In this document: positions 1-64,000 of the stretch, piece by piece
Layout: the number at the start of each line of letters is the position of its first letter
How positions within the stretch are numbered: the first letter of the stretch is position 1
Notes under the pieces: generated by a model
Told to the model about the DNA's origin: nothing
Databases searched by the model: none
Seen by the model: the letters and a program-made list of their open reading frames with translations, nothing else
Translations under genes and position numbers: made by a program
Origin: Chitinophaga chungangae
GTDB taxonomy: Bacteria > Bacteroidota > Bacteroidia > Chitinophagales > Chitinophagaceae
Reading direction: 5' to 3'
Assembly: GCF_017742215.1 (NCBI RefSeq)
Contig: NZ_JAGHKP010000003.1
Coordinates: 678,308-742,307 of the forward strand
DNA: 64,000 bases

Positions 1-111
1 CATGAACAGCGGGCTGGCGAAGGGCGCACCGGTAAAGAACTGCACCAGCAGCAGTATAAAATTGACCGCCGCGGCCGCAAGACCGAACTGGATATGAATT
101 TTAGTTTTCAT
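1..111 (-). CDS. Membrane protein, N-terminal fragment (runs off the window)
   Basis: Only the first 37 codons lie in the window; the protein begins MKTKIHIQFG and continues into a hydrophobic segment (about residues 11-27, AAAAVNFILLLVQFF), so it is an integral membrane protein or has a signal anchor. The ATG lies 3 nt after the TAA of the dihydroorotase-like gene, so the two are almost certainly co-transcribed and probably translationally coupled. A small DUF4199-type membrane protein would fit the position and N-terminus, but that is a guess from context; the family cannot be assigned from this fragment. Confidence 0.6.
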   Translation of the reverse strand, partial: MKTKIHIQFGLAAAAVNFILLLVQFFTGAPFASPLFM

Positions 112-114
112 GCC

Positions 115-1380
115 TTATGCGAGGTAAGCCTGGTTATTGTTGATAATTCCCTTTACCGTGCCGGTCATTTTACGGCCGATGAAGGGGGAATTTTTGCTTT
201 TGGAACCGATGTGCCCGTCTGTGAACTGGTATTCTTCCGCCGGGTCGAAAAGGGTGAGATTGGCGGGCGCACCTTTGGCAATGGTCAGTTCAGGCAGGTT
301 GAATATTTTGCGCGGGTTGATGCTGAGCAGTTCGCTGAGCCTTTCGGGGGAAAGGCCGGGCAGCGCGGTGAGAAGCGCGCTGAAAGCGGTTTCGAGGCCG
401 ATCATGCCGGGTTTGGCGTATTCGAACTCCACTTGTTTGGCATCCCAATCCTGCGGCTGATGATGCGTGGCGATGCAGTCTACCACGCCGTTGATCACCG
501 CGTCGCGCAGCGCCTGCACATCGTCCTGGCTGCGCAGGGGCGGGCTCACTTTCAGGAAGCTGTCGTAGGTAACGAGGTCTTCTTCGGTGAACAGCAGGTG
601 GTACGGGGTTGCGGAGCAGGTTACGCTGAGGCCTTCCGTTTTGGCGGCGGCGATCAGTTCGATGGCCTTGCGGGTGCTTACGCCGGTGAAGTGCAGGCGG
701 GATTCGGTGTACCTGAGCAGGTCGAGATCGCGTTTGATCATGATCTCTTCCGCAATGGCGGGTTTGCCGGGCATGCCGAGGCGGGTGGAAAAAACGCCTT
801 CGTGCATGAGGCCGTGGCCGGATATGCTGGTATCGTCGGGTACCTGGATAATGGTGCCGGAGAAAGCTTTTACGTATTGAAGGGCTTTGAGCATGATGCC
901 GGAGGCCTGTACGGGTTTAAGCCCGTCTGAAAAGGCGACCGCGCCGGTTTCTTTCATCTCGTACATTTCCGCGAGAGAAGTGCCTTCGAGATTTTTGGTG
1001 ATGGCGCCGATGGGCAGCACGCGCACGGCCCCGTAGCGGGTTTTGCTGAGCACGTATTCTATCTGCGATTTGGTATGAAGGGCGGGCTGAGTGTTCGGCA
1101 CGATCATAACGGTGGTGAAACCGCCTTTTGCGGCCGCCATGGCGCCGGACTGGAGATCTTCCTTATATTCCTGTCCCGGGTCGCAGAAATGCGCGAAAAC
1201 GTCCGTGAAACCGGTAGTTACGTGAAGGTTCGGGCCGGTCACCACCTGGGCGGAAGGGTGTTGAATACCGGCGGCGATATTGGTGATCACGCCGTTTTCG
1301 ATGAGAATATCCTGTATTTGCCCGTTGAAAGGGGATGAAGGAGCTACGATCTTTGCGCTTTTCAGTAAAATATGCATCAT
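115..1380 (-). CDS. Dihydroorotase-like amidohydrolase, metal-ligand-deficient (PyrC'-type)
   Basis: This 421-residue protein aligns along its length with class I dihydroorotases of pyrimidine biosynthesis: PG..D..H..CDPG near residues 57-69, GGFTTVMIVPNTQP near 86-99, AFSDG near 149-153, HEG near 193-195, TPYHLLFTEEDL near 258-269, PPLRS near 280-284 and a GLETAF signature near 328-333. The zinc ligands are largely missing. The usual DxHxH is DVFAH (60-64); the HCED histidine is replaced (VPDD, 180-183); HxxHxS is HFTGVS (230-235); and the catalytic Asp of ATDHAP is His (ATHHQP, 304-309). Known inactive dihydroorotase homologues (PyrC') serve as structural partners of aspartate transcarbamoylase, which is the best guess here; a catalytic copy would then be needed elsewhere in the genome. 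The ORF starts ATGATG, so the second Met may be the start. Confidence 0.85.
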   Translation of the reverse strand: MMHILLKSAKIVAPSSPFNGQIQDILIENGVITNIAAGIQHPSAQVVTGPNLHVTTGFTDVFAHFCDPGQEYKEDLQSGAMAAAKGGFTTVMIVPNTQPALHTKSQIEYVLSKTRYGAVRVLPIGAITKNLEGTSLAEMYEMKETGAVAFSDGLKPVQASGIMLKALQYVKAFSGTIIQVPDDTSISGHGLMHEGVFSTRLGMPGKPAIAEEIMIKRDLDLLRYTESRLHFTGVSTRKAIELIAAAKTEGLSVTCSATPYHLLFTEEDLVTYDSFLKVSPPLRSQDDVQALRDAVINGVVDCIATHHQPQDWDAKQVEFEYAKPGMIGLETAFSALLTALPGLSPERLSELLSINPRKIFNLPELTIAKGAPANLTLFDPAEEYQFTDGHIGSKSKNSPFIGRKMTGTVKGIINNNQAYLA

Positions 1381-1478
1381 TTGAATTTATCCCGGGCAAA
1401 TGTACGTATTTATGTGGTGTGATGTATAGCGGTGGGAAGCGGTTGTCAACAGAAATTCATAGAAAAAGGGATAAAATT

Positions 1479-1509
1479 TTTGCAAAAATGAAATGAATGG
1501 TTACTTTTG
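1479..1509 (+). promoter_or_regulatory. Promoter of the tRNA-Pro gene
   Basis: TTTG at 1479-1482, a spacer of exactly 19 bp, and TACTTTTG at 1502-1509 reproduce the Bacteroidetes housekeeping promoter (-33 TTTG, -7 TAnnTTTG). It lies about 32 bp before the mature tRNA 5' end and has no closer plus-strand gene to serve. Confidence 0.75.
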
Positions 1510-1540
1510 CATCCCGTCGTTAAAACACGGTACCGGAGTT

Positions 1541-1614
1541 CGGGACGTAGCGCAGCCCGGTAGCGCACTTGCATGGGGTGCAAGGGGTCGCTAGTTCGAA
1601 TCTAGTCGTCCCGA
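1541..1614 (+). tRNA. tRNA-Pro (anticodon GGG)
   Basis: A complete cloverleaf is visible. The acceptor stem is CGGGACG (1541-1547) pairing with CGTCCCG (1607-1613); the D stem is GCGC/GCGC. The anticodon stem CTTGC/GCAAG encloses the loop ATGGGGT with anticodon GGG at 1575-1577 and G37. The T arm GCTAG/CTAGT encloses TTCGAAT. The discriminator base is A at 1614 and the CCA is not encoded. A C1-G72 pair is characteristic of bacterial tRNA-Pro. It reads proline CCC codons (and CCU by wobble). The gene is monocistronic, with its own promoter and terminator. Confidence 0.96.
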
Positions 1615-1623
1615 CGAATAAAA

Positions 1624-1663
1624 TAAAGCATTTACAGTTTACTGTAAATGCTTTATGTTTTTT
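1624..1663 (+). terminator. Intrinsic terminator of tRNA-Pro
   Basis: A perfect 15-bp inverted repeat (arms 1624-1638 and 1641-1655, 2-nt centre) is followed by TGTTTTTT. It starts 10 nt after the tRNA. Confidence 0.85.
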
Positions 1664-1916
1664 GGCACTCCCCAAAACGTATTTTCGGCGATTTATCTCC
1701 CTCCTTCCTCTATTGCCAAACAAAAACAAACATTCGTTTTTTCATAATTTTATATAGTTTGCACAATAAATCAGGGTCCTCGTTACCGCCTATACTTTTG
1801 ATAATTTATCCTGATCGGCCACGTGAACAGAGTATTCAGTCATTTTCGTTATTAAATTCAGCAAATAGCCTGTAAAATAAATCGTACACGATATTCCATA
1901 ATTGAATTTAGATGCT

Positions 1917-2528
1917 ATGGATCATAATGAAAAAATCGTAGTCAGACAATTAAAGGAAGGTTCTGAAAAAGCCTACAGGTATATATACGACACTTATTAT
2001 GCAACATTGTGTCATACTGCGAATAAGTATGTAAAAGATCATGATCTGGCGGAGCAGATCGTTGGAGATACTATTTTTCATTTGTGGGAGATCCGGGAAA
2101 CGCTGGAACTGGAAATTTCTTTGTTGTGGTACCTAATGACCGCGGTCCGCAACCGGTGTTTTAATTACCTTTCGTTAGCGCGCACCCGGTACGAAGTGCC
2201 CATTTCCAGCCTCGTACGCAGTGAAAATGTGTCGGATGCAGATGTTTTCACCTATGCTACGTCAAAGGATGATGCGCTCAGGCAGTTAGTGGAGAAAGAG
2301 CTGGATGCGGAACTGAAACAGGCCATCAATGAGTTGCCGCCTGAATGTAAGCTCGTTTTTATAAAAAGCCGTTTTGAGAAAAAGCGCTATGAAGATATCT
2401 CGCGGGAACTCAGCATATCGGTCAATACCGTAAAATACCATATGAAAAATGCATTACGTTTCTTAAGGGAACGGCTTGAAAAACACATTGCCATTGTTAT
2501 CATTCTCCTCGTCAAAATATTTTTTTGA
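1917..2528 (+). CDS. ECF RNA polymerase sigma factor (PUL 1 regulator)
   Basis: An ECF sigma-70 factor of the FecI-like type found at Bacteroidetes PULs. Region 2 is visible around KAYRYIYDTYYATLC and DLAEQIVGDTIFHLWE, and region 4 as a helix-turn-helix around YEDISRELSISVNTVKYHMKNALRFLRE. It directs transcription of the downstream susCD operon when released by the FecR protein encoded next. I start at the ATG at 1917 (MDHNEK); a TTG at 1902 in frame would add five residues. The C-terminus ends in a strongly hydrophobic stretch (IAIVIILLVKIFF), unusual for a cytosolic sigma factor. A TAnnTTTG-like element (TACTTTTG) lies at 1793-1800, without a good -33 box. Confidence 0.92.
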   Translation: MDHNEKIVVRQLKEGSEKAYRYIYDTYYATLCHTANKYVKDHDLAEQIVGDTIFHLWEIRETLELEISLLWYLMTAVRNRCFNYLSLARTRYEVPISSLVRSENVSDADVFTYATSKDDALRQLVEKELDAELKQAINELPPECKLVFIKSRFEKKRYEDISRELSISVNTVKYHMKNALRFLRERLEKHIAIVIILLVKIFF

Positions 2529-2582
2529 TTTTGACTACCCGCTTACCCCGATTCGCTGTCTTATAATCAACAGCTCTATAAG

Positions 2583-3608
2583 ATGAAATTCCAGGTTGAT
2601 GAATTAATTGCCGCATTTCTGGCGCAGGAACTCGATGAAGATTCCACGGAAGAGCTATTGCAATGGGTAAATGCGTCGGCTGCCAACAAGTTATATTTCC
2701 GGCAGAAACTGGATGCATGGTCGGTTGCAATAGGGGAAAAAGAATCACATCTATACGATAAAAACAAAGCCTTTCAAAGATTCAGAAAGCGTTTGCTTCA
2801 TGCGAAACAGCCCGGCCGCCAGGCCCGGGGTGGGGCTGTTCTCAGGTATTTGTCGCATCATAAGGTCGCTGCCTATGCTGCAATGGTGCTGATGCTGGCA
2901 GGGATCGGCGGCTTTTTTTATATGAAAGGTCTTCCCGGGTTGGGTATTATGGATGTGAATAAAAACCTGTACGTTCAGATTTCCGTTGCCCCCGGCGAAA
3001 CAAAAAAAATGCTCCTCCCGGATAGTACTGTAGTATGGCTTAACGCCGGATCAACGTTCAAATACCCGGAAAATTTCAGTGGCAGTACCAGGGAAGTATA
3101 CTTAAACGGAGAGGGGTATTTTGAGGTGAGGAAAGATGCAGGCCACCCTTTTATTGTAACAACTGCAAAAGGAAATATTGTTGTCACCGGAACCACTTTC
3201 AACGTATCAGCATATGCAGGCAAGCCACGTTTTGTTACCGCATTGCTGGAAGGGCACGTTTGTGTTAACACTCAAGGGGGAAAGAGCCAGGACCTTGTGC
3301 CCATGCAAAAAGCGGAATTAATCAATGAAGCGTTGGTCGTTTCCGCCGTAACCGATACGGATATCTACAAATGGAAGGACGGATTGATTGCTTTTGACAA
3401 CGTACCTATTACCGAAGTATTAGAGCGCCTCGAGAACTCATTCGGCAAAAAAATCACCATCCGGCAGCTTAATGATCCCGATTTGCTTTTGACCGGAAAA
3501 TTCAGGGTTTCCGATGGTTTGGAGTATGCGCTTGAGGTGCTTGGCCATAGTTATGGGCTCCGATATACTAAAAACTCCAGCGATAATGGCTACGACATTT
3601 TAAACTGA
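2583..3608 (+). CDS. FecR-family anti-sigma factor (PUL 1)
   Basis: A 341-residue inner-membrane anti-sigma factor. The cytoplasmic N-terminal region (about 1-90) would bind the sigma factor; one transmembrane helix follows at about 94-113 (VAAYAAMVLMLAGIGGFFYM). The periplasmic FecR domain spans about 130-230 (VAPGETKKMLLPDSTVVWLNAGS, GEGYFEV, VTGTTFNV), and a C-terminal DUF4974-like domain about 265-341 (FDNVPITEVLERLENSFGKKI). The order sigma, FecR, SusC/D predicts that ligand binding at SusC is sensed through its STN domain and relayed by this protein. It begins 54 nt after the sigma gene. Confidence 0.92.
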   Translation: MKFQVDELIAAFLAQELDEDSTEELLQWVNASAANKLYFRQKLDAWSVAIGEKESHLYDKNKAFQRFRKRLLHAKQPGRQARGGAVLRYLSHHKVAAYAAMVLMLAGIGGFFYMKGLPGLGIMDVNKNLYVQISVAPGETKKMLLPDSTVVWLNAGSTFKYPENFSGSTREVYLNGEGYFEVRKDAGHPFIVTTAKGNIVVTGTTFNVSAYAGKPRFVTALLEGHVCVNTQGGKSQDLVPMQKAELINEALVVSAVTDTDIYKWKDGLIAFDNVPITEVLERLENSFGKKITIRQLNDPDLLLTGKFRVSDGLEYALEVLGHSYGLRYTKNSSDNGYDILN

Positions 3609-3722
3609 CGGGAATTATACCACAAAGTATTTATTAATTGATAACACGGGCAGGGTCAACCACTGCCTGGTGATAACTATTGCGAGTATTCATTTAAGAA
3701 CAGCATAAATCCAGATTCATTC

Positions 3723-6700
3723 ATGAATAGTATTACAAAATCGTCTTTTGTACCCCGTCACGTGCATATGCGGGGAGTTAATTACAGATACCTGATAAGA
3801 ATGGCGGCCACGGCTTTTGTATTCTTGTGGTGTGTCAATTGCGTGAATGCGGCAGTCTATCAAAACGGAAAGGTTTCGCTCAATGTGGAAAACATTTCTT
3901 TAAAGGAGGTGCTTAAAAAAATAGAGGACCAAACGAGCTATCTTTTTATCTATTCAAAAGATATAGACGTAACCGGCAAGGTATCGTTACATGTGCAGAA
4001 TGAAGATATGACCAACGTGCTGAATTCCCTGCTTTCGCCCCAGGGACTGACCCATAAGATCGAAGGGAAGCATATCATTATAAAAGGAAATCCGGCGGCC
4101 CCGCAGCGCCAGGCTCCCAGAACGCTGCGTGGAAGGGTAATAGATTCCAAAACCCAGAAACCCGTCCAGGGCGCCACCGTTGGCATCCTGGGGACCACTT
4201 CGGGCACCACGACCGATAGCGATGGTTTTTACCAGCTGCGTACCGAACTGAAAGAGTGCGTGCTTGTAATAAGTCATATTGAATATAGTAACCTGCAAAT
4301 AAGGGTTAACGCAAACGAAAACATATACGATGCAATCCTTGTTCAGAAAGAGACCGCACTGAACGAAACGGTTGTTGTCGGCTATGGCACGCAGCGTAAA
4401 ATAAGTAATATAGGTGCGCAGTCTTCCCTGAAAGCGAGCGATTTGAAAATCCCGTCCTCTAACCTCACAGGAGCGCTGGCGGGAAGGATTTCAGGCGTAA
4501 TTTCCGTGCAGCGTTCCGGGGAGCCGGGTAAAAATGTCGCCGATATCTGGATCAGGGGGATTGCCACACCCAACAGCGCTTCACCGCTCATTCTTGTTGA
4601 CGGTGTAGAGCGGTCTTTCAATGATGTGGACCCCGAAGACGTTGAATCGCTCACCATACTAAAAGACGCTTCTGCGACCGCTGTTTACGGGGTGCGCGGC
4701 GCGAACGGCGTTATTATCGTCAAAACCAAACCGGGCAGGATGGGAAAACCCACTATCAATGCCGATTATTACGAATCATTTACCCGGTTTACAAAAAAAG
4801 TGGACCTGACGGATGGCATAGCATATATGAATGCGGCTAACGAAGCTTTGCGTAACGACGGGCTGGCGCCAAAATATTCCCAGGAGTATATTAATAATAC
4901 GGCGCTGGGAAAAGACCCTTACCTGTACCCGAATGTAAACTGGCTGAAAGAAGTATTCAACGATTGGGGGTATAACAGGAGAGCAAACGTAAACGTTCGC
5001 GGGGGAAGCGAGAAAGCCGTTTATTATGCTTCGGTAAGTTATTATAACGAAACCGGCATGATGACCACGGATAAAACAGTGACCGGTTATAACTCCAAGA
5101 TGAAATACAGCCGTTATAACTTTACCACCAACGTGTCTATCAACGCTACGCCGACTACTAAAGTGGAGATTGGCGCGCAGGGGTATTTAGGTGAAGGGAA
5201 CTACCCGGCCATTTCATCGCATGATGTTTACAACTCCGCCATGGGCATTTCACCGGTCGATTATCCTAAAATGTTTTATATAAGGGGAAAGGGTTATGTT
5301 CCCGGTATCAATCCCAACGGAGGATTCAGAAACCCTTATGCGGACGCTACCCGCAGAGGCTACGATAACATCGCGAAAAACCAGGTCTATTCCAACCTCA
5401 GAGTTACGCAGGACCTGGAAGCTTTTACAAAGGGGCTCAGCTTTTCAGCGATGTATGCCTACGACGTGTACAACGAAGTGAACCTGCACCAGTCCCGCCG
5501 CGAATCCACTTATTATCTCACAGACCTGAACGTTCCTTATGATATGGACGGGTACCCGATCCTGACCCGGACCTACACCGGTTCCGATGTATTGGGATAC
5601 AGCCAGTCGGCATCCGGAAATAAAAGAACGTATCTCGAAGCGTCTTTCAATTACGACAGGTCGTTCGGTGAGCACCGTGTGAGCGGATTATTGCTTTTTA
5701 ATCAGCAGCAAAGATTGCTCTATCCGCAGGGCACGCTTGAAAACGCCATCCCGTACAGGATGCAGGGCGTTGCCGGGCGTGCGACCTACTCCTGGAAGGA
5801 CCGTTATTTCGCCGAGTTCAATATCGGCTATACCGGCGCGGAAAACTTCTCTCCCAGGAAAAGATACGGCACATTCCCCGCTTATGGTGTGGGATGGGTG
5901 ATATCCAATGAAAAGTTCTGGGAGCCTTTGCATAATATCATTCCGTTCCTGAAATTCCGGTATACGGATGGAAGGATCGGGAACAGCAATGTTTCAGACA
6001 GGCGCTTTATGTACCTGGATCAGATCAACGGCAACGGTTCTTTCGGATATGTTTTTGGCGTAAGCGGTACCAAATACGGCGGCTACGAAGTGATCAACAA
6101 TGCGGTTGACCTCGTGTGGGAAGAATCCCGCAAGCAGGACCTGGGTATCGAGCTGAGGACACTCAACGGCGACCTGTCCATCATCTTCGACATCTTCAGG
6201 GAAAAACGTAAGAACATCCTGCTGAAACGTGAAAACTCCATTCCGTCTTTTATCGGGTATAATATGGCTTCACCATACGGTAACGTAGGAGTCGTGGAGA
6301 ACAGGGGATTTGACGGAACGATAGAATACAACAGGCGACTTAGCGATAACTGGAGGATCAACCTGAGAGGAAACATCACTTACAACAACGATCAGTGGAT
6401 CAAAGGAGAATTGCCCGATCAGCGTTATTCATGGATGAACCAGTTTGGGGAGAAGATACTCGGGCAGCGGGGATATATCGCAGAAGGATTGTTCACACAG
6501 TCGCAGATCGATGATATGGCGCGCTGGCAGCAACTTTCAGGCGAAGATAAGATAACGACGCCCAAGCCGTTTGCTACCCAGTTCGGCACCGTAAAAGCAG
6601 GAGATATCCGTTATAAGGATCTGAACAACGATGGTCAGATAGACGCCTATGATAAAACTTACATCAGCCGCGGCGATGTTCCGGCATTCGTATACGGCTT

Positions 6701-7178
6701 AGGCTTCAATATAACCTGGAAGAACCTGATGGTAGGCGCCCTTTTCCAGGGAGTCGCGAAAGCTGAACGTATATTGGCCGGCAACAGCATCCAGCCCTTT
6801 GTCGGCGGCGGCGGTGCGGGTAACCTGTACAGCAATATCGACGACCGGTGGACGGAAGAAAATCCCAATCAGAACGTGTTTTATCCGCGGCTTTCATACG
6901 GGGGCGAAACGGTAGACAATCAGAATAACTTTCAGCCCAGCACCTGGTGGGTACGCGATATGAGCTTTTTACGCCTTAAAACGCTTCAGGTATCCTATAA
7001 TCTGCCCAAACACTGGTCGCAGACAATGAAGCTCAATAATGCCGCCGTGTACATCATGGGATACAATCTGGTAACGTTTTCCAAATTCAAACTCTGGGAC
7101 CCTGAACTGAATTCCAACGACGGAAGCCAATACCCGAATATCAGTTCGCTTTCCATAGGCATCAACTTTACTTTTTAA
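3723..7178 (+). CDS. SusC-family TonB-dependent transporter with STN domain (PUL 1)
   Basis: An outer-membrane glycan importer of 1151 residues. In order: a signal segment (about 22-44); an STN (secretin/TonB N-terminal) signalling domain (about 48-122); a carboxypeptidase-regulatory-like domain (about 135-208, TLRGRVIDSKTQKPVQGATV); a TonB box (ETVVVGYGTQ, 215-224); the plug with the SusC signature LKDASATAVYGVRGANGV (313-330); and a long beta-barrel ending in SIGINFTF with a terminal Phe. The STN domain matches the upstream ECF/FecR pair. Next to a GH76 mannanase, its cargo is probably manno-oligosaccharides (inference). The stop is 11 nt before susD. Confidence 0.95.
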   Translation: MNSITKSSFVPRHVHMRGVNYRYLIRMAATAFVFLWCVNCVNAAVYQNGKVSLNVENISLKEVLKKIEDQTSYLFIYSKDIDVTGKVSLHVQNEDMTNVLNSLLSPQGLTHKIEGKHIIIKGNPAAPQRQAPRTLRGRVIDSKTQKPVQGATVGILGTTSGTTTDSDGFYQLRTELKECVLVISHIEYSNLQIRVNANENIYDAILVQKETALNETVVVGYGTQRKISNIGAQSSLKASDLKIPSSNLTGALAGRISGVISVQRSGEPGKNVADIWIRGIATPNSASPLILVDGVERSFNDVDPEDVESLTILKDASATAVYGVRGANGVIIVKTKPGRMGKPTINADYYESFTRFTKKVDLTDGIAYMNAANEALRNDGLAPKYSQEYINNTALGKDPYLYPNVNWLKEVFNDWGYNRRANVNVRGGSEKAVYYASVSYYNETGMMTTDKTVTGYNSKMKYSRYNFTTNVSINATPTTKVEIGAQGYLGEGNYPAISSHDVYNSAMGISPVDYPKMFYIRGKGYVPGINPNGGFRNPYADATRRGYDNIAKNQVYSNLRVTQDLEAFTKGLSFSAMYAYDVYNEVNLHQSRRESTYYLTDLNVPYDMDGYPILTRTYTGSDVLGYSQSASGNKRTYLEASFNYDRSFGEHRVSGLLLFNQQQRLLYPQGTLENAIPYRMQGVAGRATYSWKDRYFAEFNIGYTGAENFSPRKRYGTFPAYGVGWVISNEKFWEPLHNIIPFLKFRYTDGRIGNSNVSDRRFMYLDQINGNGSFGYVFGVSGTKYGGYEVINNAVDLVWEESRKQDLGIELRTLNGDLSIIFDIFREKRKNILLKRENSIPSFIGYNMASPYGNVGVVENRGFDGTIEYNRRLSDNWRINLRGNITYNNDQWIKGELPDQRYSWMNQFGEKILGQRGYIAEGLFTQSQIDDMARWQQLSGEDKITTPKPFATQFGTVKAGDIRYKDLNNDGQIDAYDKTYISRGDVPAFVYGLGFNITWKNLMVGALFQGVAKAERILAGNSIQPFVGGGGAGNLYSNIDDRWTEENPNQNVFYPRLSYGGETVDNQNNFQPSTWWVRDMSFLRLKTLQVSYNLPKHWSQTMKLNNAAVYIMGYNLVTFSKFKLWDPELNSNDGSQYPNISSLSIGINFTF

Positions 7179-7189
7179 ATCTGACAGCA

Positions 7190-9127
7190 ATGAAACGTAT
7201 AATATTGAAATGCACGATAGGATTACTGGTACTGTCAGTTGTTTCATGTTCCAAATATTTCGACCAGGTTCCGCAGGACCGTTTGTCGATGAAAGAAATA
7301 TTCCAGACCAGGTCCGGCGCATTGGGATACCTGGCTAACGTGTACACCTACATCCCTGACGAATTCAACCAGCGCCAGGTGCATGAAACCGCACTTTACA
7401 GAACGCCCGGCCCCTGGACGGCCGCGAGCGATGAATCCGAATATGTTTCTCCCGGCAACAGGGCAAAACTGATCAATAATAATACGCTCGACGCAACGGA
7501 CGAAACGATGGTCAAACACCGCTGGAAAAGCTGGTTCACCGGTATTCAGCAGGCAGGGGAGTTTATTGCTAATATCGACCAGACGCCGGACGACCAGGTA
7601 GGCTCCGCCGAAAAGGCACAATGGAAGGCAGAGGCCAAAGCGATGCGCGCCATCTATTATTTTTATCTCGTGCGCGCCTACGGCCCCGTGCCCGTTTTGC
7701 AGCAAAAATACGATCAGGATACGCCCACCGATGAATTGCAACTGCCGCGCAACACAGTCGATGAATGTTTTAATTTCATCGTGCAGCAATTGAAAGAAGC
7801 GCAAACAGAAGGACTTATGGATAACGCCGCTTCAGACGCCGTTTCCGGGATGGGGCGTATCGATAAAGCGATTGCTCAGGCCTTTATCATAGAAGCGCTT
7901 ACATTCAGGGCAAGCTGGCTATTCAACGGCGAAAGCACTTATTATTCCGGCCTGGTTAACCGCGACGGAACAAAACTCTTTCCCAACGCTCCGGACGCCA
8001 CGGCGATCAGGGCCAACTGGCAGAAAGTGGCGGATGAATGCGTTGCATTCTTCAACACCTATGGCACCAGGTTTAAACTGATGTATACCGATAAAAACGG
8101 TAACCTGCTCCCAGGCCCTGACAATACGGGCTTCGACCCTTATGAATCTTACCGGCGGGGCGTCCGCACGCTGAGGAACCAGATGTCGAACAACACCGAA
8201 ATGATCTTCTACCGGATCGATAATTCAGCCGGTACGATGGAATACGACCGTATGCCCAACGATCGCCGCATCAGCGACGGGAACTTTAAAGGCGGAAGCC
8301 TGCTTGGCGCAACACAGGAACAAGTAGACGCTTACTTTATGAGCAACGGTACCTCACCCGTCACCGGTTACCGCGCGGATGGTATCAATCCGGTCATTAA
8401 TGAGGCTTCGGGTTATAGGGAAGAAGGCGTGAGCAATGCTGATTTCACTTCCGCCACAGGACGGGTATATGCACCCGCGGGAACGCGGATGATGTATGTA
8501 AACCGTGAACCCAGGTTCTATGCGGATATTACTTTCACCGGACAGAGATGGTTTGAAGGCACCAACGGCGGTAACATCACCGATTTTACCTATAGCGGCC
8601 CCTGCGGAAAACTGTACGGGGTAAATGACTATACCAGCACCGGTTACCTGGTACGTAAACATATGGGGTCCGGCGACCGTAATCAAAGCCTGATATGCAT
8701 ATTGCTCCGTTTGCCGAATATTTACTTCGATTATATGGAAGCGCTTTGCCACACCAATCCTTCCAGCCCCGAGCTGTGGAAATACATGAACCTCATCCGT
8801 AAAAGAGCAGGCATCCCCATGTATGGAGAAGGTCCCAATGCATTGCCCCGGCCCGCTGATGCGAATAGCGTAATGGACCTGATCCGCAGGGAAAAAAGAG
8901 TGGAACTGGGCTTCGAGAACAGCCGTTATTTCGACGTCCGTCGCTGGGGGCTTGCCACCGAGCATTTCAACAGACCGGTGCATGGCATGAACATCAACGC
9001 CGATGGAAACGGTTTCTTCGTTCGTACAAAAGTAATAGACAGAAGTTTCTCCCGGCAGTATTTTTTCCCGATCCCGCAGGGAGAAATAGATATCGATAAA
9101 AATCTGATTCAGAATACCGGGTACTAA
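7190..9127 (+). CDS. SusD/RagB-family glycan-binding lipoprotein (PUL 1)
   Basis: The surface glycan-binding partner of the SusC above, 645 residues. The lipoprotein signal ends at Cys20 (LLVLSVVSCSK). The SusD fold shows as TPR-like repeats (RAIYYFYLVRAYGPVPV is the typical helix near residues 150-166) and a C-terminal RRWGLATEH...FFPIPQGEID...NTGY block found in nearly all family members. It is longer than the usual 500-600 residues, with an insertion in the middle (about 330-450). It binds oligosaccharide at the cell surface and hands it to SusC. Confidence 0.94.
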   Translation: MKRIILKCTIGLLVLSVVSCSKYFDQVPQDRLSMKEIFQTRSGALGYLANVYTYIPDEFNQRQVHETALYRTPGPWTAASDESEYVSPGNRAKLINNNTLDATDETMVKHRWKSWFTGIQQAGEFIANIDQTPDDQVGSAEKAQWKAEAKAMRAIYYFYLVRAYGPVPVLQQKYDQDTPTDELQLPRNTVDECFNFIVQQLKEAQTEGLMDNAASDAVSGMGRIDKAIAQAFIIEALTFRASWLFNGESTYYSGLVNRDGTKLFPNAPDATAIRANWQKVADECVAFFNTYGTRFKLMYTDKNGNLLPGPDNTGFDPYESYRRGVRTLRNQMSNNTEMIFYRIDNSAGTMEYDRMPNDRRISDGNFKGGSLLGATQEQVDAYFMSNGTSPVTGYRADGINPVINEASGYREEGVSNADFTSATGRVYAPAGTRMMYVNREPRFYADITFTGQRWFEGTNGGNITDFTYSGPCGKLYGVNDYTSTGYLVRKHMGSGDRNQSLICILLRLPNIYFDYMEALCHTNPSSPELWKYMNLIRKRAGIPMYGEGPNALPRPADANSVMDLIRREKRVELGFENSRYFDVRRWGLATEHFNRPVHGMNINADGNGFFVRTKVIDRSFSRQYFFPIPQGEIDIDKNLIQNTGY

Positions 9128-9146
9128 ATCTAAAAAAGAAATAACG

Positions 9147-10430
9147 ATGAAGAAATATATAATTACGATATGCGTGATATTCGGATCTGTATATACCAAT
9201 GCATGCAACAGATCCGACGACCATCAGTATGTACTTGACTACGATATTGTGCCTAAGTATAAGAATGCGGATACCTGGGTCGCTTACGATGCATTTAATG
9301 AATATTTATTCGATAAGCAGACACATATCTACAAGGTAAATTCAGGCACGGCAGACGGTGCAAGCACAAAATCCGCCGTAGGCGCTATCTGGACGCAGGC
9401 CATTTACTGGGACATGGCAATGAACGCCTATGAAAGGGCCGCTAAAGAAAAGAATACCGAAAAGCAGGAGAAATATAAAACCCTCACAGAACAAATGTTC
9501 CAGGGCGCGGGCGATCATTATGTAAACTTCGACTGGCACAATCAGGACCCGAACTATGGCTGGTTTATATATGACGATATCATGTGGTGGACGATCTCTT
9601 TTTCCCGCGCGTACGGCATATTTAAAACTCCGGAATATCTCACGCTGGCCGACGAAAGTTTTTGCCGCGTATGGCATGGTTCGTATAAATTGAAAGACAG
9701 GGGCTCTTATGATAAAGTAAACGGCGGGATGTTCTGGAACTGGAATAACGGCAATCCTCCTGATAACAGTGATAAAGGCAAAATGTCCTGCATCAATTTC
9801 CCTGCCGTGATCGCAGCTGTAACGCTTTATAACAACATCGACCCCGCGGATGCGAAATACAAAACGGATGACCAGACGGGTTTCGAAGGAAATCCCCAAT
9901 ATCCCAGGTGGCACAGCAGGGATAATTACCTGAAAAATGCCAAAGAAATATATGAATGGGGTGTTGAAAATCTTTTCGATAAGAATACCGGGAATGTGGC
10001 TGACAGCCGCCATGAGAACAGCGTAGGCTGGACCGCCACCATGTACAATCAGGGAACGTTTATCGGCGCATCCTGTTTGCTGTATAAACTTACGGGAGAA
10101 CAGTCGTACCTGGACAATGCCGTCGCTGCCGCCAATTATTCAATGAATATAATGTCTGCCCCCAAGTATATTTTCCCCTTCAGAACGGGTGAAGAACAAG
10201 GGATCTACACGGCCATTTTCGCGCAATATCTGAAGATGCTGGTGTATGATTGCGGGCAGACGCAATTTTTGAAATGGGTGCAACGCACGATAGATTACGG
10301 ATGGAGCAACCGGGACGACCGGAACCTCACGGGAAAAGATTATACGAAAGCTCCCGGCACTAATGTCTCCTGTTACGACGCTTCGGGAATTCCCGCGCTG
10401 ATGTTATTATTCCCCGCTGATAATAAATAA
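9147..10430 (+). CDS. Glycoside hydrolase family 76 lipoprotein (endo-alpha-1,6-mannanase)
   Basis: A 427-residue exported enzyme whose lipobox ends at Cys20 (VYTNAC). GH76 features are clear: the paired catalytic aspartates in YDDIMWWTISFSRAY (Asp143-Asp144), and the GGMFWNWN...KMSCINFPAVIAAVTLY block that forms the (alpha/alpha)6 barrel core. GH76 enzymes cut the alpha-1,6-mannan backbone of yeast cell-wall mannan and related glycans. The lipid anchor and PUL position suggest action at the surface or in the periplasm on material bound by the SusD protein. It lies 19 nt after susD and is part of the operon. No side-chain mannosidase is nearby, so debranching enzymes would have to be elsewhere. 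Confidence 0.92.
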   Translation: MKKYIITICVIFGSVYTNACNRSDDHQYVLDYDIVPKYKNADTWVAYDAFNEYLFDKQTHIYKVNSGTADGASTKSAVGAIWTQAIYWDMAMNAYERAAKEKNTEKQEKYKTLTEQMFQGAGDHYVNFDWHNQDPNYGWFIYDDIMWWTISFSRAYGIFKTPEYLTLADESFCRVWHGSYKLKDRGSYDKVNGGMFWNWNNGNPPDNSDKGKMSCINFPAVIAAVTLYNNIDPADAKYKTDDQTGFEGNPQYPRWHSRDNYLKNAKEIYEWGVENLFDKNTGNVADSRHENSVGWTATMYNQGTFIGASCLLYKLTGEQSYLDNAVAAANYSMNIMSAPKYIFPFRTGEEQGIYTAIFAQYLKMLVYDCGQTQFLKWVQRTIDYGWSNRDDRNLTGKDYTKAPGTNVSCYDASGIPALMLLFPADNK

Positions 10431-10447
10431 TTAAACTGATACAACGA

Positions 10448-11584
10448 ATGAAAAAAGTAATTGGTTTATTTTTCTGTATTTGCTGTACGTTGATGCTGGT
10501 ACAACTTTCATCGTGCTCTGAATATAGGCACGATTTCCAGGATGTGGCGGACGTTCAGGACGCGTACATCGCCGATCTGGATGCGCTGATAGCCTCCGTT
10601 ACCAGCCTCGCGGAAACCGCGGATTATGGTCCGCGGAAAGGGCAGTACCCTCCCCAGAGCAGGGCTATCCTTACAGGCGCCATCAGCAATGCCAATCGTT
10701 ATATATTGTTGATAAAGTACCAGAAGCCCGCGCCCTCGGAAGCCGAAAAGAAACGTTATGTTTCAGAGATCGGCAACGCAATACAAAAGTTCGAGAACAG
10801 CGTCCGTACGGAAGATGAGGAAACGATACCCGCCGAACTGTTTGTGGATGGTAAAACCACACAGTCTTACATCGACTTCGGAAGAAGCCGGGATTATACC
10901 GTGTTCGGTTCAAACGGCAATCAATCCTTTACCGTTGAATTCTGGGCGAAGATCACGGAGAACGGTCCGCACGACAACAGCATCTTCCTGTCCACTTTCT
11001 TTTCCAACGGCGGAAGTCAATGGCGTAACGGCTGGATGATGTACCGCCGTAAGTCCGGCAACGGTATTTACCGGGTGACCTGGGGCGGCATTCTCTCCGA
11101 TAGCCGCTACGGATTATGGGAGCCCTCTTTCAACGCGCCGCAGGATGGTGTATGGCAGCATTTTGTTTTTGTATACAACGATAAAGGGCTGGACGGCGAC
11201 CCCGCGTTAAGAGGAAAACTTTATCTGAACGGCGTTCTTGCAGCTACTCAAAACAACGGCAATTTAAGCGAAGTGTATAATTCTACGGATTATGACAACT
11301 ACGATAAGCCGATGACCGGATTCTGCCGCTGGGTGAATAATGAAAAAATGGAAGAAGGTTTTTCCGGGTACATGAAAAAGATACGTATCTGGAAAGAGGC
11401 CAAGGATAATGCTTACGTGTTGTCTTCATACAACGAACAAACCGAAATAACAGGTAAAGAGACCAACCTGGTAGCAGCCTGGGACTTTACTTCGAAGCCG
11501 TCAGGTTCGGATAACACGGTGCTCGATCTTACCGGGAAACATGAGGCCAGGATTATCGGAACCTATAAGTGGGAACCCATTTGA
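10448..11584 (+). CDS. LamG/concanavalin-like lipoprotein, PUL 1 accessory (paralogue A)
   Basis: A 378-residue lipoprotein (signal peptide to about 22, Cys23 in QLSSC). A short helical segment (about 40-125) contains one copy of a motif of the form YGxxxGxYPxxSxxxLxxAI, as in FIVAR/DUF4972-type modules. A concanavalin A-like jelly roll (about 130-378) follows: FVDGKTTQSYIDFG, FTVEFWAKI, FSGYMKKIRIWKEA, NLVAAWDF. No catalytic residues are recognised, so it is probably a surface carbohydrate-binding protein that helps capture mannan (inference). It is 17 nt after the GH76 gene and is paralogous to the next gene. Confidence 0.8.
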   Translation: MKKVIGLFFCICCTLMLVQLSSCSEYRHDFQDVADVQDAYIADLDALIASVTSLAETADYGPRKGQYPPQSRAILTGAISNANRYILLIKYQKPAPSEAEKKRYVSEIGNAIQKFENSVRTEDEETIPAELFVDGKTTQSYIDFGRSRDYTVFGSNGNQSFTVEFWAKITENGPHDNSIFLSTFFSNGGSQWRNGWMMYRRKSGNGIYRVTWGGILSDSRYGLWEPSFNAPQDGVWQHFVFVYNDKGLDGDPALRGKLYLNGVLAATQNNGNLSEVYNSTDYDNYDKPMTGFCRWVNNEKMEEGFSGYMKKIRIWKEAKDNAYVLSSYNEQTEITGKETNLVAAWDFTSKPSGSDNTVLDLTGKHEARIIGTYKWEPI

Positions 11585-11604
11585 TCAATTTATTCAAGCG
11601 AAAT

Positions 11605-13062
11605 ATGAAAATGATAAAGCTAATATCTGATGTTAAGGTTTCCGCCCTGTTCAGATCATGGATATATATGTTGCTGGTGGCATGTGCAATGACGGGCTGT
11701 ACCAGGGATAAAGAAAAGATATTTATCACCGATACGAACCTGAGCATACTGCAAAAGCATAAGAGTAACCTTGAATCGTTGCTCGTGAATTCCGCATATG
11801 GAACCGCGCCGGGAACTTATCCCCAAAACAGCAAAAGTATTCTTACGGCCGCTATTTCAAAACTGGAAACGGCGATCGAAAGTATGGAGTCTGGCGGCGG
11901 CGCGAACAATGATGAACTGGAACTACAGGTGGCCGCCGTAAACCAGGCTATTGATGCGTTTAAAAACAGCAGGTTATATAACCTGGCGCCCGAAGCGCAG
12001 CAATTTGTGGCCAGCCTGAAGGCAAAAGCCCAGGAGTTTGCTTTATTGCTGAACGACGAAGCCAGGTGGGGCAATCATAAGGGCCAATACCCGGTTGAAA
12101 GTAAAGGGTTCCTGGAAACCGCTACCGCTTCTTTATACACATTGGTGGAGAATATTTTGTCCGGGTCCGTTACGAATATGACGCAGGCGCTGTTCGATGA
12201 TGCCATGCAGGCCGCCGCCGCCGCCATGCAGAAAGTGGAAGATTCGAAATGGGAAGAGGACAATATTATATGGAACCTGTTTGTTGACGGAAATAACGGC
12301 GGTTATATCGATTTTGGCTATAGCCCGGACTATGTGAAATTTGGAGACGCCAATAAACAGGCATTTACAGTTGAGCTTTGGGTAAACGTAACATCCTATT
12401 GCAACGTGCCAGGCCAGGATAACAGTACCTTTTTGTCTACTATGACGCAACAGGACTACTGGAGCGGCTGGAGGGCACAGGACCGGAACAGGGGTTTACA
12501 AAGAACAATGGTTGCCCACTGGCAGGACAATGGTCCATCAAACCCACAAATATGGGAACCAGGCTGGAAGAAATCCGATAACTGGACGCTCAATCGCTGG
12601 ACACATTACGCTTTCCTGTTCAGAGATGAAGGATTGCCTGGTTTTGATACCCCAACCGATGTTAAATGTTATTCAATGATCGATGGCCAGAGACAGGGGG
12701 AGATCATCAGAGTAGGAGAGCGTTGGAGGACCTATATCAGCGACAACAGCGTCAAGTATCAGGTGCATATGACCGGATTCTGCTCGTTGGATAACAACGG
12801 GAACAGGCAGGAGGCTTTCTCCGGTTATATCAAGAAAATAAGGATCTGGAAAACAAACCGCACGGAGGAGCAGGTGAGAAATTCTTACCTGGGTGTGGCA
12901 ACGGATGTGACTGAAAATAACAGCAACCTGGTTGCGGCGTGGGATTTCGAGGTACGTGGAAGTAAGCCGGCCGGTACTGAAATCACAGATTTAACAGGAA
13001 GGCACATCGCCACACTCAAAGGCGCTTTCAAATGGGTGGAATCAACTGAAGTACCACAATAG
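11605..13062 (+). CDS. LamG/concanavalin-like lipoprotein, PUL 1 accessory (paralogue B)
   Basis: A paralogue of the preceding gene with a longer N-terminal part: after a lipobox ending at Cys32 (CAMTGC) it has two copies of the YGxxxGxYPxxS / WGxxxGxYPxxS helical module, where paralogue A has one. The LamG-like domain then repeats the same landmarks (FVDGNNGGYIDFGYS, FTVELWVNV, FSGYIKKIRIWK, NLVAAWDF). I start at ATG 11605; an upstream in-frame ATG at 11569 would overlap the previous gene by 16 nt and spoil the signal peptide. It is probably the last gene of PUL 1, since a strong terminator follows. Confidence 0.8.
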   Translation: MKMIKLISDVKVSALFRSWIYMLLVACAMTGCTRDKEKIFITDTNLSILQKHKSNLESLLVNSAYGTAPGTYPQNSKSILTAAISKLETAIESMESGGGANNDELELQVAAVNQAIDAFKNSRLYNLAPEAQQFVASLKAKAQEFALLLNDEARWGNHKGQYPVESKGFLETATASLYTLVENILSGSVTNMTQALFDDAMQAAAAAMQKVEDSKWEEDNIIWNLFVDGNNGGYIDFGYSPDYVKFGDANKQAFTVELWVNVTSYCNVPGQDNSTFLSTMTQQDYWSGWRAQDRNRGLQRTMVAHWQDNGPSNPQIWEPGWKKSDNWTLNRWTHYAFLFRDEGLPGFDTPTDVKCYSMIDGQRQGEIIRVGERWRTYISDNSVKYQVHMTGFCSLDNNGNRQEAFSGYIKKIRIWKTNRTEEQVRNSYLGVATDVTENNSNLVAAWDFEVRGSKPAGTEITDLTGRHIATLKGAFKWVESTEVPQ

Positions 13063-13110
13063 GCAGATTTTTCTGAATCGTTCTGCGAAAAGTTGATGAT
13101 AATTTGATTG

Positions 13111-13145
13111 TCCCGGTCACGCTTCCGTGACCGGGATTTTTCTTT
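13111..13145 (+). terminator. Terminator of PUL 1
   Basis: A perfect 11-bp stem (13111-13121 with 13126-13136, loop CTTC) is followed by a T-rich tract (TTTTTCTTTT). It lies 48 nt after the last PUL gene. Confidence 0.9.
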
Positions 13146-13519
13146 TACAGGCACAGTGACCTGTTTTCCAGCGTCTCCGGCCGGGTCATCACATATATAT
13201 GGGGCTGAGCCACGCCACGATTTGCATTGCACCCTTTTGATACCGGGGAGCATTTCTGGTAAAAGTTTGCTTCATATAAGCTATTAAATACAGGGGAAGG
13301 GATTTTGTAAGCAGGAAAAGTTGCCATCATGTATGGCATCGGACAGGGTTAAAATATAAACTGGCGGTAAATATAAATTTTACTTTTTATCAAACCAGCA
13401 TTTTTTATAATATATCCTGAATTTTTGGAGAGGAAAGTTAAGAATTGCTGTATATGAAATATATGTACATTATCTTTACCGGGTAAACGCCTCAAAAAGC
13501 GGGTATTCAAAGCAGTTTT
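13146..13519. other. Intergenic region without a recognisable gene
   Basis: A stretch of 374 nt between the PUL 1 terminator and the methyltransferase. A 64-codon open frame on the minus strand has no recognisable similarity. TATCTTTA at about 13470-13477 resembles a -7 box, with a TTGC about 22 bp upstream, and could be the methyltransferase promoter. I see nothing else. Confidence 0.4.
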
Positions 13520-14455
13520 ATGGAAAAATTCAAACAGCTACAAAAGATAAAAGAGATATACGACCAAGGTGGCAACATTATCCAATACCTGAAAAGCATC
13601 GGGAAAAACCGGGCGAATACCATCGAAGATATCCTGATAAGCTACGATTTCCAGGCGGGATCGTATATCAAATATCTTTCCGATAATTCCGAATTTAACC
13701 AAAACTACAGCAAGGCGTTAGCCACGGTGATCGATAAATTGGGCGATATAGGGTCTTTAATGGAGGTTGGTGTGGGAGAAGCCACTACGCTCAGTTCCCT
13801 GCTCAAAAACATGGAAAAAAAGCCCGCGGCGGTTTTCGGGTTTGATATTTCCTGGTCAAGATTAAAATTTGCAAAAGGACTGTTAAGCGATCGTAATGCA
13901 AGCAACGCCACGCTGTTCACTGCCAATCTTTTTGAGATACCCCTGCTCGATAACTCGATTGACGTGGTATATACTTCCCATTCCATAGAGCCCAATGGCG
14001 GCAGGGAAGCAGAAGCGCTTAAAGAATTGTACAGGGTCGCCAAAAATTACCTCGTGCTGTTGGAACCGTCGTATGAATTTGCGGATGATGAAGCAAAAGC
14101 AAGAATGGAACAGCATGGTTATATCACCGCGCTTTACAAAACTGCAAAGGAACTGGGATACAATATCGTCGAGCACCGGCTTTTCGATCATTCCGCAAAT
14201 CCCCTGAACCCGACCGGGCTCATCATTATCGAAAAAAAGGAAACAGCGTCCGGACCTTCAGGCCTGGTATGCCCCATTTCCCGCACGGCGCTGGTAAAAC
14301 ATAACGAATCGCTGCTTTATTCAAGGGAGAGTTTCCTCGCTTACCCGGTAATCGACGGCATTCCATGCCTGTTAAAGGAGAACTCGGTACTGGCCATTCA
14401 TTTACTTACAGAGTATGATGAGTTTAAGTCGGCGAACAATATCGAATACCAATAA
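13520..14455 (+). CDS. SAM-dependent methyltransferase with C-terminal Trm112-like domain
   Basis: 311 residues in three parts. The N-terminal helical segment (about 1-75) is of unknown role. The class I Rossmann methyltransferase domain (about 78-235) has motif I LMEVGVGEATTL (80-91), the ribose-binding acidic motif FDIS (108-111), a DNSIDVVYTSHSIEP motif (144-158) and an LKELYRVAK helix. The Trm112/UPF0434-like tail (about 249-286) reads CPISRTAL...YPVIDGIPCLL, with one of the usual paired cysteines replaced by Ser. Free Trm112 proteins stabilise and activate methyltransferases, so here the activator appears fused to the enzyme. The substrate is unknown. The stop directly abuts the end of a minus-strand pseudogene. 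Confidence 0.82.
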   Translation: MEKFKQLQKIKEIYDQGGNIIQYLKSIGKNRANTIEDILISYDFQAGSYIKYLSDNSEFNQNYSKALATVIDKLGDIGSLMEVGVGEATTLSSLLKNMEKKPAAVFGFDISWSRLKFAKGLLSDRNASNATLFTANLFEIPLLDNSIDVVYTSHSIEPNGGREAEALKELYRVAKNYLVLLEPSYEFADDEAKARMEQHGYITALYKTAKELGYNIVEHRLFDHSANPLNPTGLIIIEKKETASGPSGLVCPISRTALVKHNESLLYSRESFLAYPVIDGIPCLLKENSVLAIHLLTEYDEFKSANNIEYQ

Positions 14456-14870
14456 TCACTCAATCCTGTTCTCCTTCAACATCTGAACAAATTCCTGGCC
14501 GCCCCAGTCTTTCCTCAGATTGGGATTCCGCTTGGATACTTCCACAATCTGCCGGTTAATGTCTTTGTCTGAAAAAGCAATAAGCGCTTTGGCGGCTGCA
14601 AGGTAGATATTGGGATTGTCTGCTTTTTCAAGACGGGCAAACATTGCGGTTGCAAACGAAGCGTCTTTTATTTCCATCGCCTTGTTTGCAAATGTAGGGA
14701 ACACATCTACATTGCTCTCCCTGATGTTTTGTTGATCAGCCCGATGGCTAAAGACCTGTCCTGCGCCGTCGCCAGGATAAGCGGAATGTCCTGCTCCCAT
14801 TTAAATTTCGCCAGTAACACTAAAGCCGATCGGTTGTTTTCCTTTGTAACAAGCAGATAAGGTGTTGCTC
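14456..14870 (-). pseudogene. Frameshifted, truncated HEAT-repeat-like gene remnant
   Basis: Two adjacent minus-strand frames each read like protein. From about 14860 to 14735 the frame gives RSALVLLAKFKWEQDIPLI and then LATAQDRSLAIGLINK before a TAG. From about 14730 to 14456 another frame gives FPTFANKAMEIKDASFATAM and then LEKADNPNIYLAAAKALIAF to a stop. A frameshift near 14700-14735 explains the break. The amphipathic helices look like HEAT/armadillo repeats. No N-terminal part is visible, so this is a truncated C-terminal remnant of about 130 codons. The start coordinate is approximate. Confidence 0.55.
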
Positions 14871-15062
14871 AAATGTAAACAATCCGGGCTTATTTTAGTA
14901 GCAGCCCCCCGGTATATTATTTCTTGCCGTATTTGGACGGAATTGATGTTATAATCGACAATCATACTTAACTTTAACAACGGTAGCCAGCCGCCGCAGG
15001 CAACGTTCCCGCGGGAAACGGGCTGCTGCCGCCCCATTATTTCACATGAAAAATCCAACAAT

Positions 15063-15593
15063 ATGCTCATGAAAAAAATGCTGGCCGTTCTCGCTTTGGT
15101 GTTGGGGACAGGCACGTTTGCGCTTGCTCAAAACAACACAGAAGAAATGGTCAAAGAATGGGAACGGGCCAAGGCTTACACCCTTGAATATCTCGAAGCC
15201 ATGCCGGATTCCGGCTACGCGCTGAAGCCCACGCCGGAAATGCGTTCCTTCGCCGAACAGATGCTTCACCTGACGGACGGCAATTACGGGTTGACCTCCG
15301 CCGCGATGGGTGTGAAAAGCCCCGTCGCATTCGGAGAATCCGAAAAAACAGGGGATAAATCGAAGGCGAACGTCATCAAAGTAGTGATGGCCGGTTACGA
15401 CTACGCGATCGAACAGGTAAAAAAAGCCCAACCTGCACAATTAGGAGAAAAGATCAAACTGTTCAACCAGTTTGAAACAACGCGCGGAGTGGCGCTGGGA
15501 AAGGCTTTCGAGCACCAGACGCATCACCGCGGGCAAACGACGGTATACCTTCGGCTTGCCGGCGTGAAACCGCCGCAGGAAAAATTATTCTGA
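15063..15593 (+). CDS. Exported DinB-superfamily protein
   Basis: 176 residues with a cleavable signal peptide (about 1-22, ending FALAQ). The mature part is a four-helix DinB-like bundle with the metal-binding pattern of the superfamily: MLHLTDGN near residue 67 and HQTHHRGQ near 150-157. Family members are probably metal-dependent enzymes (some are thiol transferases), but this one's reaction is unknown; export to the periplasm is common in Bacteroidetes copies. ATG codons at 15063 and 15069 are both possible starts. It is a single gene, divergent from the pseudogene upstream. Confidence 0.85.
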   Translation: MLMKKMLAVLALVLGTGTFALAQNNTEEMVKEWERAKAYTLEYLEAMPDSGYALKPTPEMRSFAEQMLHLTDGNYGLTSAAMGVKSPVAFGESEKTGDKSKANVIKVVMAGYDYAIEQVKKAQPAQLGEKIKLFNQFETTRGVALGKAFEHQTHHRGQTTVYLRLAGVKPPQEKLF

Positions 15594-15785
15594 CCAGCCG
15601 GTCCTTTCCGGGACGGCGTGGCGGCGTCCAGGTATTCATGCCGAACGGCAGATAACCGCTCATAACAAACGTTTCATGGGCAAGATCGGGTTGCTTTAGG
15701 GCAACAATATAGAAATTTCCTGAGAAGTCTTATCTATATCGATTTTGCAGAAGAAACGCCACTCGTTTTTTACCCCCGCCTTCTG

Positions 15786-16808
15786 CTACGTCCTGATCTC
15801 CTTCCGCATGAACAAATAATATGAAAGCGCAAAACACGCCACCGTGGCCGCGATCAGCCCGCTTACCTGCGGCCATGCCACCAGCAGGCTTTCGCGTACG
15901 GACAACGGCGAGGGAATGGCGCCCGCCATTTGCTCCATCGTGAGCGGGCCAAGACTGCGGACGGAAGGCATCAGCAGGGTGGTGGTGGCATCCGCGTACA
16001 GCTGGCTGGGCACAAAACGCACGAAGGTCATGATCACGTTGTTGTACGAAAGCACCTCGTCCGGCGACAGCTGCCGCGGATCGGGCAGCAATGCGGTTAC
16101 GGCGAGGTTGAGCAGTATCTGGTAGAAAACGGTGAAGAACAGCCAGATGGCGATCGCCGTCAGCGCGGAAGTAGCGGTTTGCCGGAATTTTACAGACAGG
16201 AGGATGGACAGGTTCAGCCAGAACGCTACGTACACCACGCTTAGCGCCGTAAAACAAATGATCCGTACAAATTCCGAAGGCGCTATCGGCACGCCGGTGA
16301 TGATCAGTCCTCCGCCGATCATCAGCAGGCTGAGCGACAAAAACAGCGTGCCGATCACGATCAGCGAAGCGGTGAACTTCGCGGTAAGCAGGAAGTCGCG
16401 GTAAACCGGCTGCGCCATTACACGGATGAGCGAGCCGCCGGACTGCTCTGAATTGATCGCGTCGAAGCCCATGGCGATGCCCAGCAGCGGCCCCAGGAAA
16501 CCGATGAACACGTGAAATGCGGGAAGTGAGCCGCCGGTGACCGTGAGCAGTTTCAGGTACAGGAAAATACTGTCCGGGTCGCGGGCATCCGATACGGCAC
16601 TGCGGATATTGGCGAGGGAAACGTACATCGCGCCGAAAAATGTCAGTAATATCAGGCCCGCCAGGATTATGAACCGCCAGCTGCGCACCTGGTCCGCCAC
16701 TTCTTTCCGCACGATCACGGAAAAAGGCGAAGCCGCTTTTTGCGGCCGCTCAGCGCGTTTTGAGCCTGCCAAAAAAAGACCGTTGAAAAAGGCCGCTTGA
16801 CTTGTCAT
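15786..16808 (-). CDS. ABC-2 type transporter permease (NEW3/ABC cassette)
   Basis: 340 residues with about six membrane helices: FIILAGLILLTFFGAMYV, then segments around FHVFIGFLGPLLGIAMGF, LIVIGTLFLSLSLLMIGGG, FTALSVVYVAFWLNLSI, AIWLFFTVFYQILL and the C-terminal IAATVACFALSYYLF. A large extracytoplasmic loop lies between the first two. It is the membrane subunit of an ABC-2 exporter with the ATPase encoded just upstream; the chosen start overlaps the ATPase gene by 59 nt, which implies tight coupling or a slightly later start. Its substrate is unknown. Confidence 0.87.
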   Translation of the reverse strand: MTSQAAFFNGLFLAGSKRAERPQKAASPFSVIVRKEVADQVRSWRFIILAGLILLTFFGAMYVSLANIRSAVSDARDPDSIFLYLKLLTVTGGSLPAFHVFIGFLGPLLGIAMGFDAINSEQSGGSLIRVMAQPVYRDFLLTAKFTASLIVIGTLFLSLSLLMIGGGLIITGVPIAPSEFVRIICFTALSVVYVAFWLNLSILLSVKFRQTATSALTAIAIWLFFTVFYQILLNLAVTALLPDPRQLSPDEVLSYNNVIMTFVRFVPSQLYADATTTLLMPSVRSLGPLTMEQMAGAIPSPLSVRESLLVAWPQVSGLIAATVACFALSYYLFMRKEIRT

Positions 16809-17766
16809 GGGAAATATTTTCCTTTAAGTTGTTTTCAAAATAACGGTGATAGATCTCATCGAGCCCGTAGTTTTTTCTTTGCACGCCGGTTACGTCCAGC
16901 TGCCGGCTAACGAACAAACGCACGATATCCGGGGTAATATCTTCATCGCCCGCGATTTCCACAATGTTGCCGCTGAACGTTATTTTTTTCACGGAAGGCA
17001 GCTGCAGTATTTCCCGCTCCAGTTCCGCCGGTTGTTCCGGCGTGGAGCGCAACGCCACTTCCACCACGAAAGGCGCCGTTTGGAACAGGCGCGCGGCAAG
17101 CGTGCCGATGTCGCCGTCCGCCAGCAAACGGCCGCCCACGAAGATCCCGACGCGGGTGCAAACCTGCTGCACCTGGTGAAGGTGGTGCGACGAAAGCAGC
17201 ACGGTGATACCCTGGCGCTGGTTCAATTGCGTGATGAGCCCGAGGAAATCTTTAACCCCGGCGGGATCGATGCCGAGCGTAGGCTCGTCGAGAATGATCA
17301 CTTCGGGTTGTTTGATAAGCACTTCCGCCAGGCCCAGCCGTTGTTTCATGCCCCGGGAAAATTGCCCGGCCTTTTTATGCATGGCGGATTGCAACCCCAC
17401 TTCCTCCAGCATTTCCCGGGCAACGTTCTTCACCGAACTTTCCGGCAGCCCGTTCAGCCGCGCGATGTACACGAGGTTTTCCAATGCGGTCAGTTCGTTG
17501 TAAAACCCCACATTGTCCGGCATATACCCGACCTTTCTTTTTACGCTGATGGGGTCGCGCGTGGCGTTCAGCCCGCAGATGCGCGCTTCGCCCGAAGAAG
17601 GTTCGGTTAACCCCAGCAGCATCAGGATGGTGGTGGATTTGCCCGCGCCGTTCGGCCCCAGCAGCCCGAAGATCTCGCCTTTGCCGATGGACAAATGAAG
17701 ATCGTCTACGGCCTTCAACCGGCCGTAGTGCTTCGTCAGCCCGTTCATTTCAATGATAGCTTCCAT
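16750..17766 (-). CDS. ABC transporter ATP-binding protein (NEW3/ABC cassette)
   Basis: A 338-residue ABC ATPase: Walker A GLLGPNGAGKST, signature FSRGMKQRLGLAE, Walker B VIILDEPTLGIDP, and the H-loop histidine in LLSSHHL. A C-terminal extension of about 100 residues is typical of ABC-2 exporters. I start at MEAII (17766) because AGGAGAT lies 8-14 nt upstream, one of the few clear Shine-Dalgarno sequences in this window; the earlier in-frame ATG at 17784 overlaps the NEW3 gene. It powers export together with the following permease. Confidence 0.93.
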   Translation of the reverse strand: MEAIIEMNGLTKHYGRLKAVDDLHLSIGKGEIFGLLGPNGAGKSTTILMLLGLTEPSSGEARICGLNATRDPISVKRKVGYMPDNVGFYNELTALENLVYIARLNGLPESSVKNVAREMLEEVGLQSAMHKKAGQFSRGMKQRLGLAEVLIKQPEVIILDEPTLGIDPAGVKDFLGLITQLNQRQGITVLLSSHHLHQVQQVCTRVGIFVGGRLLADGDIGTLAARLFQTAPFVVEVALRSTPEQPAELEREILQLPSVKKITFSGNIVEIAGDEDITPDIVRLFVSRQLDVTGVQRKNYGLDEIYHRYFENNLKENISHDKSSGLFQRSFFGRLKTR

Positions 17767-17770
17767 GACG

Positions 17771-18628
17771 TTATCTCCTGCCATATTTACGGATGAGATA
17801 ATACACGGCGCCCAGCGCCAGCAAAATGATAAGCACGCCCAGCCATCCCGTGAGCGCGGAGGTTTTGACGGTCATACGGAAAACCGCGTCGGATGAGGAT
17901 TCCGCGTTCTTGGCCGAAAAGGTGGTCACATAATCTCCCGCAATGGTTTTGTCGGGAACGCTCAGCGTGGCGATCACTTCCTTTTCCTTACCGGGCTCCA
18001 GCCGCTCTATGGAGGAAGGCACGAAAGACGCCTGCCATTGCGGGGGCGTTTGGGCAGACAGCTCGAGTTTGTCCAGCGCGATAGTGCCGGCGTTTTTCAC
18101 CACCAGGTGGATCTCTTTGCGTTTGCCTTCCGTTACATCGTCGCTAAGCCTGCCGGTGGGCGTGGACAATTCCAGCTTGTAAGCGCCTTTCACCACGGCT
18201 TCAAGGTCCAGTTTCAGGGAATCCGCGTTGGACAGGGCTGTTACAGGCACTTTGTATTTGCCCGGTTTTTCAGCCATCGCGGGGTGAAGCTCGATCAGCA
18301 CGTCCTGCGTAACCCCCGCGTCAACACGAAGGGAGGTGACCTGTATACCTTCTACCTTGAAGGAGGCGGTCCACCCCGCCGGAAGCTGCGCGGAGAACTG
18401 GTAAACGCGGGACGATGCAGCGTCGTTGCGAAGTTTCGCATTGTAGCTGAAGGTGGCGTTGGCCGCGGCCTCGATATTCATCAACCGCACCGAAAACGGC
18501 GGCGGCGGCGCTTGTTTGACGGCCTGTGCGATGCCCCGCGGGCCGCAAAAAAATAAAACGATAAAACAGAGAAAGAATGATGGCTTCAGCCTGATCTGCC
18601 GCTGAAGAGTTTCAGTGATAGCTGACAT
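17771..18628 (-). CDS. Exported NEW3-domain protein (first gene of ABC cassette)
   Basis: 285 residues: a signal peptide (about 12-36), two Ig-like/NEW3 beta-sandwich regions (about 45-150, LPAGWTASFKVEGIQVTSLRV; and about 150-255, PPQWQASFVPSSIERLEPGKEKEV), and a C-terminal transmembrane helix (WLGVLIILLALGAVYYLI) followed by a short basic tail. It is therefore anchored in the inner membrane with the beta domains outside. NEW3-ATPase-permease trios are recurrent in Bacteroidetes and in other bacteria; the substrate is not known. The ATPase start follows its stop by 4 nt. Confidence 0.85.
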   Translation of the reverse strand: MSAITETLQRQIRLKPSFFLCFIVLFFCGPRGIAQAVKQAPPPPFSVRLMNIEAAANATFSYNAKLRNDAASSRVYQFSAQLPAGWTASFKVEGIQVTSLRVDAGVTQDVLIELHPAMAEKPGKYKVPVTALSNADSLKLDLEAVVKGAYKLELSTPTGRLSDDVTEGKRKEIHLVVKNAGTIALDKLELSAQTPPQWQASFVPSSIERLEPGKEKEVIATLSVPDKTIAGDYVTTFSAKNAESSSDAVFRMTVKTSALTGWLGVLIILLALGAVYYLIRKYGRR

Positions 18629-19029
18629 TGCTAATTAAGATTAATAAATAAAAATTATATTCCTGATGAAACTATAACGCCTATTTACTTTCCTTTCAGC
18701 AAGGAAACGGATATGTTTTCCTGAAGCGACGAATTTAAAAACAAAATCAAAAAAAATGCAAGGGGAATGCATAAAAATATTTTTTAGGATTTTTTTTATT
18801 GAGGCTGTAATCTTTTGTGGTATTGCATTATAAGGGGATTGAAATTATTTTTTGAGACCGGAAATTCAGAATATATTCAGTTTTTTGTTTTAAGTACCAT
18901 CCCTTCGCCGGAACCGCACATGAAGGCCAGGTTCTTTTCTTTAGGTCATTGCAGCCCCCCGCGCATATAAAAAACGAAGACCTTTCAACCTTTTTTATTA
19001 TAATTATAGCTGATACTATAAAAAACGTT
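18629..19029. other. AT-rich divergent intergenic region
   Basis: About 400 nt between the divergent NEW3 cassette and the GH88 gene. It is noticeably AT-rich and must hold both promoters. I could not find a full TTTG-N19-TAnnTTTG promoter or any clear dyad. Confidence 0.4.
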
Positions 19030-20265
19030 ATGAAAAGATTTATTTGTCTCATTGCCACCGTTAGTCTCCTGTCTTGCACGGCAAAGAAGGGAGAAGAGGA
19101 TTTTATCAAAGAGAACATGTCCGCCGTCAAAACGCAGCTGACCGCTATGCTGGATGAAACCAAGACCGGCGATCCGCTGAAATTCCCGCGCACCGTTAAA
19201 GAAGGCAGGCTGGTGAGCACCAGCATGTACGACTGGACGCCCGGATTTTTTCCCGGCAGCCTCTGGTACGCCTGGGAGCAGACGCAGGACGCGCAGCTGC
19301 GCGAGCAAGCCACTGCATGGACCGAAAAGCTGGAGCCGCTGAAAGATTTCACCCAGCACCACGACCTTGGATTTATGGTGTACTGCAGCTACGGCAACGC
19401 TTACCGCCTTACCGGCAACAAAGCGTACCGCGACATTCTGATTCAGTCCGCCCGTTCCCTCAGCACCCGTTTCAACGATACCACGGGCTGCATCAAATCG
19501 TGGAACTCGTTCAAATCATGGCATGCCGATTCCGCCACCTATTATTTCCCCGTGATCATCGACAATATGATGAACCTGGAACTGCTATTCTTCGCTTCCC
19601 GCGAAACCGGCGACACCAGCTTCCGGCACATCGCCGTAACGCACGCGGAAAACACGATGAAAAACCAGATCAGGCCTGATTACAGTTCTTACCACGTGGT
19701 ATGTTACGATACCCTTACCGGGGATGTACAGGCCCGTGAGACTGCGCAAGGGTACGCGGACAATTCCACCTGGGCGCGCGGCCAGGCATGGGGCATTTAT
19801 GGTTTCACCATGGTATACCGCGAAACGAAAGACCCGCGTTTTCTGAAAACCGCGCTAGGCATGGCTGATTTTTATCTCGATCATAAAAACCTGCCTGAAG
19901 ACAAAGTGCCGTACTGGGATTTTAACGCGCGGGAAGAAGGTTACAAGCCCGGCGAACGTTCCAATGCCAATAAAGTAGCTGCCAAATACCGCGACGCGTC
20001 GGCCGCAGCCATCACCGCGTCCGCATTATTTGAACTGAGCGGTTACGCCGGCGACAAAAGCGCCAAATACCGCGAAGCGGCCATCAAAATGCTGCATACG
20101 CTGGGCAGCAGCGAATACCGCGCGGCGGCGGGCAGCAACGGAAATTTTGTGCTGATGCACAGCGTGGGCAGCATCCCGCACGGCTTTGAAATAGACGTAC
20201 CGCTGGTATATGCGGATTATTATTTCATCGAGGCGTTGCAACGGTATCAAAATTCTTTAAAATAA
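19030..20265 (+). CDS. Glycoside hydrolase family 88 lipoprotein (unsaturated glucuronyl hydrolase)
   Basis: A 411-residue exported hydrolase; the lipobox ends at Cys16 (VSLLSC). GH88 enzymes release unsaturated uronic acids from lyase products by hydrating the double bond. The two catalytic aspartates are evident: Asp112 in HHDLGFM and Asp178 in VIIDNMMNLELLF. So are the NSTWARGQAWGIYGF motif and YRDASAAAITASALFEL. I start at ATG 19030, which gives a proper lipoprotein signal; an in-frame upstream ATG at 18949 does not. No polysaccharide lyase is nearby, so the source of its substrate must be encoded elsewhere. A hairpin follows the gene. Confidence 0.92.
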   Translation: MKRFICLIATVSLLSCTAKKGEEDFIKENMSAVKTQLTAMLDETKTGDPLKFPRTVKEGRLVSTSMYDWTPGFFPGSLWYAWEQTQDAQLREQATAWTEKLEPLKDFTQHHDLGFMVYCSYGNAYRLTGNKAYRDILIQSARSLSTRFNDTTGCIKSWNSFKSWHADSATYYFPVIIDNMMNLELLFFASRETGDTSFRHIAVTHAENTMKNQIRPDYSSYHVVCYDTLTGDVQARETAQGYADNSTWARGQAWGIYGFTMVYRETKDPRFLKTALGMADFYLDHKNLPEDKVPYWDFNAREEGYKPGERSNANKVAAKYRDASAAAITASALFELSGYAGDKSAKYREAAIKMLHTLGSSEYRAAAGSNGNFVLMHSVGSIPHGFEIDVPLVYADYYFIEALQRYQNSLK

Positions 20266-20318
20266 CCACTGCTGTCACCTCCCGGTAACCCCGGCAACTC
20301 AAAACAACATCTCATCAC

Positions 20319-20357
20319 GCAAAGGCTGCATTACATGTAAAGTAACGCAGCCTTTGC
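20319..20357 (+). terminator. Hairpin after the GH88 gene
   Basis: GCAAAGGCTGC (20319-20329) pairs with GCAGCCTTTGC (20347-20357), with four more inner pairs after an A-C mismatch. It lacks a strong T tract, so terminator function is likely but not certain. Confidence 0.55.
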
Positions 20358-20393
20358 CGTTTCGGCGGTACATTTGAATATCATTTTGCCGTT

Positions 20394-20846
20394 ATGAAAA
20401 TATGTGCTTCCTTATTGCTCATTTTTATCTTCTGCGCCTTCAAACCTTCCACCATAGCACCTGATAGCGAAACGTTCGCCGGTACGATGCCCTGCGGGCA
20501 GCTCATCAGGCCTTTCCTGCGCATTGCCGCGGAGAAAGACTGCGCGCTGGTGAAATGCAAACTGATCCTTGCACGACAGCCGGCCACCTGGCGGTTAACG
20601 GCCTGTAACCGTCATATCCTGGGCGACAATAATTATTCCCAACCTGGCGTCAAAAGCGAAGCTTCCGGCACCTGGAGCGAGGGAAAAAAGGAAGGGGCAA
20701 CCGTGTAGGTGCTGAGCGCGTGCAGAACCGGCAACAAACTCCGCTTTATTAAGCTCGGCAACGATCTCCTGCACCTGCTCGATGAAAAAGGCCGGTACAT
20801 GACCGGCGATCCTTTCCGGAGTTATACCCTTAACCGCATTCAATAG
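20394..20846 (+). pseudogene. NlpE-like lipoprotein gene with in-frame TAG
   Basis: The first 104 codons give a signal peptide (MKICASLLLIFIFCAFK), FAGTMPCG and later SGTWSEGKKEGATV, then TAG at 20706-20708. Translation in the same frame continues with VLSACRTGNKLRFIKLGNDL and DEKGRYMTGDPFRSYTLNRI to a TAG at 20844-20846. The start (AGTMPC) and end (LLDEKGRYM...YTL) resemble NlpE N-terminal/copper-homeostasis lipoproteins, but the middle (20500-20640) reads poorly and lacks the usual CADC motif, so a pair of compensating frameshifts is also likely. It is decayed unless the stop is read through. Confidence 0.6.
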
Positions 20847-20877
20847 TTGGATGATGAAAAAAATATTGGGCTTCTTT

Positions 20878-21753
20878 CTAACGTCCCAGTTGTTCCGCCG
20901 CGATCCACTTCACATCGTACTCGCTGCTGAAGAAAAAGTATTTGCCGTCGGGCGTGAGGTAGGAACAATATTCATAGGAGGTCGTATTCACTTTCGGCCC
21001 GGCGTTGACGGCCTTGTTCCACTGGCCGACATCATTTTTCAGGGAAATGTAAATATCTGCGGAGCCGATCGTGTCCGGCCGGTTCACCGCAGTGAAAAGC
21101 AGCATTTTTTCATCCGGTGAAATGCAGGGATCGTGTTCCATGCCCGGCGCATTGATGGCAGGGCCGAGGTTTTCCGGCTCGCCGTACCGCCCGTTTTCCA
21201 GCCGGCTGTAATAGATCTCAAAATCCCCGCTGCGGTTGGATGCGAAATAGATGTTGCCGTTCGCGGCCAGCGAAACGTAATATTCGGTACTGTCGGAATT
21301 GACGCCCATTACATTCTGCGGTGCGGACCAACGGCCGTTTTCGAGCTGCCGCACCCGCCAAATGTCGTAATCGCCGGTAACGTCTTCGGAAGTTTTCGGG
21401 CGGTTTGAAATAAAATACAAGGTGCCATCCTGCGCAAAGAACGGGTCTGCCTGCGAATAGGCCGGTTCGGAAAACGGTGCCGGCACAGGCTCCGACCATC
21501 GCCCGTTCCGGTTTTCCGTTTGCCAGATACCCCATTTCCCGTTCGCGGAGCGGCAGAAATAGAACGTTTGCCCGTCCGGCGAAAACGCGGCATTAAAATC
21601 GAGGGAATCTTTGCTGACGATCCCGGGAAGGAACCGCAAAGCCGCCGTATCGGGGCGCGGCGAAGGGTAGGTGGTGCCGCTGTTGGCCGCATAACGGCAA
21701 CCGGCGGCCAGCAGCAAGGCGAGGAAAAGAAAAGGTTTCAGGGAAATGGTCAT
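20878..21753 (-). CDS. PD40/TolB-like beta-propeller lipoprotein
   Basis: A 291-residue lipoprotein (lipobox LLAAGC, Cys19). At least four WD40-like PD40 repeats are visible: FNAAFSPDGQTFYFCRS, QADPFFAQDGTLYFISNR, YYVSLAANGNIYFASNR and DPCISPDEKMLLFTAV, with a last blade at YLTPDGKYFFFSSEYD. It is probably a periplasmic or outer-membrane beta-propeller with a binding role; no catalytic domain is attached. It is a lone gene convergent with the broken NlpE-like gene. Confidence 0.85.
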   Translation of the reverse strand: MTISLKPFLFLALLLAAGCRYAANSGTTYPSPRPDTAALRFLPGIVSKDSLDFNAAFSPDGQTFYFCRSANGKWGIWQTENRNGRWSEPVPAPFSEPAYSQADPFFAQDGTLYFISNRPKTSEDVTGDYDIWRVRQLENGRWSAPQNVMGVNSDSTEYYVSLAANGNIYFASNRSGDFEIYYSRLENGRYGEPENLGPAINAPGMEHDPCISPDEKMLLFTAVNRPDTIGSADIYISLKNDVGQWNKAVNAGPKVNTTSYEYCSYLTPDGKYFFFSSEYDVKWIAAEQLGR

Positions 21754-21898
21754 TCCATGAATATACGAAATACCTTCCGGCCTTCTTTAATTTTGAACGA
21801 TTGGCGCTGCGAGATCCGCCAGCCTGGCTTTTTTATGTGAGTGCTTGATATTTTGCCGGGGAATATCTACTTTTCCTATAAATTCAAACCTTTTACCT

Positions 21899-22372
21899 AT
21901 GGAATTAAATCAGGAACACCTGCTCGGGAATGAAATTAACCTCGTTCAGGCATCTCATGGCAAACGTTTTGCCAACAACATTATCGATGTTATTGTCTTC
22001 TACATTATCAGCTTTTTGATCGGTATCCTCCTCGCGATCGTTTTCCCGGATTTCGTCTTTTTTACGGAAAACGCCACCGGCGGTCAATTGCTGGACGCGC
22101 TTTTTTCGATGCTTCTATACGCCCTGGTGTTTGGCAGTTTTGAAGCCTTACTGAAAGGGAAAACCCCGGGAAAATTAATTACGGGCACACGGGCGGTAAA
22201 CCAGGACGGTACTTATATCTCTGCTTCCACCGCGTTTAAGAGAGGTTTTGCGCGCGTCGTTCCCTTCGAGGCGTTCAGTGCGTTAGGCACGCCCTGTTTT
22301 CCCTGGCACGACAAGTGGACAGACACCTACGTGATCAACGAAAAAGAATCCTCGCTTGATCGGGAGAACTAA
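21899..22372 (+). CDS. RDD-family membrane protein
   Basis: 157 residues with the RDD signature near the start (KRFANNIIDVIVFYII) and three predicted membrane segments (about 25-48, 62-82 and a weaker C-terminal one). The conserved KGKTPGKLITGTRAVNQDG motif is present. RDD proteins are small inner-membrane proteins; some act in ion or antiporter functions, but this one's role is unknown. I start at ATG 21899. The next gene overlaps its end by 17 nt. Confidence 0.85.
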   Translation: MELNQEHLLGNEINLVQASHGKRFANNIIDVIVFYIISFLIGILLAIVFPDFVFFTENATGGQLLDALFSMLLYALVFGSFEALLKGKTPGKLITGTRAVNQDGTYISASTAFKRGFARVVPFEAFSALGTPCFPWHDKWTDTYVINEKESSLDREN

Positions 22373-22766
22373 AACGGGCGCATTATTGCTTATCGTTTTA
22401 TTTACTTCTTCATGCAATTTCCTTCCCTCACCCCGTAAGGTGGACTGGAAGGCGGTTTGGAAGGATAATGAAAGCAGTTTGAAACAATTCGCCGTGAAAG
22501 TAAGCGCCGATACAACAAGGTACAGGAACCATGGGCAATATGACTTTCCTTCAAATTTTGAATACCCTTTCGATGAAGGTTTTGTGGTCGAACGAAGGAA
22601 AAATGATGTTACACTTGCGTTTTATACAGACAGGGGATTGCTGGATCACTATTCCGCCTTCATCTACACAACAGATAGTACCATGCGATCGGAGCTTGAT
22701 GAAAAAGTGAAGATGGGTGGGAATGATCATTTCCTTGAAAAGAACTGGTACCTGATCAACGACTGA
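22356..22766 (+). CDS. Small lipoprotein of unknown function
   Basis: 136 residues; the only sensible start is TTG at 22356, inside the end of the RDD gene, which gives a good lipoprotein signal (LLLIVLFTSSC, Cys20). The mature part has no recognised domain; it contains several charged beta-strand-like segments (FVVERRKNDVTLAFYTD). The overlap indicates co-expression with the RDD protein. It ends 2 nt from the convergent aminotransferase gene with no terminator between them. Confidence 0.65.
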   Translation: MIGRTKTGALLLIVLFTSSCNFLPSPRKVDWKAVWKDNESSLKQFAVKVSADTTRYRNHGQYDFPSNFEYPFDEGFVVERRKNDVTLAFYTDRGLLDHYSAFIYTTDSTMRSELDEKVKMGGNDHFLEKNWYLIND

Positions 22767-22768
22767 AT

Positions 22769-23593
22769 TCATTCAATTCCCCCTCTCAGGCTCACCAGCT
22801 TATCGTACAAACTTTTCGTTACTTCGCCGGGTCTGCCATCGCCAACGATTTTTCCATCTATTTCGAGTACCGGCAGCACAATTTTCGTGGTGCTGGTGAT
22901 GAACGCTTCACGGGCATGCTGAAGGTCTTCCAGCCGCACAACCCCTTCTTTTGTATTCACATTTTCCAGTTCCAGTATTTTTTTCCGGGTGACGCCTTTT
23001 AATATTTTCTCCGCCGGCGTCACGATAACGCCATTCGCCGTAACAATGAAAAAATTCGCGCGGGGGCATTCCCGCAGCTCGCCACGATCGTGGTACAGTA
23101 CATCGTCTGCCTGATGCTCGTTAATGAATGGCTGCAGGTAAATGGATTGCAGGTAATCGATCGTTTTCACCTGCGGCAGCTGCCGCTGATAATCGTAGGT
23201 CACCAGCCGGATGCCTTTGTCGAATGCCGCGCCGCTGAAGCTGTAAGCGCTTTGGGTGATAAGCAGGTTAGGTTCCGACAGGGTATACCCATTTTCCGAA
23301 TACCCGCCGGTGAGCGTGATGCGGATGCCTGAGTGCGCCAGGCCGTTCCGGTCGGTCAGTCCTGCGATCAGCTGTTTGAGCGTTTCGCGGGACGGTTCCA
23401 CGGGAAGGCGCATCATATCGGCAGACCGGTAAAAGCGGTCCAGGTGGTCGTCGAGGAAAACGGGCTGATGGTTTTTGGTCCTGAAATAATCGAATATGCC
23501 GTAACCGCGCTGGATGGAGAGATCGCTGATGCGGATCTTCGCATCCTGCTCCTGCACGTATTGCCCGTTGATGACGGCGTATAACTGGCTCAT
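22769..23593 (-). CDS. Class IV PLP-dependent aminotransferase (D-amino-acid / branched-chain type)
   Basis: 274 residues, the usual length for fold-type IV aminotransferases. The PLP Schiff-base lysine is Lys143 in PQVKTIDYL; the conserved Glu lies in ELRECPRANFF (about 175); the start carries the GYGIFDYFRT motif and the C-terminal part the GVTRKKILEL phosphate-binding region. The family includes D-alanine aminotransferase, branched-chain aminotransferase and aminodeoxychorismate lyase; the sequence looks closest to the D-amino-acid group, but substrate cannot be fixed by eye. Its ATG overlaps the stop of the P1 peptidase gene (ATGA), so the two are translationally coupled. Confidence 0.88.
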   Translation of the reverse strand: MSQLYAVINGQYVQEQDAKIRISDLSIQRGYGIFDYFRTKNHQPVFLDDHLDRFYRSADMMRLPVEPSRETLKQLIAGLTDRNGLAHSGIRITLTGGYSENGYTLSEPNLLITQSAYSFSGAAFDKGIRLVTYDYQRQLPQVKTIDYLQSIYLQPFINEHQADDVLYHDRGELRECPRANFFIVTANGVIVTPAEKILKGVTRKKILELENVNTKEGVVRLEDLQHAREAFITSTTKIVLPVLEIDGKIVGDGRPGEVTKSLYDKLVSLRGGIE

Positions 23594-24714
23594 TGTATGC
23601 TGTTGTGTTTTTTGAGAATGGGTAAAACCTTGTCCAGCGGCAGCGCTTCGATTTTGCGGCCCTTGTGCCCGGTCGTGGTTTCAGCGGTGAAAAGCGAGTT
23701 GAGAATGGCTTCTTCAGCAGCTTCTATGACGGCTATGAACAGTGGTGAAACGGCGTCGTTCTGCAGCAGCGGGACGTTCATTACTGCGCTGTTGCCGGCA
23801 TATGGAATGCGGTAGGCGGTGGAGAACGCGATCACATAATCGCCGCTGCCGTTGGAGGCGATGCCGCCTGTTTTGCCAAGGCCGAGCATGGCGCGTTTGG
23901 CGAGGCGCATCAGGTTGCGGTGGTCCAGCGGGGCATCGGTGGCTACTACGATCATACACGAACCGTCTGCGCTGTTGAGCAGCCGGTCGCTGTAATCGAA
24001 CCAGCCGAGCGTTTTGCCCACTGGCGCGCCGTTGATCTGCAGGGTGCCGCCAAAATTGGTTTGCACGAGTACCCCGACCGTATAGCCGCCAAGACTGGCC
24101 GGCAGTTTCCGGGAGGAGGTGCCGATGCCGCCTTTGAAGCCGAAACAGATAGTGCCGGTACCCGCGCCGGTGTTACCTTCGGCAACCCTGGCCGTGTCTG
24201 CCCGGCGGATGGCCTGCAGTACGTCTTCTTCCGTTACATGCCTGCCGCGGATATCGTTGAGATAGCCGTCGTTGGTTTCGCCGACGAGCGCATTCACCGA
24301 GCGTACGTTTTCGTTGCCCTGCCGCTGCAGCGTATAACCGACCAGGGCGTTCATGGCAACAGGCACGCTGAGGGTATTGGTGAGCACCACGGGCGTTTCG
24401 AGATTGCCCAGTTCATTCACCTGCGTACTGCCCGCCAGTTTGCCGAAACCATTGCCGACGTACACCGCGGCGGGCACTTTTTCCTGGAAAATATTACCGT
24501 CATGCGGCAGAATCGCCGTTACGCCGGTGCGTATGGAATCGCCTTTCACCAGCGTAACATGACCAACTTTCACGCCCGCCACGTCGGTGATGCTGTTTAA
24601 CCTGCCGGGCTGTATCACGCCGGGAACAATGCCAAGATCGCGCGCCCTTTTTCTTTCCTGCGCGCACAATACGGCGGGAAGGGCCATGAGAACGAAAATG
24701 AAAGGTCTCAACAT
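23590..24714 (-). CDS. P1-family (DmpA-like) peptidase, exported
   Basis: 374 residues with a signal peptide (MLRPFIFVLMALPAVLCAQ). The P1/DmpA fold is recognisable from GVIQPGRLNSITDVAGVKVGHVTL, PAAVYVGNGFGKLAGSTQVNELG, LVGETNDGYLND and the autoprocessing site GGIGTSSRKL, where cleavage before the Ser (about 201) frees the N-terminal nucleophile. Relatives are aminopeptidases with unusual stereo- and beta-amino-acid tolerance. I start at ATG 24714 rather than 24732 because it gives the cleaner signal peptide. It is followed by the class IV aminotransferase with a 4-nt overlap. Confidence 0.9.
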   Translation of the reverse strand: MLRPFIFVLMALPAVLCAQERKRARDLGIVPGVIQPGRLNSITDVAGVKVGHVTLVKGDSIRTGVTAILPHDGNIFQEKVPAAVYVGNGFGKLAGSTQVNELGNLETPVVLTNTLSVPVAMNALVGYTLQRQGNENVRSVNALVGETNDGYLNDIRGRHVTEEDVLQAIRRADTARVAEGNTGAGTGTICFGFKGGIGTSSRKLPASLGGYTVGVLVQTNFGGTLQINGAPVGKTLGWFDYSDRLLNSADGSCMIVVATDAPLDHRNLMRLAKRAMLGLGKTGGIASNGSGDYVIAFSTAYRIPYAGNSAVMNVPLLQNDAVSPLFIAVIEAAEEAILNSLFTAETTTGHKGRKIEALPLDKVLPILKKHNSIQ

Positions 24715-24757
24715 ACCTGCAATGATAGGCAATTTTGCGGCTGTACCGTCGGCCGCG

Positions 24758-27655
24758 CTAATTTTCCTGCAAGATCAACGCGTTCATGATCGAATAGCCG
24801 CCGTAAGACCCGCTGTTTGTCGGCGCATACATCTGGATCTTTATCACGCCGTTGGCATCCGGGCTTACATTCGTCAGGGTGACCATGTTGGCCGTATTAC
24901 CCAGCGCGTTGAGCAGCTGTTCTGTGCCGCCGTTCACTTTCCAGGAGCCGTAACGGGGAGTGGAAATGCCCGCCGTTTTGTGAGACGAGTAAAACGACAG
25001 GTTATATGTTTTTGAAGGGTTCAGTCCTTTCAGCAGCAGGTTATCGTCTCCCGAACGCAGGCTGTAATTGAACCAGAAAGCTTTGGAAACGATATCGGGC
25101 ACTACGCCGCTGTTGTCGCCGGTAACGGCGCCGTCCGTATTGTTGGCGTTGGCTCCGGCGAGCGGAGACCACAGTGTGTTGCTGCCGCCAACGTTATCCA
25201 CAGTCCACCCGGTTTCGGGGTCGGTTTTGACGATATGTTCGTTCGTTACGTTGCCGAAAACGTTGAACCATCCGGGAACCGGTGTGGAAGCGGTTTTCGA
25301 GAAATATGCACGCAGTGTTTTTTTGTTGTTGTTGTCCGGGAATACTTTCACGATAGATGTCGCGATCATGCTGTCTCCCGTAGTATTGTTCCTCCCGATT
25401 ACCCTGAAAACGAAGGTGCCATTGGTAAGCCCGGAGATATTGGCGGTAGTGCTGGTGCCGTTAGCGATGGTGGTGGTATTGGGGCCGGAAACCTGCATCC
25501 ATTGATAGGTATCGATCACCGCGCCGTTTACCGGGGTGGTGGTCAGCGAAACAGTAGACAGCAGGGTGCTGGTATCGCGGAGCACGAGGTGGGGGAATGG
25601 CGGGATGGTGCCCATTACGCCGATGTCTAACACGCCGAGGTGCGCAAAAGTGCTGGTGCCGCCTACGCGGATGTTGATATCCAGCGAGTCTACCCCGAAA
25701 ACGTTTTTGAAAACGATGGCCCTTTCATATTCGGCCGTGTCGCTAAGTGAATACCGCCCATCGAAAGATTTGGATTCGCTCCAGTCCTGCGTGCCCAGCT
25801 TGGCCTGCATGGTGCGCTGCGTGGTTCCCGCGTCCCTGCGGGCGCCCCATAGCTTGATGAAATAGGTATTGTCCTGGTGAAGCCCTTTGATCCTGAGCGT
25901 AATACCATCCGGGTTCACGCCGGAGTGGATGAACATGTTATCGTAAACGGCTTCTTTCGGATAATCGCCTACCTGCGTGGTAAAACCGTTGTAGTTGATG
26001 GCTTCGGTTGGCGGCGGCGCAACGAAGCTGCCCTGCGGCGTGCCTATGAGGCGTATGCTTACAGGCGAAGGCTCGTTGGCGGAGGTTTTCAACGCACCGA
26101 TGGCCGAGCCGTTCACAAAACCGCTTGCAGTGCCGTTGCCTGCCCAGTTGTTCCAGTACTTTCCTTCATAGTCTGGCGACACGGAAGGCCAGCCGTCCGG
26201 ATTCCCGGCTGCGTTGAGCGTAAGTGCGCCATCCCCGCCGAGGTCTATGAGAAAACGATGATCAAAATCGTCCACGCCGGGATCTTCAGACGAATTCTCG
26301 GTATCCAGCAACGCGATGTTCGAATAAGGGGACAAAGTACCATTGCGGTATTCGGCCCTCACCCTGAAATAGATCTTCCCCGGGCGCGGCCTGGCATATT
26401 GTTTTTTTACAACGTTCTGGTCCGTTTCCTCCGTAAACAATGCCCATGAGGTGCCGGTCGCGGAACTGTCGACGATGTATTTTTTAATGTCTTTTACCGG
26501 CTGGAAAAAATTCAGCCAGCGGTCGAACAAGTGGTCTGCAATAAACTGGTTGCCCGCGGCGGTAAGATGGATGCCGTCGCCCTGGTCGTATTGGGGCAGG
26601 ATAACGGCGGGATTAGCAGCGTTGGGGTCTACCACGTCGTTGAACGCTTCCACATACCTGTCCGGCCATATTCTGCGGATACTGTCTCCCAGCTGTTTCA
26701 GCATCAGCTGCTGCGAGGCGTTGTACGAAGTTCTCGGCTGCGTGGTCTGGAAAAATACCGGGATGCCCCTGGTGCTGAAAAACGTGTCGATCTTTTTCAG
26801 GTTGACGATGCTCTGGTTCACGGTGTAGCCTGCCGATGGGTCGTTGGAGGGCAGGGAAACGAATATGAAATCCGGGTTACCGGCAAGGGCGGTTTCCACG
26901 TTGCGACCCGTAATGCCGCCTTCGCTGGAAGGCAGGATATTGCCGCTGCTATAACCGGTTACTGCAAGGTTTCTCCAGCTTGGGGTGGAGGTGTTATTAC
27001 CCAGCCAGCCGGTGATCTTGTCTTCCAGGCGATTGGGGCTGGAAAGCCCGTGGCCCGCCAGGGTAGAGGACCCCAGCCCGGCGATGCGCGGCGCGATATA
27101 CAGGGTTTTTGCATTCGAGGCCCATCGCAGGGTGAAAGTGGAGTTGCCGTTGTCTCTCGCGCCCGCCACCAGCTGAAATTCCTGCGGTTCGGCAGTGCCT
27201 GGTCCACCAGGGCCGCCGGGGCCTTCCGTCATGCTAAAACTTATACCGCTGATGGCTTCGATGAATATCTGCTCGTTTTGCTCCAGGGCCGGGTAAAAAG
27301 TGATCTTTCCCGCCGCCTCGTCTATTTTCACGCCATTGGCCGTATCCCTGTATTGGAGCAGGCCGTTGCGGAGTACTTTGATGAAATATTGCCGCAGGGA
27401 ATTATGCTGAAAAATGCTGTCCCCCGCCTGCGGAAACCCGCTGCTGCCAACGGTAAATTGAACGCTGGCGCCCAGCTGCCTGAATTGTGTTTGCCCGTTC
27501 CCTGGATTGTAGAGATAACCGGGTGTTCCGGCCGTTTGGTTCTTTAACACCAGCTCGCCGTTGATCACAACGGAATCGGGAAATAATTTCAAAGCCTGAC
27601 CGGATACCGCGGTAATAATGCAGAGGCAGGGAATCAGAACGAAGATTTTCAGCAT
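24758..27655 (-). CDS. Large exported SGNH/GDSL-hydrolase multidomain protein
   Basis: 965 residues. After a signal peptide (1-20) comes an N-terminal domain (about 21-140) also encoded alone by the preceding gene, then a GPGGPGGPG linker (145-153). The SGNH hydrolase domain follows (about 185-385): GLGSSTLAGHG with the nucleophile Ser (196/197), PSND (block III, Asn271) and DGIHLTAAGN with the Asp360/His363 pair. After it comes a fibronectin-III-like segment (YFRVRAEYRNGTLSPYSN), then three beta-rich regions, including a malectin-like one (YNGFTTQVGDYPKEAVYDN) and a PKD/Ig-like one (YQWMQVSGPNTTTI). It is probably a secreted carbohydrate esterase. No type IX C-terminal sorting domain is obvious. 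Confidence 0.85.
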   Translation of the reverse strand: MLKIFVLIPCLCIITAVSGQALKLFPDSVVINGELVLKNQTAGTPGYLYNPGNGQTQFRQLGASVQFTVGSSGFPQAGDSIFQHNSLRQYFIKVLRNGLLQYRDTANGVKIDEAAGKITFYPALEQNEQIFIEAISGISFSMTEGPGGPGGPGTAEPQEFQLVAGARDNGNSTFTLRWASNAKTLYIAPRIAGLGSSTLAGHGLSSPNRLEDKITGWLGNNTSTPSWRNLAVTGYSSGNILPSSEGGITGRNVETALAGNPDFIFVSLPSNDPSAGYTVNQSIVNLKKIDTFFSTRGIPVFFQTTQPRTSYNASQQLMLKQLGDSIRRIWPDRYVEAFNDVVDPNAANPAVILPQYDQGDGIHLTAAGNQFIADHLFDRWLNFFQPVKDIKKYIVDSSATGTSWALFTEETDQNVVKKQYARPRPGKIYFRVRAEYRNGTLSPYSNIALLDTENSSEDPGVDDFDHRFLIDLGGDGALTLNAAGNPDGWPSVSPDYEGKYWNNWAGNGTASGFVNGSAIGALKTSANEPSPVSIRLIGTPQGSFVAPPPTEAINYNGFTTQVGDYPKEAVYDNMFIHSGVNPDGITLRIKGLHQDNTYFIKLWGARRDAGTTQRTMQAKLGTQDWSESKSFDGRYSLSDTAEYERAIVFKNVFGVDSLDINIRVGGTSTFAHLGVLDIGVMGTIPPFPHLVLRDTSTLLSTVSLTTTPVNGAVIDTYQWMQVSGPNTTTIANGTSTTANISGLTNGTFVFRVIGRNNTTGDSMIATSIVKVFPDNNNKKTLRAYFSKTASTPVPGWFNVFGNVTNEHIVKTDPETGWTVDNVGGSNTLWSPLAGANANNTDGAVTGDNSGVVPDIVSKAFWFNYSLRSGDDNLLLKGLNPSKTYNLSFYSSHKTAGISTPRYGSWKVNGGTEQLLNALGNTANMVTLTNVSPDANGVIKIQMYAPTNSGSYGGYSIMNALILQEN

Positions 27656-27688
27656 GTCTAATTGTGTAAATAGGTATATGGTCCCAGG

Positions 27689-28126
27689 TTAAAATTGCGT
27701 GAAGTCGCTGCGGTGCAGCGCTTCGATGTATATCCGGTCGGATGTCGCCAGCACCGGGTAAAAGGTGATCTTCCCCGTCGCCGCATCGAACTGGATGCCG
27801 GTGGTGGTATTTTCACCCTGCAGCCGCCCATTGCGCCATACTTTGACGTATTTGCCGCTAAAAAGCGCGTTGGTATAGGTATTGGCCCCAACTGCCGGGT
27901 ATCCCGTTGCCCCGGGCGCAAACTGCACTGCGTTGCCGATTCCTCTGAACAAAGTATGACCGTTGCCGGTATTGAGGAGGAACCCTTGCTGCAATTGGGA
28001 ATTATGGCGTATGGCAAGCTCCAGGCGATTCATGACCACGGAGTCGCGCGTTGCGCGGAAAGACGACTGGGCGTTCGATCGGAGCACGACGAGGGATAAC
28101 GGTATAAGGAACACAAAATATTTCAT
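27689..28126 (-). CDS. Exported stand-alone copy of the SGNH protein's N-terminal domain
   Basis: 145 residues with a signal peptide (ending RSNAQ). The mature part matches residues 21-140 of the neighbouring 965-residue protein step for step: DSVVMNRLEL vs DSVVINGELV, GFLLNTGNGHTLFRGIG vs GYLYNPGNGQTQFRQLG, YVKVWRNGRLQ vs FIKVLRNGLLQ, AATGKITFYPVL vs AAGKITFYPAL, IYIEAL vs IFIEAI. The function is unknown; it may be a small beta-sandwich for surface binding or assembly. It lies 33 nt upstream of the larger gene, so they form an operon. Confidence 0.75.
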   Translation of the reverse strand: MKYFVFLIPLSLVVLRSNAQSSFRATRDSVVMNRLELAIRHNSQLQQGFLLNTGNGHTLFRGIGNAVQFAPGATGYPAVGANTYTNALFSGKYVKVWRNGRLQGENTTTGIQFDAATGKITFYPVLATSDRIYIEALHRSDFTQF

Positions 28127-28182
28127 AGTGGGTATAACGGGTAATCAGGTCGAAAGTCGGAATAATATTTTACAATTCAAAG

Positions 28183-29433
28183 TTACTTTCTGATCCGGTT
28201 TTTTTTTAGTTCGTTGATTTTCTGGGTTATCACCGCCTTTTCCGTCTGCGTTTTAGCCAGGTCGTACGCCTTGCCGAAATGTTCCCGGGCCGTGGCATCG
28301 TCTATTCCGCTGCACAATTCCCCCAGCAGCAGCCAGTAGAAATGATCGTTCTCCATACGGAGGGCTTCCGCTTCCGCCAGCGCCTTATGTTTACCGTGTA
28401 CCTTACAGAAGGCGAACACCCGGTTGAGCGCCACGCCCGGAGCGTAGTTTACCAGCAGCAGCTGGTCGTACAGGAACAGGATCTCTTCCCATTTTTCCGG
28501 ACTGTCTTTTTTGATGCAATGCCAGTAAGCGATACGTGCCTCGAGGTGGAAAGAACTGATCTCGTCGCCTTCGGCGGACAGCCGCAGGAAATGCCGGCCC
28601 TGCCTGATCAGCTCCCCGTCCCAAAGCGATTCGTCCTGCTGGTCGTACAGCACCGGGAATCCTTCGCCGCCCCGCGCATCGAACCTCGACGCATGAAAAC
28701 ACATCAGCGCGATAAGGGCGTTGGTTTTGGGGCGGTTGGCGGGAGGGTAGGCGGTAAGTGTGAGGCCCAGGCGGAGGGCTTCCAAACAAAGGTCTTTCCG
28801 CAATATCTCGTCCTGCGTTTGCGAATAATACCCTTCGCTGAATAGGAGGTAGATGATGTGCAGAACATTGTCAAGCCGGCTGACTATCTCGTGTTCAGGG
28901 GGCAGTTCCATCCTGATATTTTCGGTGCGCAGCTTTTCTTTGGCCCTGAACAGCCGTTTGTTGATGGTTTCTTTGCTGGTGAGGAATGCCTCGGCGATCT
29001 CGTCGATGCCGAAACCGCAAAGGATGCGCAGCGCCAGCCCGATCTGCGCTTCGCTGGCGACGGCCGGGTTGCAAATGGCAAAGAGCATTTGCAGCTGGCT
29101 GTCTTTAATGTGCTGCATGGAAAAATCGAGATCTTCAGCCGGTTGTTCTTTTTCCTGCTGCGAAGAAATGGCGGGGGCCACCTTCTGGTCGAAGATCTTG
29201 TTTCTCCTGAAATGGTACAGCGTTTTTTGTTTCGCCACCAGGTACAACCAGGCGGTGGGGTTGGGCGGCAGCCCTTTCATGCCCCAGTTTTCCGCGGCTG
29301 CCAGGAAGGTTTCGCTTACGATGTCTTCCGCCGTTTCGATGTGCTCCAGGCCAAACTGACGGCTGATCACCGCCACCATTTTAGAAAACTCCTGCTGAAA
29401 CAGGCGTTTCAGCGATTCTTGTCCTTTTTCCAT
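28183..29433 (-). CDS. ECF42-type sigma factor with C-terminal TPR-like extension
   Basis: 416 residues, about twice the length of ordinary ECF factors. Region 2 is at about 10-80 (HIETAEDIVSETFLAAAENW, NPTAWLYLVAKQKTLYHFRRN) and region 4 at about 120-175 (FGIDEIAEAFLTSKETINKRLFRAKEKL). A long helical C-terminal extension (about 185-416: LHIIYLLFSEGYYS, LCLEALRLGLTL, ARIAYWHC, LLLVNYAPGVALNRVFA) is the hallmark of ECF42 (DUF6596/TPR-like). ECF42 genes are typically next to YCII/DGPF proteins and lack anti-sigma factors, exactly as here. I start at MEKGQ (29433). Confidence 0.88.
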   Translation of the reverse strand: MEKGQESLKRLFQQEFSKMVAVISRQFGLEHIETAEDIVSETFLAAAENWGMKGLPPNPTAWLYLVAKQKTLYHFRRNKIFDQKVAPAISSQQEKEQPAEDLDFSMQHIKDSQLQMLFAICNPAVASEAQIGLALRILCGFGIDEIAEAFLTSKETINKRLFRAKEKLRTENIRMELPPEHEIVSRLDNVLHIIYLLFSEGYYSQTQDEILRKDLCLEALRLGLTLTAYPPANRPKTNALIALMCFHASRFDARGGEGFPVLYDQQDESLWDGELIRQGRHFLRLSAEGDEISSFHLEARIAYWHCIKKDSPEKWEEILFLYDQLLLVNYAPGVALNRVFAFCKVHGKHKALAEAEALRMENDHFYWLLLGELCSGIDDATAREHFGKAYDLAKTQTEKAVITQKINELKKNRIRK

Positions 29434-29493
29434 ATGCTGTAATGAGGCGCGGCGGAAACGGCCCAAACGTTCCGCCGCGCCGGTTCTTTCCGG

Positions 29494-29832
29494 TTAACCG
29501 ATGATCTCGCGCACTTCCACGCTGCCGCCCTGCTCCAGCGCGGGGCAACCGTGGGCGAGGGTAGTGGCTTCGTCGAGGTTTTCGGCTTTTACCACGATGA
29601 AGCTGCCGAGGCGCTCGCGGATCTCTACGAAAGGCCCGTCGGTCACTACGCCGCCGGCTTTTAATACTTTCCCTTCCATGGCGAGACGCGGCCCGCTGCT
29701 GGCCAGCTTACCCTGGGAGGCCAAGCCGCCTGCCCATGCTTTCCATTTATTGGTCAGCGTTTCCATTTCTTTGGGCGACGCATTGCTGTAATCGTAGCTG
29801 GGCTGGCGGAATAATAATGCAAACTCTTTCAT
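29494..29832 (-). CDS. YCII/DGPF-domain protein
   Basis: 112 residues with the dimeric alpha/beta-barrel YCII fold and its DGPF motif (VVTDGPFVE). The start MKEFALLFR is preceded by an A-rich leader. The proteins are probably small enzymes or ligand sensors of unknown chemistry; their genes are the classic partner of ECF42 sigma factors. It lies 60 nt upstream of the sigma gene in the same direction, so it is presumably co-transcribed or a direct target. Confidence 0.88.
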   Translation of the reverse strand: MKEFALLFRQPSYDYSNASPKEMETLTNKWKAWAGGLASQGKLASSGPRLAMEGKVLKAGGVVTDGPFVEIRERLGSFIVVKAENLDEATTLAHGCPALEQGGSVEVREIIG

Positions 29833-29966
29833 GAATGTCAGTTTAAACAGGTGATGAATGTATGATTTACATTTCAATAATGCGCGGCAGGGAAAAAATT
29901 GGACATCCCCCGAAAAAAAATCCGGGGCAGGGTTAACGGCCGTTTTTCCGTTCGTAAATTTAAGGC

Positions 29967-30269
29967 ATGATATATATTACCCAGCTCGTTTATATCCATC
30001 CCGGCATGGAAAGTACATTCGGGGAATTTGAATCGGTGGCGCTGCCGCTGGTAGACCGGTATAACGGCAAATTGCTGCTGCGGATACGGCCGGAGGAAAA
30101 CAGCATGATCGCCGGGACGCTGGAACGGCCTTACGAAGTGCACCTGGTGAGTTTTAAAAGCGAAGCGGATTTTGAGCGGTTTAAAGCTGACCCCTCGCGG
30201 GAGGGAATGTTGCACCTGAAAGACCTGAGCGTCCGGAAAATGGTGCTGATAAGGGGCATGGCCTTGTAA
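29967..30269 (+). CDS. DUF1330-type dimeric alpha-beta barrel protein
   Basis: 100 residues with the ferredoxin-like alpha/beta-barrel pattern of DUF1330/EthD-like proteins (MIYITQLVYIHPGMESTF...VSFKSEADFERFKADPSR). The function is unknown; such proteins often bind small hydrophobic or aromatic molecules. It is divergent from the YCII/ECF42 pair and next to the AHSA1 gene, a grouping frequently seen around ECF42 regulators. Confidence 0.75.
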   Translation: MIYITQLVYIHPGMESTFGEFESVALPLVDRYNGKLLLRIRPEENSMIAGTLERPYEVHLVSFKSEADFERFKADPSREGMLHLKDLSVRKMVLIRGMAL

Positions 30270-30403
30270 CAAGGGAGAGATTTTACCTTTTGTCGTATAA
30301 CGCCTGTTTTATGTCGTATTCGCACGCTGTCGTTTTTAAAAGGCGGCCGTATGTTTGCATTATCAAATCAATCATCAATTTTAAAACAAAAAAACGCACG
30401 CAT

Positions 30404-30826
30404 ATGCAAACCTCAAACAAAACCAAAGTAACGATCGAAGCGACCATCAACGCGCCTGTTGAAAAAGTATGGCAATACTGGAACGAGCCTTCCCACATCA
30501 CCCAGTGGGCCTTTGCATCGCCCGACTGGCATGCGCCCAGCGCTGCGAACGACCTGCGTGTAGGCGGCACGTTTACCACCAGGATGGAAGCGAAAGACGG
30601 CAGTTTCGGTTTCGATTTTGCCGGCGAATACACCGAAGTGGAGCCAAACAAAGTGATCGGTTACACGATGGGCGATGGCCGCGAAGTAAGAACGGTGTTT
30701 ACGCCCGTTGGCAACGAAACGAAGATCGTATCCGTTTTCGACGCGGAAGACCAGAATCCCGTTGAAATGCAGCAGGCAGGCTGGCAGGCTATCCTGGAGA
30801 ACTTCAAGAAACACGTGGAAGCATAA
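30404..30826 (+). CDS. SRPBCC/AHSA1-family protein
   Basis: 140 residues of the START-like SRPBCC fold in its AHSA1 form: IEATINAPVEKVWQYWNEPSHITQWAFASPDWH, GGTFTTRMEAKDG, FDFAGEYTEVEPNKVIGYTM, and the C-terminal helix GWQAILENFKKHVEA. It probably binds a hydrophobic ligand; no reaction is known. The start at 30404 follows an A-rich leader. TATGTTTG at 30350-30357 fits a -7 box. A terminator lies 25 nt after the stop. Confidence 0.87.
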   Translation: MQTSNKTKVTIEATINAPVEKVWQYWNEPSHITQWAFASPDWHAPSAANDLRVGGTFTTRMEAKDGSFGFDFAGEYTEVEPNKVIGYTMGDGREVRTVFTPVGNETKIVSVFDAEDQNPVEMQQAGWQAILENFKKHVEA

Positions 30827-30850
30827 TCGCAGATATTTTTTCAGAACAGG

Positions 30851-30887
30851 AAATTTCGCCGTGGGTACCTACGCGCGAAATTTTTTG
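30851..30887 (+). terminator. Terminator after AHSA1 gene
   Basis: AAATTTCGC (30851-30859) pairs with GCGAAATTT (30875-30883), followed by TTTGTTTT. Confidence 0.75.
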
Positions 30888-30934
30888 TTTTATAAAAAAA
30901 CGTACATTCCGTTTTGTAACAAATGGAATATGTT

Positions 30935-31192
30935 ATGAAAACACCACTGGAAAAGGAAAGACAAATTCTTATCAACACGTTTGACAAGTTCGCCGATGAC
31001 TACTGGAAAACTTTAGCCGAAATTTCCAGGGCATCGGCGGTAAATCTGGAAGATGTAATCACTATTGTTTTTACATCACCCGATTTTGTGAGGTCGCCTT
31101 ACAAATTGAAAGATGGGCAACCAGTTTATACTACAAGGAAAGTATACAGGAAACGTACGCCGTTTATCCTTCAATTGTTAACCGCATTCTAG
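30935..31192 (+). CDS. Small conserved-looking protein, unknown
   Basis: 85 residues from ATG 30935 (MKTPLEK); an in-frame ATG at 30923 would add four residues, but GGA lies 9 nt before 30935. Helix-rich first half and a basic, strand-like second half (VYTTRKVYRKRTPF) suggest a winged-helix-like shape, but no family is recognised. Confidence 0.55.
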   Translation: MKTPLEKERQILINTFDKFADDYWKTLAEISRASAVNLEDVITIVFTSPDFVRSPYKLKDGQPVYTTRKVYRKRTPFILQLLTAF

Positions 31193-31239
31193 TTCGGAGA
31201 CGGATTGCTTCGTCCCTTACCGGAATTTATGATGTCAGC

Positions 31240-31536
31240 ATGAATATTTTTCACCAACCCATTGTTTGTTGTATCCTGGGCGCCGTGGCGGTGCAGCTTT
31301 TGGGTGTTATGGACGCCTGCCGCAATCCTGTAAACGAGCGGCCTGATTTTAAATCCCTCCGGTTCTATACAAAGTTTGTTGCCTCAGTGCTTATTGCCGG
31401 AATCGTAGGTTATATCTATTTTGAAGATACGAATACGTACAACCGCATCGTCTATTTCCATACCGGCGCTTCCGCGCCGTTGCTGATCCGCTCGCTGGCC
31501 GCCTCCATGCCCACGGTGGTAAGGCCGAAAGAATAA
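31240..31536 (+). CDS. Small inner-membrane protein, unknown
   Basis: 98 residues with two clear membrane helices (IVCCILGAVAVQLLGVM, about 8-24; FVASVLIAGIVGYIYF, about 46-61) and a weaker one near the C-terminus. It has no recognised family. It is 47 nt after the previous small gene and may share its transcript; it is convergent with the DUF1801 gene. Confidence 0.6.
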   Translation: MNIFHQPIVCCILGAVAVQLLGVMDACRNPVNERPDFKSLRFYTKFVASVLIAGIVGYIYFEDTNTYNRIVYFHTGASAPLLIRSLAASMPTVVRPKE

Positions 31537-31543
31537 TCCCGGC

Positions 31544-31939
31544 CTATTTTTTCTTTTTAGGCGCTTTCGCTGCATTTTCCGCGGCCTCCTTTGCCCTGAA
31601 CTTCACGATGTCGGCGATCAGGTCGTAAGGAATGGGCATGCTTTTGGGCAGCTGTACCGTGCTTTTCGACGATTCGTACGGTGAAAGCTCTTTTTTGAAT
31701 TGCTCGAAAACGGTGAAAGGAGGGGGGAAGGAGAGGCTGTAATGCGCCTTGTAAGCCGAAAAATAGATCAGGAAGCCGTTCTGTTTATAGGCAGGGATCG
31801 AATAACTGATCACTTCTTCGGCTTCCGGAACGGCTTGCTGAATGGTCTTCCGGATCTTGCCCATTACTTCCTGCTCTTCTTTGGGAAAAGTGGCGATGTA
31901 CTGGTCTACGGTCGCAGGTTTTACTTTTTCGGTGGCCAT
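31544..31939 (-). CDS. DUF1801 protein
   Basis: 131 residues with the DUF1801 (YdhG/iron-chaperone-like) core: TVDQYIATFPKEEQEVMGKIRKTI, AEEVISYSIPAYKQNGFLIYFSAYKAHYSL, and the closing YDLIADIVKFRAKE. The alanine/lysine-rich tail ends in KKKK. A role is unproven despite frataxin-like folds in the family. It is a lone gene, near other small ECF42-associated families. Confidence 0.85.
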   Translation of the reverse strand: MATEKVKPATVDQYIATFPKEEQEVMGKIRKTIQQAVPEAEEVISYSIPAYKQNGFLIYFSAYKAHYSLSFPPPFTVFEQFKKELSPYESSKSTVQLPKSMPIPYDLIADIVKFRAKEAAENAAKAPKKKK

Positions 31940-32067
31940 TGTACTCGTTTTTGTTTGTCATAAAAATAACGAAGCGGGCCGGGGTTTTTACGTGGCGGTA
32001 ACGACAAAAATAGGGGTGAAATGCGACAGGGGCACATTATTTGCATCCCAAAGGCTAAAAAGTCGTT

Positions 32068-32262
32068 ATGGAAAAAAGAATCCTCGGGATCGTATTCTCC
32101 CTGATGGGCGCGATCGGGCTGATCATGGCGGCCATCACCTTTGTAAACGGCGGAAGCGGCACCCGCAACGTCAAACTGATCGTGATCTACGCAGTGCTGG
32201 GCGCGGTATTCTTTTTTGCGGGCATGGGACTGATCAGGAATACCAAAGATAAGCCTTCCTGA
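32068..32262 (+). CDS. Two-helix small membrane protein
   Basis: 64 residues: two membrane helices (ILGIVFSLMGAIGLIMAAITF, about 5-25; LIVIYAVLGAVFFFAGMGLI, about 37-56) joined by a Gly-rich polar loop. It is a common kind of small Bacteroidetes membrane protein with no assigned function. Confidence 0.6.
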   Translation: MEKRILGIVFSLMGAIGLIMAAITFVNGGSGTRNVKLIVIYAVLGAVFFFAGMGLIRNTKDKPS

Positions 32263-32359
32263 AGCCGGGTTGTGGTGTTTTTTACCCAGCAGGTGTTTGC
32301 CCGGTAACAGTTAATTAAACTAATTGCCGTAATTTTCCGCCCTAAACCCAATTTTTCAG

Positions 32360-32836
32360 ATGAGAAACCTGCTTGTATTCCTGGCATCCTGCTTTGCCAT
32401 TTTCTATTTTACGGCCTGCAAACAAACGCAGAAGACCGCTTCCGGCGGCGAAGGACTGGAAACCGTGATGTCCGTGCCCGCATCGGTGCCCGCCGGCGCC
32501 CCGGTAATGCTGACCTTTACGGTGTACAACCATGCCGCGAAAGACACCCAGTTCTGCAAATGGCATACGCCCTTCGAAGGTTTCATCAGCACCTTCCTCG
32601 ACATCAAAGATGCGGCCGGTACGCAAGTGCAGTACCGCGGCGCAATGGCGAAAAGGGTGATGCCCCCGCCGGCCGAAGCATATATCAAAGTACCCGCCGG
32701 AGACAGCGTGTCGGTAACTGTAGACCTTCTCAAAGGTTACGACCTCACCAAACCAGGCCAGTACAAGGCCGTGTACCAGGGCGGGGGCATGAGCGGACTG
32801 GAGAAAGTGAACGAGATCAGCTTTTCGGTACAATAA
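32360..32836 (+). CDS. Ig-like lipoprotein resembling metalloprotease-prodomain fold
   Basis: 158 residues; signal peptide with lipobox FYFTAC (Cys20). The mature domain has the pattern seen in the N-terminal Ig-like part of peptidyl-Lys metalloendopeptidases and related stand-alone proteins: FTVYNHAAKDTQFCKWHTPF, FLDIKDAAGTQVQYRGAMAKR, YIKVPAGDSVSVTVDL. No protease domain is attached. The function is unknown; an inhibitor or binding role is possible. Confidence 0.65.
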   Translation: MRNLLVFLASCFAIFYFTACKQTQKTASGGEGLETVMSVPASVPAGAPVMLTFTVYNHAAKDTQFCKWHTPFEGFISTFLDIKDAAGTQVQYRGAMAKRVMPPPAEAYIKVPAGDSVSVTVDLLKGYDLTKPGQYKAVYQGGGMSGLEKVNEISFSVQ

Positions 32837-32858
32837 ACAACCCGATTTTATAGAATGG

Positions 32859-32896
32859 CAGGGGATGGAACATGTTTCATCCCCTGTTCGTTTTTT
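32859..32896. terminator. Terminator between convergent genes
   Basis: CAGGGGATG (32859-32867) pairs with CATCCCCTG (32878-32886); TTCGTTTTTTA follows on the plus strand. It serves the upstream lipoprotein gene and overlaps the end of the minus-strand hydroxylase gene. Confidence 0.8.
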
Positions 32897-33677
32897 ATGC
32901 ACCCTGCTCCGTATAGCTGTTCCCGTTAGGCAGCCGGTGCGTCTCGAAACGGTCTTCGTAATCTTTCCGGATAGTTCCTGTCCAGCGGTCCCACCAAAGG
33001 AAATACAGCCCGTAGTTGCCTTTAAAATACTGGTGGTGCTGGTTGTGGTTGAAGGAAGTGTTGATCCATTTGCCGAACCAGTGCCGGGCAAACCAGCGGG
33101 GGTACAATTCCCAGCCAAGGTGGCCGTAAACGTTATAGACCATCATCACCGCGAAGAACACGACCAGGTGCATCCGCGTAAGCGGCATCAGGAACAGCAG
33201 CACCGGGAAAATCCCGATTTCCACGAAAGCTTCCAGGGGGTGAAACGAAAACGCCGCCCAGGGCGAAGGGTTTACCGATAAATGATGCACCTTATGAAAC
33301 CAGGGGAACACCCGGGGATGATGCATAAGCCGGTGTGTCCAGTAAAACCAGGCATCGTGTACAATGAACATTAAGGGAAAGGCGGCGAAATACCAGAGGG
33401 CGCCGTGCATGGCCGCGTCTTTATAATATTGTGTGTATTGCCTGAGAGGGCTGTACAGGATCAGCACGGGCACCGCCGAAAATATGAGGATCGTAATGCA
33501 GGAATAAAGGATCTCACGGCGGTAATCCTTATTTTTGGGCATCCGCCGCTGGATCTTTTTGAAAAATAAAACACGTCGGAATACGAGGTACCATATCAGG
33601 AAAGCGAGGCCAGCGATCACGAAATAACGCAACGCGACCATCCAAAAAACAGGCAGCCAATTGTCCAGCCAAATCAT
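32895..33677 (-). CDS. Sterol desaturase / fatty acid hydroxylase family membrane enzyme
   Basis: 260 residues with four or more membrane helices and the di-iron histidine clusters of the superfamily: HDAWFYWTHRLMHH (107-120), HKVHH (128-132) and NHNQHH (210-215), with a further His at 146. These enzymes hydroxylate or desaturate lipid substrates at the inner membrane using a di-iron centre. Bacterial members act on sterols, carotenoids, or sphingolipid or fatty acyl chains; the substrate here is not determined. It is a lone gene. Confidence 0.9.
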   Translation of the reverse strand: MIWLDNWLPVFWMVALRYFVIAGLAFLIWYLVFRRVLFFKKIQRRMPKNKDYRREILYSCITILIFSAVPVLILYSPLRQYTQYYKDAAMHGALWYFAAFPLMFIVHDAWFYWTHRLMHHPRVFPWFHKVHHLSVNPSPWAAFSFHPLEAFVEIGIFPVLLFLMPLTRMHLVVFFAVMMVYNVYGHLGWELYPRWFARHWFGKWINTSFNHNQHHQYFKGNYGLYFLWWDRWTGTIRKDYEDRFETHRLPNGNSYTEQGA

Positions 33678-33983
33678 AACATTTTATTAATCTCCGTTAA
33701 AGATACCCCTTCCGCATTTATCAGGAAATATCGCTTTATTAATTTTTATCGTCATCGATTATGCCGGGTAGTTTTAATATCCGCGCGGGAATGTAACTAC
33801 ATCGTTTTCGTAGATTTCAGAACCCATTTGTCAGGAATCGTTTATATTACGGCATCAACCAATCAAAGTCAGTCTGGTAGCTAGATTCAACGTTATGGTC
33901 AAAATATTTTCCACGTAACATTCCGTTAATATGAGAGTGTTTTTTTCGTCCCCGTATTAGTCATCAAATCTTAATTGCTTTCC
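33678..33983. other. Leader and promoter region of PUL 2
   Basis: 306 nt between the divergent hydroxylase gene and susC of PUL 2. It is AT-rich in the part nearest susC. No full consensus promoter, strong hairpin or dyad was found. Confidence 0.4.
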
Positions 33984-36900
33984 ATGAACAAAGTCTACTT
34001 TCCTAACCGTATGACGCAGGCATTTCTTGTGTTGCTGGTATGCGGTCAATGCAGCATGCTATCCGCCAGTGCGCGTGCAAGGGTTGCGCCTTCCGGAAAT
34101 GAAATTTCCTTCAGGCAAACCGTAAAAGGAACAATTAAAGACGCGGCCAGCGGCAGACCGTTGGGCGGCGCAACCATCGGTGTAAAAGGCGCGTCTCAAA
34201 CCGCCACTTCAGACGACAACGGCGCCTTTACCATTAATGTGCCCGATAACGCCACCTCGCTGATGGTGAGTTATGTGGGATATGTAACCCAGGAAGTGCC
34301 TATTGCCGGTAAAACCACCGTGGATATACTGATGCAGACCTTATCCACCGACCTTAGCCAGGTAGTGGTGGTAGGTTATGGCACGCAAAGCCGGAAAGAC
34401 GTAACGGGCGCAACCAAAACCCTGAAAAGCGCCGAGTTCAACAAAGGTATCATCAACGCGCCGCAGGAACTGCTGCAGGGCAAGATGGCCGGCGTGAACG
34501 TGACATCGGCCAGCGGCGAGCCCGGCGGCATGCTCGGCATTACGGTGCGCGGCCCCGGCGGCATGCGTGTAAATAATACGCCATTATTTATTGTGGACGG
34601 TTTACCGCTGGACAATTCCAGCACTGGCGGCGGCGATCCGCTCAACTTCCTGAACCCGCAGGACATTGAATCCATCGACGTACTGAAAGACGCATCCGCT
34701 ACCGCGATCTACGGTTCGCGCGGCGCTAACGGCGTAATACTCATCACCACCCGGAAAGGAAAAGCGGGCGCTTCCACCCTCGGTTTTTCCGCGGGCGTGG
34801 GCTTCTCTACCATTGCAAGAGCATTGCCGGTATACTCCGCTTCGGAGTTCCGCAAGCAAGTGGTGAATGTTGGCGGTCTGTTAGACGACCAGGGCGGCGA
34901 TACAGACTGGCAGAAAGAGATCACCAGAACGGCCATCACGCAGAATTATAATCTCAATCTCAGCGGCGGTGCCGATAAACTGAGCTACTACGCATCTTTC
35001 GGCATGCAAAAACAACAGGGCGTGCTGAAAAATAATGATATGGACCGGTATTCCGGCCGTTTCAATGCCACGCAAAAATTCTGGGACGATGCGCTCGTGA
35101 TCGAAGCGAACCTGGGTGTTGCGAATACTAAAAATCAGCGCCCGCCCATCGGCACGATGATCGGCGATGCCATCGCCAACAACCCGACCTACCCGGCATA
35201 CGATGCCAGCGGAGAACCGGCCAAATACCAGAATATGAACAACCCGCTGGTAACGCTGGCGCTGGAAGACGACATCACCACCATTAACCGCGTAACCGGC
35301 AATATCACGCCTTCCCTGCGCATCATCAAAGGGCTGGTGTATAAGCTGAACTTCGGCATAGACAATTCCAGTTCCACCCGCGACATCGTGAGCAGGCCCA
35401 ACGCTGTGCCGCAGCGCGACGGCCGCCTCGAAACCTGGAACGTTTACAACCGCAATACGCTGATCGAAAACTACCTGACCTATAATTTCGATAAAGGCGC
35501 GCACAGTTTCCTCGTGCTCGGGGGATATTCATACCAGAAATTCTTCCAGCAGGGCCGCAATACAAGCATCAATAAATTCCCGATCACGCCGGTAGACCCC
35601 ATCTACAATCCCGGTCTCGGCCAGGAACTGACGCTGGCGGCCAACAAACCCGGCGGATTTGCCATAGAGAACGAGCTGCAGAGTTATTTCGCAAGGATCA
35701 ACTATGGCTTCGACGATCGTTATCTTCTCACCATCAACTTCCGTGCAGACGGCTCTACCAAATTCGGTGAAAACAACAAGTACGGTTATTTCCCTTCATT
35801 TTCCGCAGGCTGGAGAATAAGCGAGGAAAAATGGATGAAAGGTTCTTTCTTCAGCAACCTGAAATTACGCGCGGGATGGGGCGCTACCGGCAACCAGGAG
35901 ATACCGCCCAAACTTACGCAGGCGTTGTATACAACGAGCGTTTCCGCGGGCACCAGCTACCCCCTGTACCCCACGGGCGCATATCCCGGGGGCACCACCT
36001 TCACACGCCTTGCCAATCCTGATCTGCAGTGGGAAACTTCCAAACAGACGAACGTCGGTCTCGATTTCGGTTTCCTCGGCGGCGCGCTTTCCGGCAGCAT
36101 CGACGCATTCAGGAAAGTGACCAGCAACATGCTGTTGAGAGTAGTGGTGGCAGACCCGATACAGCCTTCCAGCGACACTTATATCAATAATAAAAACGCG
36201 CAGGTGGTGAACCAGGGCCTGGAGCTTGACCTTGAATACAATTATAAATCCACCGGCGGAATGAATTTTAATCTCGGCGGCAACCTGACCCTGCTGCAGA
36301 ATGAACTGCGGAATTCGCCGTATACCGTTATCCCGTCGGGCTCTGCTTCCGGCGCGGGGCTTACATCGGCCACCATCAACGGTTATGTGAACGGCGAATC
36401 GCTGGGTACCTTCTTTTTGAAGGAATGGACGGGTTTTGATAAAGACGGTCTCAGCACATACCGCGATGTAGACGGAGACGGCATCGTGAGCGATAAAGAC
36501 CGCATTGCGGCAGGCACCGCATTGCCCAAGGTAATGTACAGCTTCCACGCAAGCGTGGCATACAAAGGTTTCGACCTGCTGGCCAACTTCAATGGCGTAG
36601 GCGGCAACAAGGTGTACGACAACACGGCCAACGCCAACTTTTACAAGCTGCGTCTTTCCAAAAGCGTGAACACCACACCCGAAGCCGTACAATATCCCGA
36701 GGAATCCGTAAACAACGCCGCTCCCGTGAGCACCCGGTACCTGAAAAACGGTTCTTTCCTCCGCCTCAATAACCTGACGCTCGGATACAATTTCAACACA
36801 AGAGCGCTGGGGATCAGCAAATACGCTTCCATGCTGCGGCTCTCCGTTACCGGCCAGAACCTTTTCGTGATCACGAAATACGACGGGTACGACCCGGAAG

Positions 36901-37004
36901 TGAACACAGACCGCACCATCGACAATTTCACTTCTTACGGCGTAGACTACCTGAGCTACCCGAAAGCGAAGTCTATCATCTTTAACTTAAATGTTTCATT
37001 CTAA
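33984..37004 (+). CDS. SusC-family TonB-dependent transporter without STN domain (PUL 2)
   Basis: 1006 residues from ATG 33984 (a TTG 9 nt earlier is less likely). Signal peptide about 1-32; carboxypeptidase-regulatory-like domain about 45-120 (VKGTIKDAASGRPLGGATI); TonB box VVVVGYGTQ (127-135); plug with IDVLKDASATAIYGSRGANG; C-terminal barrel ending ...FNLNVSF. Unlike the other two SusC proteins here it has no STN domain, and no ECF/FecR genes are adjacent, so it is not expected to signal through a sigma factor. The substrate is unknown. Confidence 0.95.
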   Translation: MNKVYFPNRMTQAFLVLLVCGQCSMLSASARARVAPSGNEISFRQTVKGTIKDAASGRPLGGATIGVKGASQTATSDDNGAFTINVPDNATSLMVSYVGYVTQEVPIAGKTTVDILMQTLSTDLSQVVVVGYGTQSRKDVTGATKTLKSAEFNKGIINAPQELLQGKMAGVNVTSASGEPGGMLGITVRGPGGMRVNNTPLFIVDGLPLDNSSTGGGDPLNFLNPQDIESIDVLKDASATAIYGSRGANGVILITTRKGKAGASTLGFSAGVGFSTIARALPVYSASEFRKQVVNVGGLLDDQGGDTDWQKEITRTAITQNYNLNLSGGADKLSYYASFGMQKQQGVLKNNDMDRYSGRFNATQKFWDDALVIEANLGVANTKNQRPPIGTMIGDAIANNPTYPAYDASGEPAKYQNMNNPLVTLALEDDITTINRVTGNITPSLRIIKGLVYKLNFGIDNSSSTRDIVSRPNAVPQRDGRLETWNVYNRNTLIENYLTYNFDKGAHSFLVLGGYSYQKFFQQGRNTSINKFPITPVDPIYNPGLGQELTLAANKPGGFAIENELQSYFARINYGFDDRYLLTINFRADGSTKFGENNKYGYFPSFSAGWRISEEKWMKGSFFSNLKLRAGWGATGNQEIPPKLTQALYTTSVSAGTSYPLYPTGAYPGGTTFTRLANPDLQWETSKQTNVGLDFGFLGGALSGSIDAFRKVTSNMLLRVVVADPIQPSSDTYINNKNAQVVNQGLELDLEYNYKSTGGMNFNLGGNLTLLQNELRNSPYTVIPSGSASGAGLTSATINGYVNGESLGTFFLKEWTGFDKDGLSTYRDVDGDGIVSDKDRIAAGTALPKVMYSFHASVAYKGFDLLANFNGVGGNKVYDNTANANFYKLRLSKSVNTTPEAVQYPEESVNNAAPVSTRYLKNGSFLRLNNLTLGYNFNTRALGISKYASMLRLSVTGQNLFVITKYDGYDPEVNTDRTIDNFTSYGVDYLSYPKAKSIIFNLNVSF

Positions 37005-37015
37005 TATCCCGGATC

Positions 37016-38698
37016 ATGAATAAGAAAATATTAACGCTGCTGCTGGGTTTCTCGGTATTTGCAGGTTGTACGAAGCTGGATGAGAAAGTGCTGGATGAAA
37101 CGTCTTCCACCGGCGCAACAGACAAAGAGATCGCCGAGGGCCTCATCGCCCCTGTGTATGCAAAGCTGCCGGACATCTTTCTCCATACCAATTATTTCGC
37201 GCTGCAGGAAATATCCACAGACGAAGCCATTCTGCCTTACAGGGGCGGTACAGATTGGGGAGACAATGGCATTTATCTTTCCCTGCACAAACACGAAACC
37301 ACCAGTCCCGACCCGAATGTGCGCAACACCTGGAACAATATTTTCCAGGGCGTTTCCCGTTCTCTTACAGCGCTTACGGAACTGCCCAACAACAAAGACG
37401 CCAACGCCAAAGTATTCCTGGCGGAAGCCCGGGCGATGAGGGCGTATTACAACATGCTTACGCTCGACCTGTTCGGCCTGGTGTTCAAAAAAGAAGATCC
37501 CCGCGAAACTTCGGTGATCCTGAGGGGAGAAGAGGCGATGAACTATATCAGGACGGAGTTTGAAGCCGCCGAGCCCGTGCTGGACAACAACACCGGTCCC
37601 GGCAGGATCACCAAGGCGGGCGTATGGGGCCTGCTGGCGCGCCTGCACCTCAATGCGGCCGTTTACCGCGACCGTTATGCCGCTGCTTTTACTTTCCAGA
37701 AAGCGGACATGGACAAAGCGGTGGAATACTGCGACAAGATCATTAACAGCAACCAGTATACATTGTCTCCAAGCTATTTCGCGCTGTTCGACGATGAGAA
37801 CCATACCAACAAAGAACTGATCTTCGCGGTAGACCAGCGTTCCGATCTGAACGGGCATAACCGCATGGCGTATTTCTCCCTTTCCGGCGACCAGTTCCCG
37901 CTGCCCGCTTACACCGGTGCGAACGGAACGGATGGTCCCGGCATTACGTCCGATTTTTACCGCAGCTGGGTGAACGCGTACGCGCCGATAGACCCGGCGG
38001 CCGCAGATCCCCGTTTTTATCAGGAAAACCTCACCATTTATTCGCATCCGAACGATACCTGCGTAGAAGCGGCGCAGTTCAATATCAACCGCGGCATCCT
38101 GCGCGGCCAGCAATACGGGCTCATCCGCAAAGGCGGCGTGTTCCTCAAATGCAGCGACGGCAAAATGAAAGTAGGCCCGCTATTTTACGACACCCGCAGC
38201 AAACCCACCAAACCCGTTGAATTCACCGAACTGTGCGACTTCACCGTTGCCGGCAGCGATTACAACACCGGTTTCAGGGTTTCCAAATACGAATTCAGCA
38301 AAACTTCCGTAAGCGGCCGCAACTTCGGCGAGCACGACATCGTGATACTGCGCCTTGCAGACGTATACCTGATGCGCGCAGAAGCCAAACTGAGAAGGGG
38401 AGACCCGGCTGCCACCGCGCTCGCCGACGTGAACTTCGTAAGGGCTTCCAGAACGGCCAGCACGCCCGCCGCACCGCTCGCCGCCATCAATCTCGACCTG
38501 CTGTTCCGCGAAAGAGGCTTCGAGTTTTATTGGGAATGCCAGCGCCGCACAGACATGGTCCGCTTCGGCAAATACGAAGGCACCTGGACGGAGAAAACCA
38601 ACACCGACAAAAACAAACGCATTTTCCCCATCCCGCAAACCGCGATGGACGGGGCTTCTATTATCCCCGGGTACCTTGTTCAGAACCCCGGTTATTAA
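37016..38698 (+). CDS. SusD/RagB-family lipoprotein (PUL 2)
   Basis: 560 residues with a lipobox at Cys18 (LLGFSVFAGCTK). Typical SusD landmarks: ARAMRAYYNMLTLDLFGLVF in the first TPR region, FGEHDIVILRLADVYLMRAEAKLR, and a C-terminal RGFEFYWECQRRTDMVRFG...IFPIPQTAM...LVQNPGY block. It is the cell-surface partner of the SusC encoded 11 nt upstream. No glycosidase or regulator follows, and a strong terminator ends the two-gene operon. Confidence 0.94.
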   Translation: MNKKILTLLLGFSVFAGCTKLDEKVLDETSSTGATDKEIAEGLIAPVYAKLPDIFLHTNYFALQEISTDEAILPYRGGTDWGDNGIYLSLHKHETTSPDPNVRNTWNNIFQGVSRSLTALTELPNNKDANAKVFLAEARAMRAYYNMLTLDLFGLVFKKEDPRETSVILRGEEAMNYIRTEFEAAEPVLDNNTGPGRITKAGVWGLLARLHLNAAVYRDRYAAAFTFQKADMDKAVEYCDKIINSNQYTLSPSYFALFDDENHTNKELIFAVDQRSDLNGHNRMAYFSLSGDQFPLPAYTGANGTDGPGITSDFYRSWVNAYAPIDPAAADPRFYQENLTIYSHPNDTCVEAAQFNINRGILRGQQYGLIRKGGVFLKCSDGKMKVGPLFYDTRSKPTKPVEFTELCDFTVAGSDYNTGFRVSKYEFSKTSVSGRNFGEHDIVILRLADVYLMRAEAKLRRGDPAATALADVNFVRASRTASTPAAPLAAINLDLLFRERGFEFYWECQRRTDMVRFGKYEGTWTEKTNTDKNKRIFPIPQTAMDGASIIPGYLVQNPGY

Positions 38699-38727
38699 TT
38701 CATCAACCAATTTTTCTATCATCAGCG

Positions 38728-38758
38728 CGTGCGGCCCTTAAAGCCGCACGTTTTTTTT
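38728..38758 (+). terminator. Terminator of PUL 2
   Basis: CGTGCGGC (38728-38735) pairs with GCCGCACG (38743-38750), followed by eight T residues. Confidence 0.9.
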
Positions 38759-38848
38759 ATCCTCCCTCAAAACTGCATTAACAAAAAAAGACATTTCCAT
38801 TACCGATTCCAACCCCATCCCGCACACACATTAACGAACCGGCCCATC

Positions 38849-38881
38849 GTTACACCAACTGATTGGTGTAACTTATAATTG
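38849..38881 (+). promoter_or_regulatory. 24-bp perfect dyad with -7-like element upstream of terpene synthase
   Basis: Arms GTTACACCAA and TTGGTGTAAC flank CTGA (38849-38872). Immediately after lies TATAATTG (38874-38881), one mismatch from the TAnnTTTG -7 box. The dyad therefore covers the expected spacer and -33 area, the right place for a repressor operator; the inner ACCAA-N4-TTGGT half-sites resemble those bound by TetR-family proteins. No TetR gene lies in the window. Confidence 0.55.
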
Positions 38882-38915
38882 TGTTTTTCAGGCCCGCATT
38901 TTTTTGAAAAAACAC
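38881..38915 (+). other. Hairpin in the presumed terpene-synthase leader
   Basis: GTGTTTTTCA (38881-38890) pairs with TGAAAAAACAC (38905-38915) with one bulged A. It lies just after the -7-like element, so it would form at the 5' end of the mRNA, and no long T tract directly follows. It might stabilise the roughly 125-nt leader or attenuate transcription; there is no direct evidence for either. Confidence 0.4.
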
Positions 38916-39040
38916 AGACTTTCTTTTTTTCTCTTCCATTACGTATATGCAAGCTTAAGGCATGAACAGCCCGCAGGGAGCGGTGTTGAACGGATATGAC
39001 CATTCCATATATTACGATTATTAACCATTAAACCAACGTT

Positions 39041-40009
39041 ATGGGAGACATGTTGCATGCAAACACATTGCATTACCCCTTTACCCACAGTACCAATCCG
39101 CATGCCCGGCAAATGGAAACCATTATTCATCTTTGGGTAAACGATCATTTCGGTTTTTTGCCGGAGAAAGTGAAAAGGAAATACATGCATACCGGCATGG
39201 GCCATTGCGGAGGATGTATATTCCCCAAAGCATCCGTGCAGCAGCTGCAAGCCATTTGCAGGTTTTTTATCTGGGCGTTCACGGTAGACGACAGTTATGA
39301 ATTTTCCTCGCCGGAGCAGGTACAGGCTATCGAGGATATTTCGCTACAGGCATTGCGCCATGGCCGCTTCACCAGCAACGATCCGCTCTATGCCACATTG
39401 CCGCTCATGCGCGAAGAACTGCTCGCCATCGCAGATCACGAATGGCTGGAACGTTTTTGCGAAAGCATTGAACTGTATTTCCAGGGCCTTAAAGAAGAAA
39501 CGAAATACCGCGTGCCCATGATCTTCCCCGACATGGACACTTTCATGGCCATTCGCACCAAAGCGGTGAACGTGCTGCCCATGGTAAACCTTGCCGAAGC
39601 CATTACAGGCATCGTGCTGCCACAGTACATTATCAGGCATCCTTACCTTGAAAGGCTCGCCTGGCTTACCTGCCGTATTTTGTCCTGGAGCAACGACTAC
39701 TTTTCCGCGCACCTCGAAAAAGGGCACGACGTATTGAACCTTGTGCTGATGCTGGAACATCACTGTGGCTGCTCCCTCAGCGAAGCATACGTGGAAATGC
39801 TGAAGATCCATGATAAAGACGTGGCGGAATTTGTCTGCATCAGCGCATCCCTGCCCGATTTCAGGGAATACAACGGCGCGGTGCACGAGTATGTGGACAA
39901 TCTCGAACTGATGATCGCAGGGTACCTGCACTGGACGCTGCAGCTCACCGACCGCTACAAAAAAGGCGGGCATCCCAGCCTGGACCTGCAGCCGGGGAAA
40001 ATGGCGTAG
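39041..40009 (+). CDS. Class I terpene synthase
   Basis: 322 residues, the usual size of single-domain bacterial terpene cyclases. All diagnostic metal and diphosphate residues are present: the Asp-rich motif DDSYE (83-87); the NSE triad in NDYFSAHLE (Asn218, Ser222, Glu226); the RY pair (Arg305-Tyr306); and Arg172, exactly 46 residues before the NSE Asn, the position of the pyrophosphate sensor. It should ionise and cyclise a prenyl diphosphate, probably farnesyl or geranylgeranyl diphosphate; the product cannot be predicted. No prenyltransferase or tailoring oxygenase is adjacent. Its stop abuts that of the convergent hybrid kinase. Confidence 0.9.
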   Translation: MGDMLHANTLHYPFTHSTNPHARQMETIIHLWVNDHFGFLPEKVKRKYMHTGMGHCGGCIFPKASVQQLQAICRFFIWAFTVDDSYEFSSPEQVQAIEDISLQALRHGRFTSNDPLYATLPLMREELLAIADHEWLERFCESIELYFQGLKEETKYRVPMIFPDMDTFMAIRTKAVNVLPMVNLAEAITGIVLPQYIIRHPYLERLAWLTCRILSWSNDYFSAHLEKGHDVLNLVLMLEHHCGCSLSEAYVEMLKIHDKDVAEFVCISASLPDFREYNGAVHEYVDNLELMIAGYLHWTLQLTDRYKKGGHPSLDLQPGKMA

Positions 40010-41734
40010 TTAATAATGATCTGCGTTCACGCTTTGCAAATGTCGGCTGATCACGCTGAACAGCGTTTTTTTGTCGAATGGTTTGGGCACAACGGCGGAA
40101 GCGCCTGCCTCGAGCAGTTCGTCTTTATTGTCGGTCCTGGCTGTGATGAAAATAACGGGAATATCCTGGAACACCGGGTGGCTGCGGATGTAACGAAGCG
40201 TTTGCAGTCCGCCCATTTCCGGCATCTGCGCATCCAGCAGGATGCAGTCCGGCAGGATGTTGCATTGCCCGAGCGTTTCGATCAGCTGCCCGCCGTTGAT
40301 GCTGCCGGAAACGGTGCAGCCGAAAGACTGCAGCAGGTTGAACAGCAGGCGGTGATTCATCAGGTCGTCTTCCGCAAACAGCACCAGCGCATTTTCCATC
40401 CGGTAGATGTAATTGTCGTGCTCTTCCGGGAGATTGCAGGGGTGGCCGGTTTTGAGCGGCAGTTTTACAGTGAAGGTGGTTTCGCGCGCATTGCTTTTTA
40501 CGCCGCAGGCGCCGCCGAAATTGTCCACTATGTTTTTCACGATGTATAATCCGAGCCCGGAGCCTTCCTGGTGGTCGGTTTTGGCGGTGAAGAACTTTTC
40601 GAAAAGATATTTCAGTTTGTCGCCCGGGATCTCGGGGCACTGGTTGCTGACGGAGATGCGGAAAAACGCGTCCGCCGTCAATACTTTCATGGTGATCTCG
40701 CTGTTTTCGTCCGCGTATTTCACGGCGTTAGACAGCAGGTTGGTGATCACGATGTTCAGCTGGTGGCTGTCGCTCACGATAATGGGCGGTATGCCTTTGT
40801 CGATATGCAGCTTGATCACCACGCCTTTCAGCCTGGCTTTGATGCGGTGAATGCCGGCGATGTTGTTGAGAAAGGGGCGGATGTGAAAAGTATGATTTTC
40901 CAGCTCGTCCATTTTTCCGCCTTCGATCTCGCCCATGCTCAGTACGTTGCTGACAACGTTGCTCATGCCGGCATTGATCACGCTCAGCTGGTCGATATAC
41001 GGCCGGATGCGCTCCAGGTCCGGGTTTTCCTTCGCATCGTTTTTCAACAGCTCCAGTAAAATGGAATTGGAAGTGAGATGGTTCCGCAGTTCGTGCGTGG
41101 TTTTGAACACTACCATTTTCACCTGCTGGAAAAGACGTTTGTTTTCCCGGATATAATAATACAGTACCAGCGCGTCAAAGAGCAAAAACGAGGGCATGGC
41201 GATCCACCGGAAGAGGAATTGGTTGCGCAGCGATATTTCGATGGGGGAGAAGAAATGAAAATAGAAGTTCAGTTCGAGGAAAACCAGCGTAAACGCGGTA
41301 GCTGCCAGCCCCAGGATGCGCTGGCGTTTTTGGGAATACACCAGGAAACAAAGCCCGAAAAGAAAAACGACGATCAGGGAAAAATTCATCAGCTGGCCGA
41401 GCAGCATCGAAAAATATAAAGCGCCGGCGCAGTGCACCAGCAGCAAACCTACGCTGGCCGCGCCATAACGCCGCAAACCGTTCAGCGCGATGATAAAAGT
41501 GAATAACGCGCCTTCGATAGCCGCGGGGATGTAGATCCGTGGCAAACCGGTAGCACGGTAAAACACGTAACCTACGGCAAAAGCGAGTATGGCGGTGATG
41601 CAGCAAAGCGTGTTGACGAGCAGCACTTTTTTGCGGGCGTCTTCCTCCAGCCCGGAAGCGCCGGCATGCACGACAGACCTGCCGGCTTGCGAAACAGTCG
41701 CAAACCAGCGCTTGAAAAATTGAAGGGGCTCCAT
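40010..41734 (-). CDS. Hybrid sensor histidine kinase / response regulator
   Basis: 574 residues. Six or seven membrane helices (about 38-195) form the sensor part, with no periplasmic domain of note. Then come the dimerisation/phospho-acceptor helix (His214 in FKTTHELRNHL), the ATPase domain (N box LLSNAVKYADE, 333-343; G box GSGLGLYIVKN, 391-401) and a C-terminal receiver (acidic pair EDD 455-457, phospho-acceptor Asp501 in LLDAQMPEMGG, Lys551 in PKPFD). No output domain is present, so the signal must pass to another protein. It probably responds to a membrane-associated or intramembrane cue (inference). Confidence 0.92.
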   Translation of the reverse strand: MEPLQFFKRWFATVSQAGRSVVHAGASGLEEDARKKVLLVNTLCCITAILAFAVGYVFYRATGLPRIYIPAAIEGALFTFIIALNGLRRYGAASVGLLLVHCAGALYFSMLLGQLMNFSLIVVFLFGLCFLVYSQKRQRILGLAATAFTLVFLELNFYFHFFSPIEISLRNQFLFRWIAMPSFLLFDALVLYYYIRENKRLFQQVKMVVFKTTHELRNHLTSNSILLELLKNDAKENPDLERIRPYIDQLSVINAGMSNVVSNVLSMGEIEGGKMDELENHTFHIRPFLNNIAGIHRIKARLKGVVIKLHIDKGIPPIIVSDSHQLNIVITNLLSNAVKYADENSEITMKVLTADAFFRISVSNQCPEIPGDKLKYLFEKFFTAKTDHQEGSGLGLYIVKNIVDNFGGACGVKSNARETTFTVKLPLKTGHPCNLPEEHDNYIYRMENALVLFAEDDLMNHRLLFNLLQSFGCTVSGSINGGQLIETLGQCNILPDCILLDAQMPEMGGLQTLRYIRSHPVFQDIPVIFITARTDNKDELLEAGASAVVPKPFDKKTLFSVISRHLQSVNADHY

Positions 41735-42016
41735 GCGTGAGGAGTTTGTTTGGGTGTATCCGTTGAACAGTGGTATATCCGTTGTGGCATCGAAGGTAAT
41801 AAAATCCCCAACCGTTTTTGTTAAATGAATGTGAATGATATCTCCGGAGCAACGGCCGAACGAAGATATTCAGATTTAATGGTACGTATTAATGGCTGGT
41901 TTTGCGTAGCAGGCAGTTTCCGTTACCTGCGGTAATATCGCAGTATGTATGTGACGGGCTTGTTAAGACGGGTGAAGAAAAGCCATGACGGCTGGTTTGA
42001 AGAAAGCGGCCCTTTT

Positions 42017-42427
42017 TTATTTGATCTTTTCGTAATAAACAAGCCCGCCGTCCGTAAACCCGGGGTCAGGCATGAGCATCAGGCGGCCTTTTTCATCGAA
42101 TTCATAATAGAGCGTATGTTCCCTGTCTTTGATGCGGGGATTCAGCAAAAGCCGGAAACGCGTTTCGGGCGCTTCTTCGGGCCTTTGATCTTCCGCCAGG
42201 TACGGGCCGGTATCGCTGAGCCCGCCGCCGCTGTACACCGCGTAATGGCCTTTCTCAAATACAAGCCGGTTGCCGTTGCCGGGGTCGTACATAATATGTT
42301 CCCATACATCGAAAGATTCCCGGATTTCCCAGGTGCCCGCAATGGAAGGGAAAGGAGGATCGTCCTTTTTGCATCCCGCGGAGAGCAGTAAAACGAACAG
42401 CAGCGTAGACAGTGTGGTGATTTTCAT
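42017..42427 (-). CDS. Small lipoprotein, lipocalin-like
   Basis: 136 residues with a lipobox at Cys19 (LLLSAGCKKDD) after the start MKITT. The mature part begins SIAGTWEIRES, a motif common at the start of small lipocalin-like Bacteroidetes lipoproteins (residues around GTWxL). The substrate and function are unknown. It is a lone gene. Confidence 0.7.
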   Translation of the reverse strand: MKITTLSTLLFVLLLSAGCKKDDPPFPSIAGTWEIRESFDVWEHIMYDPGNGNRLVFEKGHYAVYSGGGLSDTGPYLAEDQRPEEAPETRFRLLLNPRIKDREHTLYYEFDEKGRLMLMPDPGFTDGGLVYYEKIK

Positions 42428-42566
42428 GGCATATTTTTCAGGTAAATCGATTATCTGCCGCACGGAGGAAGGGCGGATAACAATAAGGGAATAAAAGTTT
42501 TCATAAAAGGTTCCGTTGTGCTAGTGTAACGGGCATGAACATGCAAAAGTTACAGGCATGGATTTT

Positions 42567-42737
42567 TCATGCACAACCTTCCCAATAGTTGCCGTCGTCG
42601 TAATGAACCGGGCAATATGCGAGCTCGGCGGGCAAAGGGCTGCGGTGCATCAGCACGAGTATCAGCGCGGCCAATACGCCGGAGATAACGAGCAACAGCC
42701 CGCAAAACACGCCAATGATAAGGAGAAAAGTGATCAT
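42567..42737 (-). CDS. Small membrane protein coupled to acyltransferase
   Basis: 56 residues starting MITFLLIIG, mostly one long or two short membrane helices (about 3-31) followed by a polar tail with YCPVHYDDGNYWEGC. Its ATG overlaps the TGA of the acyltransferase gene (ATGA), so it is translated with it. It has no recognised family. Confidence 0.55.
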   Translation of the reverse strand: MITFLLIIGVFCGLLLVISGVLAALILVLMHRSPLPAELAYCPVHYDDGNYWEGCA

Positions 42738-43513
42738 AAAGCGGGGCGTTTTTTCCACCTGCGGTGCGTCCATAACCAATACTGCGGCTGGCGGCGGATG
42801 TCTTCTTCCAGCAGGCGCGAAAACCGCTCCGTTATTGCAAAAGGCGGCAATTCGCCCGGTGCGTCGGTGATAAGTTGAAAGGATATTTCCCAGGCTGCGG
42901 GGGCTTCAGCCTTGCCGACGGTGGCATACAGCACAACGGCCCCCGTCGCCCGGGCGAGCCGTTCCGCCCCGGTGATCACCGGTGTGGGCTGACGCAGGAA
43001 ATCGATCGTATGCGCGCCGTTGCCGGGGCATTGATCGGCCACGAAAATATATGCGCCCGCACAATCGCGCGAAGCCAGCATATGCCGCGCCGCTTTGTCC
43101 GCGGGTACCAGCTTCAGCCCGAAACGCGTGCGCAGCCTGCGCATTATTTTGTCGAAAAATTTGTTGCGCAGCGGCTTGTACACCGCGTGTATGTTCATAA
43201 ACGTTTTGGCGGGCAGCACATTCAGGCATTCCCAGTTGCCGTAATGCCCCAGCATGATCATCACATTGCGTTGCTGCGCGTGATAATACTGTAGCAGATC
43301 GATGTTTTTTACCCGGACGCGTTCTTTCACACGCGCGGCGGGAGTAAACAGCATCAGCGCCATTTCCGAGAATATCCCCGAAAAATGACGGTAAAACCCG
43401 CCCGCCAGCTGGCGCACTTCCTCGTACGACCGCTCGGGGAACGACCGCGAAAGGTTCTGCAGCACCACGGCGTAACGATAGCCCAGCACTTTGTATACAA
43501 TCAGGTAGATCAT
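42734..43513 (-). CDS. LpxL/HtrB-like lysophospholipid (lipid A) acyltransferase
   Basis: 259 residues from ATG 43513, preceded by an A-rich leader; a GTG at 43564 would add 17 residues. The catalytic HX4E motif is His90 to Glu95 in LGHYGNWE; other family blocks are GFYRHFSGIFSEM, VYKPLRNKFFDKIMRRLRTRFG, FVADQCPG and the C-terminal QYWLWTHRRWK. It transfers a secondary acyl chain to lipid A or a related lipid at the inner membrane. The usual N-terminal hydrophobic helix is short, so the true start may be the GTG. Confidence 0.85.
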   Translation of the reverse strand: MIYLIVYKVLGYRYAVVLQNLSRSFPERSYEEVRQLAGGFYRHFSGIFSEMALMLFTPAARVKERVRVKNIDLLQYYHAQQRNVMIMLGHYGNWECLNVLPAKTFMNIHAVYKPLRNKFFDKIMRRLRTRFGLKLVPADKAARHMLASRDCAGAYIFVADQCPGNGAHTIDFLRQPTPVITGAERLARATGAVVLYATVGKAEAPAAWEISFQLITDAPGELPPFAITERFSRLLEEDIRRQPQYWLWTHRRWKKRPAL

Positions 43514-43662
43514 TTCGGTTTTGTTAAAATAACGGAACGGACAGCACGCACGTAGGGGTATCACGCGCCGGGCCCGTTCTGTTTATGGAGCAAAGAGACG
43601 GAATCATCCACGCGGCGTATTGCAGTATCCGGATTTTTTGTTGCGTAAAATGGAATTGAGCT

Positions 43663-44646
43663 ATGGAAATGATTTACAGATTCGGAACGAACGAGATTTT
43701 ATACAGCTCCCCCGGCGAAAAACAATTAGGGCCTCCTTCGGAATGGAACCAATGGCGGTCGGAATCGACGCCTTTCTGGAACGTGCGGCTGCGCGAGCAT
43801 TTTTTTGACGGCATGATGATCAGTTCGCTCAACATCGAGGTTTTCGAGCACATCGTGCTGTCTACCAGCCAGCAGGCGCCTTTGCCGGGAATGGGTTTTG
43901 TAAAGCAGGGCCATCTTGTTACCACGGCGCATTCCGGCGGTGGTCCGCGAAAGTTCGCGCCACGGCAGCACAACATCTTCATCAATCCTTACACTTCGCT
44001 CCGCACGGAACTGCCCGCGCAGCCCAACCTGGAAGTGCTGCTGCTGGGCTTTCAGCGCGAACGTTTCCTTCAACTGGCCGAACATGCCGGGCCGGTAATG
44101 AACCAACTGGCGGAAAACATCACGGCCAACAAACCCGCGCCATACCTCCAAAGCCCTAATCTGCCGCTTACGCCGCGCATGACGGCCATTATCCAGGAAA
44201 TAGAGGAGGGCAGTTACCAGGGCGGACTGATGAACCTTTTCCTGCAGTCGAAACTGCTGGAACTGCTGGCGCTGCAATGCGGCCAGCTGGAAATGGCGAA
44301 CCGCGGAACGGCCGGCCGCGAAACGTTGAGCATGGCCGATATGAACAAAGTGCGCGAAGCGCGGGAAATATTGCTGCACGACCTGCACCGCCCGCCTACG
44401 CTGGGCATGCTGGCCAAACAAACGGGGCTGAACGAGTTCAAACTGAAAAACGGTTTTAAAAAGATGTTCGGCGCCTCGGTATTCGGTTACCTGAAATCGC
44501 ACCGGCTGGAAATGGCGCGCGACATGATCCGCGGCGGCGGGAAATCGGTCACCGAAGTGGCGTATGAAACGGGTTATTCCACCCTCCAGCATTTCAGCAA
44601 CGAGTTCAGGAAAAAGTTCGGCGTCAGTCCCGGCCGGCTGAAATAG
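43663..44646 (+). CDS. AraC-family transcriptional regulator
   Basis: 327 residues: an N-terminal sensing part (about 1-215) and a C-terminal double helix-turn-helix (about 225-327): ILLHDLHRPPTLGMLAKQTGLNEFKLKNGFKKMFG, then SVTEVAYETGYSTLQHFSNEFRKKFGVSP. The ligand is unknown; the sensing part resembles the siderophore-type AraC regulators of Bacteroidetes (inference). ATGs at 43663 and 43669 are both possible starts. It is divergent from the acyltransferase gene with 149 nt between. Confidence 0.9.
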   Translation: MEMIYRFGTNEILYSSPGEKQLGPPSEWNQWRSESTPFWNVRLREHFFDGMMISSLNIEVFEHIVLSTSQQAPLPGMGFVKQGHLVTTAHSGGGPRKFAPRQHNIFINPYTSLRTELPAQPNLEVLLLGFQRERFLQLAEHAGPVMNQLAENITANKPAPYLQSPNLPLTPRMTAIIQEIEEGSYQGGLMNLFLQSKLLELLALQCGQLEMANRGTAGRETLSMADMNKVREAREILLHDLHRPPTLGMLAKQTGLNEFKLKNGFKKMFGASVFGYLKSHRLEMARDMIRGGGKSVTEVAYETGYSTLQHFSNEFRKKFGVSPGRLK

Positions 44647-44715
44647 CTCAAAAAATTAGCAACAGCCGTTCCTTTTGTGCGGCAGGTTCCAGGAAAAAAT
44701 GCTAAATTTGTTAGT

Positions 44716-45927
44716 ATGAAACGTTCCGGATCGGCAGATCTGCCTTTACACTACGGCTATGTGCCCCGCTGGCTTGCCGAAAGAATGGCAAAGCTCGGGC
44801 TGGCCGTTACCGAATCCATCCTTCTCGAATACGGGCACGACGCCTTTCTCAGCCGTATGAGCAGCCCTTTCTGGTTCCAGAGTTTGGGAGCGGTGATGGG
44901 GATGGACTGGCATTCATCCGGCATCACCACCTCGGTGATGGGCGCGCTCAAACGGGCCGTCAATCCACGGGCGAAGGAACTGGGCCTTTACATTTGCGGC
45001 GGCAAAGGCCGTTTTTCCCGCGAAGCGCCCGCGGAACTGTTTGAAGTGGCGGAGCGCACCGGGCTGGACGGTGATTATCTCGCGCGCTGCAGCAAGCTCA
45101 GCGCCAAGGTAGACAATACCGCCGTGCAGGACGGGTTCCAGTTGTACACGCATAATTTTATCGTCAGCCAGCGGGGGGACTGGACGGTGATCCAGCAGGG
45201 GATGAGCCCTGGCAGCCAGATGGCGCGGCGTTATCACTGGCATTCCGGGCAGGTGCGGTCTTTCGTGGAAGAGCCGCATGCAGCGGTTTGCGGGCAGAAC
45301 GTTGGCCCCATTCTCAACCTTACCGCCCGCGAAGCGGCTTCCGCGCGTACGGGCATCGTACAGCTGGCGCAGGAAAAACCGGAGCTGATGATGCGTGAGA
45401 TCCAGCAATTGATAATGCCGTCGCATCACGACGTGCGTGCGGAAGACGTAGACCTGAAAAGGCTCGGCACCGTGCTCTGGATGGCGCATGAGCAGTCCGT
45501 CCGGAATTTCGAGGAGCTGCTGTTACTGCAGGGCGCCGGGCCGCGCACGATCCAGTCGCTGGCGCTGGTGAGCGAGGTGATACACGGCACACCCGCCCGC
45601 TTTCATGATCCCGCGCGTTTTGCGTTCGCGCACGGCGGGAAGGACGGGCACCCTTTTCCCGTTCCTGTTAAAGTATACGACGAAACCATCGCCACGCTGC
45701 AAACGGCCGTGCACAAGGCGAAACTGGGGCATTCCGAAAAACAGGAGGCGATCAAAGCCTTGCACAGCCTGGCGGTAATTGCTGAAAAGGATTTTGTGCC
45801 GAATGACCGGTTCGATGAACTGGTACAAAAAGAACGTGATGAATCCTGGCGATATGGCGGCAGAACGGTTTTCGGCAAAGCGCAGCCGCCGAAAGGGAAA
45901 AAAGCCACGCAGCTGGTGCTTTTTTGA
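44716..45927 (+). CDS. DUF763 protein
   Basis: 403 residues. The DUF763 family is recognised from SGSADLPLHYGYVPRWLAERM at the start, the GVGGGKG-like ICGGKG segment, DGFQLYTHNFIVS, WTVIQQGMS, ARRYHWHS and the C-terminal GAGPRTIQSLALVSEVIHG...FAHGGKDGHPFPVP. The GAGPRTIQSLA region looks like a helix-hairpin-helix, which suggests nucleic-acid contact. Homologues occur in archaea, thermophiles and scattered bacteria; the function is not established. I start at ATG 44716. It is a lone gene. Confidence 0.85.
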   Translation: MKRSGSADLPLHYGYVPRWLAERMAKLGLAVTESILLEYGHDAFLSRMSSPFWFQSLGAVMGMDWHSSGITTSVMGALKRAVNPRAKELGLYICGGKGRFSREAPAELFEVAERTGLDGDYLARCSKLSAKVDNTAVQDGFQLYTHNFIVSQRGDWTVIQQGMSPGSQMARRYHWHSGQVRSFVEEPHAAVCGQNVGPILNLTAREAASARTGIVQLAQEKPELMMREIQQLIMPSHHDVRAEDVDLKRLGTVLWMAHEQSVRNFEELLLLQGAGPRTIQSLALVSEVIHGTPARFHDPARFAFAHGGKDGHPFPVPVKVYDETIATLQTAVHKAKLGHSEKQEAIKALHSLAVIAEKDFVPNDRFDELVQKERDESWRYGGRTVFGKAQPPKGKKATQLVLF

Positions 45928-46351
45928 GGTATAACTGTTCCGGTTACACGATTTTTTTGTTTCCCACCTCTAAGTTAGCGGAAATCTTGCGCGCATAACC
46001 CTACCCGCGAGATATACGCCAGCCCATGTGAACCAATGTTGAGGACCAAAACAAGGCGAAATGATAGCTTAATTGAAAAATAGGCTGATCGGTTCGATGC
46101 CGGGAATACGACGGTTCCTTGATAACTTTACTAAAAGGAAATTTCCTGCGGTTAAACATATAACGAAATGGGTTACACGACGTTTTAAACACCGGTAAAA
46201 ATGAAAATACCCGAAAACCGGTAGAACCTTCTACCTGCTCCCTGGTAGCGGCTTTTACAGTTTAACCGGTAAATATGACAACTCAGCGGGAATGATGGTT
46301 CCGGCATTGAATTATGTTATAATTTGCGGGCCGAATCAAAACAGATCATTC
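45928..46351. other. Intergenic stretch with unexplained degenerate sequence
   Basis: 424 nt. Around 46190-46280 there are several copies of ACCGGT/AACCGG-like words and an imperfect repeat (GGTAGAACC, TTCTACC, GGTAGCGG). A minus-strand open frame of 63 codons (46001-46192) reads like protein (YMFNRRKFPFSKVIKE) but has no recognised family or start signal. It may be a small relic or a dispersed repeat. TATAATTTG near 46317-46325 could be part of the promoter for the next gene. Confidence 0.35.
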
Positions 46352-46915
46352 ATGAAAAAAAGAACCCTTTATCCGGTTACGTTGTTTTTCCTTTTGCTGT
46401 GCTCAACAGCCTATTCTCAAAAACTTTCCCTTAACGACAATGTGATCAACGTCGGCATCGGCTTTGGCTCCACATACTCTTTTAATTCCGTTTACGGTGG
46501 TTTCCCTGCGCTGAGCGTTTCCTACGAACGCATCTGGCCCAAAGAGATCGGGCCCGGCCTGCTGGGCGTTGGCGCTATCGTGGGTTACCGCAGCATGTCT
46601 TACAAATACAATATCGGCGACAATCGTTACAAAGATAAATTCAACACCCTGCTGATCGCCGCGCGCGGCACCTACTATTGGGAAAAGCTGGTAACTGAAA
46701 AGTACAACGTATATGGCGCCGCACTGATCGGCGTGCGTACCGAGAGTTATAAAGCAGACGGCGCTCCCGGCGTACTGATAGACGATAACAGCGTGCATCC
46801 TTTTGTAGGCGTAGTGGCCGGCGGCCGTTATTATTTTACGCCTAACATCAGCGTATTCGCCGAATTAGGATATGATATCAGCTGGACGAAAGCCGGTATC
46901 AGCGCAAGGTTCTAA
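46352..46915 (+). CDS. Small outer-membrane beta-barrel protein
   Basis: 187 residues: a signal peptide (ending STAYSQ, about 22) and a short barrel of alternating strands (VINVGIGFGSTYSF, PALSVSYERIW, GVGAIVGYRSMSYKY, TLLIAARGTYYWE, HPFVGVVAGGRYYFT) ending in the terminal ARF. It probably has 8-10 strands like OmpW/OmpA-type barrels; the function is unknown. A bidirectional terminator follows. Confidence 0.8.
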   Translation: MKKRTLYPVTLFFLLLCSTAYSQKLSLNDNVINVGIGFGSTYSFNSVYGGFPALSVSYERIWPKEIGPGLLGVGAIVGYRSMSYKYNIGDNRYKDKFNTLLIAARGTYYWEKLVTEKYNVYGAALIGVRTESYKADGAPGVLIDDNSVHPFVGVVAGGRYYFTPNISVFAELGYDISWTKAGISARF

Positions 46916-46936
46916 CCTCATCTGTCGTAATCATAA

Positions 46937-46978
46937 AAAAAGAGCGATGAATTTTTTCACCGCTCTTTTTATTTTTTA
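46937..46978. terminator. Bidirectional terminator
   Basis: AAAAAGAGCG (46937-46946) pairs with CGCTCTTTTT (46961-46970), flanked by A and T tracts. It sits between the convergent barrel and DoxX genes. Confidence 0.85.
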
Positions 46979-46990
46979 AAGTTTGATTGT

Positions 46991-47401
46991 TTACCCGTTT
47001 TTCCGGAAGGCCGCATCCAGCGAATATTTGCCGCTCCCCAACACAAATACCACCAGCGAAAGCAACAGGAACGCAAACGGCAGTTCCTTCACCTGGAAAG
47101 GGTCTTTGCCATGCGCCACAAAAAAAGCCACGAACATCGTAATAAAGATCGGGATCACGCTCAGCCGCGTGAAGAAACCCAGCAGCACAAAAATGCCGCA
47201 GAAGAACTCCGCGAAGATCACGAGTATTACCGTGGGTTTAATGCCGATGCCGATTATATCCTGGAACATGGTGAGCATTACTTCGTAATTGGAAAGTTTC
47301 TGCCAGCCATGGTAAATAAACAGGCCGCCGAAAATCAGTCTTAACAGGAGCGCAGCCAGGTCAGTGCTAAGCGGTCGGGTTTGCAGGAGGGTGTTTTTCA
47401 T
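46991..47401 (-). CDS. DoxX-family membrane protein
   Basis: 136 residues with four membrane helices (about 16-33, 51-75, 80-98 and 108-124). DoxX landmarks: LLRLIFGGLFIYHGWQKL, FAEFFCGIFVLLGFFTRL, ITMFVAFFVAHGKDPF. These small proteins are often linked to redox or thiol stress; the role here is unknown. TATTTTTG at 47429-47436 (minus strand) matches the -7 consensus, without a good -33 box. Confidence 0.88.
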   Translation of the reverse strand: MKNTLLQTRPLSTDLAALLLRLIFGGLFIYHGWQKLSNYEVMLTMFQDIIGIGIKPTVILVIFAEFFCGIFVLLGFFTRLSVIPIFITMFVAFFVAHGKDPFQVKELPFAFLLLSLVVFVLGSGKYSLDAAFRKNG

Positions 47402-47516
47402 ATAGAAATGGTTTGTAGGTTAAGTACGCATCAAAAATAAGGGGAATATTTAGATTTCAGCGGGGTCAATTGCGACTTTGTTGCGGGGTGATTTGCATAA
47501 ACAACGTTTTCATAGA

Positions 47517-48608
47517 TCAGGGTGCGGGAATGAATTTTTCCATCGTCATCCAGTATTTGTCTTTGTAGATGCGGTAGTTCACGCTGCGTTTCAGCAGGTA
47601 TTTTTCGATCCGGGCGGCGGTTTGCCGCGAGATCTCACGGAATTCGCGGCAGGCGATATAAATAAAACACGAGCCGCCTTCCGTGTTGCGGCCGAGGTAC
47701 AAGTGCCCGGGCGTACCGGCAAGACCGGCGAGCAGTTCGTCTTCGAATTTGCCCAGCCGTTCGTGCATTTCCGCCGAAGGCATGCCGCTTTCGTCCCACT
47801 CAAATTCGTGTTCCACCACCATCATCCAGGGATGGGAAGGTTTGGCATCCCACTCCAGCAATTCAGAATTAATGCAGGCGATCAGCGGCATATTGTAGCT
47901 GTTGCGCCCTTCCACAACGGAATACAGGTCGTTGTCGCTGTTGCTGCGCGTGGCTTTGTATTTTTCCACGAATTCTTTTTCGCGCCAGCGCAGGAAATCT
48001 TCCAGTTTTTCCAGCGGGATCAATTCTTTTTCACTATCAGCGGGGCCGAAATCGATATTGTCTATCAGTGTGGCTGTATCCAGCTCGCCGAGCGCATTTT
48101 CGAGGAATATCACAATGCCGTTGCCGATCTCTTTATGATTTTCTTCGGTGTAACCGGGATGAACGAAGGTAATGTCTATCTGATCGGGATATTCGCTGCT
48201 TTCATTGCTGTAGAAACTGATATTGTCGCGGCTGAACTCGTAGCCGCCCATACCGATCTTGATGTCGAAACCAAGGCCGGGCTTAAGGGCGGTGAATTTC
48301 CAGCCGGGCAGGGCGGGAGCGTCTGCCACCAGGTCTTCCACGAACACAAAAGATTTGATGTCGCCTTCGGCGGAGATCACCATTTCCACGGTCTGTTCGT
48401 CGTATTTTCCGGCAAGACAATAGAACTGAACGTTCAGCTGGTGCAGCTGCGGGATCACTTTATCCATAAACCGGCTGTCGATGTCGGTACCTTTGAACAG
48501 CACTTTGTAAAATTCTTTTTCCCGGCTGGCGAACCAGGCCCAGAAAGCCGCGTGAGTATTGGTTTTCGCGTGTTCCTTTTTGCCGAATAACCTGCTGATG
48601 AAACGCAT
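47517..48608 (-). CDS. DUF695-type protein
   Basis: 363 residues from ATG 48608. The N-terminal half (about 20-150) has alternating strands (VEMVISAEGDIKSFVFVEDLV) and a WFASREKEFYKVL motif. The C-terminal half (about 195-360) has the DUF695 pattern WREKEFVEKYKATRSNSDNDLYSVVEGRNSYNMPLIACINSEL, then VEHEFEWDESGMPSAEM and YLGRNTEGGSCFIYIACREFREI. It is cytoplasmic with no signal peptide; the function is unknown. It is a lone gene. Confidence 0.75.
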   Translation of the reverse strand: MRFISRLFGKKEHAKTNTHAAFWAWFASREKEFYKVLFKGTDIDSRFMDKVIPQLHQLNVQFYCLAGKYDEQTVEMVISAEGDIKSFVFVEDLVADAPALPGWKFTALKPGLGFDIKIGMGGYEFSRDNISFYSNESSEYPDQIDITFVHPGYTEENHKEIGNGIVIFLENALGELDTATLIDNIDFGPADSEKELIPLEKLEDFLRWREKEFVEKYKATRSNSDNDLYSVVEGRNSYNMPLIACINSELLEWDAKPSHPWMMVVEHEFEWDESGMPSAEMHERLGKFEDELLAGLAGTPGHLYLGRNTEGGSCFIYIACREFREISRQTAARIEKYLLKRSVNYRIYKDKYWMTMEKFIPAP

Positions 48609-48647
48609 AGGGAGGGGTTTATGGAACAATAATACAATAAATTGCAT

Positions 48648-48675
48648 CCCTGCCAATGCAGGGCGGATTTTTTTT
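48648..48675 (+). terminator. Hairpin plus T tract between divergent genes
   Basis: CCCTGC (48648-48653) pairs with GCAGGG (48658-48663), followed by CGGATTTTTTTT. It faces the plus strand although no plus-strand gene ends here, so it may shield the sigma-factor promoter from read-through. Confidence 0.5.
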
Positions 48676-48679
48676 GCGT

Positions 48680-48713
48680 TTTGTAGCGGTCTTCCGAATT
48701 TTTACTACTTTTA
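48680..48713 (+). promoter_or_regulatory. Probable promoter of the PUL 3 sigma factor
   Basis: TTTG at 48680-48683 and TACTTTTA at 48706-48713, with a 22-bp spacer, close to the Bacteroidetes consensus (19 bp, TAnnTTTG). It lies 53 nt before the start codon. Confidence 0.4.
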
Positions 48714-48766
48714 GTTCAGTACAATCACCAAAATCGTTTTAACAGTCTTATCCCGTCTATTTGTTC

Positions 48767-49369
48767 ATGCGGAATATTCCACATAGTGAAAAGGAGTTGC
48801 TGCGCCTGCTTGCGGACGGAAACGAACATGCCTTCCAGGTTATTTTCGAACGGCATTGGGATGCCGTTTTTTCAACTGCTTTATTGCTTGCGAAATCGGC
48901 TTCCGTGGCGGAAGACGTTGCACAGGACGTATTCACCATGCTTTGGGAGAAACGCGTGTCGCTGGCGGGCGTGGAGAAACTGGAGAATTTCCTTTTCATT
49001 GCAGCGCGGAACATGATCTATTCCCGCTTCCGCAAACTGGCTTCGCAGGACGCTTACCGGCAATATGTGCTGTCGTGCTTCCGGGAAGACGGCGCGGAGA
49101 GGGTAGACGAAACCGCCGAATTGCGCGAGCTGGACCGTACCATCCAGCAGGCGATAAGGCTGTTGCCACCCCAACAGCAGCGTGCTTTCCGGCTCAGCCG
49201 TTACGAAGGCATGCAGCATGAGGAAATCGCCGTTACCATGGGCGTTTCCCGCGTCACGATCAAAAGTTACATCGTACAGGCCATTGCAAGTCTCCGAAAA
49301 GCGCTGGCCAATCATCCTTCCGGCGCCCACTGGATCGTTTGGGCTTTTTTCTGGGTGTTGTCCAGGTAA
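48767..49369 (+). CDS. ECF RNA polymerase sigma factor (PUL 3 regulator)
   Basis: 200 residues; region 2 (HAFQVIFERHWDAVFSTALLLA, SVAEDVAQDVFTMLWEKR) and region 4 (HEEIAVTMGVSRVTIKSYIVQAIASLRKAL). I start at ATG 48767; a TTG 6 nt earlier is unlikely. As in PUL 1 it precedes a fecR and a STN-type susC. The C-terminus is unusually hydrophobic (HWIVWAFFWVLSR). A hairpin separates it from fecR. Confidence 0.92.
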   Translation: MRNIPHSEKELLRLLADGNEHAFQVIFERHWDAVFSTALLLAKSASVAEDVAQDVFTMLWEKRVSLAGVEKLENFLFIAARNMIYSRFRKLASQDAYRQYVLSCFREDGAERVDETAELRELDRTIQQAIRLLPPQQQRAFRLSRYEGMQHEEIAVTMGVSRVTIKSYIVQAIASLRKALANHPSGAHWIVWAFFWVLSR

Positions 49370-49603
49370 ACCTTCGCTCATTTTTCAGTTCCGGTTAATT
49401 ATGTAAAGCTTTTTGCGATCACATTCGCATATGGTAGTATTTTGCTTTTTGTCGCGGAGCGTACCGGGCATTGACGGGCAAATAACCGTGAACCGCTGTA
49501 GTTTTTCTCCATTTTTCCGCTACAGTCAAGGCGTTTGGTGAATCACGGATTTTTTTTCGAAACCGGCACCTCCCTGCGGCCCTGTTGCGCGTCTTTAGAA
49601 TGT

Positions 49604-49632
49604 CCGGGGCCTCCCAGGCCCCGGCTTTAATT
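49604..49632 (+). terminator. Hairpin between sigma and fecR genes
   Basis: A perfect 9-bp GC-rich stem (49604-49612 with 49616-49624, loop CCC) followed by CTTTAATTT, ending about 10 nt before the fecR start. It is an attenuator or partial terminator that could lower FecR relative to its sigma factor. Confidence 0.6.
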
Positions 49633-49641
49633 TATCACGTT

Positions 49642-50817
49642 ATGGATCAGAAAACCTTCGATGCATTGCTGGACAGGTTCCTCAGCGAGGATGTAAGCCG
49701 GAAAGAGGCCGAGCGGGTGCTGCATTCCCTTGAGGACGACAACATGCGCCGCCAATGGCTGGCCGCTATCGAGGGTTTGCTGGAAAACAAACAACTGCAC
49801 GGTCTTTCAGACCCCGCCCGCCGAGACGCCATACGCATGGCCATTCTTGGTAAAAAATCATCCGCTCCCGTCAAAAAGGTCCGCCTGCTTCGCAGGTATA
49901 TTCCATACGCCGCCGCCGCGGTTATTATCGCTGCAATTGCACTCGTGTTGTACAAGCCCGGCCGGCCGGGAAAGGAATTGCTCGCGCAGCAGCCGCAAGA
50001 CGCCAGCCAGGTGCTGCCCGGCGGCAACAAGGCCATGCTGATCCTTTCGGACGGCCGGCGTATTACGCTGGATACGGCAGACAACGGCACCATCGCCAGC
50101 CAGGGCAACGTGCAGGTGATCAAGCTGGACAGCGGGCAGCTGGCCTACAATCCTTCCGATGCCGTCGGAAAAGGCAAAGCCATCGGCTACAGCACGCTGG
50201 TAACGCCCAAAGGCGGCCAGTTCCGCATCACGCTGCCGGACGGCAGCAAGGTGTGGCTCAACGCTGCGTCTACCTTGCGTTTCCCGAACGCCTTCGCCGG
50301 CGGCGAAAGGGAAGTGCAGCTTACCGGCGAAGCCTATTTCGAGGTCGCCAAAAATCCCGCGATGCCGTTTAAAGTGAAAGTGAACGATATGGCCGTGCAG
50401 GTATTGGGCACGCATTTCAACGTAATGGCTTACCCGGACGAGCCAGGCATCCGCACTACGCTGCTGGAGGGTGCCGTAAAGGTGCAGCACGGCGAAAGTG
50501 CGGTGCAGTTGGAGCCGGGCCAGCAGGCGAACCTGAGCCTTTCCGGGAAAATGACCACCAAAAACGATGTGGACGTGGAAGAAGTGGTGGCGTGGAAAAA
50601 CGGGTATTTCCATTTCAACCGCGAATCGCTGCAGGGCGTAATGCGGCAGATCGGAAGGTGGTACGACGCGGAGATCGCTTATGAAGGCGAGATCGCGCCA
50701 AGACAGTTCGGCGGAAAGATCGAAAGGAGCAGCAGCGTGACCGAAGTGATGAAAATTCTCGAATTAAGCAGGGTGCATTACAGGATCGAAGGAAAAAAAA
50801 TCATCGTAATGCCGTAA
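49642..50817 (+). CDS. FecR-family anti-sigma factor (PUL 3)
   Basis: 391 residues from ATG 49642. The cytoplasmic part (about 1-85) holds the sigma-binding helix; one membrane helix follows (YAAAAVIIAAIALVLY, about 89-104), then a periplasmic insert (about 128-172, LILSDGRRITLDTADNG). The FecR domain is at about 188-295 (LVTPKGGQFRITLPDGSKVWLNAAS, LTGEAYFEVAKNP, VQVLGTHFNVMAY) and a DUF4974-like C-terminus follows (FHFNRESLQGVMRQIGRWYDAEI). It receives the signal from the STN domain of the downstream SusC. Confidence 0.93.
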   Translation: MDQKTFDALLDRFLSEDVSRKEAERVLHSLEDDNMRRQWLAAIEGLLENKQLHGLSDPARRDAIRMAILGKKSSAPVKKVRLLRRYIPYAAAAVIIAAIALVLYKPGRPGKELLAQQPQDASQVLPGGNKAMLILSDGRRITLDTADNGTIASQGNVQVIKLDSGQLAYNPSDAVGKGKAIGYSTLVTPKGGQFRITLPDGSKVWLNAASTLRFPNAFAGGEREVQLTGEAYFEVAKNPAMPFKVKVNDMAVQVLGTHFNVMAYPDEPGIRTTLLEGAVKVQHGESAVQLEPGQQANLSLSGKMTTKNDVDVEEVVAWKNGYFHFNRESLQGVMRQIGRWYDAEIAYEGEIAPRQFGGKIERSSSVTEVMKILELSRVHYRIEGKKIIVMP

Positions 50818-50887
50818 TTCAATATTCGTTATGAAAAAAAGCAGAACAGTTATGAAAAAAATGTAGCCAATCCAATTGCCCTTCAAT

Positions 50888-50919
50888 AAAAAACCGGCCC
50901 GATGGCAGTCGGGACCGGC
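50888..50919 (-). terminator. Minus-strand intrinsic terminator in the susC leader
   Basis: Read on the minus strand, CCGGTCCCGA pairs with TCGGGCCGG (one bulged T, loop CTGCCA) and is followed by TTTTTTATT. No annotated minus-strand gene ends here; both flanking genes run the other way. Confidence 0.65.
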
Positions 50920-51012
50920 AGAGATGTAAGGGCGGACCATGATGAAACTAATCCACGGTATTCCGCGACCCCGGCTAGTTACGCCGGGCGGGATTCTTTT
51001 ACCCTAACAAAC

Positions 51013-51020
51013 CAAAATTA
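51013..51020 (-). promoter_or_regulatory. -7-like element on the minus strand over the susC start
   Basis: On the minus strand the sequence is TAATTTTG, an exact match to TAnnTTTG. The expected -33 position (plus-strand 51040-51043) reads CGTA, not TTTG. Together with the minus-strand terminator at 50888-50919 it would give an antisense RNA of roughly 115 nt across the susC leader. Confidence 0.35.
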
Positions 51021-54000
51021 TGCAATTTATTTCTGATTGTACGCGGTATTTTAAATGGCGGCTGATCGCCAAAACACTGCTAGTTATGAAGTTTTCCGTG
51101 ATTATTTTATTATGCGCGTGTTTGCAGGTAAGCGCCCGGGGATATGCACAGAGCATAAGCCTTTCGGAAAAAAACACATCACTCGAAAAAGTGTTCAGGA
51201 ACATCGAAAAACAAACCGGTTATGTTTTCTTTTTCGATCATTCGCTTATCGACAAAGCGCGCGTGAATGTGAATATCAAGAATTACCCGCTGGACCTTGC
51301 GCTGGACCTGTGCCTGAAGGAGCTTCCGCTCACGTATTCCATCGTGGGGAAGAACATCGTGATCAAACAAAAGGAAACCAGCATCGTTCAACAGATCATT
51401 TTCAACGAAAAACAGCAGGACACCTCGATTGTCGCTACCGGGAAAGTAGTGGACGACAAAGGAGTTCCATTGCCCGGGGCTTCCGTGGCGGTGAAAAATA
51501 CGTCGATCGGCACGGCTACCGATGCGCAGGGCAACTTTAAATTCAAAGTACCGCGCGGATCGGTGCTGGTGGTAAGTTATATCGGTTACAAAAGCCAGGA
51601 AACAACCGCTGCCGAAAATCCTGTGACAGTTACGATGCAGCTGTCTGTGAGCAGTACAGACGAGATCGTGGTGATCGGTTACGGCACCGCGCGTAAAAGC
51701 GATCTTACCGGCGCATTGTCGCAGATAAAATCGAAAGATATCACCTCTTACCCGGCCACCAACATCATGCAGGCGCTGAACGGCCGCGCACCGGGCGTGC
51801 GCGTGATGCAGAACAACGGTGCGCCGGGCGGTTCCGTCAGCGTGCGTATCCGCGGCGTAAACTCCATTCTCGGCGGTAACGAGCCGTTGTATGTGATAGA
51901 CGGGTTTCCTTTCAACGGCAACCCCACTTTCCTGCAGAATTCAGACATCGCTTCGATCGAAATATTAAAAGATGCGTCTTCCACCGCCATCTACGGCTCC
52001 CGCGGCGCCAACGGCGTGGTGATGATCACGACGAAAGGCGGCAGGAAAAAAGAACAGACCACCGTGGACGTGGATTTTGGTTACACCACGCAGATGGTGA
52101 CGAAAAAAATGCCGCTCATGAACGCCGGTCAATACGCCGAGCTGTACAACGAACAGGCGAAGAACGACGGCCTGGCCCCGTATTTCACACAGGGGCAGGT
52201 AGACAGCCTGTATGCAAGCCCTGGTACAGACTGGCAGGACCTCGTGCTGCGTAATGCGCCGATGTACACGGCCAGCGCTACGGTGAACGGCGGTACGGAA
52301 AAAACGAAATTCTCCATTTCCGGTTCGCTGTTTTCGCAGGATGGTATCGTGCGCAACAGCGATTACAAGCGATACAACATCCGCGCGAACGTAGAACATG
52401 ATATCAGCAAAGTTTTCAGCGTAAACTACAACGCGATACTCACCCGGCTAAACAGTTCGCGGAAAACGGGCGAGCCGGGCAACCGTGGCAACGACCTGAT
52501 CTCGGCCATGCTCATGTCTCCCCCGAGCCTCACGCCTTATCTGGCCGATGGTTCGTACCGCAGGCTGAACACGGCGTATCCTTTCATTTCGAATGTGATC
52601 ATCAACCCGCTGGTGCCGTTGAATGAAACGTCTGACGATATCCAGGGCGACCGGGTGCTGGCGAATGCGGCGCTGGTGATCAAACCCTGGAAAGACCTTA
52701 CCATCAAGATCTCCGGCGGTATCGAGAATCTTAACGACCGGGTAGACCAATACAGCAACATCGAGCCTTCCACCAACTCCGTAGGCAACGCCACGGTGTA
52801 CGCCGATAAATCCACCAGCCTGCTGAACGAAAACGTGATCACTTACAACAAACAGTTCGGCAAACACACGCTCAACGTAATGGGCGCGTTCACGTACCAG
52901 GATTTTGAATACAACCAGCTCCGCGGTTCCGGCTCCGGCTTTTTGAGCGACATTACCGGCACGGGCAGCCTTGGCAGCGCGGCCACGCCCGGCATCCCGA
53001 CTACGAGCTACAGCAAATGGGTGCTGCTGTCGTACCTCGGCCGTCTTAATTACAACTACGCAGACAAATACCTGGTTACGTTCAGCTTCCGTACGGACGG
53101 TTCCAGCCGGTATTCCGAGAGTAACAAATGGGGCAACTTCCCCTCGGCGGCGGTTGCATGGCGCGTGTCCAGCGAAGATTTCCTGAAGCGGAGCCGCGTC
53201 ATCTCCGATCTGAAACTGAGAGCCAGCTATGGCGGTGCGGGGAGCACGGCCGTAAATCCTTACCAGACGCTGAACCAGCTTTCCTCTTCCAATACGATCT
53301 TCGGAGACGCGCTCTACACGGCCTTTGCGCCGGGCACTACGCTTCCGGGCGACCTGCGCTGGGAAACCACCCGCCAGTTCGACGCAGGCATGGACATCGC
53401 CTTCCTCAATAACGGCCTCCGGTTTACCGCCGATTTTTACCGGAAAAAAACGACCAACCTGCTGAACAACGTACAGCTGCCGGCTTCCATGGGTTACCGC
53501 ACCACCGTGCAGAACGTGGGCGAGATTCAAAATACCGGCATCGAGCTGAGCCTTGAATCGGACATCTTAAAACGCGAAGTGAACTGGACATTGGCCGGCA
53601 ACATCGCTTTCAACCGGAACAAAGTGCTGAAGCTGTACAACGGCCAGGATATTTTCGGCCGCGCATTCTATACCGGCTCGCTCAACGATTACGTGAACCT
53701 GCTCCGGGAAGGCCAGCCGCTGGGCATCTTCTACGGTTACAAAGAAACCGGGTATACAGACAACGGGAATATCCAGTATGAAGACATCAGCAAAGACGGC
53801 AACATCAGCGCGGCAGACAAAACCTACATCGGCGATCCCAATCCTGACTTCATCTACGGCCTTAACTCCATCACCACCTGGAAAGGTTTTGAGCTCACCG
53901 TGTTTATCCAGGGCAGCCAGGGCAACGACATCTTCAACCTCAACAAAGCCGCCAGCCTCGATCTTGGCATGGGGCTGAACCTTCCGCGCGAAGTATTCGA

Positions 54001-54340
54001 AGACCACTGGACGCCGGAAAAAACAAACACCAAATACCCGAAGATCACGCGCAACCTGAATGGCAACATGAGCAGCCGCTTCGTGGAAGACGGCAGTTAC
54101 CTGCGTTTCAAAAATATCCAGCTGGCTTACAACCTGCCGGTGCGCAATTTCGGCTGGAAATGGGTGAAAAGCGCGCAGGTTTACGCCAGCGGGCAGAACC
54201 TGATCACCTTCACCAAATATTCCTGGTACGACCCGGAAGTGAACGCATACGGCGGTTCCAATTCCATCAACCAGGGTATCGACTATTCCACCTATCCGAC
54301 CAACAAATCGGTTACGTTCGGCCTCCGTTGCGGGTTCTAA
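51020..54340 (+). CDS. SusC-family TonB-dependent transporter with STN domain (PUL 3)
   Basis: 1106 residues: signal sequence (about 1-44), STN domain (about 45-117, SLEKVFRNIEKQTGYVFFFD), carboxypeptidase-regulatory-like domain (about 138-210), TonB box DEIVVIGYGTARKS (214-227), plug with LKDASSTAIYGSRGANGV, and a barrel ending in GLRCGF. The ATG follows CCAAAATT. The 200-nt leader carries two hairpins, one of them a minus-strand terminator. Its substrate is not evident, as no glycosidase follows. Confidence 0.95.
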   Translation: MQFISDCTRYFKWRLIAKTLLVMKFSVIILLCACLQVSARGYAQSISLSEKNTSLEKVFRNIEKQTGYVFFFDHSLIDKARVNVNIKNYPLDLALDLCLKELPLTYSIVGKNIVIKQKETSIVQQIIFNEKQQDTSIVATGKVVDDKGVPLPGASVAVKNTSIGTATDAQGNFKFKVPRGSVLVVSYIGYKSQETTAAENPVTVTMQLSVSSTDEIVVIGYGTARKSDLTGALSQIKSKDITSYPATNIMQALNGRAPGVRVMQNNGAPGGSVSVRIRGVNSILGGNEPLYVIDGFPFNGNPTFLQNSDIASIEILKDASSTAIYGSRGANGVVMITTKGGRKKEQTTVDVDFGYTTQMVTKKMPLMNAGQYAELYNEQAKNDGLAPYFTQGQVDSLYASPGTDWQDLVLRNAPMYTASATVNGGTEKTKFSISGSLFSQDGIVRNSDYKRYNIRANVEHDISKVFSVNYNAILTRLNSSRKTGEPGNRGNDLISAMLMSPPSLTPYLADGSYRRLNTAYPFISNVIINPLVPLNETSDDIQGDRVLANAALVIKPWKDLTIKISGGIENLNDRVDQYSNIEPSTNSVGNATVYADKSTSLLNENVITYNKQFGKHTLNVMGAFTYQDFEYNQLRGSGSGFLSDITGTGSLGSAATPGIPTTSYSKWVLLSYLGRLNYNYADKYLVTFSFRTDGSSRYSESNKWGNFPSAAVAWRVSSEDFLKRSRVISDLKLRASYGGAGSTAVNPYQTLNQLSSSNTIFGDALYTAFAPGTTLPGDLRWETTRQFDAGMDIAFLNNGLRFTADFYRKKTTNLLNNVQLPASMGYRTTVQNVGEIQNTGIELSLESDILKREVNWTLAGNIAFNRNKVLKLYNGQDIFGRAFYTGSLNDYVNLLREGQPLGIFYGYKETGYTDNGNIQYEDISKDGNISAADKTYIGDPNPDFIYGLNSITTWKGFELTVFIQGSQGNDIFNLNKAASLDLGMGLNLPREVFEDHWTPEKTNTKYPKITRNLNGNMSSRFVEDGSYLRFKNIQLAYNLPVRNFGWKWVKSAQVYASGQNLITFTKYSWYDPEVNAYGGSNSINQGIDYSTYPTNKSVTFGLRCGF

Positions 54341-54368
54341 TCCATTTTAATTACACTAATCATTGCAT

Positions 54369-55817
54369 ATGAAACAGTCATTGCTCATCATATTTTCCGT
54401 TCTGCTGCTGGCTTCCTGCACCAAAATGCTGGAAGAAAAACCGAAGTCTATTGCGGCGGAACTTTTCTACAACACCCCGGCCGAAGTAGAAGCCGGTCTT
54501 AACGCGATATACGTGCCCATACGCAACAGCGGCACCATGGGCGCACTATACGAGTGCCAGATGGAGATCTACACCGAATACCTGTACGGCCGCGGCAGCC
54601 ATGCCCCGCTAAACGATTACACCGGGCTGGACAATACGAACATCACCCGTGTGGGCGACATGTGGGCCGCGTTTTACCAGGCCATCCGCAACGGGAACAT
54701 CGTGATACAAAAAACGCCGGACGGAAAAAACCTCTCGGAAGGCCAAAAACAGGCTTATATCGCGGAAGCGCGTTTCATGCGCGCGCTGTGGTATTTTTAT
54801 CTCGTCCGCAACTGGGCCGGCGTGCCCATCCGCACGGAATTCAACATGGATTCCATCAACCTGAAAAGAAATACGCAGGATGAGGTGTATGCTTACATCC
54901 TGCAAGACCTGCAGTTTGCCGAACAAAACCTTCCCGACGTGGCGCGTTTGGGCGGAACGCCTAACAAACTGGCTGCAAAAACGGTTTTGACGGACGTGCT
55001 GATGAACCTGCACCGTTACGACGATGCGAGGGACAAAGCGGCCGAAGTGATCGCCTCCAACAAATTCTCGCTCGTGAACGTGACCGTCGCCGATGATTTC
55101 GACAAACTTTTCGGGCCGGACATTGTTTCTTCCACCGAAGAGATATTTTACATCAAATATTCCAGGACGCCTTCCGGGCAAGGGTTTGCATATCCCCAAT
55201 ACGCGCATTACCCCGGTACCGGTTATTATCCTCCCGGCGGCTTTTATACCTTTTACAGCGATTCCGAGCAAAACAGTTTTATTAAAAATTGGGATAAAAA
55301 CGATCTGCGTTATACTTTTAACTGGTATCCGCAAACGTTTGGCCTGGGGCCTACCACGATCCTGAACCGCAAATTCAGCGACAGGACCACGACCACCAGC
55401 GGCGGAAACGATTACCCGATGTATCGTTACGCCGATGTGCTGCTGTTTTACGCGGAATGCGTAGCCCAGGCAGACGGCGCGCCCGATGCCGACGCAATGG
55501 AGAAACTCAATATGGTGCATCGCAGGGCTTACGGAAAAAATCCGCTTGCCGCCGACGCCACGGTGGACTTTAAACTGGCGGACTACAGCGGCAAGCAGGC
55601 CTTCATCGACCTGGTGGTGAAAGAAAGGGGCTATGAAAACTGCTGCGAGGCCAAACGCTGGCCCGACCTGAAACGCCTTGGCATTGCCAAACAGGTGATA
55701 CAGGCTGTGAAAGGCAAAACCGTGCTGGATAAACATATGCTGTGGCCGGTCCCGACTATCGAATATAACTATAACAAAGCCATAGACCCGGTTAAAGACC
55801 AAAATCCCGGTTACTAA
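54369..55817 (+). CDS. SusD/RagB-family lipoprotein (PUL 3)
   Basis: 482 residues from ATG 54369 (a TTG 6 nt earlier would break the signal). The lipobox ends at Cys17 (VLLLASC). SusD landmarks: ARFMRALWYFYLVRNWAGVPI near residues 138-158, MYRYADVLLFYAECVAQADG, and ERGYENCCEAKRWPDLKRLG...LWPVPTIEYNYN...QNPGY. At 482 residues it is the shortest of the three SusD proteins here. It pairs with the SusC encoded 28 nt upstream. Confidence 0.94.
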   Translation: MKQSLLIIFSVLLLASCTKMLEEKPKSIAAELFYNTPAEVEAGLNAIYVPIRNSGTMGALYECQMEIYTEYLYGRGSHAPLNDYTGLDNTNITRVGDMWAAFYQAIRNGNIVIQKTPDGKNLSEGQKQAYIAEARFMRALWYFYLVRNWAGVPIRTEFNMDSINLKRNTQDEVYAYILQDLQFAEQNLPDVARLGGTPNKLAAKTVLTDVLMNLHRYDDARDKAAEVIASNKFSLVNVTVADDFDKLFGPDIVSSTEEIFYIKYSRTPSGQGFAYPQYAHYPGTGYYPPGGFYTFYSDSEQNSFIKNWDKNDLRYTFNWYPQTFGLGPTTILNRKFSDRTTTTSGGNDYPMYRYADVLLFYAECVAQADGAPDADAMEKLNMVHRRAYGKNPLAADATVDFKLADYSGKQAFIDLVVKERGYENCCEAKRWPDLKRLGIAKQVIQAVKGKTVLDKHMLWPVPTIEYNYNKAIDPVKDQNPGY

Positions 55818-55829
55818 AACATTTCAAGG

Positions 55830-57821
55830 ATGATGAAACTACGAATGCTTTTGATTGTATGCCTGGCGGTAATTTCCGCAGGAGTTTCCGCGCAGTCGGT
55901 GCGCGAGGTGGACATCTGCGTCTACGGCGGTTCTTCAGCCGGCGTGATCGCAGCTTACACCGCGAAAAAACTCAATAAAACGGTGTTGCTGATCGAGCCG
56001 GGCAAACGCCTGGGCGGCCTTACTTCCGGTGGCCTGGGGTATACCGATATCGGGAACAAATACGCCATCACCGGCATTTCCCGCGATTTTTACCGCCGTA
56101 TCGGCACGCATTACGGCAAGTTTGAACAGTGGATATTCGAACCGGGCGTTGCAGAGCGCACTTTCCAGCAATACATCCGCGAAGCGGGCGTGGAAGTGCT
56201 GTACATGCACCGGCTGGCCGGCGCGCAGAAATCCAACGGCCGCATCACCGAGATCCAATTGGAGGCTTCGGCCGGCGGCACCGCCAAAACGTCGGTGGTA
56301 CGCGCGAAAATGTTTATTGATTGCAGCTACGAGGGAGACCTGATGGCGAAAGCCGGCGTTTCGTATACCGTTGGCCGCGAAGCCAATGCGCAATACAACG
56401 AAACCTACAATGGCGTGCAGATGCGCAACAAACACCAGTTCCCCGACGGCATAGACCCGTATAAAATACCTGGCAAGCCCGAAAGCGGCCTGGTATGGGG
56501 CATCAGCAGCGAAAAACTCGCACCGCAGGGAGCGGGCGACAAAAAAGTGCAGGCCTACAATTTCAGGATATGCCTCAGCAACCAGCCGGACAACATGATC
56601 CCCATCACGCAGCCGGAAGGGTACGATCCCGCGCGTTACGAATTATTGATACGCGTGGTGGAGAAGTTGAAACCCGGTAATCTCAACGGTTTCCTCAAGT
56701 TCGACCTCATGCCCAACCACAAAACGGACATCAACAACAACGGAGCGTTCTCCACGGACATGATCGGCATGAACTACAATTATCCCGAAGCCGATTACGC
56801 AACCCGCGAAAAGATCACGAAAGAACACGAACTGTACAATAAAGGCCTGCTGTATTTCATCGGTCACGACCCGCGCATGCCGAAACACCTGCGCGACGCA
56901 ATGCTGAAATGGGGCTATCCGAAAGATGAATACCCCGAATCCGGCAACTGGAGCCCGCAGATGTACGTGCGTGAAGCGCGCCGCATGGTGGGCAGTTACG
57001 TGATGACGCAGGCCAACTGCGAAGGCCGTGAAGTGGTGAAAGACGGCGTGGGCATGGCGGCGTATACCATGGATTCGCATAACTGCCAGCGCATTGTGGA
57101 GAATGGTATGGTGAAAAACGAAGGCGACGTGCAGATCGGCGGTTTCGGACCTTACCCGATCAGCTACCGTTCGCTGATCCCGAAACAGGAAGACTGCGAG
57201 AACCTGCTGGTGCCGGTTTGTCTTTCCGCTTCGCATATTGCTTACGGCTCCATCCGCATGGAACCGGTGTTTATGGTGCTGGCGCAATCTTCCGCCACCG
57301 CGGCGGCAGCGGCCATCGACCATAAAACTTCCGTGCAGAAAGTAGATGTCGCCAAATTGCAGCAGCAACTGGCGGCCCGCCCGCTGGCGACCGACCGCAC
57401 CGCCGAGATCCTCGTAGATAACGACGATGTAGCGAACACCACGACAAACGGAACCTGGAAAACCGAAAAAAGAGGCGCATACGGCCCCAGTTTGTTCGTT
57501 GCCGAAAAAGGGCAATCCGCTACGATCCGTTTTACGCCTGACGTATTGAAAACCGGTACTTACAAGGTGTACACCTATGTGCCGAAAGTGGCGAATATTT
57601 CATCCACCACGCACATCAGCGTGTTCGACGGTAAAAAGGAATCGAAAGTGCCGTACACCGCGGCGTCCGTTCGCGTGCAGGGACAAACTTCCGGCGAATG
57701 GGTGGAACTGGGCAGCTACGCATTTTCAAAAGGTAAAAAGGCATACGTGGAAATCACCAGCGATGGGGCAGATGGCGCTACTGTGGCGGATGCCGTGTTG
57801 TTCATTCCCGTGGAAAAATAG
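55830..57821 (+). CDS. FAD-dependent oxidoreductase with golvesin-like C-terminal domain
   Basis: 663 residues: signal peptide (ending GVSAQS, about 22); FAD-binding Rossmann start VDICVYGGSSAGVIAAYTAKK (about 27-47); FAD-interacting GGLTSGGLGYTD and DCSYEGDLMAKAGV motifs; and a C-terminal beta domain (about 530-663, ILVDNDDVANTTTNGTWKTEKRG) resembling golvesin/xanthan-lyase CBD domains. It acts in the periplasm or outside. The substrate is unknown, but oxidoreductases of this type occur in PULs handling sugar acids or glycosides. It is 12 nt after susD, the last gene of PUL 3. Confidence 0.87.
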   Translation: MMKLRMLLIVCLAVISAGVSAQSVREVDICVYGGSSAGVIAAYTAKKLNKTVLLIEPGKRLGGLTSGGLGYTDIGNKYAITGISRDFYRRIGTHYGKFEQWIFEPGVAERTFQQYIREAGVEVLYMHRLAGAQKSNGRITEIQLEASAGGTAKTSVVRAKMFIDCSYEGDLMAKAGVSYTVGREANAQYNETYNGVQMRNKHQFPDGIDPYKIPGKPESGLVWGISSEKLAPQGAGDKKVQAYNFRICLSNQPDNMIPITQPEGYDPARYELLIRVVEKLKPGNLNGFLKFDLMPNHKTDINNNGAFSTDMIGMNYNYPEADYATREKITKEHELYNKGLLYFIGHDPRMPKHLRDAMLKWGYPKDEYPESGNWSPQMYVREARRMVGSYVMTQANCEGREVVKDGVGMAAYTMDSHNCQRIVENGMVKNEGDVQIGGFGPYPISYRSLIPKQEDCENLLVPVCLSASHIAYGSIRMEPVFMVLAQSSATAAAAAIDHKTSVQKVDVAKLQQQLAARPLATDRTAEILVDNDDVANTTTNGTWKTEKRGAYGPSLFVAEKGQSATIRFTPDVLKTGTYKVYTYVPKVANISSTTHISVFDGKKESKVPYTAASVRVQGQTSGEWVELGSYAFSKGKKAYVEITSDGADGATVADAVLFIPVEK

Positions 57822-57844
57822 TTTTGGTTTAAGTGGTTTTTACC

Positions 57845-57876
57845 AGCCGGGCGAACGTTTCGCCCGGCTTTTTTTT
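57845..57876. terminator. Terminator between convergent genes
   Basis: An 11-bp perfect stem (57845-57855 with 57859-57869, loop CGT) followed by seven or eight T residues. It ends PUL 3 transcripts, and faces the LytTR gene ending at 57894. Confidence 0.9.
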
Positions 57877-57893
57877 CGGGTGTAAACCCGTAA

Positions 57894-58652
57894 TTACGGC
57901 TTTACACCTTCCAGCCAGGCCTTAAAATCGTTGACCCGTTCCCGGCTGATGATCACATCTTCGCCCGCGGCCGGCTCCAGCTGCAGGATGAGGCGGCTGT
58001 TGTAATACGCCATGATCTTTTTGATCGCGTCGATATGAATGATGAACTGGCGGTTGATGCGGAAAAACGTGTGTTTGTCCAGCAGCTTCTCGACCTGGTC
58101 CAGCGAATAATCCAGCGGCATGCGCTGCTGCGCGAAGGTGGTGGCCCAGGTAACGCCTTTGGAAAATTGCAGCCAGGCGATGTCTTTCGCTTTTACGTAA
58201 ATCAGTTGATTGTTGATGCGGCCGATGAAACGGGTATGGTCGCGGCGGAGAAATTCTTCCGCCAGGCGGTTGATATCTACCTGGTAATTGGGCGCGGGAC
58301 GGAACTGTTCGAATTTTTGCAATGCGTTGCACAATTCTTTCTGCTCGATCGGTTTCATGAGATAATCGATGCTGTTGAGCTTAAACGCCTGCAGGGCGAA
58401 ACCGTCGTACGCCGTGGTGAAGATCACCGGCGTGTGCACTTTGGTGTGGGCGAACATTTCGAAGCAGTTCCCGTCAGACAACTGGATGTCCATGAACATC
58501 AGGTCCACGGGATGTTGTTCCGCCAGCCATTGCACGCCCTGCGCAACGGATTCGATGATGGCAAGCACTTCCACGTCCGGGTTGCACTGGCGGATCAGCT
58601 GGATCAGCCGCTCGGCGTTATGCATTTCGTCTTCAAATATTACCACTTTCAT
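57894..58652 (-). CDS. LytTR-type response regulator
   Basis: 252 residues: receiver domain (about 1-115; acidic pair Glu7-Asp8, phospho-acceptor Asp55 in LMFMDIQLSDG, Lys100 in LMKPIE) and a C-terminal LytTR DNA-binding domain (about 140-250, FIGRINNQLIYVKAKDIAWLQ...FFRINRQFIIHIDAIKKI). It works with the LytS-type kinase encoded immediately upstream; the start overlaps the kinase stop by 4 nt. It is the last gene of the five-gene operon. Confidence 0.93.
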   Translation of the reverse strand: MKVVIFEDEMHNAERLIQLIRQCNPDVEVLAIIESVAQGVQWLAEQHPVDLMFMDIQLSDGNCFEMFAHTKVHTPVIFTTAYDGFALQAFKLNSIDYLMKPIEQKELCNALQKFEQFRPAPNYQVDINRLAEEFLRRDHTRFIGRINNQLIYVKAKDIAWLQFSKGVTWATTFAQQRMPLDYSLDQVEKLLDKHTFFRINRQFIIHIDAIKKIMAYYNSRLILQLEPAAGEDVIISRERVNDFKAWLEGVKP

Positions 58653-59731
58653 GATTGCAGGATAACCGGAATTTTAACAATGAACAGATCGTAAGAAGGA
58701 TATACGCGGATGCCTTTCCCGATGGCGAGCTCGTATCTTTTATGGATATTCTCCAATCCAATGCCGGAGGGCGTTTCAGGATTGCTTCTCGCCCGTACTT
58801 TGTTGGATATCACCAGTTCGTCGCCTTCGCTTTTGATGGTGATCAGCAGCGGGTCGTTCGACGAAAAACGGTTGTGTTTGATGGCGTTTTCCACCAGCAG
58901 CTGCAAGGTGGCGGGCGGTATCATCCCTTTCACCCGGATATTTTCGCCGATCTCCACCGAACAGCGGATGCTGCTCTGGTGGCGGATGCGGATGAGGAAA
59001 AGGTATGAATCCAGGAAGTCGAGCTCGGTTTGCACCGGCACGAGGTTCTCGAATTTTTTATCGAGGATGTAGCGGTAGGTTTTGGCGAGCTGCGTGATGT
59101 AATCCGCCGCTACATCAGGGCTTTTATACACCAGGTTGGTAAGCACGCTGAGCGAATTGAAGAAAAAATGCGGGTCTATCTGGTTGCGTAGCGCGTCGTA
59201 TTTCGCCTGGATATTTTCGCGCATCAGCCTTTCCGTTTGCAGCTGGTATTCTTTCCAGCCTTTGTAATAATAAATGATGCCGTTGAAGGTGAGGATGAGC
59301 AAATAGAAAAGGAATGTGCCGAAATTCAGGTCGTAGCTGAAGCTGCTGGCGCTTTCCCAGGCTTCGTAGCGGTGGAAAAGTAAAATGTCGAATGCCGCGT
59401 ATACCAGACCGAACCCGATGGAAGCGACCGCGCCGTAAGCCAGCAGGCTGAGCGCGAGGATAACGAGCTTTTTCGGCCCCGTGTGCCGCTCCACCCAGCC
59501 GGAAAGCCGGATGGCGCCTTCCCATACGATCAGCCCGTACACAACGTACACGACGCTGAAAAGCTGGCCCCGCATGCCCCACACGCGCATGTCTTCAACA
59601 AACGTATGGTCGAACAGCTTGAAGATCGTGCTAAGGATATAGAGGATCACTATCCTCGAAAGATAACGGAAAAGCTTGCTGGTAAAGAGTTTGTCGTGCT
59701 GCTGAAAATCCATGTCGGTAGTTCGCTTCAT
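58649..59731 (-). CDS. LytS-type sensor histidine kinase
   Basis: 360 residues from ATG 59731; upstream in-frame sequence lies inside the epimerase gene. About four membrane helices (25-40, 55-70, 88-118 and 138-155) precede the His-kinase domain, with phospho-acceptor His188 in LRNQIDPHFFFNSL and a C-terminal ATPase (LLVENAIKHN, GIGLENIHKRY). The ATG shares one base with the epimerase TAA (TAATG), and its own stop overlaps the next gene. The signal it senses is unknown; a membrane lipid or product of the upstream enzymes is possible (inference). Confidence 0.92.
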   Translation of the reverse strand: MKRTTDMDFQQHDKLFTSKLFRYLSRIVILYILSTIFKLFDHTFVEDMRVWGMRGQLFSVVYVVYGLIVWEGAIRLSGWVERHTGPKKLVILALSLLAYGAVASIGFGLVYAAFDILLFHRYEAWESASSFSYDLNFGTFLFYLLILTFNGIIYYYKGWKEYQLQTERLMRENIQAKYDALRNQIDPHFFFNSLSVLTNLVYKSPDVAADYITQLAKTYRYILDKKFENLVPVQTELDFLDSYLFLIRIRHQSSIRCSVEIGENIRVKGMIPPATLQLLVENAIKHNRFSSNDPLLITIKSEGDELVISNKVRARSNPETPSGIGLENIHKRYELAIGKGIRVYPSYDLFIVKIPVILQS

Positions 59732-60717
59732 TAAAAATATGCATTTTCCCTGAACCAGCGGAACGCTTCGTGCACGGCGGTTTCTATGGGCGTGTATTGC
59801 AATTGCAGGTCGCGTTCCGATTTGCGGCCGGTGTAATAGTTCTGCAAGCACAACAGGTAAGCGGAAGTATAGTTCAGCTTCGGCGACCGGCCGGTAAGCC
59901 GGGCCAGCGCGGAACCGGCTATCCCGGCGATCTTCAGGAACAGCGGCGGTATCGGGATCAGCAGCGTTTTGCGGTGCTGGGCGCGGTCTACCATCCTGAA
60001 AAATTCCCGGTAGCTCAGGTTTTGCCCCGCCAGCAGGTAACAGTCGCCGGTTTTGCCTTTCCCGATCGCGTTCACGATGCCACGGCACACATCCTGTATA
60101 TGTACGAAATTTTTTCCGCCAGGCGGGTAAAACAACACGCTTTTGCCCACGCCGTACAGCAGCAGTTTGCCCGAACTGGGTTTCACATCGTTCGGCCCGA
60201 TCATGAAGGTGGGGTTCACGACCACGGCGGGCAGCGCGGCGCGCTCCACGTGCTCCAGCACGTATTGCTGCGCGAGGTATTTGCTGTTGATATATCCTGA
60301 ATTGGCGTTAAACAACGAAAAGCCGTTCAGTTCGCTGCCGGGGTTGCTTTTGCTGCCGGGACCGATGGTGTTGGCGGTGCTGACATAAATGAGTTTTTTC
60401 ACTTTATGCTGCAAACACGCCGCCACGATGTGGCGGGTGCCGGTGAAATTTATCTTTTCATATTCTTCGAATGAAACGCCCCACTGGTCTGTAATGCAGG
60501 CGGCATGTACCACCACGTCGCAGCTTTCCACGGCCTGCATTACCTGTGTGGCATCGTTGAGATGGCCGGAGAAGATCTCGCAGGGAATGTCTGCAATGGC
60601 TTTCAGATCGGCGGTTGGGCGTACCAGTATTTTTATTTCATAGCCGAGGCGGTACATTTCCCGGGTAAGATTGGAGCCGAGGAAGCCGTTGGCGCCTGTG
60701 ATCAACACTTTGGTCAT
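59731..60717 (-). CDS. NAD(P)-dependent epimerase/dehydratase
   Basis: 328 residues, an extended short-chain dehydrogenase: NAD-binding GANGFLGSN at 8-16, catalytic Ser/Tyr/Lys (VSTANT; GYINSKYLAQ with Tyr and Lys four apart), and a C-terminal substrate part (about 180-328, TGRSPKLNYTSAYLLCLQNYYTGRKSERDL). It resembles 3-beta-HSD/dihydroflavonol-reductase-like enzymes rather than sugar-nucleotide epimerases (by eye). It is third of five overlapping genes. Confidence 0.87.
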   Translation of the reverse strand: MTKVLITGANGFLGSNLTREMYRLGYEIKILVRPTADLKAIADIPCEIFSGHLNDATQVMQAVESCDVVVHAACITDQWGVSFEEYEKINFTGTRHIVAACLQHKVKKLIYVSTANTIGPGSKSNPGSELNGFSLFNANSGYINSKYLAQQYVLEHVERAALPAVVVNPTFMIGPNDVKPSSGKLLLYGVGKSVLFYPPGGKNFVHIQDVCRGIVNAIGKGKTGDCYLLAGQNLSYREFFRMVDRAQHRKTLLIPIPPLFLKIAGIAGSALARLTGRSPKLNYTSAYLLCLQNYYTGRKSERDLQLQYTPIETAVHEAFRWFRENAYF

Positions 60718-61502
60718 ATCGAATAACTGATTTCTTTTTTTACCTCCCGCGACACGAGTTTCATTTTAAACCCGGTGGGCAGCAGCTGCATGAGAAAATG
60801 GCTGATCCTGTTCATGATGCCGGGAATGATCACCGGGGAGCCCGCCAGCGTCATCCGGATGGCCTTTTGCGCGATCTCCGGCGTGGGCAGCAGGCCCATT
60901 TTGCCTTTCAGGCCCTGGCTGATGATCCTGCGCGCAGTGCCGGAATTGGTCAGTATCGGTCCGGGATACACCACGCTTACGGAAATGCCGGTGCCTTCGA
61001 GTTCTTCCTTCAACCCCAGCGAAAATACCGAAATAAAGGCTTTGGAAGCCGGGTATACCGTTTTGTACGCGATGGGCGTAAAAGCGGCCATGCTGGAGAT
61101 GTTCATGATATAACTTTTGTCGTGCCGCAGCAGGTGCGGGATCAGCTGGCGCGTGAGAAGGGCCGTGCTGCGCACGTTGAGCAGGATGATCCTGTCGATC
61201 TTTTCCAGCGGCGTTTCCGTGATCGCTTCGGTGCCGCCGATGCCCGCGTTGTTGATCAGGAAATCGACAGGGTAGCAGCGGATGATCTCATTGACGCGCT
61301 TTTCAAGTTCCGCGGCATCCGTAAGATCGAATTCGAACACCTGCACGTCTACTGCATATTCATCCATCAATTGACCGGCAAGGGACGCTGTGTTGCCGCC
61401 CGGCAGCGCAATGAGGATGATGTGCATCCCCATGCGGGCGCACTGTATGGCGAATTCCCGGCCGAGGCCCGAGCTGGCGCCGGTGATGAGCGTGTATTTC
61501 AT
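60714..61502 (-). CDS. Short-chain dehydrogenase/reductase (SDR)
   Basis: 262 residues; cofactor motif TGASSGLGREFA (7-18), NNAG (about 85-88), active-site Ser/Tyr/Lys (NISSMAAF; YPASKAF), and a C-terminal hydrophobic region (PVIIPGIMNRISHFLMQLLPTGFKMKLVSREVKKE), which suggests membrane association or a lipid-like substrate. The cofactor is likely NADP(H). It overlaps both neighbours by 4 nt. Confidence 0.9.
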   Translation of the reverse strand: MKYTLITGASSGLGREFAIQCARMGMHIILIALPGGNTASLAGQLMDEYAVDVQVFEFDLTDAAELEKRVNEIIRCYPVDFLINNAGIGGTEAITETPLEKIDRIILLNVRSTALLTRQLIPHLLRHDKSYIMNISSMAAFTPIAYKTVYPASKAFISVFSLGLKEELEGTGISVSVVYPGPILTNSGTARRIISQGLKGKMGLLPTPEIAQKAIRMTLAGSPVIIPGIMNRISHFLMQLLPTGFKMKLVSREVKKEISYSI

Positions 61503-62110
61503 TGTTCTGCGAGTGTTTTGAAGCGTGTCATGGTTTTAATGAGATTGTTGTGCACGATCGGGTCGGAAACCCAGCGCGGGATCTTGCGGCTGCGGTCGGT
61601 GGTGATGAAATAGGTCACTTTTACGTTCCCCGAATGCATATTTTCCAGCACCCATTTGCCTTTGGTGCCGGTAAGCCGCATAATGCCGTCTTTTTCCGGG
61701 AAGGCGCTGTGGCGCGTGCTTTGAAAGGTTACTTCGCTCTCGCTGCTTTGGAATGAGAGGCAGCAGTCCTGGTTATCGAAAGGCCAGGGAATGTCGTATT
61801 GAATATAACTGATCCAGCGGTTTCCTTCCGGCAGCGGCAGCACGCGGTATTCTTTGGCGTTCACGTTCCAGTCGCGGCCTTTCACCGGGTCTTTCAGCAG
61901 GCTGATCAGGCTGTTTCGGCTGGCCCTGACGAGGAACACGGCTTTGATCTCCCTCACTTTTTCGTCGTTGCCGGCGGCGATCCAGCGTTCGTACAGGAAT
62001 ACGTTATTGGATTGTTTCACGAATTTAAAATCCTCCGCCGGTAATTTCCCGGCAAACAGTGGCTGGATAAAGACCGCGCTCATGATGACAATAATTATGA
62101 TGCTTTTCAT
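61499..62110 (-). CDS. Exported START-domain protein
   Basis: 203 residues with a signal peptide (ending PLFAGKL, about 21) and a START-like lipid-binding fold: KFVKQSNNVFLYERWI, EIKAVFLVRASRNSLISLLKDPVKGRDW, SYIQYDIPWPFDNQDCCLSF, TGTKGKWVLEN. START domains bind sterols, phospholipids or related lipids. It is the first gene of the operon, so the whole group may act on a lipid (inference). The stop overlaps the SDR start by 4 nt. Confidence 0.83.
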   Translation of the reverse strand: MKSIIIIVIMSAVFIQPLFAGKLPAEDFKFVKQSNNVFLYERWIAAGNDEKVREIKAVFLVRASRNSLISLLKDPVKGRDWNVNAKEYRVLPLPEGNRWISYIQYDIPWPFDNQDCCLSFQSSESEVTFQSTRHSAFPEKDGIMRLTGTKGKWVLENMHSGNVKVTYFITTDRSRKIPRWVSDPIVHNNLIKTMTRFKTLAEQ

Positions 62111-62215
62111 GCTTTGGCATTTGAAGCAAAATTGCGCGGAAGAGCGCCCCCGGCCATGGAATTTTCGTTGAACTGTAGCGTGGAGGGGTTGAGTTGTTGG
62201 TTTTGGAGGGAATTA

Positions 62216-62400
62216 TTACGCGCGCGTCCAAACGGTGGCGATCCACACGATCTTCCCGAAATATTTGTCGCTGCGGTAGATCTGGATCTTGGCGTCTTTT
62301 TCCTGGTTGTACCAAATGCCCGTTACGGCGTCGGCATTCTGGGCGAAAGAAAAGGCGGGTACCATCAGTAAAAGCAAGCCGTCAGGATCAAGTTTTTCAT
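62216..62400 (-). pseudogene. DUF2147 gene remnant
   Basis: Starting at ATG 62400 (MKNLILTACFY) the frame ends after 11 codons, but the next frame gives a signal-peptide end (LLLLMVPAFSFAQ), then AVTGIWYNQEKDAKIQIYRS and DKYFGKIVWIATV, and then stops at 62216-62218. GIWxNxEKDAKIxIY...YxGKIVW is the start of the DUF2147 family (about 145 residues). So the signal peptide is frameshifted and the C-terminal 60% is missing. Confidence 0.7.
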
Positions 62401-62558
62401 GGGGACCGGGTTTGATGAACCCTTCAAATATCGGGGAAAATCTGATATAAAAGACCCGTTTACCGCCGTCAATGCGTAATTATCTCTACAATTTCGCCGG
62501 GTTTTGACAGTTGTTGCGAATGGCATGGTTCTTTCGCCGTTTCTTAAAAAATACTACC

Positions 62559-63011
62559 ATGGCAAAAGAAAAAGATTTCACCGATAACCAGCAGGATAAA
62601 GACCGCATGAAAGGCACCCCGGCCAGTATGGACCTCCCGCAGATGCACGACATTCCCGGGCAGGAAAATATCAAACCCGCCCCGATGGGCGAATTGGCGG
62701 ATACCACCGCTTCGTCTGACGACGAAGAAGGCAAAGGCGTGCTGGACGACGAGGAACCGCTCGTTGAGGGCGAGGATAACGTAACGGAAGCGGAACGTAA
62801 TGCGTTGGAAGACGCGGCTACCCGCGACCCTGCTTACGAGGAAGAAGAACGGATGCACCAGGCTGAAGTGGACATGACGGACGATGACGGCGACCCGCTC
62901 AATGAAGGCGAGGAGCTGGACGTGCCCGGCAGCGAAGACGACGACGAACAGGAAGAGATCGGCGGCGAAGACGAAGAGAATAACGAGTACAGTATTGATA
63001 AAAACGACTAA
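62559..63011 (+). CDS. Extremely acidic small protein, unknown
   Basis: 150 residues from ATG 62559 (MAKEKDFTDNQQ). More than a third of the residues are Asp or Glu, with runs such as DDEEGKGVLDDEEPLVEGED and DDDEQEEIGGEDEENNEYS; aromatic and hydrophobic residues are rare, so it is probably disordered. It has no signal peptide or recognised domain. Such proteins may buffer cations, sequester basic proteins or respond to salt; no evidence chooses among these. It is 11 nt upstream of a small membrane protein gene. Confidence 0.75.
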   Translation: MAKEKDFTDNQQDKDRMKGTPASMDLPQMHDIPGQENIKPAPMGELADTTASSDDEEGKGVLDDEEPLVEGEDNVTEAERNALEDAATRDPAYEEEERMHQAEVDMTDDDGDPLNEGEELDVPGSEDDDEQEEIGGEDEENNEYSIDKND

Positions 63012-63022
63012 ACTTATTTTTT

Positions 63023-63265
63023 ATGGCAAAGAAAAACATGTTCAATGAGCACGCCGAAGGCCCTGTAGCGGAGGCTATCGAGGAACAGACCGCGAAACTT
63101 CCTTCCGACGTTTTCCTGTGGGCTTCAGTGGGCGCCATGACGGCGGCTTTGGCCCTGCAATGCATGGGGCGGAAACATACCAGTCTGTTCATCGGCCAGT
63201 GGGCTGCGCCATTCCTGCTTTTCGGTATTTACAACAAACTGGTGAAACAGGAAGGGCACGATTAA
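63023..63265 (+). CDS. Small membrane protein paired with the acidic protein
   Basis: 80 residues: a charged N-terminus (FNEHAEGPVAEAIEEQTAKLP, about 6-27) and two short membrane helices (VFLWASVGAMTAALALQCM, about 30-48; WAAPFLLFGIYNKL, about 60-73). It follows the acidic protein gene by 11 nt, so the two are an operon. The function is unknown. Confidence 0.7.
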   Translation: MAKKNMFNEHAEGPVAEAIEEQTAKLPSDVFLWASVGAMTAALALQCMGRKHTSLFIGQWAAPFLLFGIYNKLVKQEGHD

Positions 63266-63294
63266 CCGAACCCGGCAGCAAGTGAAGACCTACA

Positions 63295-63873
63295 TTACTT
63301 TATTTTCCTGAAAGTAATATTGATGCGCGCGCCGATCGGCCTGGCTGTTTTCGGCAGCGCATGCTGCCAGTAATGCTGCGTTTCGCCGCCCATGATCAGT
63401 AAGCTGCCGTGCGTTAACAACACGGCGCGTTTTACGGAGCGGTTCATGTAGTGCCTGAACTGGAAAACCCGCTCAGCCCCGAAACTTACCGAACCGATCA
63501 CGGGATTGATGCCCAGCGAGCTTTCATTGTCGCGGTGCCAGCCCATGCTGTCCTGCCCATTGCGGTAAAAATTCAGCAAGGCGCTGTTGAAATCCTGACC
63601 GGCCGCGGCTTCCACTTTTGATTTGATGGCAAGTAATTCCTCCGTCCAGCGAAGGGGCTGCATGGTAATACCGGAATAGCTGTACGTTTTGCCTTCGTCT
63701 CCATACCAGGCCGTGAGCCTTGGCTGCATCACGGTTTTACCGAACAGGATCACGGGTTCCTGTTTCCAGTTTATATTTTCCTTCAACAATTGAAAATAGC
63801 CGTCGCTTTCTTCCGGGGTGAACAGTGCCGGGAATAACACCGCCATGCCGTCTGCCGGTAACAGGTTGTTCAT
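63295..63873 (-). CDS. AlkB-like 2-oxoglutarate/Fe(II) dioxygenase
   Basis: 192 residues from ATG 63873 (a second in-frame ATG at 63909 lies upstream). The Fe(II) ligands are His113 and Asp115 (GWHRDNES) and His171 (HYWQH), with 2-oxoglutarate-binding Arg183 and Arg189 in RINITFR. The substrate-site region YSGITMQPLRWTEELLAI and the MGGETQHYWQHALPKT block are typical of the ALKBH2/3-like bacterial enzymes, which repair alkylated bases in DNA or RNA. It is a lone gene. Confidence 0.9.
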   Translation of the reverse strand: MNNLLPADGMAVLFPALFTPEESDGYFQLLKENINWKQEPVILFGKTVMQPRLTAWYGDEGKTYSYSGITMQPLRWTEELLAIKSKVEAAAGQDFNSALLNFYRNGQDSMGWHRDNESSLGINPVIGSVSFGAERVFQFRHYMNRSVKRAVLLTHGSLLIMGGETQHYWQHALPKTARPIGARINITFRKIK

Positions 63874-63984
63874 ATACACAAAGATACGGGCAGCGCCGGT
63901 TTGCGCCATCCGTATCTTGCGATGTATGGAACGACCGGCACAAAACCGCGGTTATTTGTTAATTTCGCCCAAAATTTCAAGACA

Positions 63985-64000
63985 ATGAATTTCTACACCA
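63985..64000 (+). CDS. Start of a gene at the window edge
   Basis: ATG at 63985 begins MNFYT and the reading frame is open to the window end. The upstream A/T-rich stretch is compatible with a start. Too little is present to assign a family. Confidence 0.35.

What the first reader, a model, noticed from the sequence alone, without database searches (positions are those of the whole stretch)
57894..62110. Five overlapping genes linking a START protein, SDR, epimerase and LytS/LytTR pair
Every junction overlaps by 1-4 nt (START/SDR 4, SDR/epimerase 4, epimerase/kinase 1, kinase/regulator 4). Tying a lipid-binding exported protein, two dehydrogenases and a two-component system in one translationally coupled unit suggests a small lipid-modifying system with a built-in sensor. 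I know of no described system of this exact make-up.
Basis: inference. Interest (0 to 1): 0.65.

Follow-up and report, generated by a model that had tools for sequence, protein, structure and literature searches.

The report
Self-regulated START lipid-modification regulon in Chitinophaga
Five neighbouring genes for a lipid carrier, two lipid-type reductases and a membrane sensor with its switch belong to one gene set, often joined by a ceramide-type hydroxylase, that is kept under the same DNA switch site even when evolution splits the genes apart, which points to an undescribed, self-regulated way of remodelling membrane lipids in Bacteroidota.

Summary
In detail: START, SDR, epimerase-like (EPI), LytS-type kinase (HK) and LytTR regulator (RR) genes overlap by 4, 4, 1 and 4 nt at 57894-62110. 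The order is not strain-specific: SDR-EPI-HK-RR is collinear in 45 of 80 named loci, from Chitinophaga to Pedobacter, Niabella and Prolixibacter. In the genus, START and EPI orthologues occur in the same 38 of 79 genomes.

Two new facts. (1) A tandem site, ACRRYTCA-N13-ACRRYTCR, at fixed distance from a Bacteroidota promoter, stands before the operon or its parts in 38 of 38 system genomes; 4 of 41 others have a match, at 2-3 mismatches. In 15 of 15 genomes where START has left the core, both parts keep the site. Its geometry is that of published LytTR sites. (2) A second Scs7-type ceramide/fatty-acid hydroxylase occurs in 31 of 38 system and 0 of 41 other genomes, fused to START in 9. The window's genome lacks it.

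Best reading: a lipid-remodelling regulon under positive autoregulation by an intramembrane sensor. Co-regulation is well supported by sequence; the lipid and both reductase reactions are inferred. No hopene/oxidosqualene cyclase match in this genome.

The parts
61499..62110 (-). START-domain protein, 203 aa, signal-peptide-like N-terminus (judged by eye; no predictor run); periplasmic lipid carrier (inferred)
   Evidence: Pfam START 21.7 bits, cut-off 22; PDB 3qsz E 4e-8; model pLDDT 88.9, Z 21.1 to 3qsz, 17-18.5 to CERT START
60714..61502 (-). classical SDR, 262 aa; best NCBIfam profile mycolate reductase (under its cut-off)
   Evidence: TGxxxGxG, NNAG, Y150 and K154 conserved in at least 97% of 98 locus sequences (some loci twice)
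59731..60717 (-). extended SDR, 328 aa, HpnA/OleD-like carbonyl reductase or epimerase-type enzyme
   Evidence: Y142 and K146 at least 97% conserved in 113 locus sequences (some loci twice)
58649..59731 (-). LytS-type histidine kinase, 360 aa, about four N-terminal membrane helices, no sizeable outer domain, H188 box
   Evidence: His_kinase; hydropathy; D41, R54, W70, W125 and H188 at least 97% conserved (75 sequences)
57894..58652 (-). LytTR response regulator, 252 aa
   Evidence: Response_reg plus LytTR
62127..62197 (-). predicted LytTR site and promoter: repeats ACAACTCA (62190-62197) and ACAGTTCA (62169-62176), 21-bp period; -7 box CAATTTTG (62127-62134), 16 nt before the START ATG
   Evidence: 0 mismatches, G000:C8:740434-740504

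Best explanation
The five genes are the core of an autoregulated lipid-modification regulon of Bacteroidota. The membrane-embedded LytS-type kinase senses a state of the inner membrane and phosphorylates the LytTR regulator. The regulator binds two direct repeats just upstream of the -33 region and activates the operon, including its own gene (positive feedback), and wherever the parts are separated also the START gene and, in many species, the second hydroxylase gene. The enzymes work on an acyl lipid, most likely of the ceramide/sphingolipid (or sulfonolipid) type. Where present, the Scs7-type enzyme hydroxylates the acyl chain; the classical SDR and the HpnA/OleD-like extended SDR carry out carbonyl/hydroxyl redox steps; the exported START protein binds the lipid and carries it from the inner membrane. 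In the window's own genome, which has only the housekeeping hydroxylase, the hydroxylated substrate would come from that enzyme. SHOWN by sequence: gene set, order, co-occurrence, fusion, shared promoter site; the START fold by a confident model. INFERRED: which regulator uses the site, direction of regulation, signal, substrate, both redox reactions, transport.
For: Order conserved: SDR-EPI-HK-RR in 45 of 80 loci. START and EPI in the same 38 of 79 genus genomes, orthologues of both absent from the other 41. START detached from EPI in 15 of the 38. Promoter site within 3 mismatches in 38 of 38 system genomes and 4 of 41 others; the reversed pattern hits 2 of 79 genomes; chance expectation about 0.05 per 7-Mb genome. 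The site stands before both halves in 15 of 15 detached genomes, and before 10 of 18 second hydroxylase copies lying outside the operon. A TTTG-like -7 element lies 37-38 nt after the second repeat in all but one (cut short) of the fronts listed. Geometry matches LytTR sites: 9-bp repeats, 12-bp spacer, about 10 bp before -35 (passages of PMC6193735 and PMC2714321). The site also precedes the operon in Pedobacter (8 of 8 loci, 2-3 mismatches), with 0 reversed-pattern hits in the 865,647 bases of 65 loci. Second hydroxylase in 31 of 38 versus 0 of 41; its only PDB hits are Scs7 ceramide hydroxylase, E 2e-27. In the 40-genome tree the apparent losses are nested, and START, EPI and second hydroxylase are missing together there.
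Against: The second hydroxylase is absent from the window's own genome and four other system genomes, so it is not essential; 8 of 18 copies outside the operon show no site at up to 3 mismatches. No enzyme passes an NCBIfam cut-off for a lipid enzyme. The system follows the species tree (6 changes), so the 38/79 co-occurrence rests on few independent events. Outside the genus the site is patchy: Niabella matches only at 4 mismatches (3 of 4 loci); Terrimonas (L132) and START-SDR-EPI loci L119/L120 have none; of 41 more distant loci (L138-L178) only L167 has a match, at 4 mismatches. In Pedobacter the first gene is not START. The pattern was built from part of the same promoters, and some system genomes match only at 2 mismatches. 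Ten further matches in system genomes are unexplained. Nothing shows that this RR binds the site.
Confidence: 0.6

Rival explanations
1. The genes are a co-regulated unit but the substrate is not a membrane lipid: SDR and EPI make or detoxify a small hydrophobic compound (aldehyde, polyketide or pigment precursor) and START is its binding protein or a cyclase-like enzyme.
For: EPI's best PDB hit is a putative oxidoreductase, 3wj7; START-like folds include polyketide aromatase/cyclases (Z about 13).
Against: Nearest START matches are lipid-transfer proteins (Z 17-21). Fusion and co-occurrence with an Scs7-type hydroxylase. No polyketide-synthase domain was seen in the limited set of neighbours scanned with Pfam.
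Confidence: 0.2
2. It is a hopanoid or sterol pathway: EPI is HpnA/SdmB and START a sterol carrier.
For: HpnA and SdmB are EPI's top two NCBIfam hits; StAR-type folds match START.
Against: Both score below cut-off (233.7 of 367.65; 146.4 of 600). No PF13243 cyclase match in this genome; of the 11 system genomes among the 36 searched only G021 has matches over the cut-off, partial ones.
Confidence: 0.05
3. Ordinary operon inheritance: five genes kept together by descent, the promoter site being a general promoter feature of the genus and not a specific regulator site.
For: Presence is largely vertical; overlapping genes are common in bacteria (recalled).
Against: 37 of 41 genomes without the system have no match to the site and 4 have one at 2-3 mismatches. 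The site follows detached START, core and many hydroxylase genes. It has the LytTR 21-bp period, and gap 13 scores best in most fronts.
Confidence: 0.12

Closest known systems
LytTR regulators with tandem-repeat promoters (PlnC/D; LytTR Regulatory Systems of Streptococcus mutans)
   Same: 9-bp direct repeats 12 bp apart (21-bp period), close upstream of the -35 (here -33) region, in front of the regulator's own operon (PMC6193735, PMC2714321, passages).
   Different: Here a receiver-bearing RR with a LytS-type kinase, a Bacteroidota -33/-7 promoter, and targets that look like lipid genes instead of bacteriocin genes; the repeat reads ACRRYTCA.
Bacterial START protein of Xanthomonas (3qsz)
   Same: Fold, Z 21.1 over 172 residues.
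   Different: 21% identity; here probably exported, in an operon, and in 9 genomes fused to a hydroxylase.
Yeast Scs7 / FA2H ceramide fatty-acid hydroxylase
   Same: Second hydroxylase matches Scs7 over 194 residues, E 2e-27; histidine motifs conserved in 12 sequences.
   Different: No cytochrome b5 part in the piece searched (its presence in Scs7 is recalled); fused to START or under the LytTR site; absent from the window's genome.
HpnA hopanoid-associated epimerase, OleD, mycolate reductase
   Same: Among the closest curated profiles of EPI (HpnA, OleD) and SDR (mycolate reductase).
   Different: All below cut-off; no cyclase match in the genome; olefin and mycolate genes were not searched for.

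Membership tests
START domain (PF01852) | Pfam gathering score | tested here: not met
   21.7 versus 22 bits
START domain (PF01852) | START fold | tested here: met
   AF2 pLDDT 88.9; Z 21.1 to 3qsz, 19.6 to StarD4, 18.5 to CERT
START domain (PF01852) | binds or transfers lipid | not testable with these tools
   needs purified protein
LytS/LytTR two-component system | His_kinase, receiver and LytTR domains above cut-off | tested here: met
   74.7/25.2, 51.1/30.2 and 63.8/22.6 bits
LytS/LytTR two-component system | tandem direct-repeat site at the target promoter | tested here: met
LytS/LytTR two-component system | regulator binds the site | not testable with these tools
   EMSA or ChIP needed
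LytTR Regulatory System (LRS) | LytTR regulator paired with a membrane inhibitor instead of a kinase | tested here: not met
   kinase and receiver domain present; definition from PMC6193735 abstract and passages
HpnA (TIGR03466) | curated cut-off | tested here: not met
   233.7 versus 367.65 bits
HpnA (TIGR03466) | hopene cyclase in the genome | tested here: not met
   no PF13243 match in G000
SdmB sterol demethylase protein | curated cut-off | tested here: not met
   146.4 versus 600 bits
Mycolate reductase (NF040690) | curated cut-off | tested here: not met
   120.6 versus 380 bits
FA_hydroxylase PF04116 / Scs7 (regulon member elsewhere) | Pfam cut-off and Scs7 similarity | tested here: met
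   71.9 versus 31 bits; Scs7 E 2e-27
Sphingolipid pathway | serine palmitoyltransferase in the genome | not tested

The most novel reading that the evidence does not exclude
An intramembrane kinase senses the hydroxylation or packing state of sphingolipid-type lipids and, through a LytTR positive-feedback switch, turns on a complete remodelling line (Scs7-type hydroxylation, two-step redox or stereo-inversion of a lipid hydroxyl, and export on a periplasmic START carrier). In some species hydroxylase and carrier are one polypeptide: a bacterial counterpart of ceramide hydroxylation coupled to START-based transport.
Probability: 0.25. Interest if true: 0.82.

Novelty: new variant of a known kind. 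Interest (0 to 1): 0.6.

Why it matters
Functions of bacterial START proteins and of LytTR systems in Bacteroidota are poorly known (recalled). This gives a concrete regulon with a defined DNA site, natural gene fusions and natural absences, so the lipid, the sensor signal and the regulator site can each be tested directly, in harmless soil bacteria.

Tried and rejected
Hopanoid/sterol reading: rejected for this genome, no PF13243 cyclase match.

Translational coupling as the key feature: only the HK-RR overlap is constant, 28 of 28 genomes examined.

New regulon members in the window's genome: a second site match, G000:C1:1834805 (2 mismatches), lies at the start of a long frame without Pfam hit, and the similar G003 match faces other genes; treated as chance. 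The pair G025/G079 (2 mismatches) lies near frames without Pfam hits; unexplained. The other six unexplained matches in system genomes (3 mismatches) and the five in genomes without the system were not looked at further.

3-ketocapnine reductase as SDR's function: the paper found (PMC11211663; abstract start in the listing and a word search of its main text, whose only passage was a reference) gave me no sequence to compare; left open.

Neighbours of more distant EPI relatives: an EPI-SDR-fatty-acid-desaturase order in a Lewinella MAG, otherwise no common theme in the ten proteins scanned.

Print: no description of this gene set turned up in the ten paper searches; only listings, the starts of abstracts, and word-search passages of PMC6193735, PMC2714321, PMC9723704 and PMC11211663 were seen. 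This is not proof of absence.

Full report
WHAT IS THERE. The five genes are present at the stated coordinates and overlap by 4, 4, 1 and 4 nt. Pfam names START (just under cut-off), classical SDR, Epimerase/3Beta_HSD, His_kinase, and Response_reg plus LytTR. The genus is Chitinophaga by inference: the nearest genome, G003, has an EPI contig of 836,805 bases, the length of a named Chitinophaga barathri record that also holds an 87% identical EPI.

CONSERVATION. In 79 genus genomes, EPI orthologues (E at most 1e-100) occur in 38 and START orthologues (E at most 1e-30) in the same 38; more distant START homologues (about 20-28% identical) exist in genomes without the system. HK was searched in 59 relatives and is adjacent to EPI, by coordinates, in all 17 genus genomes with EPI there. 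Of 80 named loci found with EPI (the best 80 of 291 were kept), 45 have SDR-EPI-HK-RR in line and 29 have START up to about 600 nt before SDR; the rest are partial loci or more distant EPI relatives. Named genera with the four-gene core include Chitinophaga, Niastella (a MAG), Pseudoflavitalea, Paraflavitalea, Terrimonas, Niabella and Pedobacter, and Prolixibacter and Maribellus at 37-46% identity. In Bacteroidales-type loci a DUF2062 membrane protein stands between START and SDR (10 loci of one BLAST cluster; Pfam run on two) or is fused to SDR (4 loci: L139, L143, L161, L176; Pfam run on L161, the others by sequence likeness). In 396 genomes sampled from the order, START matches at E 1e-27 or better outside the genus came from four genomes of the same family.

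START CAN LEAVE. In 15 of 38 genomes START lies on another contig or more than 100 kb from EPI (coordinates). In 9 of these it is fused to the C-terminus of a fatty-acid hydroxylase. Pfam sees both domains in L044, START again just under cut-off; five fusions were read through, and four are inferred from adjoining matches in one open frame. The START signal-like stretch remains inside the fusion. G072 has a second START copy.

A SIXTH MEMBER. All 79 genus genomes match a hydroxylase of this family. A second copy at 60% identity or more is present in 31 of 38 system genomes and 0 of 41 others, where further copies are at most 44% identical (counted by hand; G082's two rows are pieces of one gene). 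It is fused in 9, within or next to the operon in 4 (G020, G060, G072, G101), and elsewhere in 18. G021 has a broken remnant, G092 (65% complete) only fragments, and G000, G003, G012, G030 and G033 have none. Its only PDB matches at E 0.1 are Scs7 ceramide very-long-chain fatty-acid hydroxylase (E 2e-27).

THE SITE. I cut out 87 upstream stretches and read those of loci below L100; a direct repeat of period 21 stood out. Of 67 distinct stretches, 52 score at least 13 of 16 against ACARYTCA-N13-ACARYTCA, with mean 13.6 versus 10.4 in dinucleotide shuffles; the consensus was chosen from these same stretches. A TTTG-like element lies 37 or 38 nt after the second repeat. In 36 collapsed sites the core letters are nearly invariant, and elements near -33 (T-G/T-G-C) and -7 (CANWTTTG) mark a Bacteroidota promoter; TAnnTTTG as the -7 box is from PMC9723704, passages. 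The 71-nt pattern with up to 3 mismatches hits 42 of 79 genomes: 38 of 38 with the system (0 to 3 mismatches) and 4 of 41 without (2 or 3 mismatches); the reversed pattern hits 2. In every system genome at least one match lies before START, the fusion, an operon-leading hydroxylase or the core, by coordinates. In all 15 detached genomes both halves carry it. Ten of 18 outlying second hydroxylases carry it; six of the other eight were examined and have none at up to 4 mismatches, and two were not fetched. Ten further matches in system genomes, seven at 3 and three at 2 mismatches, are unexplained. Beyond the genus (65 loci) it stands before the Pedobacter operon (8 of 8 loci, 2-3 mismatches), before Pseudoflavitalea and related cores (L118, L121, L124, L126, L131), before detached START in two of three other genera of the family, and weakly (4 mismatches) in 3 of 4 Niabella loci; it is missing in Terrimonas and, but for one 4-mismatch case, in the 41 more distant loci. 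Reversed-pattern hits were 0 in 865,647 bases. Published LytTR sites have 9-bp repeats with 12-bp spacers about 10 bp before -35, the same geometry.

HISTORY. A tree of 11 syntenic proteins (2,819 columns) from 40 of the 79 genomes (20 with, 20 without, chosen by me; midpoint root) needs 6 changes for presence (500 shuffles: minimum 8, mean 13.6). So inheritance is mainly vertical, with apparent losses nested in system clades (G006+G077; G016+G017+G022+G023; G027; G083). START, EPI and the second hydroxylase are all absent in those genomes; G027, G077 and G083 have site matches at 2-3 mismatches whose surroundings I did not examine. Some support values in the tree are low.

HOW IT LIKELY WORKS. 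The kinase has about four membrane helices and no large outer domain, with conserved D41, R54, W70 and W125, which suggests that it senses the membrane itself (inference). The position of the site next to -33 fits activation and, because HK-RR are in the operon, positive feedback (inference). SDR and EPI keep their catalytic Y-K pairs (the roles are recalled) and resemble enzymes on long-chain keto lipids (mycolate reductase, OleD; all under cut-off). The START model is closest to lipid-transfer proteins, CERT among them, but START folds do not reveal the ligand. Together with the Scs7-type partner this favours a ceramide-like lipid; that step is a hypothesis.

VERDICT. Component families are known; this combination with its site was not found in the ten paper searches made.

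Noticed in passing
55830-57821 (+): FAD-dependent oxidoreductase with a golvesin C-terminal domain, convergent with the operon.
   Followed up: no
63295-63909 (-): 2OG-Fe(II) oxygenase of AlkB type upstream of the operon.
   Followed up: no
L122, L123, L125, L127-L130, L136, just before SDR: In Pedobacter the first gene under the site is a small protein family in START's place; one of two tested members is DUF6904-like.
   Followed up: partly
L161 5703-6998; L176 5682-7001; L139; L143: DUF2062 membrane domain fused to the SDR in Bacteroidales-type loci.
   Followed up: partly
L226 about 4639-4970 (G021): A broken second-hydroxylase remnant still stands next to a site match.
   Followed up: no
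L211 5953-6023 and L212 6141-6211: Site match shared by G025 and G079 near frames without Pfam hits; possible clade-specific target.
   Followed up: partly
L158 6977-10004 (Lewinella MAG): EPI relative followed by an SDR and a fatty-acid desaturase.
   Followed up: no
G072:C1:4384466-4385068 (no locus): Second START copy, 45% identical to the window's, away from the operon.
   Followed up: no
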